Positions 1-48,324 of a stretch of 48,324 nucleotides of DNA are shown here, piece by piece. The position numbers and the translations under genes were made by a program. The stretch's first letter is position 1, and each line of letters opens with the position of its first letter. The notes under the pieces are model-generated. The model saw only the letters and a program-made list of their open reading frames with translations. It ran no database searches and had not been told where the DNA came from. The stretch comes from Nitrospira sp. (GTDB lineage Bacteria; Nitrospirota; Nitrospiria; Nitrospirales; Nitrospiraceae). Location of the stretch: positions 523,895 through 572,218 of the forward strand of contig SWDI01000005.1 in NCBI GenBank assembly GCA_005116955.1. The letters are read 5' to 3'.

Positions 1-112
1 ACGATCAAGCAATGTGGATGCCATGCCGGTTCCCGCTCCGCATACGATCGGACACCATCGTGGACGTTGCCAGTCCCGTACTTAGCCGGAGAATAGGGTT
101 CTTGCAGTGACG

Positions 113-140
113 TTGAGTTCTCCATAGAATGACCGATAAT
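113..140 (+). promoter_or_regulatory. Possible sigma70-type promoter of the aldolase gene
   Basis: TTGAGT and GATAAT are separated by 16 bases and lie about 45 bases before the aldolase start codon. The match is 4/6 and 5/6 to consensus, so this is a plausible but unproven promoter. Left of it, a minus-strand ATG at position 24 opens a frame that leaves the window after eight codons; too little is visible to judge it as a gene. Confidence 0.35.
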
Positions 141-184
141 AGAGAGTATCACCTCACGATCTCTTCGCTAGGAAAGGGACAATT

Positions 185-832
185 ATGAAAATCTATCTCG
201 ATACAGCCAACGTCAAGGAAATCCATGAAGCGGCAAGCCTCGGATTACTCGATGGCGTGACCACGAATCCTTCCCTGGTCGTCAAGGAGGGCCGAAGTTT
301 CAGGGAAATGCTGGAAGAAGTCTGCAAGATTGTGGATGGACCGATCAGCGCTGAGGTTGTGAGTGTGGAAGCTGACGCCATGGTGAAGGAAGGTAAAGAG
401 CTCGCCAAGATCCACAAGAACATCGTGGTCAAGTGCCCGCTGATTCCGGAAGGCCTCAAAGCTACGAAGCGCCTGGCAGCCGAGGGAATCAAAGTGAACG
501 TGACCCTCTGTTTTTCACCGACCCAGGCACTGCTGGCGGCCAAAGCTGGCGCCTGGTGCGTCTCGCCTTTTATCGGACGGCTCGACGATATCAGCACAAA
601 CGGCATGGAGCTCATTCGACAAATCTTAACGATCTATAAGAACTATGACTACAAGACCTTGGTGTTAGTGGCAAGCGTGCGCCATCCGCAGCACGTCGTC
701 GAGGCGGCATTAGCAGGCGGTCACATCTGCACAATGCCCTACAGTGTGTTTCAAATGCTCTTCAAACATCCGCTGACCGATGCTGGGCTGAAGAAGTTTT
801 TGGACGACTGGAAGGCGAAGGGGCAGCAGTAG
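185..832 (+). CDS. fsa: Fructose-6-phosphate aldolase / transaldolase-like protein (TalC/FSA family)
   Basis: This 215-residue protein is a short class I aldolase of the transaldolase family. Such enzymes transfer or cleave a dihydroxyacetone unit through a lysine Schiff base, linking glycolytic and pentose phosphate sugars in the cytoplasm. The sequence opens with the family signature [11 protein letters not shown], has DGVTTNPSL at about 23-31, and carries the Schiff-base lysine K83 in NIVVKCPL. Length and motifs match the TalC/MipB type, about 215 residues, rather than the 300-plus residue classical transaldolases. Whether it acts as true transaldolase or as fructose-6-phosphate aldolase cannot be told from sequence alone. 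The gene stands alone, with a possible promoter upstream and a hairpin after its stop, and faces the UDG gene convergently. Confidence 0.9.
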
Positions 833-842
833 TAGTTGTCTA

Positions 843-882
843 GTGGGAGTGAGCTCCGCATTCGGCGGACGCTCACCCCCCA
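843..882. terminator. Hairpin between convergent genes, possible bidirectional terminator
   Basis: GTGAGC and CCGC on the left pair with GCGG and GCTCAC on the right around a short ATTCG loop, and flanking GTGGG/CCCCAC may extend the stem. It lies just after the aldolase stop and before the UDG stop on the other strand. No clean T-run follows, so intrinsic termination is only likely. Confidence 0.45.
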
Positions 883-928
883 CTCTTCTTTCAAACTGAC
901 GATACGTACCTGTTAATACTCGCCTACA

Positions 929-1615
929 CTACGCCGAGTCGATTTCTTTTCTCGCCCTCTGAAACACCGAGTGAAACATCGAACGAGTCAATTTCCCGGT
1001 AAAGGTGTTTTGTTGGCTAGGGTGATAAGACCCTAGTAGGATCACGCCCCACGGTAAGCGATAGACGACTCCATGGCCAAATTTTTGGACTGGCGCTGGC
1101 ATAGCGTGCCCTTGTGCCCGACAGGTCTTGAGGTAGTGGTCGAATGCGATCTTTCCTAACGCAATCACCACACGATGATTTTTCAGGAGATGAACTTCAT
1201 CCTGTAAAAAACGGCTGCAGCGTTGAAACTCATCGAGCGCAGGTTTGTTCTCCGGCGGTGCGCACCGCACGGTAGCTCCGATGTAACAATCCGTCAATGA
1301 TAGGCCATCTTCTTGGTGTGTCGACAAGGCCTGGTTGGCAAATCCATACCGATACAGGGCGTCATACAGCCAGTCCCCACTCCGATCACCGGTGAAGACA
1401 CGGCCTGTCCGATTCCCCCCATGTGCCGCAGGAGCCAGCCCAAGCACATAGAGCCGAGCTTGGCGATCTCCGAAGCCAGGAACCGGCCGCCCCCAATAGG
1501 TCCAATCGCGATATTGCTTCCGTTTCTGCCGTGCAATTTCCTGCCGATAGATGACCAACCGAGGACAGGCCGCGCAATCAATGATAGTCTTGTTCAGAAC
1601 GGTCAAGGCTCGCAT
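929..1615 (-). CDS. Family 5 uracil-DNA glycosylase (UdgB-like)
   Basis: The product removes uracil and related deaminated bases from DNA, the first step of base excision repair. It has the family 5 active-site block GLAPAAHGGNRTGRVFTGD, which lacks the polar catalytic residue of family 1 and 4 enzymes, and the C-terminal GSYHPSQQN motif. Four cysteines (CAAC near the N-terminus and two further on) fit the iron-sulfur cluster of this group. The frame is open back to a GTG at 1720, but I prefer the ATG at 1615: it puts the first cysteine about 14 residues from the start, as in known family members, and the stretch 1616-1720 is A/T-rich and looks like a leader. Neither start has a strong ribosome binding site. 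The gene is divergent from the lytic transglycosylase. Confidence 0.85.
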   Translation of the reverse strand: MRALTVLNKTIIDCAACPRLVIYRQEIARQKRKQYRDWTYWGRPVPGFGDRQARLYVLGLAPAAHGGNRTGRVFTGDRSGDWLYDALYRYGFANQALSTHQEDGLSLTDCYIGATVRCAPPENKPALDEFQRCSRFLQDEVHLLKNHRVVIALGKIAFDHYLKTCRAQGHAMPAPVQKFGHGVVYRLPWGVILLGSYHPSQQNTFTGKLTRSMFHSVFQRARKEIDSA

Positions 1616-1735
1616 ATGGGGAGACAGTGTAACACGGACGGGCTCCCTATCTGCTTGCTGGTAATGAAGTGAGCTGTTAGCATAATTTTTTATTTTGTGA
1701 CGGCTTGTATCTGGATGCACTAGAGGAGTTCGAGA

Positions 1736-2785
1736 ATGATCATCCGTGGTATGCAGTCCTTGCTTTCTATAGTTGGAATTGGCTTTGTAATCCTGTCACT
1801 GTGTCCTCCAGCCCTTGCCACATCAGAAACAGCGGATCATGGTGGCCACAAATCAGACGTGGAGAAGGATTTGCTCTTGCCGGATCTGTTGGATTCACAA
1901 CCCGAACCAGAAGACCGTCTAGTTATTTTGCCGGAAATCAAACGCGAGGGAGAACGGTACTTTCTAAGTTCATTTAAGCTGCCCGATAAGATCACATTTG
2001 CAGGCGTGTCGGTTCCCTTGGATAACTGGCAAGTGAGAGAGCGGATCGAGTACGAGTTCTATCAGTTTTTGGAAGATCAAGGGGAAAGCATTATTCTTGC
2101 CAAACGGACTGGACGGTGCTTCCCTCCTGCAGAAAAACAGTTGGCTGATGCCGGGTTGCCGGACGACCTCAAGTACATGTTGCTGGTCGAGAGTAAATGT
2201 ATTTCCGCCGCCTACTCGAAAGCAAAAGCGTCAGGTCCCTGGCAGTTCATCCCCTCCACAGGGCGCCGATACCGCCTGAAGAGCGACGCCGTCCGAGATG
2301 AACGTCGCAATCTCGAAATGTCGACCGAAGCAGCCGTGAAATACCTCAAGTACCTCAAAGACTTTCAGGAGAATGATTGGTTCATGGCCATGGCCTCCTA
2401 CAATGCCGGCGAGGAACGAGTCCGCAAGCTGCTCAAGGAGCAAAACATTGCCGACTATTGGAAGATGCATGGCCCACGCGAGACGATGCGGTATGTCCCT
2501 CGTATCATCGCCGCGAAGGAAATCTACTCCCAGCCGGAGAAGTATCTTGGATTGACCAAGAAGGACCTCTACATACCGCTTGAGACCGAAACCATCACAG
2601 TCAATGTCAAGGAATCCCAGCGCGCGTTGACCTCAATCGCCGAAGAATTTGGCACCTACCTGCTTGAGCTCAAGATGCTAAATCCCGAGTTTAAGAAAGA
2701 TCTGCTCCCTCATGGCACCTATCAAATTCGTGTGCCTCGGCAGACCTGTCCTAGCCGCTGCTTCAAACAAGAAAAGACTCCGTAA
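1736..2785 (+). CDS. Secreted lytic murein transglycosylase (SLT domain plus degenerate LysM)
   Basis: This 349-residue protein cleaves peptidoglycan glycan strands in the periplasm. Residues 1 to about 28 form a signal peptide ending in ALA. The SLT (GH23) domain spans about 100-265: catalytic glutamate E152 in LLVESKC, then SGPWQFIPSTG and the ASYNAGEERV motif, the usual order of MltD/Slt-type enzymes. About 285-337 resembles one weak LysM repeat, so substrate anchoring is probably modest. A GAGGAG ribosome binding site sits just upstream of the ATG. Its stop is 11 bases before the glycerate kinase gene, so the two may be co-transcribed, though no functional link is obvious. Confidence 0.88.
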   Translation: MIIRGMQSLLSIVGIGFVILSLCPPALATSETADHGGHKSDVEKDLLLPDLLDSQPEPEDRLVILPEIKREGERYFLSSFKLPDKITFAGVSVPLDNWQVRERIEYEFYQFLEDQGESIILAKRTGRCFPPAEKQLADAGLPDDLKYMLLVESKCISAAYSKAKASGPWQFIPSTGRRYRLKSDAVRDERRNLEMSTEAAVKYLKYLKDFQENDWFMAMASYNAGEERVRKLLKEQNIADYWKMHGPRETMRYVPRIIAAKEIYSQPEKYLGLTKKDLYIPLETETITVNVKESQRALTSIAEEFGTYLLELKMLNPEFKKDLLPHGTYQIRVPRQTCPSRCFKQEKTP

Positions 2786-2796
2786 CGCTCATTGCT

Positions 2797-4134
2797 ATGC
2801 GACTTCGCCTCCCCTCCTCTCCGGCACGGCCACTTCTTCACAGGCTGATCGCCGCAGGACTGAGTACTGCCGATCCCTACCACGCCCTGCTCAAACACGT
2901 CGCGCTTACTCGCCACTCCCTGCGTGTAGGTCGTCGCACCTACAACCTTTCACACATTGACCGTATTGTCGTGGTTGGTGCCGGCAAGGCTTCGGCAAGA
3001 ATGGCACAAGCATTAGAGACTGCACTGGGGTCAAGGCTGGACGATGGACTTGTCATCGTCAAAACAGGTCACACCCTCGCGACCAAACGGATCACTATCC
3101 TCGAAGCCAGCCATCCAATTCCCGATCGTGCGGGTCTGCACGCAACTCAACGGCTTCTGCGTCTGACACAATGTCTGACGCCTCGAGATCTGCTGATCGT
3201 GCTCCTGTCCGGAGGTGCATCGAGCCTGCTCCCGGCTCCAGTCGCTGGTGTGACGCTGCCTGATAAGCAGCGCACGACGCGCCTGCTGCTTCACAGCGGT
3301 GCAACCATCAACGAAGTGAACGTCGTGAGAAAACATTTGTCATTGATCAAAGGAGGCGGGCTAGCCGCGTCAACACGGGCGAAGATTGTGACCCTCCTGC
3401 TTTCAGACGTCATCGGCGATGATCTCGGTTCCATCGGCTCGGGACCGACAGCGGGCGACCTCTCGACATTCGCGGACGCAGTGAGCGTGTTGCAGCGATA
3501 TCGAAGCTGGCGTGCCGTACCCGAGGCCGTACGCCGCTACTTGGACCGAGGGCGAAAAGGAGATGCGACAGAAACTCTGAAGCCTGGGTCACGACGAGTG
3601 CGCAGCGTGCAGCATCACATCATCGGTAACAACCGGATCATGCTGGACGCCGTCGCGCGCGCCGCACAACAGGCGGACCTCCACACGAAGTTCGTCTCCC
3701 ACCCCATCACGGGAGAAGCGCGCGTGGCAGTGAAGCAGTTGACGGACCTCGCCAAGGCGATTACCGAAGGGCATGGCATCTTGAAACGCCCCTGTTGCGT
3801 AGTGGCGGGAGGTGAGACCACCGTGACAGTCACGGGCCGTGGGAAGGGTGGGCGTGCCCAGGAGTTCGCCGCTTCTGCGGCATTGGAGATCGCCGGTCTC
3901 CCCAATACATGGATCGTAGCCCTAGGCACCGATGGAACCGACGGCCCCACCGATACAGCCGGGGCGATTGTCACTGGAGGCACCGTCGCACGAGCGAAGA
4001 AACTCGGCATTGATCTCCGCGCCTCCTTAGATCGGCACAATACCTACCCTGCTTTGAAAGCTCTTGGATGTCATATCCATACCGGCCCGACAGGAACCAA
4101 CGTGAACGACCTTTACCTTCTCCTCCTGCTCTAG
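2797..4134 (+). CDS. Glycerate 2-kinase (GckA/TtuD, MOFRL family)
   Basis: The 445-residue product should phosphorylate D-glycerate to 2-phosphoglycerate with ATP, feeding photorespiratory-type or serine-derived carbon into lower glycolysis. Visible hallmarks are the Rossmann-like RIVVVGAGKAS near 56-66, the LLSGGASSLL loop, the conserved lysine in NVVRKHLSLIKGG, and the C-terminal MOFRL segment with GGETTVTVTGRGKGGRAQE and ALGTDGTDGPTDTAGA. Length is normal for the family. It lies 15 bases before a PEP-utilising enzyme gene. Because 2-phosphoglycerate is one enolase step from PEP, the neighbourhood suggests a shared role around PEP, but this is inference. Confidence 0.88.
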   Translation: MRLRLPSSPARPLLHRLIAAGLSTADPYHALLKHVALTRHSLRVGRRTYNLSHIDRIVVVGAGKASARMAQALETALGSRLDDGLVIVKTGHTLATKRITILEASHPIPDRAGLHATQRLLRLTQCLTPRDLLIVLLSGGASSLLPAPVAGVTLPDKQRTTRLLLHSGATINEVNVVRKHLSLIKGGGLAASTRAKIVTLLLSDVIGDDLGSIGSGPTAGDLSTFADAVSVLQRYRSWRAVPEAVRRYLDRGRKGDATETLKPGSRRVRSVQHHIIGNNRIMLDAVARAAQQADLHTKFVSHPITGEARVAVKQLTDLAKAITEGHGILKRPCCVVAGGETTVTVTGRGKGGRAQEFAASAALEIAGLPNTWIVALGTDGTDGPTDTAGAIVTGGTVARAKKLGIDLRASLDRHNTYPALKALGCHIHTGPTGTNVNDLYLLLLL

Positions 4135-4149
4135 CTACTATGCCGGGCT

Positions 4150-6771
4150 ATGGTCCGTCCCATCGTCTTTCCCTTATCTCAGTGCACCGATCTCAATCTT
4201 GTGGGAGGCAAGGCCGTTGGACTCGCTCGCCTCATTGCGGCCGACTTCTCTGTTCCTCAAGGATTTTGCATCACAACAGAGGCCTATACACAGAGCCTGC
4301 ATGCGTCAGGGTTTATTGAGCATGAGGAGTGGCAGAAGGCCTGTGCACTATCAGGGAACGAGCGAGCGTCGGCGCTGGCCGACTGCCGGATTCGCATTGG
4401 ACGGATAGAGACTTCCCAACTTGCCGCTCACTGTCTGACTGCACTCCAAGTTCTTCATCAGCCACCAGACACTCGCTGGGCCGTCCGGTCATCAGCCACG
4501 AATGAGGATATGGCGCATGCCAGCTTCGCTGGGCTCTATCGGACACACCTTGGCGTAGCTCTCTTCGATATTGATGCTGCGATCAAAGACCTCTGGGCCT
4601 CGCTCTGGGAAGAACGAGTGGTGAGCTACCAGGTTCGGCAGAGCACCCACACGGCGCCAAGAATGGCGGTGGTGGTCCAACCGATGGTCGAGGCGCAATC
4701 GGCCGGAGTCGCCTATTCCATACATCCTGTGACTGGACGATCGAATCAGGTGACGATTAACGCCGTACCAGGACTCGCAGCACCACTGGTCGACGGCACG
4801 GTCAAGCCGGACCAGTATGTCGTAGAAGTGACCGACGAAGGACAACCGATTCGGGTTCGTCGGCGCATGCTTGCCCGTAAGTTCGAGCGGCTATTGGTTT
4901 CGAGTGATGGACTGCGCACTGATCCCCTCAGTGGAGCGGCCACACTCCAATCGTCACTCACTGATATTCAGCTTTTCTCCCTCGCCGAGACTGCCAAACA
5001 CATCGAACGGTCCTTCGGACAGCCAATGGATCTCGAATGGGCGTTTGATACCCGACAATTGTGGATCGTGCAGGCCAGACCGATTACCGCCATTCGCCCT
5101 TCCTCCGATCTCACCAATGATGACTGCGAGTGGTCGCGTGCGAATTTCAAAGAGACGCTGCCTGAACTGCCGAGCCTGCTGAGCCTCTCCTTTCTTGAGC
5201 GGTTCATGGACGCCTACATCCTCTCGCACTATCGAAGACTTGGATGCCGTATCCCCGACGGGCTCACGTCAGTCCGTGTGCTCAAAGGGCGCCCTTATCT
5301 AAACGTCACGCTTTTCCATATCCTCGTCGCTCAGCTCCGTGGAGACCCCTCCATGAATACCGAACAGATGGGCGGTGAGCCACTACAGATCATGCCACAG
5401 GTCCAGCCACTCAGTGGGTTAGCCTTTATCCGCGCGGGTTGGATGGTGTGGGCAGAGATGCGACGGGTGGAACGATCTGGCCCGCGTCTGTTTGAGGAAA
5501 TGAAGGCGCTGGCCGCGACGTATCGTCGTGATCACATTCTGCACCTCTCAGTAGAGAAACTTGTGATCGAGCTCGACAAGCTTGGTCTCTGGCTAGAGGG
5601 CCGTGAAGTCACGTTCGGTATTGCCGGGGGAGTCGGGCAATGCCTACAGATTTTCAGCCGGCACTTACCTCACTGGCTTGGTCCAGACTGGAGAGGTCTG
5701 CTGAATGCTGCCCTCCAAGGACAAGGGACCGTCATCAGCGCTCAGCAGATTCTCCGGCTCGCTGAGCTTACGGACATCGCAAGAGATGAAGCAGTGGCGA
5801 ACGCATTTCTGATATCCGAACCATGGAACCCATCGACGTTTCGGATAGCTCTCGCCAGCACCAGGTTTCTGCGCACCTTTGATAGATACCTTGAGGATTA
5901 TGGCCATCGTGCGGTTGGCGAATCGGATGTGATGTCTCCGCGTCTCGCCGATAACCCGGAATCGATCCTCGCTATCTTGCGATCCCAACTCATCTCCACC
6001 GCTCCTTCTCAGGAAACCATTCGCTCACGCCAAGACGAGACCAGAGCCACTGCGCTGGATCAGATCAAACGGCGAATTGGCTGGCGTCTGGACAGATGGG
6101 CCCTGTTCTTGTGGTATTACCGTAGATTGGGCCGGTTCTTTGCTCTGCGTGAAGCGAACCGGCACCACCTGATGTATTACTCAATCGCGATTCGCACCCT
6201 CTTGTTGCGCCTCGGAGAACTGCTGGTCGAGCGGGGCCAGCTCAACCACCGTGACGATATCTTTTTCTTGACGATCAGCGATCGAGCTGACCTGTTGGCT
6301 GGAAGCACACGTGACTGGAAAACTGAGATTCGAGCACGGCGAACTGAGCATGAACACAACGCACAACTTGAAGTTCCTGACACGATCTGCGACTGGGAAA
6401 CGGCAAGCGAACGGACCATGACCTCTGATACATCTGAACAGATCGGCATCCTGTCGGGCATGCCGATTAGCGTGGGAACCGTGGCAGGTCTCGTTCGCAC
6501 GATCCGTTCAGCGGCAGATTGGGCCAAGGTGAGAGCGGGAGAGATTCTAGTGGTCTCCGTTATCGATCCCGGCTTAGCTCCTCTCTTCGGTCTTGCTGGA
6601 GGCCTGATCGCGGAAATGGGCGGTACGTTGTCTCACGGAGCCATCATTGCACGCGAATATGGACTCCCAACTATCGCCAATGTCTCAGGCGCCATGACAC
6701 GACTGGCTGATGGGATGCAGGTCTCCATTGATGCCGGATCAGGGACCATTCGTATAGAGCCATTTCCATAA
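4150..6771 (+). CDS. PEP-utilising dikinase, rifampicin-phosphotransferase-like architecture
   Basis: This 873-residue protein has an N-terminal ATP-grasp domain of the PEP synthase/PPDK type (GGKAVGLARL near 20, VRSSATNEDMAHASFAG near 116, ending in WIVQARPITAI near 310). A middle region of about 450 residues has no recognisable motif. The C-terminal phosphohistidine swivel domain has GGTLSHGAIIAREYGLP with catalytic H829. It lacks the C-terminal PEP/pyruvate TIM barrel of true PEP synthase. Size, order and histidine position match rifampicin phosphotransferase and its relatives, which transfer phosphate from ATP to a small molecule. The real acceptor is unknown; many such homologues occur in bacteria that meet no rifampicin. 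It follows the glycerate kinase gene by 15 bases. Confidence 0.75.
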   Translation: MVRPIVFPLSQCTDLNLVGGKAVGLARLIAADFSVPQGFCITTEAYTQSLHASGFIEHEEWQKACALSGNERASALADCRIRIGRIETSQLAAHCLTALQVLHQPPDTRWAVRSSATNEDMAHASFAGLYRTHLGVALFDIDAAIKDLWASLWEERVVSYQVRQSTHTAPRMAVVVQPMVEAQSAGVAYSIHPVTGRSNQVTINAVPGLAAPLVDGTVKPDQYVVEVTDEGQPIRVRRRMLARKFERLLVSSDGLRTDPLSGAATLQSSLTDIQLFSLAETAKHIERSFGQPMDLEWAFDTRQLWIVQARPITAIRPSSDLTNDDCEWSRANFKETLPELPSLLSLSFLERFMDAYILSHYRRLGCRIPDGLTSVRVLKGRPYLNVTLFHILVAQLRGDPSMNTEQMGGEPLQIMPQVQPLSGLAFIRAGWMVWAEMRRVERSGPRLFEEMKALAATYRRDHILHLSVEKLVIELDKLGLWLEGREVTFGIAGGVGQCLQIFSRHLPHWLGPDWRGLLNAALQGQGTVISAQQILRLAELTDIARDEAVANAFLISEPWNPSTFRIALASTRFLRTFDRYLEDYGHRAVGESDVMSPRLADNPESILAILRSQLISTAPSQETIRSRQDETRATALDQIKRRIGWRLDRWALFLWYYRRLGRFFALREANRHHLMYYSIAIRTLLLRLGELLVERGQLNHRDDIFFLTISDRADLLAGSTRDWKTEIRARRTEHEHNAQLEVPDTICDWETASERTMTSDTSEQIGILSGMPISVGTVAGLVRTIRSAADWAKVRAGEILVVSVIDPGLAPLFGLAGGLIAEMGGTLSHGAIIAREYGLPTIANVSGAMTRLADGMQVSIDAGSGTIRIEPFP

Positions 6772-6902
6772 CTTGCCATTGACTAGAGCTGATCGATCCA
6801 GGCCTTCTGCTCCTTGACGTTTTTCAATTCCTTGCGTAGTCTTCGCTAAAATTGTGAGTCTTCACGCTATATGTAGCGGTTCATTGCAGTGGGACTGGTG
6901 AC

Positions 6903-8273
6903 ATGGATCAATCGCTCATTGACATCATCCCCCTCTCTATCGGTTTCGGAGCAGGACTGCTCCTAGGTGGGGTGTTTGCCGGGCTGTGGATTACCAGTCG
7001 TCTCCGACCTCAGGCTCAGCGGGCTGAAGCAATGGTGGAGGAGCTGCGACGGCAGGTGGACCAAGAACGAGATGCGATGGCCTCTCTCCGCCACGAGTTG
7101 TCCGACGCTCAACACGCACGGGTCACTGCGGAAACCAGAATGGAGAACGCCGCTCGCCAGCTCACAGACCAGAAAGTCCTCATTGATCACACACGTCAGG
7201 AACTCATGGGGTCGTTCCAAGCTCTGTCCGGCGAAGCGTTGAAGCAAAATAACGAGGCATTCTTGAAGCTCGCCGCCGTGTCGTTTGAAAGCCTTCACGT
7301 CAAAGCAGAGGGTGACTTGGCGCAACGGCAGCAGGCTGTCGATGCGCTGGTCCGCCCGCTCCAAGAATCCCTGCAACGCTACGATGAACAGTTGCGTTTA
7401 TTGGAACAGTCGCGACAGTCGGCCTACGGTGGATTGGATCAACATTTGAAGTCGCTAGCGGAATCGCAACAACGGTTGCAGCTGGAGACTGGAAACTTAG
7501 TCAAGGCCTTACGGGCTCCGACCGTGCGAGGCCAATGGGGCGAGTTGACGCTAAAGCGAGTCGCCGAATTGGCTGGCATGGTCGACCACTGCGATTTTAT
7601 CGAACAACCGTCCGTCACGGGCGACGATGGGCGCTTCCGACCCGATATGGTCGTACAGTTGCCTGGCGGACGCCAAATTATCGTGGATGCGAAGACCGTG
7701 CTGTCTGCGTACCTCGATGCCCATGAAGCCCAGAGCGAGACCCAACAGCTGGAAGCCTTGCGTCGCCACGCAGCTCAAGTGAAGAGCCGTATGGATGAGT
7801 TGTCGCTGAAAGCGTACTGGACACAGTTCGACCGTGCACCGGAATTTGTCGTGCTGTTTCTCCCGGGTGAGCAATTCCTCGGTGCGGCGCTGGACCAGAA
7901 CCCCCGACTCATTGAAGAGGGATTCGCAAACGGAATCGTGTTGGCGACTCCAGCGACACTCATTGCGTTACTCCGTGCAGTCGCCTACGGCTGGCGCCAA
8001 GAACGAATGACCGCCCATGCAGAAGAAGCCGGTCGGTTAGGCAAAGAACTGTATGAACGCATGGCGGTGCTGGCTGAACATATGAACGACGTGGGCCAGG
8101 CTCTTGGGAAAAGCGTATCGGCGTATAACCGAGCCGTCGGTTCTCTGGAAACACGCATTCTTCCCGCAGCCCGGCGCTTCAAAGAATTGGGCGTCTCGTC
8201 GGATCGGGATATCCCAGTGCTGGAGTCGATGGAAGTGGTTCCTCGTAAGACCTTGCCGTTTGATATCGAATGA
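6903..8273 (+). CDS. rmuC: DNA recombination protein RmuC homologue
   Basis: The 456-residue protein begins with one transmembrane helix (about 8-30), continues with a long coiled coil rich in Q, E and R (about 35-210), and ends in the RmuC nuclease-like domain: VRGQWGELTLKRVAELAGM, then RPDMVVQLPGGRQIIVDAKTVLSAY, then FLPGEQFLGAAL. RmuC restrains DNA rearrangement at inverted repeats and has a PD-(D/E)XK-like core; the D and K of IIVDAKT fit that role. The ATG is followed in the same direction, 9 bases after its stop, by a MazG-like pyrophosphohydrolase gene, so the set rmuC / MazG-like / PilZ is probably one operon. Confidence 0.9.
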   Translation: MDQSLIDIIPLSIGFGAGLLLGGVFAGLWITSRLRPQAQRAEAMVEELRRQVDQERDAMASLRHELSDAQHARVTAETRMENAARQLTDQKVLIDHTRQELMGSFQALSGEALKQNNEAFLKLAAVSFESLHVKAEGDLAQRQQAVDALVRPLQESLQRYDEQLRLLEQSRQSAYGGLDQHLKSLAESQQRLQLETGNLVKALRAPTVRGQWGELTLKRVAELAGMVDHCDFIEQPSVTGDDGRFRPDMVVQLPGGRQIIVDAKTVLSAYLDAHEAQSETQQLEALRRHAAQVKSRMDELSLKAYWTQFDRAPEFVVLFLPGEQFLGAALDQNPRLIEEGFANGIVLATPATLIALLRAVAYGWRQERMTAHAEEAGRLGKELYERMAVLAEHMNDVGQALGKSVSAYNRAVGSLETRILPAARRFKELGVSSDRDIPVLESMEVVPRKTLPFDIE

Positions 8274-8282
8274 AGGAGCAGC

Positions 8283-8714
8283 ATGACCGACGAACAAGCT
8301 ATGGTTGAAGCATTTCACACGAAATTCGAGATTGTGACACAAACAACGCCGATGGATGTGAGTGAAGAGACGAAACACCTTCGCGTTCGACTCATTCAGG
8401 AAGAGTTCGACGAATTGAAGGAAGCCATGGCCTCCGGAAATCTTGCTGAGGTGGCCAAAGAAATGGCAGATCTTCTGTATGTGACCTATGGAACAGCAGT
8501 TTCCTACGGGATCGACATGGAACCAATATTTCAGGAAGTACACCGGTCGAATCTCAGTAAAATCGGCGGCTACAAGCGGGCGGATGGAAAATTGGTGAAG
8601 CCCCCGACCTATTCACCGGCGAATATCGAACCGATTGTGGAAGCCCAACAGAAGCAACGACCGGCGGAACGGTTATCGGTGCATGATGCCGCCGGTGTGC
8701 CACAGAGTTCATGA
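8283..8714 (+). CDS. MazG-like nucleoside triphosphate pyrophosphohydrolase
   Basis: This 143-residue all-alpha protein carries the metal-binding pattern of the MazG / PRA-PH superfamily: EExxE (E40, E41, E44 in IQEEFDEL) followed by ExxD (E60, D63 in KEMADLLYV). Such enzymes hydrolyse NTPs to NMP and pyrophosphate, often for nucleotide pool cleaning. A GYKRADGKLVKPPTY segment follows, as in phosphoribosyl-ATP-pyrophosphohydrolase-like proteins. The last 40 residues are variable. An AAGGAG ribosome binding site precedes the ATG. The stop overlaps the start of the PilZ gene by four bases (ATGA), implying translational coupling. The precise substrate is not evident. Confidence 0.8.
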   Translation: MTDEQAMVEAFHTKFEIVTQTTPMDVSEETKHLRVRLIQEEFDELKEAMASGNLAEVAKEMADLLYVTYGTAVSYGIDMEPIFQEVHRSNLSKIGGYKRADGKLVKPPTYSPANIEPIVEAQQKQRPAERLSVHDAAGVPQSS

Positions 8715-9223
8715 GAGATCCACACTGCCCAAGTTGCGGAACCCCCTTCGTCCGAGTCGTCTATGACGAGGGAACGATGGAGCGACTTTTGAATCGCTTC
8801 AGGATGTTCTCATTCCGATGCCAACTCTGCACCGCACGCTTTCGCGTCTATCGGGCTCAGCATCCAGCCCAGCCCTCCGTCTCGGATCGCCGGCAATATA
8901 AACGATTGCCCGTGTCGTTCAGGGCCAACCTCCTCGCAGAGAACGCCAGGCGGATGGACAATCGCGTGACGGATATCTCCATGGGAGGTTGCACGCTCGA
9001 GACGACAGCAACCTTGCCTCAGAGCTCGTTTATCGAGCTGGTCATCAAACCGGCTTCCAATGAAGAACCGATTAAGATTGGGACAGCCATCGTGTGTTCT
9101 TCGCGACCAGAATCGATGGGCATCCGATTTCTCGAAATGGTGGCGGATGACAAGAACCGTCTCAGTCAGGTCATCCTCAGCTTACTGGTTGGACAAAGCC
9201 TCCACCCCAATCTTCTCGCCTAA
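8711..9223 (+). CDS. Zinc-ribbon plus PilZ domain protein
   Basis: The 170-residue product begins with a zinc ribbon made of C6xxC9 and C37xxC40. A PilZ domain follows from about 58. The cyclic-di-GMP binding signature is present: RRQYKR (R60/R61 to R65) and DISMGG (D88, S90, G93). PilZ proteins relay c-di-GMP levels to motility, exopolysaccharide or other targets. The zinc ribbon may bind a protein or nucleic-acid partner, which is inference. The gene overlaps its upstream MazG-like neighbour by four bases, so both are made together. It converges on panC, whose stop is 12 bases away. Confidence 0.85.
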   Translation: MRDPHCPSCGTPFVRVVYDEGTMERLLNRFRMFSFRCQLCTARFRVYRAQHPAQPSVSDRRQYKRLPVSFRANLLAENARRMDNRVTDISMGGCTLETTATLPQSSFIELVIKPASNEEPIKIGTAIVCSSRPESMGIRFLEMVADDKNRLSQVILSLLVGQSLHPNLLA

Positions 9224-9235
9224 AGACGCCTCGCT

Positions 9236-10099
9236 CTATTTAGAAGACCGCCGCGGCAGGGTGACCAGAAGATTATCGATAAGCCGAACGGATCCTATCC
9301 GCACCGCGCCAAGCAGCACGACTCGCGACGTGACATCGCACAGGGGCTCCAAAGTAGACGGATCGCATAGTGCCAGATAGTCGATCGTGATGGCCGGTTC
9401 TTTCTTGAGAACATGAGCCATCGCTGACTGTACGGCTTTCCCATCGGTCACGCCTCTCCGAATCACCTCGGCGCCTGCTCGCAGGCTCTTGTACAGCGTG
9501 ATGGCGCGAACTTGTTCCTCTTGCGACAGATAGACATTGCGTGAGCTCATCGCAAGCCCGTCTGTTTCACGGACAGTAGGACAGACAACCATCTCCACAC
9601 CAAGATTCAAATCTTTCACCAACTGTCGGACCAGCACCGATTGCTGGAAATCTTTCTGCCCAAAGAGCGCGACCTGAGGGCGGACAATTCCAAAAAGCTT
9701 CGTCACAACAGTCGCAACACCAGAAAAATGATGAGGACGAATCTCCCCTTCCCACCGTCGTGCGACAGTCGGAAGTGTGACCACGGTTTGAAATCCATTT
9801 GGGTACATCGCATTCGCAGTCGGTTCAAAACAGACATCGACCCCTTCTTTTCGGCACATCGCGTGGTCATGCGCGATGGGACGTGGATACTTGGCGAGGT
9901 CTTCCTGTGGCCCAAATTGAGTAGGATTCACGAAGATGCTCACCACGAGCGCGTCGCATCGCAACCGCGCCTCCCGTATCAGCGCCCGATGGCCGTCATG
10001 CAGCGCCCCCATCGTCGGGACCAGCCCGATCCTCACGCCTTCGCGCAGGAATCTCTGGCTCAAAACCGCCATGCCTGTAGCCGAGCGAATAATCTTCAT
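9236..10099 (-). CDS. panC: Pantothenate synthetase
   Basis: The enzyme condenses pantoate and beta-alanine with ATP to give pantothenate, the precursor of coenzyme A. The 287-residue protein has the class I nucleotidyltransferase signature with LVPTMGALHDGH (H34 and H37 of the HxGH motif), the SIFVNPTQFGPQEDLAKYPR block, GQKDFQQ, and the LAMSSRNVYLS segment equivalent to KMSKS. Length is normal. It overlaps the folK stop by one base, so the two vitamin genes are transcribed together on the minus strand. Confidence 0.95.
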   Translation of the reverse strand: MKIIRSATGMAVLSQRFLREGVRIGLVPTMGALHDGHRALIREARLRCDALVVSIFVNPTQFGPQEDLAKYPRPIAHDHAMCRKEGVDVCFEPTANAMYPNGFQTVVTLPTVARRWEGEIRPHHFSGVATVVTKLFGIVRPQVALFGQKDFQQSVLVRQLVKDLNLGVEMVVCPTVRETDGLAMSSRNVYLSQEEQVRAITLYKSLRAGAEVIRRGVTDGKAVQSAMAHVLKKEPAITIDYLALCDPSTLEPLCDVTSRVVLLGAVRIGSVRLIDNLLVTLPRRSSK

Positions 10100-10647
10100 C
10101 AGTCAGATGGCGAACTACAGGCAGGACGTGACCCGTATCTGGTTGAAGGCTGAGGGAACAGGAGACGCACTTGAGACTGGTCCCTGGCCGCCGTCAGTAA
10201 CTGTGCCACCGATTGGTTGAGCGTCGGATGGACCCAGAGTGGATCCAGTTCATTCATCGGCATGAGGACGAATCGGCGTTGATGGAGACGAGGATGCGGA
10301 ATGGCCAGCCCTGGCTCCTTGATCACATGCTCCCCATAAAAGAGGATGTCTAAGTCGATCGTGCGAGGACCAGACCGATTGTCTTCATCTCGATCAAGTG
10401 CCCGTTCAATTTCCTGGAGTGTCGAGAGGAGGCTGCGGGGAGTAATGTTCGTTTCAAGCTGCACCACCCCGTTGAGGAACCATCCCTCTCCGGGATCGAT
10501 CTGGCCGCGTACCGGTTCTGTTTCATACAGCAGTGAGACGCCTTGAAGTCGAGAATGTGGGAGGAGGCTGAGCAACGTCACTGCTCGATCGCAAAAATCG
10601 ACTCGATCGCCGACGTTTGATCCAAATCCGATGAAGACCGTCTCCAT
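10099..10647 (-). CDS. folK: 6-hydroxymethyl-7,8-dihydropterin pyrophosphokinase (HPPK)
   Basis: HPPK moves pyrophosphate from ATP to 6-hydroxymethyl-dihydropterin in folate synthesis. The 182-residue protein has the FIGFGSNVGDR start, the YETEPV loop, FLNGVVQLET, and the signature RSGPRTIDLDILFYG with the catalytic aspartates, followed by IPHPRLHQRRFVL. About 20 extra residues at the C-terminus are not typical and are Ser/Pro-rich. It is upstream of panC with a one-base overlap. A palindromic spacer separates it from the aminotransferase gene upstream. Confidence 0.93.
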   Translation of the reverse strand: METVFIGFGSNVGDRVDFCDRAVTLLSLLPHSRLQGVSLLYETEPVRGQIDPGEGWFLNGVVQLETNITPRSLLSTLQEIERALDRDEDNRSGPRTIDLDILFYGEHVIKEPGLAIPHPRLHQRRFVLMPMNELDPLWVHPTLNQSVAQLLTAARDQSQVRLLFPQPSTRYGSRPACSSPSD

Positions 10648-10659
10648 AGCGAGTTAAGA

Positions 10660-10707
10660 GTGAGGCGTAAGGGGTAAGGGGCCAAACTCCATATCTTTTC
10701 GCCTCAC
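10660..10707. repeat. Inverted repeat in the folK / aminotransferase spacer
   Basis: GTGAGGCG at 10660-10667 pairs with CGCCTCAC at 10700-10707. The loop holds short TAAGGGG direct repeats, and related CCCTTCACCCTCTTACC-like sequence follows to the right. It lies just downstream of the aminotransferase stop on the minus strand, so it may be a terminator or a remnant of a dispersed intergenic repeat. Confidence 0.35.
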
Positions 10708-10738
10708 CCGTTACCCTTCACCCTCTTACCAATTAGAA

Positions 10739-11914
10739 TTAGAATCCCATTTTTTTGATCCGCTCGACCGCTTCCGCTAACCGCTCTTTGGTCGTGCAGA
10801 CCGTCATGCGGATATAGCCTTCGCCCGGTGCGCCAAAGCCGTTACCCGGCGTCGTCACGATCCCTGTTTTCTCAAGCAGATGGGCGGTGAAAGAGGTGGA
10901 GGTGTAGCCCTTCGGCACCGTCACCCAGATGTAGAAGGCGGCGGGTGGCGCATCCACTTCCAAACCCAGCTGCTTGAGCCCAGGAATGAGCGTATCACGG
11001 CGCTCCTGGTAGATCGTTCGAATACCGTCAGTGACAGAGTCATCCAAGCCCAACGCTGTAATGCCGGCCTCTTGAACTGCCTCAAAACAGCCTGAGTCGA
11101 GGTTGCTCTTCACCTTCCCAAGGCCTGCCAACACATCCTTGTTGCCGACAACAAATCCCAAACGCCAGCCGGTCATGTTGTACGTCTTCGAGAGCGAGTG
11201 GAACTCCACGCCGACATCCTTGGCACCATCCACTTCCATAAAACTCGCTGGGCGCGTACCGTCGTAGTAGATTTCCGAGTAGGCCGCGTCGTGGCAGATG
11301 ATGATCTGATTATCCTGTGCGAACTCGATGGCCCGCTTAAAGTAGTCCTTCGTCATAATCACGGACGTCGGATTATTCGGAGAATTCAGCCACATCAGCT
11401 TGGCTTTCCTAGCCACATCCTTTGGGATCGCATTCAAATCCGGCAGGAATCCATTGGCTTTTGTCAGCGGCATGATATGCGATACACCACCTGAAAATCC
11501 GGTACCGACGGGATACACCGGATAGCCAGGGCTGGGAACCAGCACGATATCGCCCGGATCGACAAAGGCAAGGTGGATATGCCCAATACCCTCTTTTGAA
11601 CCGATGAGGGTCAGGACCTCGTTGGTTGGATCGAGCGTGACCTTGAAGCGGCGCTTGTACCAGTCGGCTACAGCCTTCCTGAACGACAGCATGCCTTCAT
11701 AGGAGGGATATTGGTGATGCTTGGGGTCTTTTGCTGCTTTCGCCAAACTGTCGATAATCGGCGCAGGCGTCGGCAAATCAGGGTCGCCGATGCCGAGGTT
11801 GATGATATCGACTCCTCGGCCAATGGCTTCCTGCTTCATCTTATCAATCGCGGCAAACAAATAGGGAGGCAGCGTTTTGATGCGTGTGGCAAATTCGATC
11901 GGAAAACCGGCCAT
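10739..11914 (-). CDS. PLP-dependent class I/II aminotransferase, LL-diaminopimelate aminotransferase-like
   Basis: This 391-residue fold-type I aminotransferase most resembles the DapL/AlaC group. DapL converts tetrahydrodipicolinate directly to LL-diaminopimelate for lysine and peptidoglycan. Motifs seen are INLGIGDPDLPTP, HQYPSYEGMLSFRKAV, WLNSPNNPTSV, CHDAAYSEIYYDG, and the PLP lysine K243 in SLSKTYNMTGWRLGF. Although the frame is open to a TTG at 11932, the ATG at 11914 is the better start because AAAGGAG sits 9 bases before it. Substrate is uncertain: related enzymes also use alanine or aspartate. No other lysine gene is near, so DapL is a family-based guess. Confidence 0.85.
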   Translation of the reverse strand: MAGFPIEFATRIKTLPPYLFAAIDKMKQEAIGRGVDIINLGIGDPDLPTPAPIIDSLAKAAKDPKHHQYPSYEGMLSFRKAVADWYKRRFKVTLDPTNEVLTLIGSKEGIGHIHLAFVDPGDIVLVPSPGYPVYPVGTGFSGGVSHIMPLTKANGFLPDLNAIPKDVARKAKLMWLNSPNNPTSVIMTKDYFKRAIEFAQDNQIIICHDAAYSEIYYDGTRPASFMEVDGAKDVGVEFHSLSKTYNMTGWRLGFVVGNKDVLAGLGKVKSNLDSGCFEAVQEAGITALGLDDSVTDGIRTIYQERRDTLIPGLKQLGLEVDAPPAAFYIWVTVPKGYTSTSFTAHLLEKTGIVTTPGNGFGAPGEGYIRMTVCTTKERLAEAVERIKKMGF

Positions 11915-12043
11915 TCCTTTGGCTCCTTTCAAGATGAGTTCACATGTTGGAACGTGACAAGGTTAGAAAGTGCGGGAAAGAACCTTCTCACTGTTACACG
12001 TTCAAACTGAATGCGTTAGGTTACTTCAGAGCAGCGCCGGCAA

Positions 12044-12730
12044 TCAACGTGTAGGGTTAAGAAGATGGCCGATGAGTCGATCAGCCATCTCATGGAGTTG
12101 TGGAAGTCGCGGCAGTGCGGTAGCCTTGACCTCCTGGGCAGCAAGGCGAGCTTTCATCAAATCCTGGGCACATTCTCGGCACAGTGAGTCAATACCGACT
12201 TCCTCCATTTCCACATGAAAGAGCAGGCCATAGGCTCGATCGCCGTAACGAAATGCCTGCAGTGGCGCAATCTCGGATCCAGCTAACGGGACACAATCAC
12301 TGGGTAAGTCGAAGATTTCCCCGTGCCATTCAAAAACCTCGAATGCGTCAGACACAGCGCCAAACACTGGATCTTGTTTCCCATCGTCAGTGAGACGAAC
12401 CGGTGTCATACCGATCTCCAACGCCTTACCCGATCTCACCGTCGCACCGAGCGCCTTTGCCATGAACTGGCTCCCTAGACACACGCCGATCACCGGCTTA
12501 CCTGCCCGCAAGGCTGATCGGATGAAAGCGGTCTCCTCGGCAATCCAATTGTCTGAGTCATTTACTGACATCGGCCCCCCCATCACAATCAATAGATCAC
12601 CAGCATCTTTTGGCAATCCATTTTCAGGGACCAGATAGCGCTCGAGACTCACCATACGAGTCGAAAGGGCTGAGGCAAAAGCACCAGGCCCCTCAAAAGA
12701 AACGTGTTGGAGACAGATAGCTCTCTGCAT
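12044..12730 (-). CDS. Class I glutamine amidotransferase (GATase1, GMP-synthase-like)
   Basis: The 228-residue protein is a free-standing amidotransferase domain. The nucleophile C84 lies in VIGVCLGSQFMAKALG, and the H172/E174 pair is in LLFHVEMEE. It has the MGGPMSVND oxyanion-side loop usual in GuaA-like stand-alone domains. Such proteins hydrolyse glutamine or gamma-glutamyl compounds; some act on gamma-glutamyl polyamines. No synthetase partner lies next to it, so the acceptor is unknown. The N-terminus, QHVSFEGPGAFASAL, is typical of the group. The start is the ATG at 12730. Confidence 0.85.
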   Translation of the reverse strand: MQRAICLQHVSFEGPGAFASALSTRMVSLERYLVPENGLPKDAGDLLIVMGGPMSVNDSDNWIAEETAFIRSALRAGKPVIGVCLGSQFMAKALGATVRSGKALEIGMTPVRLTDDGKQDPVFGAVSDAFEVFEWHGEIFDLPSDCVPLAGSEIAPLQAFRYGDRAYGLLFHVEMEEVGIDSLCRECAQDLMKARLAAQEVKATALPRLPQLHEMADRLIGHLLNPTR

Positions 12731-13312
12731 CTTTTTGAGTCCAATTCAGCAGGGACCAGTAAAAGTCATGACCTGGAAGTGTACTGGAGGAATACATACA
12801 CTTTCTCCAGCAGGCCTCGCAAGCTGAGTTTCCGATGAATGATGCATAAATCAGATGAAGATTTTGGCCTTCCCAGCAGCATCACCAGCATTGCTGGCTC
12901 CCCGATTGAGCTCTCAACACCACGTTGCGCGGTCAAATCGTTTCCGCTCCGCCGCTAGAGCCTCCAGCAAAGCCCGAACCGCTGAGGCCTCAGCGCAAAA
13001 AAGCGCTGTGCAGGAGCTGGGCTCGACTGCTCAAACTAGTATTCAACCTTGACATCGAGCGCTGCCCAACTGCGGCAGCGATGTGAAGATCATCGCTGCG
13101 ATCGAAGATCCCCGGGTGATCGACAAGATCCTCAGCCATCTGTGTTGCCGATCCGCGCCTCGCCAAGCAATTCGATACCATATCCGCAGTACCTCTTCAG
13201 AGAGTACGCGGCGACGGAAGCGTTCGTGCGCACCCTCTCCACCTAATCTCGCTCTATCTTTCCCAGCCGCTCCCCTTCAGGCCTTGGGCCAATCTTCCGA
13301 AGAAGAAGTATT
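12731..13312. other. Intergenic region with transposase relic
   Basis: No intact gene is visible in these 582 bases. The left part has AAGTGTA/TACACTT, a 7-base inverted repeat with a short loop near 12777-12807. The middle carries a decayed IS91-type transposase tail, listed separately. The last 70 bases are a plain leader for the next gene. Confidence 0.5.
12930..13240 (+). pseudogene. Decayed C-terminal end of an IS91-like transposase
   Basis: Read with frameshifts, this stretch gives PLRPQRKKALCRSWARLL, then LVFNLDIERCP, a one-base slip, then CGSDVKIIAAIED and PRVIDKILSHL. That order (SWARLLxxVF, D-ER/H-CPxCG, IAAIEDPxVIxKIL) is the typical tail of IS91/IS801-type transposases. The zinc-ribbon CPxCG lies exactly at the slip near 13065-13075. 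Nothing resembling the N-terminal catalytic part remains. It marks an old insertion before the unknown gene at 13313. The call rests on remembered family sequence, not on a search. Confidence 0.6.
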
Positions 13313-14197
13313 ATGCCCGTTTCTGTTGTCGAGCAAAATGTCGGTGTTCAGGATCATGCCCCCTCCATACTATTGAATTCGCATGACACCTCACCATCTT
13401 ATTCGATCCGGCAATTGCTCGCCTCTCGATATCACGCATTCTGGTACCACCTTGGGGAACGATTCGCCTGGTCACGAGGAGCGTATCGTGAACGACCGGT
13501 CAGACAGCTCTCTCAACTGACCGGCATTCAGCAAGCACGTATCGCCTTGCTCCAACGACGCTTCCGTGTAGGATTCGAACAGCAGGCGGAACAGTCGACA
13601 GCCCTGAAGCAATACAACTATCTTGAGGTGCTGGAACAAACCTGGTCGGCGCTCGGCTTACCTTACGCAGTAGGTGGAGCCGTTCAGGATATAGGGTCGA
13701 GTAACTTCTGGTATGCGGCCACCTTGCATGCGTTCTTTCAGCCATCGGAACTGGTCGGCGTTGAAGTGGAAGGGTACCGGATCTACACCAATGGGTATAG
13801 TCGTCTCGACTATGCCCATGGCTATATCCAAGACCTGCCGAACACACAATTCGTCGTCGGCGACTATGCCGGCTATGATCATCCGGCTGACGTCATCACA
13901 GCGTGGTATCCCTTCGTGACGCCGGACCCTGTGCTGGCCTGGCGGATGCCGCTCTCAGTGTTAACGCCACACACATTGTTTTCTCGGGTAGCCCGCAATC
14001 TCACCTCTCACGGTTTGTTCGTCATGGTCAACCAAGGCCGGGACGAAGCGGCAATCGCTGCCGCCTGGTGCGAGAAGGTCGGCCTCATACGGTACGGCTC
14101 CTACGAGGTCAGAACCCTGTTGCGTGCTCGGCGTCCTGCTGTGGTATCGTGCTGGACGAGCGCACACGCATCGCAGACGTCTCCATACCAGAACTAG
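13313..14197 (+). CDS. Conserved unknown protein, possible SAM-methyltransferase-like fold
   Basis: I do not recognise this 294-residue protein. Residues about 115-215 look Rossmann-like: AVQDIGSSNFWYAATLHAF recalls a motif I strand-loop, ELVGVEVEGYRIY recalls motif II with an acidic residue, and QFVVGDYAGYDHPADVITAWYPF recalls the following strands. This suggests, but does not prove, a class I methyltransferase or a relative without activity. No signal peptide or membrane helix is visible. It ends 10 bases before the next unknown gene, and the pair probably forms an operon. Confidence 0.7.
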   Translation: MPVSVVEQNVGVQDHAPSILLNSHDTSPSYSIRQLLASRYHAFWYHLGERFAWSRGAYRERPVRQLSQLTGIQQARIALLQRRFRVGFEQQAEQSTALKQYNYLEVLEQTWSALGLPYAVGGAVQDIGSSNFWYAATLHAFFQPSELVGVEVEGYRIYTNGYSRLDYAHGYIQDLPNTQFVVGDYAGYDHPADVITAWYPFVTPDPVLAWRMPLSVLTPHTLFSRVARNLTSHGLFVMVNQGRDEAAIAAAWCEKVGLIRYGSYEVRTLLRARRPAVVSCWTSAHASQTSPYQN

Positions 14198-14207
14198 TAT
14201 TTGTCAT

Positions 14208-15026
14208 ATGAAGCACTCCATTAAGAACGTGGAAGACCTTCGGTGGTTCATCGGGCATACTGGCGGTTTTCGCTCAGGATATGTGACCGACCTGCAGATT
14301 TCCAAACGCCGTCTCTTCGACGAAGGCTCTACACGGGAAGTACCGGCCGGTACGACCATCTCGCTCATGATCCGTTATGAGGTTCGCGGATACGTTCGAG
14401 TGGCCAAGCTCACGATGACCGGCGTCACGGATTTCTCCGTCTTCGAACAAGATGGGACTGATTGTTCATCCCTTGGCGTGATCCAGACGGAGTTCACTGC
14501 GGGGAAAATGCGCTTCTGGTTCGATCCTCAGGGAGAGCTCTACGTGGTGTGCGATGAGGCTGCTCTGGATGAAATCGCCACGCCATTCGTGACGGCCGAT
14601 CAGGCGGCCGAGTTCGCTCGATGGATATTCCAAGGCCGAGCGACCGAAGGCCCCACGGTGGAGTGGCTGTTACAGCAACTGGATCGAGCCGGTCTGCCGT
14701 GCACATGGCGTGACGCGATGCGGGCGGTCGCGATTCATCCGGCGGTGCAGTGGGAAGGCGATCTGATTCCTATAGGCGAATCTAGGGCCAGCGAGGGGTA
14801 TAGGGTCCACGTCATGGGCTATGGCCCGCTGGAAGGGCAAGGCTTTGGTCTGATGCTGCGGGTGATGGGGATTCAGGATCGGCGGATGAGCCGGATCCTG
14901 GAAGTGCTGGCTGATCAAATCACTCAACAATTCGTCGGTGACTGTCTCGTCGGCACAACGATCATCCCCGGCCGTGAGTGGGAGGGCTGGTTGATGCGGG
15001 AACACCAGACACGACACAGTCGATAA
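14208..15026 (+). CDS. Conserved unknown protein, 272 residues
   Basis: I do not recognise the family. The frame stays open further upstream, but the ATG at 14208 is chosen because the earlier part overlaps the preceding gene and encodes an Arg/His-rich shadow. The N-terminal 110 residues are predicted beta-rich and could be a small barrel-like domain. The rest mixes helices and strands and contains a hydrophobic HVMGYGPLEGQGFGLMLRV segment. No catalytic motif, signal peptide or membrane helix stands out. It follows the putative methyltransferase-like gene by 10 bases and converges on the phospholipid methyltransferase-like gene. Confidence 0.7.
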   Translation: MKHSIKNVEDLRWFIGHTGGFRSGYVTDLQISKRRLFDEGSTREVPAGTTISLMIRYEVRGYVRVAKLTMTGVTDFSVFEQDGTDCSSLGVIQTEFTAGKMRFWFDPQGELYVVCDEAALDEIATPFVTADQAAEFARWIFQGRATEGPTVEWLLQQLDRAGLPCTWRDAMRAVAIHPAVQWEGDLIPIGESRASEGYRVHVMGYGPLEGQGFGLMLRVMGIQDRRMSRILEVLADQITQQFVGDCLVGTTIIPGREWEGWLMREHQTRHSR

Positions 15027-15049
15027 GCAGCGATGAGGGGGAATGCCGA

Positions 15050-15787
15050 TTAGTGCGCGTGCTCGGGGGAGTACCGCCCGTTGCCGTTCCCATTTGCAAA
15101 ACCGGCTGTGCCGTTGCCGTTCACATACCCTGCAACAGAGTGGGACGCACCATTCCCATTTGTCTGCTGGTCCTTACCGTTGATGCACTCCACCAAGGCC
15201 CAAAGCCGTAATGGGTTCACGCGTTGATTCCGAGCAATGCGGAGCGACGTCCCTTCCAACACGGTATTGAGCGACAGATCCGTCCGCCAGCCCAGGTGCT
15301 TGGTCAGCGGGGAGATCACTTTTTCCACGGCTGCAATCACCTTGTTCCCGTTGCTGAAGTGGTTGAGCATGATAATCCGGCCACCGGGACGGCAGACCCG
15401 AATCATCTCACTGACCACCGTCCGATAGTCCGGCACCGCCGTGACGACATAGGCAGCCACAACCGTATCAAAGCTGTCATCCTCGAATTCCATCGCTCCT
15501 GCATCCATGCGGTGCAGCTGGACGTGATCGAGGCTATGCGCTTCCGCCTTTTCCTTTGCTTTGGCGAGCATCCCTTCGGACACGTCGATCCCCACAATCC
15601 GACAATGGCGAGGATACATGGGAAGGGCGAGTCCGGTCCCCACACCGACTTCAAGAATCTGTTCGTTGGGCTGCACATTCAGATTACGAATGGCCGACTC
15701 ACGCCCTTCGTGGAAGACTTTTCCAAAAACCTTGTCGTAGAACCCCGCGTAGTTCGTGTAGACACGCTCAATCTTGTTGGGATCCAT
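15050..15787 (-). CDS. SAM-dependent methyltransferase, PmtA-like phosphatidylethanolamine N-methyltransferase
   Basis: The 245-residue protein has class I motif I in ILEVGVGTGLALPMYP, motif II VGIDVSEGML, and DDSFDTVVAAYVV and RVCRPGGRIIMLNHF further on. The opening YAGFYDKVFGKVFHEGR resembles Rhodobacter-type PmtA, which makes phosphatidylcholine or its methylated precursors, so this is the best guess; menaquinone-type methyltransferases are an alternative. The ATG at 15787 has an excellent GGAGGAGG ribosome binding site, so the upstream in-frame codons are left out. The last 40 residues form a low-complexity tail of repeated NGNG units ending in histidines, unusual for the family and probably disordered. 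Confidence 0.8.
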   Translation of the reverse strand: MDPNKIERVYTNYAGFYDKVFGKVFHEGRESAIRNLNVQPNEQILEVGVGTGLALPMYPRHCRIVGIDVSEGMLAKAKEKAEAHSLDHVQLHRMDAGAMEFEDDSFDTVVAAYVVTAVPDYRTVVSEMIRVCRPGGRIIMLNHFSNGNKVIAAVEKVISPLTKHLGWRTDLSLNTVLEGTSLRIARNQRVNPLRLWALVECINGKDQQTNGNGASHSVAGYVNGNGTAGFANGNGNGRYSPEHAH

Positions 15788-16043
15788 GCCTCCTCCAGAC
15801 TTGAAACGATCGATTCTCCGAGAACCCTGACTCTGCAGGGCTAACAACCTGCTCTGTCAACGCGGGTAAAGACAAAGGCAGGGCATGACGTGGTGCCAAA
15901 GCCAGCCATGGAACGTAATGGCCGGTAATGTAGCCAACTCATCTTCTTGAGTCAACAGCTTCTTGCGTGAGGCGAGAAAGAAATACCATCAGTCGGGTTG
16001 CCCAAAGAAAATGAATCCTGACCGGACCTCCTCGCCTTGATTC

Positions 16044-16697
16044 ATGGCTTGTCCCTATGTGATAGCTACGTCCATGATCCTAGCCGGCCTCTTCGCAGGG
16101 CTCTTGTTTATCGGACTGATCGTCGGTGATTGGCTGTATTTTACTCGGCTGACCCCGGACGCCATTCGGTACGGGTGCCGTGTCGCAAGCAATCCGGACC
16201 AGTGGCCTGGAGCCGCACTCACAACCCTAGGCGATCGGTTCACGCCCGAGGGGGTGCTGATGCTTCCGCATGGAGTGGCCTGGTTGTATCCACAGCTCTC
16301 CCAAATTGCAATCCGCCCCCAGTATCGATTGTTCTCCAGGCGGTTCAGGACCGCCTGGCCGGTGAAAGGGCTGATTCATCTGTCGCAACAGGACGGGTCG
16401 TTGAACACGTTGTGCGTAAAGCGGATGCCGTGGTCGTCAACCATCATGACGCTCCTTTGGTTTGCGGTCGTCTTGATTGGGTCCCTGACCTTCGTGGTGC
16501 AATATGCCCTGGATGGAGGATTCGCGTCACTGGGGGGAACCCTCACGGGCGTCACGGTCATTGCCCTCGCCGCCCTTGTGTTGGCCTTTGGACTCGTCAC
16601 GATGGCCCTTGCGTATCGGCTTGAAGACAGCCGCCTCATGAAAGTCTATGCCGAATTGCGAGATGCCATCGCACTCCCCATCTCCTCCTCTTCCTAG
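16044..16697 (+). CDS. Unknown membrane protein with three predicted helices
   Basis: The 217-residue protein has hydrophobic segments at about 8-30, 132-154 and 163-188, with a soluble domain of about 100 residues between the first and second. That domain contains RYGCRVASNPDQWPG and LIHLSQQDGSLNTLCVKRMPW. An inner membrane location is likely. I recognise no family. A second possible ATG at 16074 would remove ten residues before the first helix. It stands alone between a minus-strand methyltransferase gene and a minus-strand small gene; the 256 bases upstream show nothing notable. Confidence 0.7.
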   Translation: MACPYVIATSMILAGLFAGLLFIGLIVGDWLYFTRLTPDAIRYGCRVASNPDQWPGAALTTLGDRFTPEGVLMLPHGVAWLYPQLSQIAIRPQYRLFSRRFRTAWPVKGLIHLSQQDGSLNTLCVKRMPWSSTIMTLLWFAVVLIGSLTFVVQYALDGGFASLGGTLTGVTVIALAALVLAFGLVTMALAYRLEDSRLMKVYAELRDAIALPISSSS

Positions 16698-16717
16698 TTC
16701 GCCCGTTGCGCGTTTTC

Positions 16718-17062
16718 TCAGACAAGAAATAAATTCAAGAGGTGATCGTATTCGGCTGGCAAGTTCAAGGCTGAGCGGTTACGGGCCAGGCCAGCAATGA
16801 TCCCCCGATGCTTCTTCGCAAGCCCTGATGCATGAAACGCCTGTGCAAACTGCTGCCAGCGTAGGGTAGGATCGGAGACGATTCGAACTTGCTCTTCCTT
16901 CGGTAGGGCATGCACGATGGTGGTCAGCATCCGAATCGCTTTTTCTACGCTCTCGTAGGGTGGAGCCAATTTAAGATGGGTATAGAACATCTCTAGATGC
17001 CGGCGGAACTCTTCCTTCAGAATCTGACTAGGGTCGGACAAGGTAGGTGTGACATCGGCCAT
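16718..17062 (-). CDS. Small unknown helical protein
   Basis: With the ATG at 17062 the product has 114 residues; an ATG nine bases upstream is equally possible. It is predicted mainly helical, with EEFRRHLEMFYTHLKLA and KAIRMLTTIVHALPKEEQ as amphipathic segments, and has no cysteines, signal peptide or known motif. It is divergent from the lipoprotein gene starting at 17124, and the 60-base spacer must hold both promoters. I assign no function. Confidence 0.6.
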   Translation of the reverse strand: MADVTPTLSDPSQILKEEFRRHLEMFYTHLKLAPPYESVEKAIRMLTTIVHALPKEEQVRIVSDPTLRWQQFAQAFHASGLAKKHRGIIAGLARNRSALNLPAEYDHLLNLFLV

Positions 17063-17123
17063 AGTAATCATGTGGATAATACGGTATGAAGAAGGCAGGG
17101 AACAACTCTCAATGGAGGCACGC

Positions 17124-17606
17124 ATGAAACGGATGTTTGGCGGCTTACTCAGTGCGCTCACCCTGATGGTGCTAGTTGGATGCTCCTCTCACCACCACCA
17201 CGGCATGCAGGGAGGCGGCAAGAGTGACGCCTATTGGCAGAAGGGCCAGCAAGACATGGAGGGATTGATCAATCGGACTGTGCAGGATCCCGAAAAGGCG
17301 AAGGGTGTGAATGCATACGTCGGTGAGATCATCAAGGAGCTCAAGGAGGGCCGTGCTCAGGAGCGGGCCTATCATCGGCAGCTCTACACTTTGAACACCA
17401 GCTATACCGCGACACCCGACGAATTTTCAAAAATCGTGAACGAGGCGAACATTCAGCGGGCGCAAAGCTCGGCTAGGGTACTGAGCCTTCGGTTCAAAAT
17501 GAAAGACCTGATGACCGCAGACGAGTGGAAAGCGCTCTCAGACCGCATGGTCTCCTATAGCGGCCGTTACCAGCATGGAGAAGCTGGCGCAAAAAGCAGT
17601 TATTGA
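17124..17606 (+). CDS. Putative lipoprotein with His-rich N-terminus
   Basis: The 160-residue protein has a lipoprotein signal with LMVLVGC and the lipidated C20, followed by SSHHHHG. The rest is helical and charged: a segment around EIIKELKEGRAQERAYHRQLY and another with IQRAQSSARVLSLRFKMKDLMT. It may be a periplasmic Spy/CpxP-like or metal-binding lipoprotein, but I see no firm family match. The ATG at 17124 is favoured by GGAGG five bases before it. Its last seven bases overlap the end of the convergent Asp-box gene. Confidence 0.75.
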   Translation: MKRMFGGLLSALTLMVLVGCSSHHHHGMQGGGKSDAYWQKGQQDMEGLINRTVQDPEKAKGVNAYVGEIIKELKEGRAQERAYHRQLYTLNTSYTATPDEFSKIVNEANIQRAQSSARVLSLRFKMKDLMTADEWKALSDRMVSYSGRYQHGEAGAKSSY

Positions 17607-18634
17607 CTCGAAACCGGCGCGGCAGTGAGCGGCACCGCCGCCCACGTCGCGCCGGCATCAGTGGAGCGATAGAGCCCACTGCCGTTCGTACCGGCGTAGA
17701 GTAGTTGCGGATGCTTCGGATTCATGGCTAGGGCGCGAATGTTCAGGGTTGTAATGCCCTGGTTCACCGCCTGCCAGGTCTTTCCACTATCCGAACTTTT
17801 CCATACCCCTTTCGGCCCACCGGCATAGAGCTGCGACGGCTCCGTGAGGTGGAGCAGAATGCTGCTGATAAAGGCATCGGGGAGGGATTCCCCGATCCGC
17901 TCCCATTGCTCACCTTTATTCGTGCTGCGAAAGAGCCCTTTCGTCGTTCCCGCATAGACGGTGTCAGAGTTCATTCGATCAATTTCAATGGCATTCACAC
18001 CCAACGCCATCGACGCCATCAACTCGCTCTCGGGAATTAACCCGTTGTTGATCCTTTTCCAGGACATCGCTCCATCCTCTGAGCGATACATCCCGCCCGT
18101 TGTTCCGCCGTACAGGGTGGTAGGGGATTTGGGATTCATGGCGATGGCCGTCACAATGTGAACTTCCTTCATCCCATTCATCCGTTCTTCCCATTCCCGG
18201 CCTGCATCTTTTGTGAAGAACACACCGACAGTCGTGGCGATATAGATCTTCTCGCTCACTGTCGGATGGAACACGAACTGATTCACGAACGAGACATGTT
18301 CCTTCAAGCCGACATTATGCGGCAGCCAATGTTGTCCGCCATCCGGACTTTTGTACACCGCGTCCCCCATGGTACCGGCATAGATCGTGGCAGGCAGGAG
18401 CGGATCAAGCGCGAGCGTCGTCACCCGGCGGGCACTGAAGCTCGGGAACCGCTCCCAGGTCCCACCGCCGTCACGGGACTTGTAGACCGCATCGTTCGTG
18501 GCGACATAGAGAATATTCACGTTGGTTGGGTGCAACGCGATTGAAACAACCGACTCGCTCTCCTTTTGGCAGCCGAGGGTGAAGAGCAAGAGCGAGAATA
18601 AGATCAATCTAATGGCGATACGAAACAGCGTCAT
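17600..18634 (-). CDS. Asp-box (BNR/YCF48-like) beta-propeller lipoprotein
   Basis: This 344-residue protein begins with a lipoprotein signal ending LFTLGC (C22). Seven Asp-box repeats follow, for example YKSRDGGGTWERF, YKSPDGGQHW, FFTKDAGREWEE, YRSEDGAMSWKRI, FRSTNKGEQWERI, WKSSDSGKTWQAV and YRSTDAGATWAAV, each preceded by an LYAGT-like strand. This is a complete seven-bladed propeller like those of YCF48/HCF136 and sialidase-like proteins, lacking sialidase catalytic residues. It is probably membrane-anchored and involved in protein assembly or binding. The ATG at 18634 is chosen over a TTG at 18676 because it begins the signal peptide exactly. Confidence 0.82.
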   Translation of the reverse strand: MTLFRIAIRLILFSLLLFTLGCQKESESVVSIALHPTNVNILYVATNDAVYKSRDGGGTWERFPSFSARRVTTLALDPLLPATIYAGTMGDAVYKSPDGGQHWLPHNVGLKEHVSFVNQFVFHPTVSEKIYIATTVGVFFTKDAGREWEERMNGMKEVHIVTAIAMNPKSPTTLYGGTTGGMYRSEDGAMSWKRINNGLIPESELMASMALGVNAIEIDRMNSDTVYAGTTKGLFRSTNKGEQWERIGESLPDAFISSILLHLTEPSQLYAGGPKGVWKSSDSGKTWQAVNQGITTLNIRALAMNPKHPQLLYAGTNGSGLYRSTDAGATWAAVPLTAAPVSSQ

Positions 18635-19061
18635 AGTTGTGGTGGGACGTAACCATAGCAACCAGATTGGAGTCAAGGCGAGACCCCGTGAAGGCTCCCA
18701 TCTTGCCTGTTATGCGCTATAAGGGTACAGTTCTGTCGAGGGATTTCGAATGAGTAAAAAGCTGACCAGCAAGGCCCCCCCCCAAATTCGAGTCCAAACG
18801 CGATCTGTGGCAAGAAGTCCTTGACGGCGTACGGGAGATCAAAACCAGGGGCGGAAAGCGGAAGCGCATTAAAGCCACGTCGTGCGTCGTTCAGAAATAG
18901 GGCTCAGAGAACAATTGCGACTCTTTCCAAGAAGAAATTTACAGTCAAGTCAGGGGTGAGCGAAACGGGATGCTCGCCCTCTACAATTGCACTGACCCGT
19001 ATTGGTTTGCTGGAGTAACGCATCGTGCTATTAGGCTCCAGACCTCAGACAGAGGCACCAG
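18635..19061. other. Intergenic region with antitoxin relic
   Basis: No intact gene is visible in these 427 bases. Most of the right half is a broken HigA-like reading frame, listed separately. The first 115 bases are a leader for the minus-strand propeller gene and show no clear promoter. Confidence 0.5.
18750..19018 (+). pseudogene. Broken HigA/XRE-type antitoxin gene with a poly-C frameshift
   Basis: From the ATG the frame reads MSKKLTSKAP, then meets a run of nine C (18775-18783) and stops early. With eight C the frame continues as KFESKRDLWQEVLDGVREIK and on to a stop at 18898. A second slip then gives TLSKKKFTVKSGVS and a tail ending TRIGLLE at 19018. The opening fits type II antitoxins of the HigA/XRE kind (ESKRDLWEEVxxGIxxIK, then LSQxxFAxLLGVS and a Pro-Ser-Gly-Ala-Ala-like tail). 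The helix-turn-helix is too damaged to function. No toxin is seen upstream. Confidence 0.5.
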
Positions 19062-20117
19062 ATGATAGATAGCCACCCCTGGCAACGTGGTCCACGAGAA
19101 CTATTCCAGTTTGCAATAACCGCCTACGCTAGCCCCGATGAGGCTGGTCGTCGTATTTCTTTTCTCTTAATTGATGTCTGCGTGGAAACCACGCTTCGAA
19201 CGTTTCTAGGGCTCCCAGTTAAGATTTCCGGTTCAGGGAAGGAATATTCGGATCTAAAGCAATATGCCAATGGAACTTTTCACAACCTGACAAAAGGAGT
19301 CGAAGCTGCTGCACCCGGGAGAATTCCCGATGACGAATTGCATCACCTTCGCTTCTATCACAATGTCAGAAACCGTCTTTATCACGAAGGTAATGGGATC
19401 ACAATTCCCGAAGAGCATGTTCGCGGATATGGCACTCTGGCAGCGAAGCTTCTCAAGGAACTCCTTGGAATTGATGGTCATGCCTTGCTTTCTCACGCAT
19501 GGAAGCAAGTTGATCCCACACAGTCGCACGCTCTCGATGAAATGCGCAGAGATTTGGAACGGGAGCTTGATCAATTCAAGCATGCCATCAATGCGGTAAT
19601 GGAAAAAATCGCGCCTAAAATGGTGTACCCAAGTACAATTCGTCGACTCAAAGAACTCGCTGATTTTACTATCACGACCTTTGGATCCGACCTGGGATCA
19701 TTTCGAGATCTCATCAATAAGAACCTTACAAATCAAAAGGCAAGGGAATGGCTCTTAAAGTTCTTGGCGGATGATCTCAGTTATGATTCCCCTCAGGTTA
19801 TCGCAAACAGTCAATTGATCATGGAACTTGCCAAGGACTCGACGGCCTTCTATTCGTTCCTGGTGGGAATGCAATTTGTTCCCATTGAGGATATTTCCAT
19901 GGACACCCTCGATCACTGGGATGATATTTCCTTTATTCAACAAGCTGAGTACAGCATTCTGGGAGTCTATGAGTCGGCCAAACACTTTTTTGAAATACTC
20001 CGTGACAAGCACTGGTTTGGCATGAGTGAGACGGAACTACTTGAACGGTGCAAAGATCTCCGAGACAAGCTGAAAATGATTTCACCAAAGGTAGCGGGGC
20101 TACACCTACCTAACTAA
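19062..20117 (+). CDS. HEPN-type domain protein of unknown function, possible defence gene
   Basis: The 351-residue protein has an N-terminal helical domain with RFYHNVRNRLYHEG, in which R103-x4-H108 matches the RxxxxH motif of HEPN ribonucleases and their inactive relatives. This is followed by a helix with LAAKLLKELLG. The middle has a charged helix (ALDEMRRDLERELDQFKHAINA). The C-terminal 170 residues are helical and unknown. HEPN proteins often act in toxin-antitoxin or abortive infection systems. The base composition is visibly lower in GC than the neighbours, and the gene sits beside an antitoxin relic, both signs of transfer. No partner such as an MNT antitoxin is adjacent. Function is inference. 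Confidence 0.7.
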   Translation: MIDSHPWQRGPRELFQFAITAYASPDEAGRRISFLLIDVCVETTLRTFLGLPVKISGSGKEYSDLKQYANGTFHNLTKGVEAAAPGRIPDDELHHLRFYHNVRNRLYHEGNGITIPEEHVRGYGTLAAKLLKELLGIDGHALLSHAWKQVDPTQSHALDEMRRDLERELDQFKHAINAVMEKIAPKMVYPSTIRRLKELADFTITTFGSDLGSFRDLINKNLTNQKAREWLLKFLADDLSYDSPQVIANSQLIMELAKDSTAFYSFLVGMQFVPIEDISMDTLDHWDDISFIQQAEYSILGVYESAKHFFEILRDKHWFGMSETELLERCKDLRDKLKMISPKVAGLHLPN

Positions 20118-20224
20118 CCGCTAGAGCTTGTGGCATCGTCGAGAAAAGCTTAAGACGGGATTACATGCAAGGATCTTGATAGCCGCTACGGCTAGAGCGG
20201 CCGCTTAGACACTCCTAAACCATC

Positions 20225-20674
20225 ATGAGCATCTACGCGACACTCTGGCGTCTGAAGTTCCCGCGGCATGGGGACGTCCACACCGGATGCAAATGGGTTG
20301 AAGTAACGGCGCAAGGAGTGCCACCCCACATTGGCTCTTCGACACCGGGACTCGGTAATGAGGACGGAGACCCGTATGCCGATTTCCTGCCTCCAGCCGT
20401 TGTCACGGATGAGGACGGTGATGCCGAATTTATGCGCGCAGTCGTGATCATCACCGAGGAGACGGTGAAGGGCACCGCACGACATCCGCAAGAGTATTCA
20501 AACCCCCTCCTGATGCTTGACGGGAAACAATACGCGAGCATGACGTTCGACGAACTTCATAACCGCATTTGCGATGCACTGCGCGGTGCTCAACCGCGAC
20601 TGACTATCGAAACAATCGATTCGGATGGTCGGCATTCGCTCCATTTCGAAGATGGAACGTCTCGCGACTTGTGA
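20225..20674 (+). CDS. Conserved unknown 149-residue protein
   Basis: The soluble acidic protein opens with MSIYATLWRLKFPRHGD, followed by WVEVTAQGVPPHIG, GDPYADFLPPAVV and EYSNPLLMLDGKQYASM. I have an impression of similar proteins in many bacteria, often near mobile DNA, but know of no function. Regular strand-loop composition suggests a small beta-rich fold. It is preceded by a short GC-rich palindrome (AGCCG/CGGCT near 20180-20192). It follows the HEPN gene by 107 bases and may belong to the same transferred patch. Confidence 0.65.
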   Translation: MSIYATLWRLKFPRHGDVHTGCKWVEVTAQGVPPHIGSSTPGLGNEDGDPYADFLPPAVVTDEDGDAEFMRAVVIITEETVKGTARHPQEYSNPLLMLDGKQYASMTFDELHNRICDALRGAQPRLTIETIDSDGRHSLHFEDGTSRDL

Positions 20675-20883
20675 GAAGGCAGACGTTGACCCTCAGAAAA
20701 TTGGTGGTCGAGCCAGACATTGTTCGTATCTAGACAGCACCACTACTTCTGCCCTTCTCCACTGCCCTCTCCAGAAAATAGATATTACGGTTGTCTGCGA
20801 TGAGTCGCGAACAGCAGCTTATGATGGACTCGCGATCGTCTTATATCTGCTAGGATACTCAATCCATCCTTTGGGGAGACGCA

Positions 20884-21657
20884 GTGGAACTATTCGTCGT
20901 GTGCGTCGCGGCATTGTTGGCTTCGGGCCTCACGCTGTTTTCAGGATTTGGGCTCGGCACGCTGCTGATGCCGGTGGTCGCCCTCTTCTTCCCGCTGGAC
21001 CTAGCGATTGCGATGACGGCCATGGTCCATTTGGCGAACAACCTCTTCAAGATTGGACTGCTCGGCAGAAAGGCGGATTATTCTCTGCTGCTGAAGTTCG
21101 GGTTACCTGCGGTTGCGGCGGCCTTTGTAGGTGCGGCATTGCTGACGTTTCTAGGTGAACTCAAACCGATCTACGAATACCATGCGCTTGGCGGCAATCG
21201 GCAGGTGTCGGTACTCAAGCTCATCATCGGCGTCCTTATTATTTCTTTCGTGGTCTTGGAACGCTCTCCCACCTTCTCAAAGGCGGCGCTCGATCAAAAA
21301 TGGCTTCCGCTTGGCGGCGTAATCAGTGGGTTTTTCGGCGGATTGTCGGGGCATCAAGGCGCTTTCCGCAGCATGTTTCTGAGCAAGGTTGGCCTTGAGG
21401 AAGAAACCTTTGTCGCCACAGGAGTCGTCCTTGCTGTTATGGTCGATCTGTCTCGCATGGTCATATACGGTGTCAGCGTCTCAGCTCATAGTGATGCCGT
21501 TGAGTGGCCGTTGGTTATCGGTGCCAGCATCTCTGCCTTTGCCGGGGCATACGTCGGGGCACAGATGCTCAAGAAGGTCACGCTCCAATCGGTCCAGTTG
21601 ATGGTCTCGGCTCTGTTGATTGTGGTCGGCTGTGGGCTGATCGCGGGTGTCTTGTGA
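20884..21657 (+). CDS. TauE/SafE family membrane permease
   Basis: This 257-residue inner membrane protein has about eight hydrophobic helices and the family glycine motifs: SGFGLGTLLMPVVALFFP near the N-terminus and the repeat-half counterpart GVISGFFGGLSGHQGAFRSMFL. TauE/SafE (DUF81) proteins export or import small organic or sulfur anions such as sulfite, sulfoacetate or sulfonates; the substrate here is unknown. The GTG start has a good GGGGAG ribosome binding site. It converges on the AttH-like gene with only 21 bases between stops. Confidence 0.85.
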   Translation: MELFVVCVAALLASGLTLFSGFGLGTLLMPVVALFFPLDLAIAMTAMVHLANNLFKIGLLGRKADYSLLLKFGLPAVAAAFVGAALLTFLGELKPIYEYHALGGNRQVSVLKLIIGVLIISFVVLERSPTFSKAALDQKWLPLGGVISGFFGGLSGHQGAFRSMFLSKVGLEEETFVATGVVLAVMVDLSRMVIYGVSVSAHSDAVEWPLVIGASISAFAGAYVGAQMLKKVTLQSVQLMVSALLIVVGCGLIAGVL

Positions 21658-21678
21658 CTCGACTATGCGGCCTTTCTC

Positions 21679-22842
21679 CTACATCTTGAGCCGCTCAGCG
21701 TAACCCGTTAACTCGACGTAGCCTTGGCCTTTGATTGGCCGACCTTGTTTGGTCCCTGTCACAGCCACGGCTCCTTCCCAATAGGAGACCTTGGTGCTGC
21801 GCGAGGTGCGTAGTTCCTGATCCGCGAGCAGCGGCGTGACATCCAGCACTAGGCCGAGCGACGGGAATGTCAGCTTCCATCGGCTGGGATACGTGGCCTT
21901 GCTCTCAGGGCTGGTCCAAGTGCCGGTCGATTCGATCTGAAAGTCTGTCATCTCAAGGTGTCGAGTGCGTCCATCCGGCGACACGGCGGTCCCGCTGGAC
22001 GCCAGATCGGACGAGCCATCTTTCCGCCGCATCCGATACAACATGAGCTCGGTGTCGTCTTCCAACTGGATGCTGAACCAGTCCCATCCGACTTGATCCG
22101 TCCCGAGTTCGGCCGACCCGAATTCATGGTCCATCCAGGTGAGACCAGTCACTTCGAACTGTTCGCCGTCGATCGTCAGGCTACCCGTTGTCACGAGTCT
22201 GGTAAACGAATAGTAGTGCGAGGCTTGACTGACATCTTTCCCTTTTCGGCTGATACCTGCTGCGCCGTGGGTGACGAGAGGCTTGGCCGGTTGGAGTGTG
22301 AGGGCGAGCGAATGGGTTTCGTCGTGGGCGATCACGGTATGAGATCCGGTCGAGTCCGTGGCAGCCTCCGCGCGCCAATCATCGATCCAGACGCGAAGTT
22401 GCGATTCGTCGGCACCGGCCTTCCCCAACCCCTCCCGACTGAGTTTTTCCGAGAAGTGAAATCGCTTCCCGTTGATATCGGTCACGGCAAAGTGGGCCAG
22501 ATATAGGTGGCTAATCGACCATTTCGACGGTAGCGTCTTGATTCGGTCAGGCGGGACACCACGGCGAAAGAAGGTCAACTCAAAGCCGAACGACCGGCCG
22601 TTCTTCGACTGCAGATGGCCTGTGTAGTACCACCACTCGGTTCGATAGCGGGCATGCGATCCATGGTCTCTGGGAAACTCGTACCGATAGCCGGCAGTCG
22701 CCGGTTGAAATGGTACGGAAGCCGGACTTGCGGCGAATACCATCGACACAGTCACGCTCAGCAAGACAGGGACTACCATGAGGATCCGTCCCCAGTCTGT
22801 CAGACGCTGTCTTGCATCGTCAGCCGATCGTAAGTGGATCAC
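21679..22842 (-). CDS. Secreted AttH/CrtC-like lipocalin-domain protein
   Basis: The 387-residue protein has a hydrophobic export signal (about 20-38, ending VFAAS). It contains the hallmark YEFPRDHGSHARYRTEWWYYTG, TFFRRGVPP, AHFAVTDINGKRFHF, and the second-half GLTWMDHEFGS followed by GWDWFSIQLEDDTELMLYRMR. These define the AttH/carotenoid 1,2-hydratase-like fold, a tandem lipocalin. Members with a signal peptide are often annotated as predicted secreted hydrolases; true CrtC activity is unlikely without a carotenoid gene nearby. In several bacteria this family is linked to attEFG-type ABC exporters; here the nearest ABC genes are divergent and of another type. Confidence 0.83.
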   Translation of the reverse strand: MIHLRSADDARQRLTDWGRILMVVPVLLSVTVSMVFAASPASVPFQPATAGYRYEFPRDHGSHARYRTEWWYYTGHLQSKNGRSFGFELTFFRRGVPPDRIKTLPSKWSISHLYLAHFAVTDINGKRFHFSEKLSREGLGKAGADESQLRVWIDDWRAEAATDSTGSHTVIAHDETHSLALTLQPAKPLVTHGAAGISRKGKDVSQASHYYSFTRLVTTGSLTIDGEQFEVTGLTWMDHEFGSAELGTDQVGWDWFSIQLEDDTELMLYRMRRKDGSSDLASSGTAVSPDGRTRHLEMTDFQIESTGTWTSPESKATYPSRWKLTFPSLGLVLDVTPLLADQELRTSRSTKVSYWEGAVAVTGTKQGRPIKGQGYVELTGYAERLKM

Positions 22843-22957
22843 GTAACCTGAGCCCTCCCGTTGTATCGGTTATACCACGCGTCCAACCCATGAACCAATC
22901 GACTGTCTCAGAGCGATGTTTTGTATTTTCCCACGACTCGTCATCGAGCAAACGGCG

Positions 22958-22987
22958 TTGACAATTTTCACACGTGTCAGCTATCGT
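22958..22987 (+). promoter_or_regulatory. Promoter-like element just before the Lon-N gene
   Basis: A perfect TTGACA and TATCGT are separated by 18 bases. The expected transcription start would fall at or next to the ATG at 22993. This implies either leaderless translation or a start further downstream. Confidence 0.4.
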
Positions 22988-22992
22988 GAGCC

Positions 22993-23682
22993 ATGCAGAC
23001 TGATCATGAGCGGGGGCCGTCTGATCGGAGTTCGTCCAAACATGTCGAACCGTTTCCAATTCCCGATCGCCTTCCGGTGTTTCCATTACCCAACGTCGTC
23101 TTTTTTCCCAGGACGTATCTGCCGCTCCACATTTTTGAACCACGCTATCGCCAGATGATCGCTGATGTGACAATGGGTGGTCAATGTATTGCCATGGCGC
23201 TGCTGAAAGAAGGATGGGAGCCGGACTACTATGGGAATCCGGCAATCTATCCCGCGCTATGCATCGGACGGATCGTGAGTGTGCAACCCTTACCGGACGG
23301 GCGCTCCAACATCTTGTTGCAAGGGCTCGAACGGTGCGAGATTTCCGAAGAACACTTCGACAAGTCCTATCGCGAAGCGACGATTCAGGTCACGCCCATG
23401 TGCTCCAACGTGGGGCTGGCCAAAGGCGTTCGGCGAGCGCTGATCGATGTGCTTGGCCGGTACCTTCAGGCGAGAGAAGATAGTGCGGCGTGGCAAGGGT
23501 TCTTTCGCGAAGAAGTCAGTGATGAAGTCTTGGTCAATACTCTCTCAACCTATTTGGACTGTACCCCCTTGGAAAAACAATTTTTGCTGGAAGCGGACGG
23601 GCTCCACCAACGAGCTCGTCGATTGAACGATCTGGTTCAATTCATGCTCCACGAACCTCACGGCATAAAGGGCTTGGACTAA
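22993..23682 (+). CDS. Stand-alone Lon N-terminal substrate-binding domain protein
   Basis: The 229-residue protein carries only the Lon protease N-terminal (LAN/PUA-like) domain, with LPVFPLPNVVFFPRTYLPLHIFEPRYRQM at 27-55 and IGRIVSVQPLPDGRSNILLQG further on, ending in a helical segment. It has no ATPase or protease part. Such proteins probably bind unfolded polypeptides or act as adaptors. No ribosome binding site precedes the ATG. The stop is immediately followed by the start of the ABC ATPase gene, so the three genes to 25443 look like one operon, although a functional link between Lon-N and an exporter is not established. Confidence 0.85.
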   Translation: MQTDHERGPSDRSSSKHVEPFPIPDRLPVFPLPNVVFFPRTYLPLHIFEPRYRQMIADVTMGGQCIAMALLKEGWEPDYYGNPAIYPALCIGRIVSVQPLPDGRSNILLQGLERCEISEEHFDKSYREATIQVTPMCSNVGLAKGVRRALIDVLGRYLQAREDSAAWQGFFREEVSDEVLVNTLSTYLDCTPLEKQFLLEADGLHQRARRLNDLVQFMLHEPHGIKGLD

Positions 23683-24654
23683 ATGGATCGGACCATCGCA
23701 ATCGACGTCAGCCATCTGAGCAAAACCTATGACAGCTATAGGGCTGTCGATGACCTCTCGTTCCAGGTCTACGCAGGAGAGATTTTTGGCCTGCTGGGAC
23801 CGAACGGCGCGGGCAAGAGCACCACTCTTCGCACCCTCATCACCTTGCTGCACCCAACATCGGGCACGGCGACGGTCATGGGGTACGATACGGTACGCGA
23901 TGCGGACAAGGTTCGGACCCTCATCGGGTACGTGCCCCAAGAACGCGCGATCGACCGGTTCCTCACCGGACGTGAACACTTACAATTGCTGGGCGCGCTT
24001 TATCATCTGACGAAAGAAGAAGCGGCCAAACGCATCGCCGAACTGCTCACACTGGTCGAACTGGAGGCCCATGCGGACCGGCCGGCCAAGACCTATTCCG
24101 GTGGGATGAAGCGCAAGCTCGATATCGCCTGTGGATTGCTGCCCAACCCCAAAGTCTTGTTTCTTGACGAGCCCACACTCGGCCTTGACGTACAAAGCCG
24201 TCTCCGGATTTGGGAGTACGTTCGAATGCTCAAAGCCCGTGGGATGACGATTGTGATGACGACCAACTATCTGGATGAGGCCGATCAACTCTGCGATCGA
24301 CTCGCGATTATCGATGGGGGTAAGATCAAAACGCTAGGCTCACCAGTCGAGCTCAAAATTGCCCTCGGTGGGGACATTGTGTCCCTGACCTTGAAAGAGA
24401 CGGACCGGATTCATTCGTTAGAGTCCGCGCTCAAAGATCGGCCTGCGATCAAGGCCGTGCGGGCAACCACCAAGGGTTTGGATATCAGAGTGGAATCCCC
24501 TGAAAAAGCATTGCCCACCATTCTCGAATCGGCCAATCGATTAGGTTGTAACATCGAGTTTATTCAATATAACCGTCCGCGCTTGGACGATGTGTTCATC
24601 GCACATACGGGACGGGCCATCACCGAATCTATCCCGGAATCCGAGACGGTATAA
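23683..24654 (+). CDS. ABC transporter ATP-binding protein, DrrA-type
   Basis: This 323-residue ATPase has Walker A LLGPNGAGKSTT, the signature YSGGMKRKLD, Walker B VLFLDEPTLGLD, and the switch histidine region replaced by MTTNYLDEADQLC. A C-terminal domain of about 90 residues (from about 230) matches the daunorubicin-resistance DrrA family. It should power an ABC-2 exporter for a lipid, drug or polysaccharide. The ATG follows the Lon-N stop with no gap. The permease gene is 9 bases downstream. Confidence 0.92.
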   Translation: MDRTIAIDVSHLSKTYDSYRAVDDLSFQVYAGEIFGLLGPNGAGKSTTLRTLITLLHPTSGTATVMGYDTVRDADKVRTLIGYVPQERAIDRFLTGREHLQLLGALYHLTKEEAAKRIAELLTLVELEAHADRPAKTYSGGMKRKLDIACGLLPNPKVLFLDEPTLGLDVQSRLRIWEYVRMLKARGMTIVMTTNYLDEADQLCDRLAIIDGGKIKTLGSPVELKIALGGDIVSLTLKETDRIHSLESALKDRPAIKAVRATTKGLDIRVESPEKALPTILESANRLGCNIEFIQYNRPRLDDVFIAHTGRAITESIPESETV

Positions 24655-24663
24655 AGGAGTCAT

Positions 24664-25443
24664 GTGGCGCACTACTGGCAAGAAATCAGCGCGTTGACGA
24701 TGCGGTGGGTTCGGCGATTGAGCCGGGAAAAATTCAGCATGCTGTTCACCTTGGTGCAGCCGATGCTGTTCTGGCTTATCTTCTTCGGAAACCTGTTTCA
24801 ACGGGCCGCGGACACACAGGTCACGCAGGCTCCCAACTACATCAGCTTCCTCGCGGCCGGGGTCGTCGTTATGACGGTCTTGAACAATGGCTTGGCCGGC
24901 GGAGTCGATCTGCTGTTCGACAAGGAAAACGGGTTCCTCGAGCGGTTGATGTCCACGCCGATCCATCGATCTTCCGTCATTCTGAGCCGCTTCATCTTCG
25001 TGATGGCGATCACGTCGATGCAGGTCCTCGTGATTCTCGGCGTGGCGTACCTCTTTGGCGTTCAACCTGCGACAGGTATTCTCGGCGTGGCGATGATCTT
25101 GCTGATCGGCATGATGTTCGGGGTCGGCCTGACGGCCATTTCCATGGCCATGGCCTTCTCCGTGAAAAGTCACGGTGATTTCTTTTCCGTCTTGGGATTT
25201 CTTTCGCTGCCGATGATTTTCCTCAGTTCCGCGCTGGTCCCGCTGACGGCGATGCCGGGCTGGATGAGTTTTCTGGCGCAATTCAACCCGATGACGTGGG
25301 CGATCGATGCCGTGCGGCCGTTAATTCTGTCCGGCTGGACTGAAGCCTTGCCGCATGTCGGAATGGTGGTCTTGGTCATGCTGGTGTTCGATGCCCTCTG
25401 TCTGTACGGCGGGGCCAAGGCGTTCCGCCGTGCCATGGGGTAA
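24664..25443 (+). CDS. ABC-2 type transporter permease
   Basis: The 259-residue protein has six hydrophobic helices in the ABC-2 pattern and the typical LAAGVVVMTVLNNGL and FLSSALVPLTAMPGWMSFLAQFNPMTWAIDAVR segments. The latter carries the conserved NPMTWAIDAVR end motif of DrrB-type permeases. It is the membrane partner of the ATPase just upstream, presumably as a dimer. The GTG start has a strong AAAGGAG ribosome binding site. Substrate is unknown. Confidence 0.92.
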   Translation: MAHYWQEISALTMRWVRRLSREKFSMLFTLVQPMLFWLIFFGNLFQRAADTQVTQAPNYISFLAAGVVVMTVLNNGLAGGVDLLFDKENGFLERLMSTPIHRSSVILSRFIFVMAITSMQVLVILGVAYLFGVQPATGILGVAMILLIGMMFGVGLTAISMAMAFSVKSHGDFFSVLGFLSLPMIFLSSALVPLTAMPGWMSFLAQFNPMTWAIDAVRPLILSGWTEALPHVGMVVLVMLVFDALCLYGGAKAFRRAMG

Positions 25444-25546
25444 CCTCACCCCGAACCGTGGATCGCTTGACTGACGACAGAATCCGTCAGATCATGATCT
25501 CAATGTCTCCAGACGTCAGCCTGAGCGCGACGGAGAGTCGAAGGAG

Positions 25547-26404
25547 ATGATGCCGGAGAATCAAATTCGTGCGCTGATTCGCCTGTTGTCCGATGAGGAC
25601 GACCGAATTGTCCGTACCATCAGCGGAAGGCTCATCGATATTGGCCCGTCGGCCGTCCCGCTTCTCCAGGAGGCGGAAATTGAGCAACCTGAAATGGCCG
25701 ATCGGATCGCGTCCGTCCTAGAGGAAATCCGAGGCAGCAAGCTGGAGGATGAACTGGCGAGCCTGACGTCCCTCACGGACGACGCGATGAGCCTCGAAGC
25801 CGGCGCCTTCCTGATCGCCCGCTATGCCTATCCCGCGCTCGATGTCGCTCGCTATCGTGAACAGCTCGATACCATGGCAGATGAAGTTCGAGCGCGGATT
25901 GGCTATCGAGCGTCCGGTGAAGAGGCGGTCAACGCACTCAACCGGTACCTGTTCACCGAACAAGGGTTTAAGGGAAACACTAAAAACTACTATGAAATTG
26001 AGAACAGCTACGTCAACTGCGTCATGGATCGGCGAGTCGGCATCCCCATCAGCTTGTCAGCCGTCTATCTCTTGATCGGACAGCGTTTGGCACTCCCGCT
26101 GTATGGCGTCGGCATGCCGGGGCATTTCTTGGTGAAGTACGAGTCTGATCGCTATAAAATTTTCATCGACTGCTTCAACGGTGGAGCCTTGCTAACCGAA
26201 AAAAACTGCGCTCGTTTTCTGACCGAGGCCGGATACGGGTTTGATGAGAAGTATCTGCAAAAAAGTCCGGTTCAAGCGATTCTGTCCCGCATGATCAAGA
26301 ACCTGTTGGCGATCTACTCCAAGTCGGGGGAAGAAGGAAAGACCGCTCGCCTGACAAAATTCATCGAGATCCTCGGCGGGGCTCCCCGCGAAGAAGGACT
26401 TTAG
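25547..26404 (+). CDS. SirB1 family protein (transglutaminase-like core 2)
   Basis: The 285-residue protein begins with a HEAT-like helical section (about 1-60), then the SirB1 domain: EEAVNALNRYLFTEQGFKGN, YYEIENSYVNCVMDRRVGIPISLS, and YGVGMPGHFLVKY with the conserved C and H of the transglutaminase-like fold. The end resembles the short helical-repeat tail of SirB1/YchA. Function is not known; these proteins occur beside translation or envelope genes. Two ATG codons lie in tandem with AAGGAG touching the first, so the second (25550) may be used. A palindromic element abuts its stop directly. Confidence 0.85.
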   Translation: MMPENQIRALIRLLSDEDDRIVRTISGRLIDIGPSAVPLLQEAEIEQPEMADRIASVLEEIRGSKLEDELASLTSLTDDAMSLEAGAFLIARYAYPALDVARYREQLDTMADEVRARIGYRASGEEAVNALNRYLFTEQGFKGNTKNYYEIENSYVNCVMDRRVGIPISLSAVYLLIGQRLALPLYGVGMPGHFLVKYESDRYKIFIDCFNGGALLTEKNCARFLTEAGYGFDEKYLQKSPVQAILSRMIKNLLAIYSKSGEEGKTARLTKFIEILGGAPREEGL

Positions 26405-26526
26405 CAGGATGCTGAAAAAGTCCGCCAGCGGCGTTCTCGCATCGCTCAGAGACTCAACGTACCGAAGCGTACGCCTCGCCACTTCGCTCGCTGTGGCCTT
26501 GCTGGACAGCCTTTTTGAGCATCCTG
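26405..26526. repeat. Palindromic MITE/REP-like element directly after the SirB1-like stop
   Basis: The 25 bases at the left end and the 26 at the right end are imperfect inverted repeats, both beginning CAGGATGCT when read inward and containing an A/T-run (AAAAAGT, AAAAAGG) and a CCAGC end. The interior is also largely self-complementary around CGTACC...GTACG. Total length is 122 bases, with no coding capacity. It looks like a small non-autonomous mobile element or large REP unit, and might act as a terminator. No second copy is in this window. Confidence 0.65.
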
Positions 26527-26607
26527 AAGTTATCCTGGCACAAGCACATCCCAGACAATTCTAGCCATATTATTGGCATCAACCGAGTTTCTCCGTAGCC
26601 TGCAGGG

Positions 26608-27363
26608 CTAGACAAGAATCGCCAACAAATCTTTCCCCTTCCAAATCTTGCCGCCGTACTGCTCCGCTGCTTGGCCTCTCACGTCGTATCGATCCGCAAT
26701 TGGATAGAAATGCGAGAGAACAAGTTGGCCGACCCCAGCCTCCTTCGCCACCTGACCACACTCTCCAGCGTGCAGATGGGCGGGGCCAGGCTTGTTTGCT
26801 GGGAATGAACAATCGAGCACGGCCAAGTCGGCATCCGTGCACAGTCGAATAAGCGCGTCACAATATTGCGTATCTCCAGAATACACGATCGCCTTCCCTC
26901 GGCACTCGATCCGATAGCCGACGGACGAGAGGTCTGGTACGTGGACGACTGGTTTGGGCACGATACGAGTCTCTCCGATCATGAACGGCTTGCTGGAGAC
27001 CTCACGGAAGGTCACGCGGAATGGAGCTGAGTCAAAACTCGGGAAACTGCGCATGATCGACCGTAAGAGACGGATCGTACCCTTCGGGCCAATCACCGTC
27101 ATGTCTGGACGATGGCCTTCTCCATATTTGGCATAGATGACCGCATCGAAAAAGAAGGTGATGAAATCAGAAAAGTGATCGGCGTGAAAATGCGAGAACA
27201 GGATGTGCGTGATCTTGTGTCGATTCACACCGGTTTTGATCAGGTTCATCAAGGTACGGGGGCCGAAATCGAGGAGGATGTTCTGGTCTGTGCGCACCAG
27301 ATACCCGGCCGCGGCACGGGTGGGATGCACATTGGTCCCGGAACCGAGAATGGTCAGACGCAT
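26608..27363 (-). CDS. MBL-fold metal-dependent hydrolase, RNase Z-like
   Basis: This 251-residue metallo-beta-lactamase fold protein has the metal motif H58-F-H60-A-D62-H63 in FSHFHADHFSD. Later ligands are in VVHVPDLSSVGYRI, VYSGDTQYC and VLSHFYP. The start MRLTILGSGTNVHPTRAAAGYLV is typical of the ribonuclease Z / ElaC-like branch. True tRNase Z needs a flexible arm, which is not obvious, so a phosphodiesterase or other hydrolase is possible. It ends the same minus-strand run as the cyclase, 16 bases downstream of its stop, so the two may be co-transcribed. Confidence 0.85.
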   Translation of the reverse strand: MRLTILGSGTNVHPTRAAAGYLVRTDQNILLDFGPRTLMNLIKTGVNRHKITHILFSHFHADHFSDFITFFFDAVIYAKYGEGHRPDMTVIGPKGTIRLLRSIMRSFPSFDSAPFRVTFREVSSKPFMIGETRIVPKPVVHVPDLSSVGYRIECRGKAIVYSGDTQYCDALIRLCTDADLAVLDCSFPANKPGPAHLHAGECGQVAKEAGVGQLVLSHFYPIADRYDVRGQAAEQYGGKIWKGKDLLAILV

Positions 27364-27379
27364 GGCTTATTCATCCTTC

Positions 27380-30300
27380 TCATCCCTCAAGCTCCGAAAG
27401 GCTAGCTTCTGCCTCGATCAACTCAGGATTGGAAGCTCGTTCGGTAATCTTCGAACAAACCGCTTGCAACGCACTCCTTGCGGCATCCGATCGGTTCAGT
27501 TTCTTTAAGAGTCTGGCCATACTCATCGAGGCTCGAAGTTCGAGCATGCTTGCATGCTGGTCCTGCGCGATCTTCAGGGCTTCGGCAAAACACTGCTCCG
27601 CCGCAGAAACGGATGGCTCGGATTGTTCCAGCAACAGTTCCCCTTTTAGCCGAAGCAGTTCCGCTTGCCAGCACCGTTCTCCCTGAGAGTGAACAAGTTT
27701 CTGCGCTTCTGAAAGTGCGCCCAGACCTTCATCAATACGTTTCTGCCGCAAATAGATTTCTGCGAGCAGAGCCAACGTAAACGTGTTGTTGAGACTCGCG
27801 CCGGCGGCTTGCGTAGCGGAGAGGCCCTTCGCTAACCTGCCGAGACCTTGCTCTTCCCCCTTTTCCGCCAGACCCCAGCCTTGGAAGGAAGTCGCCCACG
27901 CTAACGTCACTTCAAATGAGTATTTGGTGGAAAGGGCAATGGCTTCTTCAGCGAGGATCAGGGTTCTGTCCGCATCGCGGATGGTGGCATAAATCCAGGA
28001 GAGCGTCGCGAGGGCAAACGCCAGCGTGAAGGGATGTTCCAACTCTCTTGCCATGCCAATGGCCTCCTGCGACAGCGCTTCGACCTGATCGACCTCGCCC
28101 AATATCCATAGCGTTCTGGCGAGGATGATTCTCGCGGTGATGCCAGGATCCTGAGTATAAGGTAGAGCCTGCAAGCGGTGCCTATCAGGATCATACAGAG
28201 CCTTTGCGGCCAGCAAATGGGCTTTGGCTTCATCGAACCGCCCGAGGAAGGAATAGGTCGAGCCGACACTCTCGTGCGCGCGAATCAGCATATCCGGGTT
28301 GTGCTCACGCTTCGCCTGAGACAAGAGATGTTCAGCCAGGTCGCACGCTATTGGAAGAGGCCCCCTGACCAGATGGAAGACCCATAACCCCCAATGAGCG
28401 AGAAAGTGATGCTCAGAATCGCGGTCCTCCTGGGAAAGTTCTTTTGCCCTCAGATAATTTTGCTCGATCTCCTGGGAGGCGTATCCTTTTACCGTCATCA
28501 TGGGGGCTCCACGTGCGATGAGGAGTTCCAATTCCAATGCATCGTGCTCCGTACCTGCGGGCACATCATTCAGCAACGTCACTGCGCGATTGAAATGGTT
28601 CAGCGCTTCGACATTGGCAGACCGATCCGCGTCTCTTCGGGCTGCAAGACGCCAATACGTGATGGCCGGACAGGTCAAACCTGCCTGTTCAAAGTGGTAG
28701 GCCAGGAGTTCCGGTTCCAACTGCACGCGCTCAGCGAACTTCTCTTCCAGTGTTTGCGCAATGCGGGCATGGAGGAGTCGACGAGATTTCTTGGGAAGCG
28801 TGTTGTAGGCCGCTTCTTGAACAAGCATATGCTTAAAACGATAGCGCGACAGCGATCGTTCGCCCTCTTGCAGAATGAGCCCTGAAGCGACAAACCGATC
28901 CAGGGCACCGTTGAGCTGGCTGTCTGTTATCCCAACGGTGGCCCGCAGCAGCTCATAGGTAAATTCCCGTCCGATTGCGGCTCCGATCTGAACAATTTCC
29001 TTGATCGGCCCTAATCGGTCCACCCGTTCCATGAGCAACGCTTGCAGACTGTCCGGAATGGCCATGTCCTTTAACGGAGCCTTGAGGGTAAATGTGTCGG
29101 TTCCCTCAGCCAGCAATCCAGTCCCCAACAGACTTTCCGTCAACTCTTCGATATAAAGCGGGACACCGTCGGTCTTCGCCAGAATCGCCTGCTGCACTTC
29201 CGGTGGAAGCACCTTTCCGCCGGTCATCGTTGCAATCAGCTCTGCGCTCTGCCGGCGCGGAAGCCGACTCAACGTCAGAAACGTGACGTGGCTGTATTCC
29301 GCCCACACAGGCCTGAAGTCCGGCCGAAAGGTGATCAGCAACAACACGCGCATCTGCCTGATCCGGTCGATGATTCGGGTCATGAGGTCCAGCGTGGTTG
29401 GATCAAGCCAATGGGCATCCTCTACGATGAGCAATGCAGGGGAGCGATCCGCCAGCTTTTGCAGGTACTGCATGAGCGCTTCTAGAGTCATGTCCTTACG
29501 TTTGTCGGGTGACACGATCAGCGGTGGATGCTGAATATCTCCACTGATCGAGAGCAGATCCGCAAGCAAAACAACCGTGACGCGGTCGTCCAGCCCGCTG
29601 TTGACCGCCAGGATGTCGAGCTTCCGCAGTTGCGTAGGGGCACTGTCCTCACTGATCAGCCCCGCCACCTGACGTAGATACGTAATCACTGGATAGAGCG
29701 CCGTATTGGTATGGTAAGGTGAGCATTGAAATTGAATCGCCTGGTGACGCTCCTCGGCAAGCCGGTCACGCAGAAAGCGGACCAACCGCGACTTGCCGAT
29801 GCCGGCCTCACCACCGAGAAGAACGACCTGTCCTTCACCCTCTACTGCCTCGCGCCAGCGACCCAAGACAAGCGCCGTTTCGTGTTCTCTGCCTATGAAA
29901 TCGACTAGTCGGCCAGATCGATACGACTCGAACCGGCTGGCCGACGGTTTGGCACTTAGAACCTGCCAGACCTGGACTGGTGTCTCGAACCCCTTGAGAG
30001 AGACAGTTCCCCCATCAACACACTCGAACTCGCCCCCGACAAGACGCTTCGTCACCGGATCAACGATTAATTGATTCGGCGCAGCCAGTCCCTGGAGACG
30101 GGCTGCTAGATTCGGAGTTTCACCGAACACCGACCGTTCCTTGGCGGTGTCTTGTCCGATGAGTTCCCCTACGATGACGGATCCAGTCGCAATCCCAATT
30201 CGCACCGCAATTTCGAATTCCTGATGAAGAAGAGAATCACGAGGCAGGGCCTTCACTAGCTCCAGCACGGCCAGTCCAGCATGCACCGCACGCTCTGCAT

Positions 30301-30775
30301 CGTGCTCATGGGCATGGGGGTATCCAAAATACACTAATAGTCCGTCACCCATGTATTTTGCGATATAGCCGTTGAATCGGCTGATCGCTTCCCCACAGGT
30401 ATCGAGAAAACGTCGGACAGCCGCTTGGAGGTCTTCAGGGTCCAATCGGCGAGCCAGCGCCGTCGAGCCCACAAGGTCACAAAACATGACCGTCAATTGG
30501 CGACGTTCCGCTTGATCTCGGTCAGCAGGGAATGGCTTTGTTTCCTGACCGGTTGAAACAGGCAGAGCCTCCAAGCCATTGCCTTCATGGTTTTGTGAGA
30601 GTTGGCCGATGGCGCGCAAGAGTTTTTTTCGATGGCCCAATACAACGCCCAGCGATGTCAAGTCACCATCATTCAGTTCGGGCAAGACGTCCCATGTAAT
30701 GGCGTTCTGCTGAAACGCTTCTCGATAGCGCTCAAGGCCAAGACTCTCCAGCCATGCGGATACGCGATCATCCAT
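27380..30775 (-). CDS. SAM domain, class III adenylate/guanylate cyclase, AAA ATPase and TPR fusion protein
   Basis: The 1131-residue cytoplasmic protein carries an N-terminal SAM domain (about 1-62), a class III nucleotide cyclase domain (about 92-275) with both metal aspartates in MFCDLVGST and YMGDGLLVYFG and the NLAARL motif, an AAA/STAND-type ATPase (Walker A GGEAGIGKS near 321-329, Walker B LLIVEDAHWLD), and a C-terminal TPR array of about 500 residues. This is a signal-integrating cyclase; the substrate, ATP or GTP, is uncertain. The ATG at 30775 is preferred to a GTG nine bases upstream. It precedes the RNase Z-like gene. Confidence 0.88.
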   Translation of the reverse strand: MDDRVSAWLESLGLERYREAFQQNAITWDVLPELNDGDLTSLGVVLGHRKKLLRAIGQLSQNHEGNGLEALPVSTGQETKPFPADRDQAERRQLTVMFCDLVGSTALARRLDPEDLQAAVRRFLDTCGEAISRFNGYIAKYMGDGLLVYFGYPHAHEHDAERAVHAGLAVLELVKALPRDSLLHQEFEIAVRIGIATGSVIVGELIGQDTAKERSVFGETPNLAARLQGLAAPNQLIVDPVTKRLVGGEFECVDGGTVSLKGFETPVQVWQVLSAKPSASRFESYRSGRLVDFIGREHETALVLGRWREAVEGEGQVVLLGGEAGIGKSRLVRFLRDRLAEERHQAIQFQCSPYHTNTALYPVITYLRQVAGLISEDSAPTQLRKLDILAVNSGLDDRVTVVLLADLLSISGDIQHPPLIVSPDKRKDMTLEALMQYLQKLADRSPALLIVEDAHWLDPTTLDLMTRIIDRIRQMRVLLLITFRPDFRPVWAEYSHVTFLTLSRLPRRQSAELIATMTGGKVLPPEVQQAILAKTDGVPLYIEELTESLLGTGLLAEGTDTFTLKAPLKDMAIPDSLQALLMERVDRLGPIKEIVQIGAAIGREFTYELLRATVGITDSQLNGALDRFVASGLILQEGERSLSRYRFKHMLVQEAAYNTLPKKSRRLLHARIAQTLEEKFAERVQLEPELLAYHFEQAGLTCPAITYWRLAARRDADRSANVEALNHFNRAVTLLNDVPAGTEHDALELELLIARGAPMMTVKGYASQEIEQNYLRAKELSQEDRDSEHHFLAHWGLWVFHLVRGPLPIACDLAEHLLSQAKREHNPDMLIRAHESVGSTYSFLGRFDEAKAHLLAAKALYDPDRHRLQALPYTQDPGITARIILARTLWILGEVDQVEALSQEAIGMARELEHPFTLAFALATLSWIYATIRDADRTLILAEEAIALSTKYSFEVTLAWATSFQGWGLAEKGEEQGLGRLAKGLSATQAAGASLNNTFTLALLAEIYLRQKRIDEGLGALSEAQKLVHSQGERCWQAELLRLKGELLLEQSEPSVSAAEQCFAEALKIAQDQHASMLELRASMSMARLLKKLNRSDAARSALQAVCSKITERASNPELIEAEASLSELEG

Positions 30776-31254
30776 GATCAACACCGTCTCAGATAGGTAT
30801 TCAAACGCTGATCACCGAGGGGGAAAAGATGGGCGATGCCCCTCTTAGAGACCGCAATGGCTTCATTGATAGTGACCATATGACAAACGGCTCGACGAAG
30901 ATTCTCCTTCAACCTCTTGTGGAATAAAGAGAGTATCGGTTCATCCCCATCGGATGTCCCTGATCGCCTACCTACTCGAGCGAGTGATTCTGCATTTGAT
31001 CAAGCGCGAGGAAAACGGACCAGCATGACACGTCGCCTGGCACTATGCTGACGCAGATCGCTCACAATTGTTGATCGTTTTGAGTCTTGCCGGTCAGGAT
31101 TGCAGATGGAGTATGGCTTTCACGACAATCGCAAGTCAATTATTCATGACACGGACGGACGAATCTTAACCTGATCATCACTCTCTCCGGCAGAAGCCGT
31201 CTCGAAGACGATTCGTTGACGGCCAATCAACTCCGCTCGTATGATTTCTCCCCC
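30776..31254. other. Intergenic region without a recognisable gene
   Basis: These 479 bases separate the divergent cyclase and HEAT-repeat genes. A 24-codon frame at 30954-31028 is the longest of interest; it lacks a ribosome binding site and I see no homologue. The region is richer in A/T near 31060-31160 and likely holds both promoters, but no element is convincing. Confidence 0.4.
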
Positions 31255-31890
31255 ATGACGAAACAACCTCAGCAGGGGCAGATGATCCCCCTCCTATTTG
31301 TCGTACTGATCATCCTCATCATCGTCGCGGTATGGACCTGGAAACGGCTTTCGGTCGAGGCCCAGGACTACCTCGTCGATCAGGCGGTGCCGATGGCCGC
31401 GATCGGCATCGCGACTGTCCTCCTCCTCTTCATTCCGATCAACGCCCTTCGTCGCCGACGCGCCAAATCAAAGGAACGAACCCGCCTGCTGGGACTGTTT
31501 GAACGAGCAACTGCCCAGGAGAAAAGACTGGATCTGGCGTTTGCCTTGTTGGAGAACAATGCCTACCGAATCGATGGACTCGATTCGGCTGTTCCTACTC
31601 TGAAGGAACTCTTTGTCACGACCCTACAGCGTGCCCTGGGCGACAAGCAGCACCGCATCCGAGGCATGGCCGCCAGTCACCTCGGCGCGTTGCAAGACAT
31701 GTCAGTAGTCCCGCTGCTCGTAAAGGCTCTGGACGATGACCATGCCTACGTGCGTTCCTGCGCCGCCTTGGGGTTGGGGCGGCTGCGGGCCACCGATGCA
31801 CGTGAGCGGCTAACGTTCGTGATGGAACATGATTGGGATCAAACCGCAAGAAGTCGAGCGAGGGAAGCACTGGACCGGATGCGGGAGTAA
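31255..31890 (+). CDS. Membrane-anchored HEAT-repeat protein
   Basis: The 211-residue product, counted from the ATG at 31255, has two transmembrane helices at about 10-29 and 45-63, separated by a short loop. A cytoplasmic arm RRRRAKSKER follows. The C-terminal half has HEAT-like repeats, clear in HRIRGMAASHLGALQDMSVVPLLVKAL and DHAYVRSCAALGLGRLRATDARERL. Such proteins scaffold other membrane or signalling partners. The upstream TTG is passed over, as the ATG begins just before the first helix. No partner is suggested by the neighbours: the IS element follows 63 bases later. Confidence 0.78.
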   Translation: MTKQPQQGQMIPLLFVVLIILIIVAVWTWKRLSVEAQDYLVDQAVPMAAIGIATVLLLFIPINALRRRRAKSKERTRLLGLFERATAQEKRLDLAFALLENNAYRIDGLDSAVPTLKELFVTTLQRALGDKQHRIRGMAASHLGALQDMSVVPLLVKALDDDHAYVRSCAALGLGRLRATDARERLTFVMEHDWDQTARSRAREALDRMRE

Positions 31891-31983
31891 AGCCAATGTC
31901 TGTGGGAAGATGTCTGAACGGTTAGCTGGCTAACTCTAAGTTACACGGTGACCTGATCTTCCCCCGATTTGGTGGACACCGGG

Positions 31984-32847
31984 TTACGCGACAGCTGTCC
32001 TAGCCTCAAACTCAGCCGGAGATCGATAGCCGAGGGTCGAGTGGCGCCGCTGCCGATTATAGAACACCTCGATATACTCGAAGATGTCCTGTGTCGCCTC
32101 GCTCCGCGTCGCATACTGCCGATGGTACACGAGCTCGCGCTTCAACGTCCCGAAGAAACTTTCCACGCAGGCGTTGTCCCAGCAATTGCCTGTGCGGCTA
32201 ATGCTGGCCGTGATGCCGTGCGTGGTGAGCAGCTGTTGGTACTGCCCGGCAGCATATTGACTCCCGCGATCGGAGTGATGCAGGAGTTCGGTGGGGGGGT
32301 GTCGCGTGACGAGCGCCATGCGAAGTGCCTGCTCGGTTAAATCCCCGGTCAAGCGCGGGCCCATCGCCCAGCCGATGACCGCACGTGAGTACAGGTCCAG
32401 CAGCACGGCCAGATACAGCCAGCCCTCCAGGGTCCAGACGTAGGTGATATCGCCAGCCCAGACCCGGTTGGGTTGCGGCACTGTGAACTGGCGTTGCAGC
32501 GTGTTCGCCGCCACGGGCAAGTGGTGATTCGATTGGGTGGTGGCCCGCCATTTCTTCACGGTCTTGGCCCGGAGGCCATCGTGGCGCATCAGCCGCGCCA
32601 CGCGATGCTCCCCAACCCGGTGCCCTTGTTTGCGGAGGGCCCGCCAGATGCTCGGACTGCCGTAGGGCTGGCGACTCTCCTGATGGAGCACTCGGATTGT
32701 GGCGAGCAGCGTATGATTGGCAGCAGCCCGCCGACTTTCTGGACGTCCTCGCCACGCGTAATACCCTGCGGGGGATACGGCCAACGCACGGCACATCAGT
32801 CGGATCGGATAGCGACGGTCGTGCTCCTGGATGACGCGGTATCTCAT
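31984..32847 (-). CDS. IS3-family transposase OrfB (DDE integrase core)
   Basis: This 287-residue protein is the catalytic half of an IS3-family transposase. An N-terminal HTH_21 region (PYGSPSIWRALRKQGHRV) is followed by the rve core: first catalytic D in WAGDITYVWT, second D in HHSDRGSQY, and E in NACVESFFGTLKRELVY, ending with YNRQRRHSTLGYRSPAEF. All three DDE residues are present. It overlaps orfA by four bases, and the T/A run in orfA could allow a -1 shift to make the fused OrfAB. Confidence 0.93.
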   Translation of the reverse strand: MRYRVIQEHDRRYPIRLMCRALAVSPAGYYAWRGRPESRRAAANHTLLATIRVLHQESRQPYGSPSIWRALRKQGHRVGEHRVARLMRHDGLRAKTVKKWRATTQSNHHLPVAANTLQRQFTVPQPNRVWAGDITYVWTLEGWLYLAVLLDLYSRAVIGWAMGPRLTGDLTEQALRMALVTRHPPTELLHHSDRGSQYAAGQYQQLLTTHGITASISRTGNCWDNACVESFFGTLKRELVYHRQYATRSEATQDIFEYIEVFYNRQRRHSTLGYRSPAEFEARTAVA

Positions 32848-33140
32848 TGGGACTCCCTCGCCAAGAACGCCGCTGCACGTTTTAAAAAATCCCGCTCCTG
32901 TTTCAATGTCGCGTTGTCTCGTCTCAGCCGCGCAAGCTCTTCCTGTTCCGCATGCATCGACGGGCGTGTGTGGCCCTGGCTCTCCGCCTGTTGCTGCTCG
33001 GCCCGCCAGCGGTAGAGCAGGTGGTCGGCAATGCCTAGCTCTCTGGCCACTTGCGCGACCGGTCGTGCTGAGTCTCGGACCAATCGAACTGCTTCCGCCT
33101 TAAACTCTTCTGTGTACTGCCGTCTGGTCTTGGTGCTCAT
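32844..33140 (-). CDS. IS3-family transposase OrfA
   Basis: The 98-residue protein opens MSTKTRRQYTEEFKAEAV and has a helix-turn-helix around VAQVARELGIADHLLYRWR, followed by a leucine-zipper-like helix (ELARLRRDNATLKQERDFLKRA). It binds the terminal repeats. The chosen ATG has GGAGG six bases upstream; an ATG at 33158 is possible. The run TTTTTTAAAA near its end (coding strand) is a plausible slippery site for making OrfAB. Confidence 0.92.
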   Translation of the reverse strand: MSTKTRRQYTEEFKAEAVRLVRDSARPVAQVARELGIADHLLYRWRAEQQQAESQGHTRPSMHAEQEELARLRRDNATLKQERDFLKRAAAFLARESQ

Positions 33141-33203
33141 ACCGTCCTCCAATTTCATCAAACTCCTCCGTATACAGGTGTCTGTGAAATCGGGGGAAGG
33201 TCG

Positions 33204-33720
33204 GAGGATTTCCAACGGCTATAATCTTGCATCTCGGGTTTGATCTTCTGATGAAACCGATCATGGTTTTAAACTTCTCCTTGAATTTTGTCTCTTTCAA
33301 CGTTCCATCAGTTTCAGACAGATAATTCCCATTTCGAATGTGCCTCGCGAATCCTTTGTCGTGCGATCTTTCATTGCCGTAGAAAGTTCTTAGACTGAGC
33401 AAGTAATGCCTCTCATCCGGAGCAAGAGCGTAATAGCGGCCGCCGTATATTTCTTCTGAGACCTCATGTGAGGATCCAAGCGGTTTGGACCGCCCTTTGC
33501 TGACCACGCAGGAGTGGAGTGCAGCAGCGAGCAGTATTTCGCCTGCCTTGCAGAATGGGTCCAGGATGACGGTATTCTTATCGAGGAGCGCTGACTCTGA
33601 TATGCAGGAGACAAGTTCCAGTGCTTTGCCGACCAGCATGATAGGCTGGTCTCGGCCTTTCGTACTACCAAGAATATCTACAACGTGTGAGTCGGGTGTG
33701 AGGATCTTGCAGGCTGACAT
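33204..33720 (-). pseudogene. N6-adenine DNA methyltransferase fragment, truncated by the IS3 element
   Basis: The surviving 172 codons have VILDPFCKAGEILLAAAL, the motif I (DPFxGxG-like) of a DNA methyltransferase, and end at IIAVGNPP, the start of the catalytic NPPY/F motif. The reading frame then runs on into the IS end and stops at 33100. Everything after NPP is lost and is not found beyond the IS, so a deletion accompanied or followed the insertion. It overlaps the preceding methylase gene by one base (TGATG). With the catalytic motif cut, activity is very unlikely. Confidence 0.75.
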
Positions 33721-34526
33721 CAGGCGGCTTCTTGTGTTCGTTGACTGAGGTGCTCGTCAATAAGAAGTTGCACGGCATCGCGAGCGAAGTTGAAATCTTT
33801 GAAGCCTCGTGTATTGCCACCAGCTATTGAGGCTTCCAAAAAGCGGGCTGTCTTTTCGTAAAGCAGTGGTACCGTATTGCGGGCTGTGGTGCGCTCATAG
33901 AATTCACACCAGTTCAAATCAAAGTCGATGGGTTTATGTCCATTCGCCTTGATCCATGAACCCCCAATATTTGTCTGCGATGCCTTCGCCTGAGCTGTAC
34001 TTTGATCGCTCAACGCAGAAAGAGTCTCGTTCTCGTGAATTTGCCAAATGAGCGTACAGAGAACGTGTATAATGTACTCGGTCCGTTCCGGTCGGTGGAT
34101 CTTGAAGTCAGTTGTCTGAAGCCTCCGTACGACCATATCGGCAATCCGTTTACGAGTCAGATGGACGTTTACAGGACATATGTCCACAGCCCATAGGGTG
34201 TGAATTGTGTTTGCCACTGCGTGTAGGACGGGCTGATCAATTCCCGCCTTCACGTATTTTGTGACGAGGGCATTAATCCGACGCTCCACGATTGCTACGG
34301 CGAAGTTGCCGTGACCACAGGCAGGCTCAAAGAAGACGATATTCTCGTCCGACCAGAGTTTCTCATCGAACAAAGCAAGCATTTCTTGGACATACTGCTC
34401 GGGGGTGAAGACCTCACCCATATCTTTGATTCGTTCCCGATTGCGGTGGTGTGCAACAGTGCTTAGAACGGAATGTTGATCGGCTGTTTTATCTCGGTCC
34501 GATGTTAGTGTTCGATCACGTCTCAC
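33720..34526 (-). CDS. N-6 DNA methylase-like protein (motif I half)
   Basis: This 268-residue protein has RIKDMGEVFTPEQYVQEML and FFEPACGHGNFAVAIVERRI, the FTP and motif I of gamma-type N6-adenine methylases, and WAVDICPVNVHLTRKRI, the motif II acidic strand. I see no NPPY motif. It ends with a start codon overlap onto a second methyltransferase-like gene. The two may once have formed one split enzyme or a two-methylase modification unit. The start is a GTG at 34526; an internal ATG at 34421 would cut away the conserved residues before GEVFTP. No restriction endonuclease is visible, so the system looks orphaned. Confidence 0.75.
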   Translation of the reverse strand: MRRDRTLTSDRDKTADQHSVLSTVAHHRNRERIKDMGEVFTPEQYVQEMLALFDEKLWSDENIVFFEPACGHGNFAVAIVERRINALVTKYVKAGIDQPVLHAVANTIHTLWAVDICPVNVHLTRKRIADMVVRRLQTTDFKIHRPERTEYIIHVLCTLIWQIHENETLSALSDQSTAQAKASQTNIGGSWIKANGHKPIDFDLNWCEFYERTTARNTVPLLYEKTARFLEASIAGGNTRGFKDFNFARDAVQLLIDEHLSQRTQEAA

Positions 34527-34791
34527 AAAGACGCGACGGGTTCGTGCCTGGATTGGTATCGATCTTCTCGTTTCAAACAGCTTTAGCCGGGATTATTCAT
34601 GATGGTGGTCAATGATCAGTTTCATGCGAGTGGACCGAGCACGTGAGCCCCCGCCCGTGCTGGCCGGTGTCCGATTGGAGGGCGTTCGCGGTTAGTCAGT
34701 TTCATCGCGCCCTCCATAGGCGCAATTATACTAACTATTTAAGTGTTACAGTCCACTAGTGAGTAGTGGGCTCCCACCTGGGCGATAGAAA

Positions 34792-34830
34792 CAGGCTGCC
34801 GGTAATCCTGAGGTCTGGTTCAACCCTTCG
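34792..34830 (+). pseudogene. hicA relic
   Basis: Read in frame from 34792 this gives QAAGNPEVWFNPS, matching QAAGSHEIWFNSS in the intact hicA gene downstream. By hand count 31 of 36 bases agree over 34792-34827. The active-site histidine position is changed to proline. Upstream in the same frame a stop replaces the codon before KQAAG. It is a decayed duplicate. Confidence 0.65.
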
Positions 34831-34831
34831 G

Positions 34832-34915
34832 TCTGTCCCTGTACCCAATCACTGCAATCTCAGGCGGGCAACGCAATCGAAATGGGAGGAAAGACTACCC
34901 CAACCCACGGTTGAC
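34832..34915 (-). pseudogene. Metallophosphatase C-terminal relic
   Basis: The minus strand reads VNRGLG, a TAG stop at 34895-34897, then SFLPFRLRCPPEIAVIG. The intact metallophosphatase gene at 35671 ends VNRGLGWSFLPFRLNCRPEIAVIE. Twenty of the first 23 positions agree, and the tryptophan codon has become the stop. Only these 28 codons remain. With the hicA relic beside it in the same relative orientation, it indicates an old duplicate of the hicA-metallophosphatase junction. Confidence 0.75.
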
Positions 34916-35140
34916 CTATCGCTCACCCCCAATAGGATTGCGTCTTGCTTTTGTGAGCAATACCTCAGCGTTCTACCTGAACCTGAGCGCACTCACTGGA
35001 ATTCTGGGGGATGCCTCCATAACACAAGAAAACACGGAGTGTGGGATATTGACGCTCACTATCATGCTAGACTTTTCTCGACTTCGTCACGCGCCATCAC
35101 GTATGATGGCCTCAAGAAAACCCACAGTAAGAGTGACACT

Positions 35141-35371
35141 ATGGAACGAATCGTCAATCTGCATATCGAAAAGCTTCCTGAAGGGATGTACCTCGCGACT
35201 TCGGACGCCGTACAAGGCCTTGTGGCGCAAGGGCGGACGATTCAAGAAACGATTGACATCGCTCGTGATGTCGCCAAGAAGATTCTGGAAGCCAAGCAGG
35301 AGCGTGAAGGAGAACCCCCGCTTCCACCTGCTCGCGATAAATTCGATTACCCTCTCATCGTCAATGCCTAA
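35141..35371 (+). CDS. hicB: HicB-type antitoxin
   Basis: The 76-residue product has the degraded RNase H-like HicB fold: an initial strand VNLHIEKLPEGMYLATS, then VQGLVAQGRTIQETIDIARDVAKKILE, the usual helix after the GLxAxGxT turn. It has no separate DNA-binding domain, so it belongs to the short HicB class. It should bind and block HicA. Its stop overlaps the hicA start by one base. The frame extends upstream, but the ATG at 35141 gives the family-typical N-terminus. Antitoxin-first order suits stable co-expression. Confidence 0.8.
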   Translation: MERIVNLHIEKLPEGMYLATSDAVQGLVAQGRTIQETIDIARDVAKKILEAKQEREGEPPLPPARDKFDYPLIVNA

Positions 35372-35595
35372 TGGGACGATTGGCTGGGTTTCGGTATCGT
35401 GAAATCGTTCAGCGACTAAAAGCACTAGGATTTCAATTCGATCGACAGGCTGCCGGTAGTCATGAAATCTGGTTCAACTCTTCCACTCGCCGATACACAA
35501 CCATCCCCAATCATCCAGGCGATATGCCCGAAGGCACGCTTCGCGCCATACTCAAACAGGCCGGAGTGACTCCGGAGCAATTTATGGACGCCTAA
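35371..35595 (+). CDS. hicA: HicA-type toxin (mRNA interferase)
   Basis: This 74-residue protein is a typical HicA: YREIVQRLKALGFQFDRQAAGSHEIWFN, then TTIPNHPGDMPEGTLRAILKQAGVT. It has the active-site histidine in GSHEIW. HicA cleaves mRNA and arrests growth until neutralised by HicB. It is complete and has no obvious damaging change. The one-base overlap with hicB gives tight translational coupling. A relic of a second hicA lies 650 bases upstream. Confidence 0.85.
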   Translation: MGRLAGFRYREIVQRLKALGFQFDRQAAGSHEIWFNSSTRRYTTIPNHPGDMPEGTLRAILKQAGVTPEQFMDA

Positions 35596-35670
35596 ATTTG
35601 TGAGAGCCCATTGGGGAAGCGAGGGTTCCCCGTCATATGCGCAGGCTAGCTATGCACGCTGCGTCTCGGG

Positions 35671-36507
35671 CTATTCCTGCATCCATTCAATCACGGCGAT
35701 CTCAGGCCGGCAGTTCAGGCGAAAGGGGAGGAATGACCAGCCCAAGCCTCGGTTGACATACAGCCTATGCCGACCGGATTCGTGCCAGCCGGCCACACGG
35801 CCATTGCACCCGGGAGGAAGCCAGAAAGTGGGGATTCCCGGCACTTGCCACTGCCCTCCATGGCTGTGTCCGCAGAGGATTAGGTCAATGGTATGATGAT
35901 CTTCCACATAGTCGAGGATGTTGGGGGCATGGGCGAGCAGCAAGGTAAAGCGTGACTCGGCGCGGGGTGGGACGCATCGAAGATCGGCACGGTGAAGCGA
36001 TGGGTCATCGACACCGACAATCGCGAGTTCTCCTTTTCCCGTTGACACGATGGCGCTTTGATTCACCAGCAGCGTGATCTTGTATCGATCGGCCAGTTCG
36101 GCATATTGTGCCACCGGTACACCGCTATAGTGGTCATGATTGCCCAACGTCATGTAGATGGGGGCTATGGCGCGTAGCTGTTCGAGAAATCGAAAGAGAT
36201 GAGGGAGTCCTTCGGGAACGTTGAGCAGGTCCCCGGTGATGAAAATCCAATCAGGATGAAGCTCCCTCACAGTATCGACGATGCGATCGTGACGTGGGCA
36301 ATATCGGTCAATATGCAGGTCGGTGATATGGACGGCACGACCAGCCAGGACACCATGCACCTGCGTGTACCGCGTCACCTCATGCTCTGCAAGGCCGAAT
36401 TCCCAGTCGGGGATGAGGCTGAATAGTTGGTAGAGGGGATAGCCGAGACAGTAGCCAATAGAGGCTCGCGCGCGATCAGGCCATGACACCGTCCGCCGCC
36501 GGCTCAT
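35671..36507 (-). CDS. Calcineurin-like metallophosphoesterase (YkuE/LpxH-like, membrane-associated)
   Basis: The 278-residue protein has all five metallophosphatase blocks: ITDLHIDRY, FITGDLLN, TLGNHDHY, LLLAHAPN and CGHSHGGQ. The N-terminal 30 residues include a hydrophobic patch (YCLGYPLYQLFSLI) that may bind it to the membrane, as in YkuE-like enzymes. The substrate is unknown; lipid phosphates or cyclic nucleotides are typical. It ends opposite hicA with 75 bases between. A relic of a paralogue's last 28 codons is at 34832-34915. Confidence 0.87.
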   Translation of the reverse strand: MSRRRTVSWPDRARASIGYCLGYPLYQLFSLIPDWEFGLAEHEVTRYTQVHGVLAGRAVHITDLHIDRYCPRHDRIVDTVRELHPDWIFITGDLLNVPEGLPHLFRFLEQLRAIAPIYMTLGNHDHYSGVPVAQYAELADRYKITLLVNQSAIVSTGKGELAIVGVDDPSLHRADLRCVPPRAESRFTLLLAHAPNILDYVEDHHTIDLILCGHSHGGQWQVPGIPTFWLPPGCNGRVAGWHESGRHRLYVNRGLGWSFLPFRLNCRPEIAVIEWMQE

Positions 36508-36582
36508 TCCATAACCTGTCTCTTATCTGATCGTTTCCACATGGACCAGAAAAGTATACCATGGGCTTATGTTTCACCAGAT

Positions 36583-36610
36583 TTGACAACACATTTGCAC
36601 CATTCATAGT
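36583..36610 (+). promoter_or_regulatory. Likely sigma70-type promoter of truD
   Basis: TTGACA (6/6) and CATAGT (4/6) are separated by 16 bases. The predicted start point lies about 15 bases before the truD GTG at 36632, with an AAGGA ribosome binding site between them. Confidence 0.45.
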
Positions 36611-36631
36611 CAGTCCAACGAAGGAATACTT

Positions 36632-37678
36632 GTGACGCAACCAATCGACCCCTTCCTCACTAGGGATGTGCCTGGAATCGGTGGACAAATCCGCGCCGTG
36701 CCCGAAGACTTTCAGGTCGAGGAACGGCCGCTCTACCTTCCTTGCGGGGAAGGTGAACATCTGTACATCACGATCACTAAGCGAGGCCTCTCCACGCCGG
36801 ATCTTGTTCGCCGACTTTCCTCTACTTTGGGTGTGAGAGCTCAAGCCATCGGGGTCGCCGGCTTGAAGGATGCCCGAGCCGTCACCACTCAGATGGTGTC
36901 ACTGCAAGGAGTCACACCGGAACAGGTATCTGGCCTCAAGACCGATGACTCAATCTTGAGTCTTCAGATCCTCGGACGCCATCGTAATCGGTTACGAACC
37001 GGTCATCACTCTGGCAATCACTTCCGTTTAGTCGTCCGTAATATCACCGGTCACGCGGCTGAAGCCGTGCAGGCCGTTCTTCAACAGTTGAGCACACGCG
37101 GCGTGCCCAACTACTTTGGCCCTCAGCGTCAAGGAAAGCGGGGCGATAACTACGAGGTAGGCGCCGCACTCCTCCACGATGCGCGCCGGCGAGAAAAGAT
37201 GAACCGTTCCCAGCGCATCTGGTACCTCAACACCTATCAGTCGTTTTTGTTCAATCGCATCCTCGCCCGGCGCATCGATCAGATCGATCGCCTGTTCGTC
37301 GGTGATTGGGCGACAAAACTGGAGAATGGCGCCTGTTTTCAGGTTGAGAATGCTGAAAGCGAACAGCCGCGCGCAGATCGTTTTGAGATCAGTCCAACCG
37401 GCATCCTCTTCGGCTCACGCGTGTCCTGGGCGGGTGGCGAGCCTGGTGGAATCGAAGAAGCTGTCATTGCCGAAGCAGGCACAAGTAAAGAGAGTCTCGT
37501 CGCCGCCGCGAAAGCTTGTGGATTCCGTGGCGAACGCAGAGCGCTCCGCATCCCCCTCACTAAACTTGAATGGTCACTCAGCGGTGATGTTCTTACCCTA
37601 TCTTTCAGTCTCCCTCCCGGCGCCTACGCCACGAGCGTACTCCGAGAACTGATGAAAATATCCCCCACGAACGCGTAG
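36632..37678 (+). CDS. truD: tRNA pseudouridine(13) synthase TruD
   Basis: TruD isomerises U13 of some tRNAs, notably tRNA-Glu, to pseudouridine. The 348-residue protein has PEDFQVEERPLYLPCGEGEHLY, the active site GLKDARAVT with catalytic D80, GHHSGNHFRLVVRNI, and RGVPNYFGPQRQGKRGDNYEVG, plus the insert domain with LENGACFQVENAE. The GTG start has an AAGGA ribosome binding site and a promoter-like pair upstream. It is divergent from the metallophosphatase gene. Confidence 0.94.
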   Translation: MTQPIDPFLTRDVPGIGGQIRAVPEDFQVEERPLYLPCGEGEHLYITITKRGLSTPDLVRRLSSTLGVRAQAIGVAGLKDARAVTTQMVSLQGVTPEQVSGLKTDDSILSLQILGRHRNRLRTGHHSGNHFRLVVRNITGHAAEAVQAVLQQLSTRGVPNYFGPQRQGKRGDNYEVGAALLHDARRREKMNRSQRIWYLNTYQSFLFNRILARRIDQIDRLFVGDWATKLENGACFQVENAESEQPRADRFEISPTGILFGSRVSWAGGEPGGIEEAVIAEAGTSKESLVAAAKACGFRGERRALRIPLTKLEWSLSGDVLTLSFSLPPGAYATSVLRELMKISPTNA

Positions 37679-37745
37679 TTCCTCTCATTTTCTTTCTCCT
37701 GCCATAGTGGGTGGTACTATATGGTCACATCCATTGAGGACGGCT

Positions 37746-38990
37746 GTGAACCACTACCAAGAACGCGTATGCCTTCAAGGCCACATTATTGACTCCCTCG
37801 TGCTCGCTAAGGTGCTCGATCTCATCCTGATGATGGGAGGAACCTTCGACCTGGAGGATGTACACATCGGCAAGACCAGGGAGGAAGCATCTCATGCCCG
37901 TATTCGGATCCAAAGCGCCTCGAAAGCGCTCTTAGACGACATACTCAAAGCGATTCAACCACACGGCGCCTCGATCGAACGTGAGGCCGACTGTCGCACC
38001 GACACTGCGCCTGCCGACGGAGTGTTACCCGATGACTTCTATGCCACGACGCACCTCCCCACCCAGATCCGGCTCAACGGTCGATGGCTGGACGTCGACC
38101 GAATCGAGATGGATCTCGCGATCGCGGTCACCGAGGCGGGCTCCGTCGCCCAGGCCGTGCCGATGGGTGAAGTTCGTCGTGGGGATCAGATCGTGATCGG
38201 TCGAGAGGGGGTGCGTGTCATTCCCCTCCAGCGGCCACGCGAACGAGACGTCTTTGGATTCATGGAGTCTCAGGTCTCGGCTGAACGGCCCCATGGCCAT
38301 ATCATTGCCGACATCGCAACTCGGATGCGTCAAATGAGAGAGCAACACGGAGAGAGGCGGAGCGACTCACACGTCTTACTGGCCGGTGGACCAGCCATCA
38401 TTCATGCCGGTGGGCGAGAGGCGCTGACCTGGCTGATCGAACAGGGGTTTATTCATATCCTGTTTTGTGGGAATGCGCTGGCTGCGCATGACATGGAAGC
38501 TGATCTCTTCGGCACGTCACTCGGCTACGGACTCACAGCAGGGCGCGCAGTCCCACATGGTCACGAGCACCATTTGCGAACCATCAACCGAATTCGAGCC
38601 ATCGGTGGGATTGAGGCGGCGGTCACGTCGGGAATGATCAAGCAGGGAATCATGGCTGCCTGTGTCCGCCAAGGCGTCCCGGTGGTCATGTCCGGAACGA
38701 TTCGTGACGATGGGCCCTTGCCCGGAGTGATCACGGATTCCGTTCTGGCACAACGCGCGATGCGCACCTTGATCCCCGGCGTTGGGCTGGCTCTTCTTGT
38801 CGCCTCGACGCTCCACTCCGTGGCGACGGGCAATCTTCTTCCGGCAACCGTTCCCACAGTCTGTGTCGACGTGAACCCGTCGGTCCCGACCAAGCTGGCC
38901 GACCGCGGGAGCTTTCAGGCGGTCGGCCTCGTCATGGATGCGGCATCGTTTCTGTCGGAACTTGCCAGGCTGTTGGGGAAATCGACATGA
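37746..38990 (+). CDS. Archaeal-type ornithine cyclodeaminase (TIGR00300 / LOR-SDH-like)
   Basis: The 414-residue protein belongs to the TIGR00300 family: GHIIDSLVLAKVLDLILMMGG near the start, VHIGKTREEASHARI, and the NAD-domain FCGNALAAHDMEADLFGTSLGYGL. Archaeal members convert ornithine to proline and ammonia; the same domain forms the C-terminal half of cyanobacterial AgrE/ArgZ. I prefer the GTG at 37746, preceded by GAGGACG, over the first codon of the open frame at 37707. TACTAT at 37713-37718 is a possible -10 element. Its stop overlaps the next gene by four bases, and that gene matches the other half of AgrE. Confidence 0.8.
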   Translation: MNHYQERVCLQGHIIDSLVLAKVLDLILMMGGTFDLEDVHIGKTREEASHARIRIQSASKALLDDILKAIQPHGASIEREADCRTDTAPADGVLPDDFYATTHLPTQIRLNGRWLDVDRIEMDLAIAVTEAGSVAQAVPMGEVRRGDQIVIGREGVRVIPLQRPRERDVFGFMESQVSAERPHGHIIADIATRMRQMREQHGERRSDSHVLLAGGPAIIHAGGREALTWLIEQGFIHILFCGNALAAHDMEADLFGTSLGYGLTAGRAVPHGHEHHLRTINRIRAIGGIEAAVTSGMIKQGIMAACVRQGVPVVMSGTIRDDGPLPGVITDSVLAQRAMRTLIPGVGLALLVASTLHSVATGNLLPATVPTVCVDVNPSVPTKLADRGSFQAVGLVMDAASFLSELARLLGKST

Positions 38991-39787
38991 GCCGCCTCCT
39001 CGTCTGTCCCCCGGATTTTTTTAGGATTGCGTATGAGATCAATCCCTGGATGCGGCGTACCAATCGCGTCGATCACCGACGGGCGGTGCGACAGTGGCAT
39101 GAATTGATGCGCGTCCTTGGAAAAGACGTGGGCGTCGTGCTTGAACAAATGACTCCCATTCCTGGATTGCCTGACCTCGTATTTACGGCCAATGCCGGTA
39201 TCGTGGTTGGACGAACCGCCGTCGTGAGTCGCTTCCGGTACCCTGAGCGTCAACCTGAAGAGGCTCATTTTGAAGCGTGGTTCCGTGGACAGGGCTATGA
39301 CGTGGTCACAGTAGAACAAGAGCTGTTTTTTGAGGGAGCAGGCGATCTCCTGGGTTTTTCAGAATACTGGTTCGGTGGCTATCGACAACGATCGGATATC
39401 CGCGTCTTCCCGATCCTTAGTGAGCGTTTTCACCGAGAAATCATTCCCCTCGAACTTGTCGACAGCCGCTTCTATCATCTGGATACCTGCCTCTGTTCCT
39501 TGAGCGGCGGCGAGCTCCTCTATTTCCCCGCGGCATTCGATGTCTATGGCCAGGCAGCGATTGCCGAACGTGTTCCTGACAAGCTCCGTCTCCCCGTCCC
39601 AGAAGATGAAGCCTTGCGCTTCGCCTGCAATGCCGTCTGTGTCGGGAAACATGTCGTTCTCCCTACGGGATGTCCCACCACTCAAACCTGGCTCCGTATG
39701 CGAGGATATCAAACCCACCAGGTTCAGCTCGATGAGTTCATGAAATCCGGTGGGTCGGCCAAGTGTCTCACACTCGCATTGGACTGA
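38987..39787 (+). CDS. Arginine dihydrolase-like guanidine-modifying enzyme
   Basis: This 266-residue protein has the amidinotransferase/deiminase fold with LLVCPPDFFRIAYEINPWM, LPDLVFTANAGIV (N69), FFEGAGDLLGF, FYHLDTCLCSLSGG and the nucleophile C260 in GGSAKCLTLALD. These match the N-terminal domain of cyanobacterial arginine dihydrolase (ArgZ/AgrE). That domain turns arginine into ornithine, CO2 and two ammonia using an active-site Cys and an Asn at the place of N69; the residue match is my alignment. It is coupled by ATGA overlap to an ornithine cyclodeaminase. Dimethylarginase or arginine deiminase activity is the alternative. Confidence 0.82.
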   Translation: MSRLLVCPPDFFRIAYEINPWMRRTNRVDHRRAVRQWHELMRVLGKDVGVVLEQMTPIPGLPDLVFTANAGIVVGRTAVVSRFRYPERQPEEAHFEAWFRGQGYDVVTVEQELFFEGAGDLLGFSEYWFGGYRQRSDIRVFPILSERFHREIIPLELVDSRFYHLDTCLCSLSGGELLYFPAAFDVYGQAAIAERVPDKLRLPVPEDEALRFACNAVCVGKHVVLPTGCPTTQTWLRMRGYQTHQVQLDEFMKSGGSAKCLTLALD

Positions 39788-39791
39788 GAAA

Positions 39792-39841
39792 CGTCATTGG
39801 TCAATCGATGAACGGACACGAATTGATTCTGATCAATGACG
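39792..39841. terminator. Hairpin between convergent genes
   Basis: CGTCATTGGTC at 39792-39802 pairs with GATCAATGACG at 39831-39841, ten of eleven positions with one G-T pair. It lies directly after the dihydrolase stop and before the zinc-ribbon stop. No T-run follows, so the terminator role is only suggested. Confidence 0.35.
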
Positions 39842-39857
39842 AATGACTATTGCCCAA

Positions 39858-40217
39858 TCACTTTGTTCTGAACAGAAACGCTCCATACATGCCGGCAATC
39901 GCGATCGTAACAAGCTCAATGGTCAGGAGCATGCGACTCACAACAGCGTCCGGAGTTGGTGGAGAGAGAATGAAATACATGCCGAGAAACTCCGGGGTCT
40001 GCGTCGGCGGTGTCTCCCATGGAGGGAACAAGACAGCCAGAATGAGTACGACAACCATCCCGTAGAGTACCGCGAGATTGAGTTGATCTGGTGCCGAAGT
40101 GTGAGAGCGTTGAGTAGCCGGTCGACTATCCGATCGATCGGCGAGTCGCCGACCGCATTGGATACAAAAGCGGTTTATCTCCGGTTGTGACCGGCTGCAG
40201 GCAGGACAGACTTGCAT
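39858..40217 (-). CDS. Zinc-ribbon membrane protein
   Basis: With the ATG at 40217 the protein has 119 residues. It starts with a zinc ribbon, MQVCPACSR and FCIQCGRRL, has a Ser/Arg-rich linker and then two transmembrane helices (about 50-66 and 95-115) around a PPWETPPTQTPE loop. Such small zinc-ribbon membrane proteins are common but of unknown role. A GTG at 40241 is possible, but the ribbon usually begins at the N-terminus. It converges on the dihydrolase gene. Confidence 0.7.
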   Translation of the reverse strand: MQVCPACSRSQPEINRFCIQCGRRLADRSDSRPATQRSHTSAPDQLNLAVLYGMVVVLILAVLFPPWETPPTQTPEFLGMYFILSPPTPDAVVSRMLLTIELVTIAIAGMYGAFLFRTK

Positions 40218-40289
40218 CCTTGAGTATTCCCTGTACGCCACCTACATACATGGAAATGTCCTAAAGATGCCAGAGGGAGAGCTGACACG

Positions 40290-41060
40290 CTAGAAGTGGT
40301 AATTGACTCCGAAGGAAAAGATGACCGGATTATAGATGGCTGTAAATCCAAAGGCTCCTGCGTCGTTGGCGTCAAAATTGAAAGTCGTGTAGTTATATTT
40401 GACTTCTCCGAATCCAGAGATGTGTCGTGTAAAAAAGTACTCGCTACCCAGCTTGACGTTCAGACCTACCCTGGTTGAACTCTGCGTCCCTTCAAATCCT
40501 GATACTATGGTTTTGACTCGGGCCATAAATATTCCAGGACCAATCCCAACATAGGGTTGAAACCTTGTCTTGTGATACCGCAACATGAGATTAAATGGAG
40601 CAACCGTAATAATTTGAAAAAGATCGCCAGAAAGACCACTTGTTGTAACTCCGCCAGGTATCTGACCGACGCCGTTCAAGATCGATCCAGGAATAAAGCT
40701 GAATCTTGTCGATTGTTGCTCAATGTGAGGAGTCGTATAGTAGCCTTCCAGTTCCAGACCTAGCCATGGCACTTGCGGAAAGTAATACCCGATTTTCCCG
40801 CCTAGTACTGGGGAGCTGGCCAGATCACGACCTGACATCGATCCAGGAGGAGTGAGCGTGGATCCTGGAGGGCCACCAAGATCGGTCAGATCGACTCTGG
40901 TGAGCTTGTTGTTGTCGCCGAACAATGTGGTACCGATTTGGCCTCCAACGTACACTTCTGAATAGGCATTCGGTATGGTCAGAACCGATGTCAGAGACGC
41001 GTGCAACAATGTCGCAGTGAAGATCCATTTGTAAACCCACGCAAGACATCGTTGTTTCAT
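40290..41060 (-). CDS. Outer-membrane beta-barrel protein (OmpA/OmpW-like porin family)
   Basis: The 256-residue protein has a signal peptide (to about residue 33, ending NAYS), then alternating strands such as VYVGGQIGTTLFG, GKIGYYFPQVPWLGLELEGYY, LMLRYHKTRFQPYVGIGPGIF and EVKYNYTTFNFD. It ends in the terminal aromatic of outer-membrane barrels (NYHF). About eight strands are expected. It is probably a small structural or porin-like protein. Starting at the ATG 41060 removes an unlikely upstream GTG/ATG pair. Codon usage is slightly more A/T-rich than that of its neighbours. Confidence 0.8.
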   Translation of the reverse strand: MKQRCLAWVYKWIFTATLLHASLTSVLTIPNAYSEVYVGGQIGTTLFGDNNKLTRVDLTDLGGPPGSTLTPPGSMSGRDLASSPVLGGKIGYYFPQVPWLGLELEGYYTTPHIEQQSTRFSFIPGSILNGVGQIPGGVTTSGLSGDLFQIITVAPFNLMLRYHKTRFQPYVGIGPGIFMARVKTIVSGFEGTQSSTRVGLNVKLGSEYFFTRHISGFGEVKYNYTTFNFDANDAGAFGFTAIYNPVIFSFGVNYHF

Positions 41061-41229
41061 GAGAACCACTCCGGATTGCCCAGCTCCAACTCTGTCAGGG
41101 ACTGGATGATCGCACAGTCCTTTTTTAGACGCTCACAAGAAGGCTCAGCAAACTACATGCCACCCACGGTCGCATCTTCGTTGGAGAATAGGGCATGAGC
41201 GACACGCTCGTACGCGCCTGCTCCATTCA

Positions 41230-41259
41230 TTGACAGGCTCTTGAGGGCCTTCCTATAAT
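41230..41259 (+). promoter_or_regulatory. Strong sigma70-type promoter of gpsA-larB
   Basis: A perfect TTGACA (41230-41235) and a perfect TATAAT (41254-41259) are separated by 18 bases. The predicted transcript begins near 41266, leaving a leader of about 45 bases before the gpsA ATG at 41311. This is the best promoter match noticed in the window. Confidence 0.75.
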
Positions 41260-41310
41260 TCGCCCTCCTCAATGAGTGGATGATGGTTTTGCCATGAGGC
41301 TGAATCGCTT

Positions 41311-42333
41311 ATGTCGACCACGATGAACAAGATCGGTGTTATTGGAGCCGGAGCCTGGGGCACAGCCTTAGCGAAACATCTGGCCGAGAAGGGTCTGGAG
41401 GTTCGTCTCTGGGCTTATGAACATCTCGTCGTCAACGCCATCAACACCTCTCATGAAAATTCTGTCTTCCTGAAAGACGTCCCTCTTCCATCAAACTTAA
41501 CGGCCACTTCCTCACTGATTGAAACCGTACATGGCTGTGATGGGGTTCTGTTTGCCGTTCCTTCGCACCGAACCCGATCCGTGTTGCATCAGTTGGCACC
41601 CTACATCTCAGAGCCCATCCCGTTCGTGTGCGCAACCAAAGGCATAGAAGAAACCACGGCTAAATTGATGACCCAGGTCATGGAGGACGAGTTGTCGCCG
41701 GCCATGCACCGCTTCCTCATGGTGCTGTCTGGACCCAGTTTCGCCTCCGAATTCAGCATTGGGAAGCCCACGGCCCTGTGCCTGGCTGGCTCCGATGACC
41801 AGCTCGTGCGGCAGTTTCAAAATGCGTTGATAACGCCTGCATTTCGTGTGTACGCCGATACTGATGTCATCGGCGTCCAACTCGGCGGAGCCCTAAAAAA
41901 TGTCATGGCACTCGCTGCCGGTGTGATCGATGGTCTGAACCTCGGACTCAATGCCCGCGCGGCGCTCATGACTCGAGGCCTGGCTGAAATCATCAGGCTC
42001 GGCGTGGCCATGGGAGCCGATCCACGCACGTTTTATGGACTGTCCGGGGTCGGCGATCTGGTCCTGACCTGTACAGGCACACTCAGCCGAAACCATTCGG
42101 TAGGGGTTCGCCTCGGCCAGGGAGAAAAATTGGAGACAATTTTGGCAGGCATGCAGGCTGTCGCTGAAGGCGTTCGGACGGCACGTGCCGCATTAACATT
42201 GGCCCGGCGCCATCAGGTCGATATGCCGATCATACAGGAAATTCATTCCGTCCTGTATGACGATAAATCTTGCAGGAAGGCCGTGACTGATCTAATGGAG
42301 CGGGATGCAAAATCAGAGAAGGGGTGGACATGA
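41311..42333 (+). CDS. gpsA: NAD(P)H-dependent glycerol-3-phosphate dehydrogenase
   Basis: GpsA reduces dihydroxyacetone phosphate to sn-glycerol-3-phosphate for phospholipid synthesis. The 340-residue protein has the nucleotide-binding IGVIGAGAWGTALAKHL, the LFAVPSH strand, VLSGPSFASEF, the catalytic lysine K196 in GGALKNVMALAAG, and GLSGVGDLVLTCTGTLSRN. Length is standard. It follows a near-perfect promoter and overlaps larB by four bases (ATGA), so lipid precursor and cofactor genes share a transcript, probably by chance of operon organisation. Confidence 0.95.
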   Translation: MSTTMNKIGVIGAGAWGTALAKHLAEKGLEVRLWAYEHLVVNAINTSHENSVFLKDVPLPSNLTATSSLIETVHGCDGVLFAVPSHRTRSVLHQLAPYISEPIPFVCATKGIEETTAKLMTQVMEDELSPAMHRFLMVLSGPSFASEFSIGKPTALCLAGSDDQLVRQFQNALITPAFRVYADTDVIGVQLGGALKNVMALAAGVIDGLNLGLNARAALMTRGLAEIIRLGVAMGADPRTFYGLSGVGDLVLTCTGTLSRNHSVGVRLGQGEKLETILAGMQAVAEGVRTARAALTLARRHQVDMPIIQEIHSVLYDDKSCRKAVTDLMERDAKSEKGWT

Positions 42334-43085
42334 ATCCGGAAGGACTCGAACGGCTGTTGCAGCAAGTCCGTCAAGGCGATGCCACGGTAGAACAGGCACT
42401 TCAGCGCCTGCGGTCACTGCCTTTTGAGGATCTGGGCTTTGCCTCAGTCGATCATCATCGGTCATTACGACAAGGGTTCCCCGAGGTCGTCTTGTGTGAA
42501 GGGAAAACCACCGCGCAGATCATCGCCATCGCTCGGGCGCTCATTAAGAAACAAGGCCCGTTTCTTGCCACTCGTGCCAACCCATCGGTTGGGCGAGCCA
42601 TTCGCCGCCTGGATCGGCGAGCACAGTACTATCCCGATGCACGCCTGGTGGCGATTCGCGCTTCCAAGCAGAAACAACATGGGCATGTACTCATAGTGAC
42701 CGCGGGAACGGCGGACGTGCCCGTGGCGGAAGAAGCTCGTGTGACAGCAGAAGTGATGGGCAGCCACGTTGAGCGACTGTACGATGTCGGGGTTGCGGGT
42801 ATCCATCGACTGCTCGGCAAGAGAGATCGGCTGTTCGATGCGAAGGTCGTAATCGTCGCGGCTGGCATGGACGGTGTCCTGCCGAGCGTGGTGGGAGGGT
42901 TGGTCCACTGCCCAGTCATTGCCGTGCCAACCAGCCGAGGCTATGGTGCGAGCTTCGGAGGAGTCGCTGCGCTGTTGACGATGCTCAATTCCTGCGCGGC
43001 GGGTGTAGGCGTGATGAATATCGACAACGGATTCGGCGCGGCCTGCCTCGCACATCGGATCAATATGTTGGGAGTAGCGAAATAG
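42330..43085 (+). CDS. larB: Nickel-pincer cofactor biosynthesis protein LarB
   Basis: LarB carboxylates and hydrolyses nicotinic acid adenine dinucleotide, the first step of the nickel-pincer nucleotide cofactor of lactate racemase and relatives. The 251-residue protein has an N-terminal helical part, VVLCEGKTTAQIIAIARAL, VTAGTADVPVAEEA, and the AIR-carboxylase-like AGMDGVLPSVVGGLVHCPVIAVPTSRGYG. The ATG at 42330 overlaps the gpsA stop; a GTG six bases upstream is less likely given the GAAGGGG ribosome site. LarC is 745 bases downstream, with one convergent gene between. LarE and LarA are not in the window. Confidence 0.9.
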   Translation: MNPEGLERLLQQVRQGDATVEQALQRLRSLPFEDLGFASVDHHRSLRQGFPEVVLCEGKTTAQIIAIARALIKKQGPFLATRANPSVGRAIRRLDRRAQYYPDARLVAIRASKQKQHGHVLIVTAGTADVPVAEEARVTAEVMGSHVERLYDVGVAGIHRLLGKRDRLFDAKVVIVAAGMDGVLPSVVGGLVHCPVIAVPTSRGYGASFGGVAALLTMLNSCAAGVGVMNIDNGFGAACLAHRINMLGVAK

Positions 43086-43108
43086 GCATGGGAGAAACGA
43101 ATGAGCCT

Positions 43109-43654
43109 CTATTTCACTTCCAGTAGGCCTCGCTTCGGCCAGGCGACCATCACGGTGCGTAACCCTTTTTCTCCATTGGCCAACAACTTTGTCCGCACTT
43201 CATACGAATAGATGCCCACCCCGGCGAGTTGCTTTCGGTGATCCTGGCCATCCCACGCAAGTTCGACGGACACCTTCGATCGTCCTGTCTCCCCATCCAC
43301 GGCTGGAGGGACTTGGATGGGCTGTCGATACGTGAGAAACCGAAGCGAGCTCTTCGACGGAGAACTAATGAGCGAGGTCACCTCCAAAATCGTGGATCCA
43401 TCCACTTCTTTCGGAAGCTGGACTGTAACGGAAAACTGGAGAGGCCCGTTGCCCAGAGCATATGGTGTCGGGGCAATGTTAAGGCCGACAATTTTGAGCT
43501 GAGGCTCAGGCCTGGGAACGCGGGGCGGCTTCACTTTCGAGAGGCTCTCTGCTGGGAATACGGCCATCAGAGAAGCACACAGGGTGAGCAACCCGAGCAG
43601 AAGCCTTGTACGATAGAGATGACGTGACGTCTTCAACGAAAACCCTGACCCCAT
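43109..43654 (-). CDS. Unknown secreted protein
   Basis: The 181-residue product has a signal peptide with the hydrophobic stretch LLLGLLTLCASLMAVF, followed by a Pro-rich segment (KPPRVPRPEPQ). The rest is predicted beta-rich, FSVTVQLPKEVDGSTILEVTSLI and KVSVELAWDGQD, resembling an immunoglobulin-like or FlgD-like sandwich; I recognise no family. The ATG at 43654 is chosen because AGGAAAG precedes it and the signal peptide follows. It lies between larB and larC, on the opposite strand. Confidence 0.7.
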   Translation of the reverse strand: MGSGFSLKTSRHLYRTRLLLGLLTLCASLMAVFPAESLSKVKPPRVPRPEPQLKIVGLNIAPTPYALGNGPLQFSVTVQLPKEVDGSTILEVTSLISSPSKSSLRFLTYRQPIQVPPAVDGETGRSKVSVELAWDGQDHRKQLAGVGIYSYEVRTKLLANGEKGLRTVMVAWPKRGLLEVK

Positions 43655-43830
43655 ACTTTCCTGAACGAGCGCAGCGCGTCCACCACGATGCCACTTGACC
43701 GCATTCCTAGGGGGATACCATAGCACCCCTGGGCTGTCAACGAAGCGTCGAGAATGAACCAGCGATTGCCGTTCGTCCACGCCTTCGGTAAGATGTCCGG
43801 TCATTTTGCGCATCGCATGCGAGGAACTGA

Positions 43831-45048
43831 ATGGGCCGTCATTTGCATTTCGATTGTTTCTCCGGGGTCAGTGGAGATATGGTCCTGGGCGCATTAGTGA
43901 GCGCAGGGTTACCATGGATTGACTTGGTCAAGGGCCTCAAAGGACTCAAGCTTACCGGCTACACATTGCGGAAGCGCGAGGTACATCGTGGCGCACTCCC
44001 GGCGATAAAGGTCGACGTGATCATTCAACAAGGGTTTCAACGGCCGCTGACCCTCACTCGCATTCGAAAGATCCTTGCCGACAGCACGTTGCCAGGCCCG
44101 GTCAAGGAACGTAGCCGGTTGGTCTTTGATCGACTGGCTGAAGCTGAAGGAGTGGCGCATGGTGTCGATCAAAAAGATGTTCACTTTCATGAAGTCGGGG
44201 TGGTCGATTCGTTTATCGATGTTGTCGGTGGCGTGCTGGGGTGCTATCTCTTGAACGCCACCCGAGTCACCGCGTCTCCGATCAATGTTGGGGCCGGGTC
44301 GATTCAAACCTCACACGGACTCTTACCGGTTCCAGGACCCGCGGTGGCGGCGCTGGCAAGGGGAGTTCCGATCTACGCCGACGGTCCGCGCTGTGAGCTT
44401 GCCACCCCCACCGGGGTTGCGCTGCTTCTGACATTGGCGTCTGAATTCGGCCCTCTGCCGACGATGCGAAGTATGGCCCTGGGCTACGGGGCCGGCGACC
44501 ACAATCCAGACGGGTGGCCGAATGTCTTGCGCCTGTTTGTGGAGGAAGAGCCCACGTCGGCGGCCAATCAGACCGAGCGGATGATACAGATTGAGACGAA
44601 TCTTGACGACCTCAGTCCACAAACCTACGAATACATCATGGAACAGCTCTTTCAGGTCGGTGCTGTTGATGTCGTACTAGTTCCCGTCATCATGAAGAAA
44701 AGCCGGCCAGGAATCCTGCTGAGCTGCCTAGCCACTGAAGACCGAACGGATGCCGTGGTCGAGGTCCTCTTCCAGGAAACGACCACGCTCGGAGTGCGGC
44801 TTCATGAGGTACGCCGACGGGTCCTCACCAGGCGATTCGTCCCCGTCACGACCCAAGGCGGAGTCGTTCGTATGAAAGTTGCCGAGGTCGGCGCGGGATG
44901 GGAAAAAGCAGCCCCCGAATACGAGGACTGTAAAGCCATCGCGCAACGAACCGGCCGCCCTCTCAAGACGGTTATGGAGGAAGCGCTGATGGTCTATCGA
45001 CGAGGACACAAAAAGACGAGAATCACAACGGCGCGAGGCCGAGCATGA
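43831..45048 (+). CDS. larC: Nickel-insertion protein LarC (DUF111)
   Basis: LarC inserts nickel into the pincer cofactor using CTP. The 405-residue protein begins HLHFDCFSGVSGDMVLGALVSAGLP. It has the His/Asp-rich DVHFHEVGVVDSFIDVVGG, CELATPTGVALL and the LETNLDDLSPQTYEYIMEQLF, with GAVDVVLVPVIMKKSRPGILLSCL, of the C-terminal half. In Lactobacillus LarC is split by a programmed frameshift; here it is a single frame. The gene overlaps the next, a cation exchanger, by four bases. Confidence 0.92.
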   Translation: MGRHLHFDCFSGVSGDMVLGALVSAGLPWIDLVKGLKGLKLTGYTLRKREVHRGALPAIKVDVIIQQGFQRPLTLTRIRKILADSTLPGPVKERSRLVFDRLAEAEGVAHGVDQKDVHFHEVGVVDSFIDVVGGVLGCYLLNATRVTASPINVGAGSIQTSHGLLPVPGPAVAALARGVPIYADGPRCELATPTGVALLLTLASEFGPLPTMRSMALGYGAGDHNPDGWPNVLRLFVEEEPTSAANQTERMIQIETNLDDLSPQTYEYIMEQLFQVGAVDVVLVPVIMKKSRPGILLSCLATEDRTDAVVEVLFQETTTLGVRLHEVRRRVLTRRFVPVTTQGGVVRMKVAEVGAGWEKAAPEYEDCKAIAQRTGRPLKTVMEEALMVYRRGHKKTRITTARGRA

Positions 45049-46049
45049 CCGTGCTGTACTACGTGCTTCTCTTTCTCGTTTCCGTTGCGGTCACACTTGG
45101 TGGTTGCGCACTCTTTACGAACGCCATTGAATGGCTAGGCAAGCGGCGAGGTATCTCCGAGGGTGCCGTCGGCAGTGTCTTTGCCGCCATCGGCACGACC
45201 CTGCCCGAAACCTCGATCCCGATCATTGCGATTTTCTTCGGCGATAGCCCTGAAGAGGCTGAGGTTGGCTTAGGTGCCATCTTAGGCGCCCCGTTCATGC
45301 TCAGCACACTGGTGCTGCCCATTCTGGCCATTCTTCTGCTGCTCTATGCCCGGGCTGGCAAGCGAACTACTCAATTTCACCTCAACTATCGTGAAGTGTT
45401 AACAGACCTCACGTTTTTTATGATCGGCTATTTTATCGCTCTGGGATGCGCCTTCGTGCCGTCCAAACTGATTCACTTCATCGCAGCCGGTGTATTGGTC
45501 TGTTTGTATATTTACTACATGAAGCTCAAATTCGCACCGGCTGATGGGGAAGACGGTGGTGGTGAGCTGGAACCACTGATTTTCGACAAGCACGCAGCCA
45601 CGCCGTCCTATGCGATGATCGGATTTCAATCATTCTTGGGATTAGGAGGATTGATATTAGGCGCCCATCTTTTTGTCATGGCTGCAGAATCGATGGCCGG
45701 CTTGTTCGCCATGTCGCCGTTGATTTTAGCGCTCCTCATCGCGCCGCTCGCCACCGAGCTACCCGAGATGTCCAATAGCTTTCTCTGGCTCTATCGCAAG
45801 AAAGACCGGCTCGCCGTGGCCAATGTTACGGGCGCCATGGTCTTTCAAGGCACCTTCCCGGTTGCCCTGGGGTTGATCGGAACCGAGTGGGTCATTGCAT
45901 CATCGGCATTGACCACCATGATCTTAGCCGTGCAGGCGGTAGGACTCTGCCTGCTGCAAATTCTGATCGGGGGTCGGTGGCGACCATGGCTGCTCGCCGC
46001 CGGGGCGGTGTTCTATATCGGCTATACAGTGCATCTCTATGTCAACTGA
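45045..46049 (+). CDS. CaCA-type sodium/calcium exchanger family membrane protein
   Basis: The 334-residue protein has about ten transmembrane helices in two halves, each with the alpha-repeat motif: AIGTTLPETSIPIIAIFF near 48-65 and IAPLATELPEMSNSFLW near 230-246. Both contain the acidic residues of the cation site. The two halves are joined by a short acidic loop (DGEDGGGELE). Members exchange Ca2+, Na+, H+ or other cations across the inner membrane; the ion here is not known. It overlaps larC by four bases and pdxA by eleven, so it is translated with them. Confidence 0.85.
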   Translation: MTVLYYVLLFLVSVAVTLGGCALFTNAIEWLGKRRGISEGAVGSVFAAIGTTLPETSIPIIAIFFGDSPEEAEVGLGAILGAPFMLSTLVLPILAILLLLYARAGKRTTQFHLNYREVLTDLTFFMIGYFIALGCAFVPSKLIHFIAAGVLVCLYIYYMKLKFAPADGEDGGGELEPLIFDKHAATPSYAMIGFQSFLGLGGLILGAHLFVMAAESMAGLFAMSPLILALLIAPLATELPEMSNSFLWLYRKKDRLAVANVTGAMVFQGTFPVALGLIGTEWVIASSALTTMILAVQAVGLCLLQILIGGRWRPWLLAAGAVFYIGYTVHLYVN

Positions 46050-47121
46050 ACCGCGATCACCTCGCACGGATTCCTCATCCCCCCAACTCCCCTTGCTGGG
46101 AATCACGATGGGAGACCCGGCTGGCATCGGCCCGGAAGTTATCGCCAAGGCACTGACAGGCCCTCATTTGCGTAACGTCTGCCGGTCGGTTGTGATCGGA
46201 TCCCTTCCCGTCATGGAGCGAACGATCAAATCACTAAAGCTTAAACTGAACGTAGTCCGAGTTCACGGTCATGACCCAATGACGCCACGTAGAGGAACGG
46301 TAGCGGTACTGGATCCACTGGAGACACCGCTGCGAACGTTCAAGCGAGGAATTGCCGCTGCGGAGACCGGTGCCGCTTCAGTCGCCTTTATAAAAAAATC
46401 CGTCGAACTGGCTCAGATCGGCTGTATTGAAGGCATGGTGACAGCACCCATCAACAAAGAAGCCATCAATATGGCTGGCTGCCGGTATCCAGGCCATACC
46501 GAGTTGTTGGCTGATCTCACCCACGCTAACGAGTCCGGCATGATGATCGTGGGCGGACCGTTGCGTATTATGTTCGTCACGACACATGTCGCGATCAGAG
46601 ATCTCCCGGCACTGCTGACGCAAGCTAAGATTGAAAAGGCGATCCGCTTGGCCCAATTGGCGCTGACGACACTGTTTGGCATCAAGCGCCCCAGGATAGG
46701 AGTGGCTGCCCTCAATCCCCATGCCGGTGAGCATGGATTGTTCGGCGATGAAGAAGCTCGAATCATTCTCCCCGCATCACGCGCCACCCAACAACAGGGC
46801 ATTCTGGCAAGTGATCCCTTGCCGGCTGATACGCTGTTTGGGAAAGCTGCGAAAGGATCATTTGACGGCGTCGTCGCCCTCTACCACGATCAGGGTCTCA
46901 TTCCCCTGAAGCTGGTCGCCTTCGGCACCTGCGTCAATCTCACCGTGGGCTTGCCTATCATCCGCACCTCAGTGGATCATGGAACCGCGTTTGATATCGT
47001 CGGGAAAGGCGTTGCTGATCCCGGAAGCCTGATTGAGGCCATCAAACTAGCTGCCAGGATCGCTCAGAATAGAATGGCGGCAACTCCGACCAAGAAGGGA
47101 CGTACTAAACGTGTCGCTTGA
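46039..47121 (+). CDS. pdxA: 4-hydroxythreonine-4-phosphate dehydrogenase
   Basis: PdxA oxidises 4-hydroxythreonine-4-phosphate in the DXP-dependent route to pyridoxal phosphate. The 360-residue protein has LGITMGDPAGIGPEVIAKAL, the metal-site histidines in YPGHTELLA, ALNPHAGEHG, ALYHDQGLIPLK and TSVDHGTAFDI, and the substrate loop VTAPINKEAI. It overlaps the exchanger gene by eleven bases and the next small gene by eleven. PdxA next to rsmA is a widely conserved arrangement. Confidence 0.94.
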   Translation: MSTEPRSPRTDSSSPQLPLLGITMGDPAGIGPEVIAKALTGPHLRNVCRSVVIGSLPVMERTIKSLKLKLNVVRVHGHDPMTPRRGTVAVLDPLETPLRTFKRGIAAAETGAASVAFIKKSVELAQIGCIEGMVTAPINKEAINMAGCRYPGHTELLADLTHANESGMMIVGGPLRIMFVTTHVAIRDLPALLTQAKIEKAIRLAQLALTTLFGIKRPRIGVAALNPHAGEHGLFGDEEARIILPASRATQQQGILASDPLPADTLFGKAAKGSFDGVVALYHDQGLIPLKLVAFGTCVNLTVGLPIIRTSVDHGTAFDIVGKGVADPGSLIEAIKLAARIAQNRMAATPTKKGRTKRVA

Positions 47122-47428
47122 TATTTCGAAGGGCCTTGCCGTGGTTCGGCGTCAGATTGACGAATTGGAGACACTTGAGAAACAGACCCTTCAAGACCTG
47201 AACACCGTCGCCGGGACGGAACGAATCGCAAAATGGAAAGCCCGCACAGTCGCGTTTCTCACTAATTCCGTAGGCGATCGGGAAGGACAAATCTTCGCGA
47301 GCGTCCAACCAGGACCATCGTTTACTCATGATTTGGTTGAAGAGTTCACGGATCTTGTGGAGTGCTATCGCACGCCCCTGAGTATATTGGCCAAGCAATT
47401 GGCCCAGGCTCCACCAACTCGGAGTTGA
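47111..47428 (+). CDS. Small unknown helical protein between pdxA and rsmA
   Basis: The 105-residue protein opens with a GTG inside the pdxA end. It is predicted helical: VVRRQIDELETLEKQTLQD, then GTERIAKWKARTVAFLTNSVG and VEEFTDLVECYRTPLSILAKQLAQ. I recognise no established family; the KWKART-type segment is reminiscent of short N-terminal regions in other unknown proteins. Its stop is three bases before the rsmA start, so all three genes should be co-translated. Confidence 0.6.
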   Translation: MSLDISKGLAVVRRQIDELETLEKQTLQDLNTVAGTERIAKWKARTVAFLTNSVGDREGQIFASVQPGPSFTHDLVEEFTDLVECYRTPLSILAKQLAQAPPTRS

Positions 47429-47430
47429 GG

Positions 47431-48258
47431 GTGGACTCCTCTCTTCCCCCTGCCGCGATCAAACGCCTTGGGCAGAACTTTCTCATCGACCCCAACATTG
47501 TTCGAAAAATCGTCGCGATGGCTGAGCTCACCCCGACTCATACCGCGTTGGAAATCGGACCAGGCCGAGGCATCCTCACCGAAGCGCTGTGTCGTGCGAG
47601 TGGCCACGTGACGGCGATCGAAGTCGATCCTCGGCTCCATGCGTTCCTCACTGAACGACAGCCCCAGTTTTCCAATCTCACGCTCGTCCTCGACGATGCG
47701 ATGACCTATCCAATCGAACACCTTCCAAGCGGCACCATTGTCGTCGCCAATCTTCCATATTATTTATCCACTCCCCTACTCTTCCGGCTTCTCGATCAGC
47801 GCGTCCGTTTCCCCCGCATGGTGCTGATGCTGCAAAATGAAGTGGCTGATCGACTCGTGGCCAAGCCCGGAGGTTCGGACTACGGAGTCCTATCCGTCAT
47901 GGCACAATATGCGGCAGAGATCACGAAAGCGTTCAGGGTCTCTGCCCAGTGCTTCCGCCCACGACCGCAAGTCGGCTCTGCTGTGGTTCTGCTCAAAACC
48001 AAGCATCAGAGAGCACTGAACCAGGAGGAAGAGGCCAAATTCGCAGCACTGGTGAAAGCTGCCTTTGCCCACCGCCGCAAGACACTCATCAATTCGCTGA
48101 AAGATCAGGGGTATGATCAGAAGCTGGTGGCAGCTGCGTTGGAAGCACTTGCACTCTCTCCTTCTCTCCGTGCGGAAATCCTTTCCATCGAGCAGTTCAT
48201 AGAACTGACCCGCCGCATTTATGGATGGGCGGTTTCAAGTTCCAAGTGCAACGGGTGA
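47431..48258 (+). CDS. rsmA: 16S rRNA dimethyladenosine transferase RsmA, C-terminus altered by IS30 insertion
   Basis: RsmA (KsgA) dimethylates two adjacent adenines near the 3' end of 16S rRNA during ribosome assembly. Visible motifs are IKRLGQNFLIDPNIVRKIV, motif I ALEIGPGRGILTEAL, VTAIEVDPRL, and the catalytic VVANLPYYLSTPLLFRLL. The GTG at 47431 is chosen because GGAG/GAGG precedes it and the next gene ends just before. The last residues, after about RRIYGWAV, are encoded by the end of an IS30-type element, which also provides the stop. The catalytic part is untouched, so the enzyme is probably functional. Confidence 0.92.
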   Translation: MDSSLPPAAIKRLGQNFLIDPNIVRKIVAMAELTPTHTALEIGPGRGILTEALCRASGHVTAIEVDPRLHAFLTERQPQFSNLTLVLDDAMTYPIEHLPSGTIVVANLPYYLSTPLLFRLLDQRVRFPRMVLMLQNEVADRLVAKPGGSDYGVLSVMAQYAAEITKAFRVSAQCFRPRPQVGSAVVLLKTKHQRALNQEEEAKFAALVKAAFAHRRKTLINSLKDQGYDQKLVAAALEALALSPSLRAEILSIEQFIELTRRIYGWAVSSSKCNG

Positions 48259-48324
48259 ATGATGGCGCAATTGCGCATAGACTTCCAGGGGCGTCGCAAA
48301 GTCGAGACATTTTCGTGGGCGCGT
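48230..48324 (-). mobile_element. End of an IS30-type insertion sequence, running off the window
   Basis: The transposase-like tail listed next and the sequence GGTTTCAAGTTCCAAGTGCAACGG-like end region around 48231-48252 indicate the terminal inverted repeat of an IS30-type element. The transposase stop lies in the repeat. The exact boundary is uncertain to about ten bases; only this end is in the window. Confidence 0.6.
48235..48324 (-). CDS. IS30-family transposase, C-terminal end (partial)
   Basis: The minus strand encodes RPRKCLDFATPLEVYAQLRH followed by HSPVALGT and a stop at 48235. RPRKxLxxxTPxEVF/Y is the characteristic C-terminal segment of IS30-family transposases, after the last catalytic glutamate. 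The rest lies beyond the window, so intactness cannot be judged. It overlaps the last 24 bases of the rsmA frame on the other strand. Confidence 0.7.
   Translation of the reverse strand, partial: TRPRKCLDFATPLEVYAQLRHHSPVALGT

Follow-up and report, generated by a model that had tools for sequence, protein, structure and literature searches.

The window analysed here is a stretch of 48,324 nucleotides of a Nitrospira contig, in which two plus-strand genes, designated OCD (ornithine cyclodeaminase) and ADH (arginine dihydrolase-like), share the four bases ATGA between the stop codon of the former and the start codon of the latter (Table 1). The two open reading frames on which an earlier sequence-only reading drew are real, with profile scores of 469.8 bits (TIGR00300) for OCD and 274.9 bits (NF052232) for ADH, and its description of separate genes in reverse order relative to cyanobacteria with a four-base overlap is accurate. 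This overlap makes translational coupling of OCD and ADH possible. The longest OCD frame begins at GTG 37707 (37707-38990), but GTG 37746 is the better start because its codon is ATG or GTG in the homologs at loci L006, L010 and L014 and in the L013 remnant, GAGG lies just 5' of it, and residues 1-15 of the longer form have pLDDT values below 50 in the AlphaFold model. truD is the upstream neighbour of OCD in an order conserved across loci. larB and larC are located 3-5 kb downstream of the pair; minus-strand genes lie between, and no single operon holds all four genes. Rfam elements, riboswitches included, are absent at gathering score from the whole window. Elsewhere on the minus strand, transposase-like ORFs occupy 31984-33215, with an integrase core and HTH_21 in 31984-32847 and a short ORF (32844-33215) that resembles the first half of that transposase ORF; the adjacent ORF 33720-34526 has no Pfam match, and a 1134-aa protein with SAM, adenylate/guanylate cyclase, AAA and TPR domains is encoded on the minus strand at 27380-30784.

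Table 1. Genes and sequence features of the OCD-ADH region (positions in the window)
Feature	Position	Strand	Basis
truD, tRNA pseudouridine(13) synthase	36632..37678	+	TIGR00094, 189.7 bits (cut-off 172.2)
OCD, ornithine cyclodeaminase (predicted)	37746..38990	+	414 aa from GTG 37746; TIGR00300, Pfam and fold
ATGA overlap, OCD stop/ADH start	38987..38990	+	Sequence
ADH, arginine dihydrolase-like	38987..39787	+	ATG 38987; 266 aa; NF052232 (below cut-off), ArgZ alignment
gpsA, glycerol-3-phosphate dehydrogenase	41311..42333	+	NCBIfam match; overlaps larB
larB, NPN synthesis (carboxylase/hydrolase)	42324..43085	+	NF033503, 289.1 bits (cut-off 175)
larC, NPN synthesis (nickel insertion)	43831..45048	+	TIGR00299, 180.6 (cut-off 90); NF052512, 146.7 (cut-off 50)

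AgrE of Anabaena (Alr4995) and ArgZ of Synechocystis (Sll1336) are bifunctional arginine dihydrolase/ornithine cyclodeaminases in one polypeptide, with the dihydrolase first. The Nitrospira pair resembles them over the full length of both domains (ADH has 44% identity to both, OCD 39% to AgrE) and has the key Asn and Cys and the fold of the OCD part. Unlike the fused ArgZ/AgrE proteins (NF052231), it consists of two ORFs with OCD first, and its ADH falls under the NCBI equivalog cut-off. OCD exceeds the TIGR00300 cut-off (410.8 bits) in a profile search and carries, in order, the Pfam regions PF04455, PF21571 and PF21570 (107.5, 104.6 and 312 bits). Its AlphaFold model matches the C-terminal part of AgrE (6lrf_A; Z 40.9, rmsd 5.7, 393 residues), and AgrE and ArgZ, the structures of which were reportedly described by Lee and Rhee (2020) and Zhuang (2020), are the closest solved structures for OCD and ADH alike. 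The model also matches PDB 3c2q, an M. maripaludis LOR/SDH protein that we take to be MMP_1218, with Z 35.6 across 235 residues, and the sequences of OCD and 3c2q share 45% identity across 319 aligned residues. This archaeal protein is a stand-alone OCD like that of Nitrospira, although MMP_1218 is described without a paired dihydrolase gene. After these matches, the closest fold in the search is deoxyhypusine synthase, which is NAD-dependent. Six His and one Lys are invariant in 76 aligned OCD rows. Homology gives good support for reading OCD as the C-terminal part of AgrE/ArgZ in stand-alone form.

The corresponding reading of ADH as a stand-alone N-terminal part of AgrE/ArgZ is likewise well supported by alignment. 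ADH matches ArgZ (6jv0/6juy) with E values of 1e-70 to 1e-69, and its identity to ArgZ and AgrE extends over the full length. N69 and C260, which had been put forward earlier as fitting a dihydrolase, align with ArgZ N71 and C264, exactly the positions substituted in the variant structures 6juz and 6jv1 of the PDB. The position of the ArgZ Asn had been set beforehand as the alignment check, with any other residue there speaking against a dihydrolase, and ADH has Asn (N69) there. N69, E116, H164 and C260 are invariant across 102 ADH-type rows, cyanobacterial ones included (100 from the fetched loci and the window, two from PDB text, with a few genes fetched twice); E116 and H164 are presumably the Glu/His triad partners of the nucleophile C260 (Cys 264 in ArgZ). 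This invariance is partly selection because the rows were gathered largely by similarity to this ADH, and the six cyanobacterial loci (L102-L107), AgrE and ArgZ are its more independent support.

Family placement of ADH is less direct. Its NF052232 match (E 5.8e-82) misses the cut-off of 450 bits. It also misses every cut-off of the dimethylargininase (DDAH) models NF045658, NF045659 and NF045660 (42/450, 239.7/300 and 75.3/340 bits), and that of arginine deiminase arcA (TIGR01078; 12.7 bits against 489.1). Calibration of NF052232 gave 531 bits for a cyanobacterial domain, 219-346 for eight other ADH-type proteins and 38 for a DDAH-type paralog, so that the split ADH proteins are a sister lineage excluded by the curated model; ADH is not filed under NF052232. 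ADH could instead be a dimethylarginase or an arginine deiminase that makes citrulline, with OCD taking ornithine from elsewhere. The score of 239.7 bits to the Mycobacterium-type dimethylargininase model, close behind that for arginine dihydrolase and with neither over its cut-off, is what this alternative can draw on. We consider it very unlikely given that Asn69 stands where DDAH has Asp (the Pseudomonas aeruginosa DDAH reads PDSVFVED at the site), that neither arcA nor either of the other two DDAH models comes near its cut-off, and that the pattern is inverted in a DDAH-type paralog from a related genome (L090), with 193 bits to NF045660 and 38 to NF052232. The lasting adjacency of ADH to OCD also argues against it.

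The best explanation of the whole, and in our view a highly probable one, is that the two genes encode a split arginine-to-proline route with the activities predicted from homology. ADH would strip the guanidino group from arginine through a covalent Cys260 intermediate, and Asn69 in place of the deiminase Asp would allow hydrolysis to continue to ornithine, two ammonia and CO2. OCD would then oxidise, cyclise and re-reduce ornithine to proline with loss of the third ammonia. The two proteins would be made together by coupling at ATGA and may associate.

Conservation of the pair was evaluated in 80 loci that were fetched by an ADH query. In 61 of them OCD immediately precedes ADH on the same strand, the four-base overlap occurs in 39, and the complete order TruD-OCD-ADH-GpsA-LarB-LarC in 26; the remaining 19 have no adjacent full OCD, among them L052 and L082, where the contig end is too near to tell. 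Conserved pairing in 61/80 fetched loci rules out chance adjacency of OCD and ADH. A survey of 195 Nitrospirota genomes, each at least 90% complete, found OCD over the cut-off in 65, always in open frames of 413-540 aa and always in a genome with a strong ADH match. A second survey covered 146 genomes of the phylum to which the genome of L072 (G213, Gastranaerophilales) belongs, which we infer to be Cyanobacteriota; OCD exceeded the cut-off in 55 of these, all in fused frames of 679-748 aa. Records labelled Verrucomicrobia, Armatimonadetes, Omnitrophota, Deltaproteobacteria, Gemmatimonadetes and Planctomycetota also hold the split pair. The split is thus the standard form in Nitrospirota and occurs in other phyla, while fusion is the cyanobacterial form because frame lengths separate the two surveyed phyla. 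Separation of the genes had been singled out earlier as a notable point; it is ordinary in Nitrospirota (65/65), and it is the fused form that sets cyanobacteria apart. A frameshifted copy of a fused gene, as an artefact, is ruled out by the same split in all 65 OCD-bearing Nitrospirota genomes. Overall, the pair is genuine and represents the AgrE/ArgZ system in a conserved variant with two genes. Fused cyanobacterial rows group together in the OCD tree and 3c2q joins their side, which may be a long-branch artefact, so that no conclusion on the ancestral form is drawn. One MAG contig (L007:1-1224) carries an in-frame OCD-ADH fusion in the order opposite to the cyanobacterial one; it arises from a small deletion in which about 11 residues at the ADH start are gone, and is possibly a curiosity or an assembly error.

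The genome that contains the window (3.65 Mb, 99.84% complete) has an amoA match of 333.8 bits, which bears out the earlier conjecture of a nitrifying host. With this amoA, and with Nitrospira as the nearest named relatives of the genome, the host is a comammox Nitrospira. For the case of a nitrifying host, it had been proposed that the pair supplies nitrification with ammonia from within the cell. Each arginine broken down by AgrE gives three ammonium, one CO2 and proline (PMC8262935), and together with amoA in the host this would fit such a role. The pair also occurs, however, in N. moscoviensis and N. defluvii (G210 and G211; loci L015 and L036), in the genomes of which no amoA match was found. 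No intact OCD is left in several relatives that have amoA: two (G002/L017 and G003/L025) retain only short OCD remnants between truD and ADH, and a third (G082) has neither OCD nor ADH. In a fourth, the Nitrospira CG24C (G212), OCD lies over two frames (L037:8562-9879), by frameshift or sequencing error. Arginine synthesis is, moreover, expensive for autotrophs. Feeding of ammonia oxidation by the pair is therefore not evident, and we regard it as unlikely. Separate OCD deletion scars between truD and an intact ADH are seen at L013:9700-14461, L017:9826-10000 and L025:9852-10000.

Proline supply is another conceivable role. An ornithine cyclodeaminase has been proposed for proline synthesis in methanogens (excerpts of PMC10809761), and excerpts of PMC5764234 have nothing on proline. 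Unlike the methanogens in which MMP_1218 is proposed for this function in those excerpts, the Nitrospira host has proB, as do all 12 genomes tested, the window's own included. Proline synthesis in the host is therefore independent of OCD, and rescue of proline auxotrophy is ruled out for it by proB, the only one of proA, proB and proC that the search covered. With proB present and the pair found both with and without amoA, turnover of arginine and ornithine is the most likely function of the route.

The sequence-only reading, sound on the enzymes, overlap, residues and host but not on the split as a notable point or on the ammonia role, overlooked the nearby LarB and LarC, which synthesize the nickel-pincer nucleotide (NPN). 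Like the lactate racemase system LarABCE, the host has LarB, LarC and LarE, the last encoded elsewhere in its genome (319 bits). It differs from LarABCE in that LarA (Lar_N, PF09861) has no Pfam match in the 99.84% complete genome, nor is one reported for the OCD protein, and in that the supposed client, OCD, has a deoxyhypusine synthase-like fold. LarA was absent among the 50 matches listed per OCD fold search, which excludes nothing on fold resemblance. NCBIfam names TIGR00300 'nickel-pincer nucleotide-dependent', although no paper linking NPN with ornithine cyclodeaminase was found in the CC-licensed PMC literature; for ornithine cyclodeaminase in Nitrospira, the single paper listed there concerns red algae. 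LarB occurs in 65/65 Nitrospirota genomes with OCD vs 100/130 without it (Fisher p 2.7e-6, kinship ignored), where the latter count takes in one genome with a broken OCD (G173) and one with an OCD remnant (G184), and one genome (G196) was counted as LarB-positive from a best E-value of 8.9e-71 with no LarB position listed. The corresponding Cyanobacteriota counts are 54/55 vs 34/91 (Fisher p 2.5e-15, kinship ignored), the single exception (G287) having OCD and LarB not over the cut-off. OCD and LarB starts are less than 7 kb apart in 49 of 53 OCD-bearing genomes of the window's family (median 4.0 kb), and such closeness was not found in the 12 other OCD-bearing Nitrospirota genomes (nine of f2, three of other class); no LarE match is listed next to OCD at any fetched locus. 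According to excerpts of PMC11796402, larBCE occurs without larA in about 15% of genomes and non-LarA clients are expected, and excerpts of PMC8305020 raise the possibility of an NPN enzyme in Haloferax volcanii, given its larBCE. The H. volcanii genome, a control in our profile search, holds TIGR00300.

We consider it fairly probable that OCD works with NPN made by LarB, LarE and LarC. The more specific reading, to which we lean only slightly, is that OCD is a non-LarA NPN client, a nickel-hydride amino-acid cyclodeaminase with a deoxyhypusine synthase-like fold that is encoded near larB-larC in Nitrospira; H220, H248, H273, H276, H357 and K383 (414-aa numbering) would then be candidate nickel ligands and thioamide anchor. 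OCD may instead hold tightly bound NAD+ as in the AgrE crystal, with LarB and LarC serving another NPN enzyme. The title of PDB 6lrg, which describes AgrE in complex with ornithine and NAD+, and the likeness of the OCD fold to deoxyhypusine synthase, an NAD enzyme, favour this possibility, as do relatives in which LarB and LarC outlast OCD. Two Nitrospiraceae genomes of 1.7-1.8 Mb (G137 and G141, 98-99% complete; L111:7146-12718 and L112:7403-12568) have TruD followed by GpsA-LarB-LarC and no OCD, ADH or LarA match, G082 keeps GpsA-LarB-LarC with no OCD and no LarA match, and LarB and LarC are intact at L017 and L025 despite OCD loss (of these relatives, the LarA search covered G137, G141 and G082). 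Retention of LarB/LarC after OCD loss means that neighbourhood alone proves little about the cofactor, and because it occurs without OCD or LarA in several relatives, another NPN user is likely in them. Against bound NAD+ stand the NCBIfam label of the family, the near-constant company of LarB with OCD in two phyla and the invariant His and Lys set in OCD, and we consider that alternative possible but rather doubtful. Joint loss in one genome (G184/L013), where an OCD remnant with a stop accompanies a LarC fragment and LarB is not over the cut-off, points to NPN use by OCD. Excerpts of a comammox guanidinase paper (PMC11410670) report finding no dedicated nickel-loading protein among comammox genomes; the larB-larC region of the window (42324-45048) encodes LarC, a nickel-inserting NPN enzyme.

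Nitrite oxidisers, comammox bacteria and members of other phyla have a more widespread two-gene module, of which the cyanobacterial fusion represents one arrangement. The Nitrospira pair offers natural split proteins for testing substrate channelling. The NPN link is the part of the OCD-ADH finding that is worth following. The tie between OCD and NPN by gene presence in two phyla makes a testable case of NPN users in genomes with larBCE and no larA, as discussed in excerpts of PMC11796402. If OCD is indeed a nickel-hydride enzyme, the NAD+ in the AgrE crystal would be an analogue in the cofactor site, and Nitrospiraceae that have neither OCD nor LarA would have a second NPN client.
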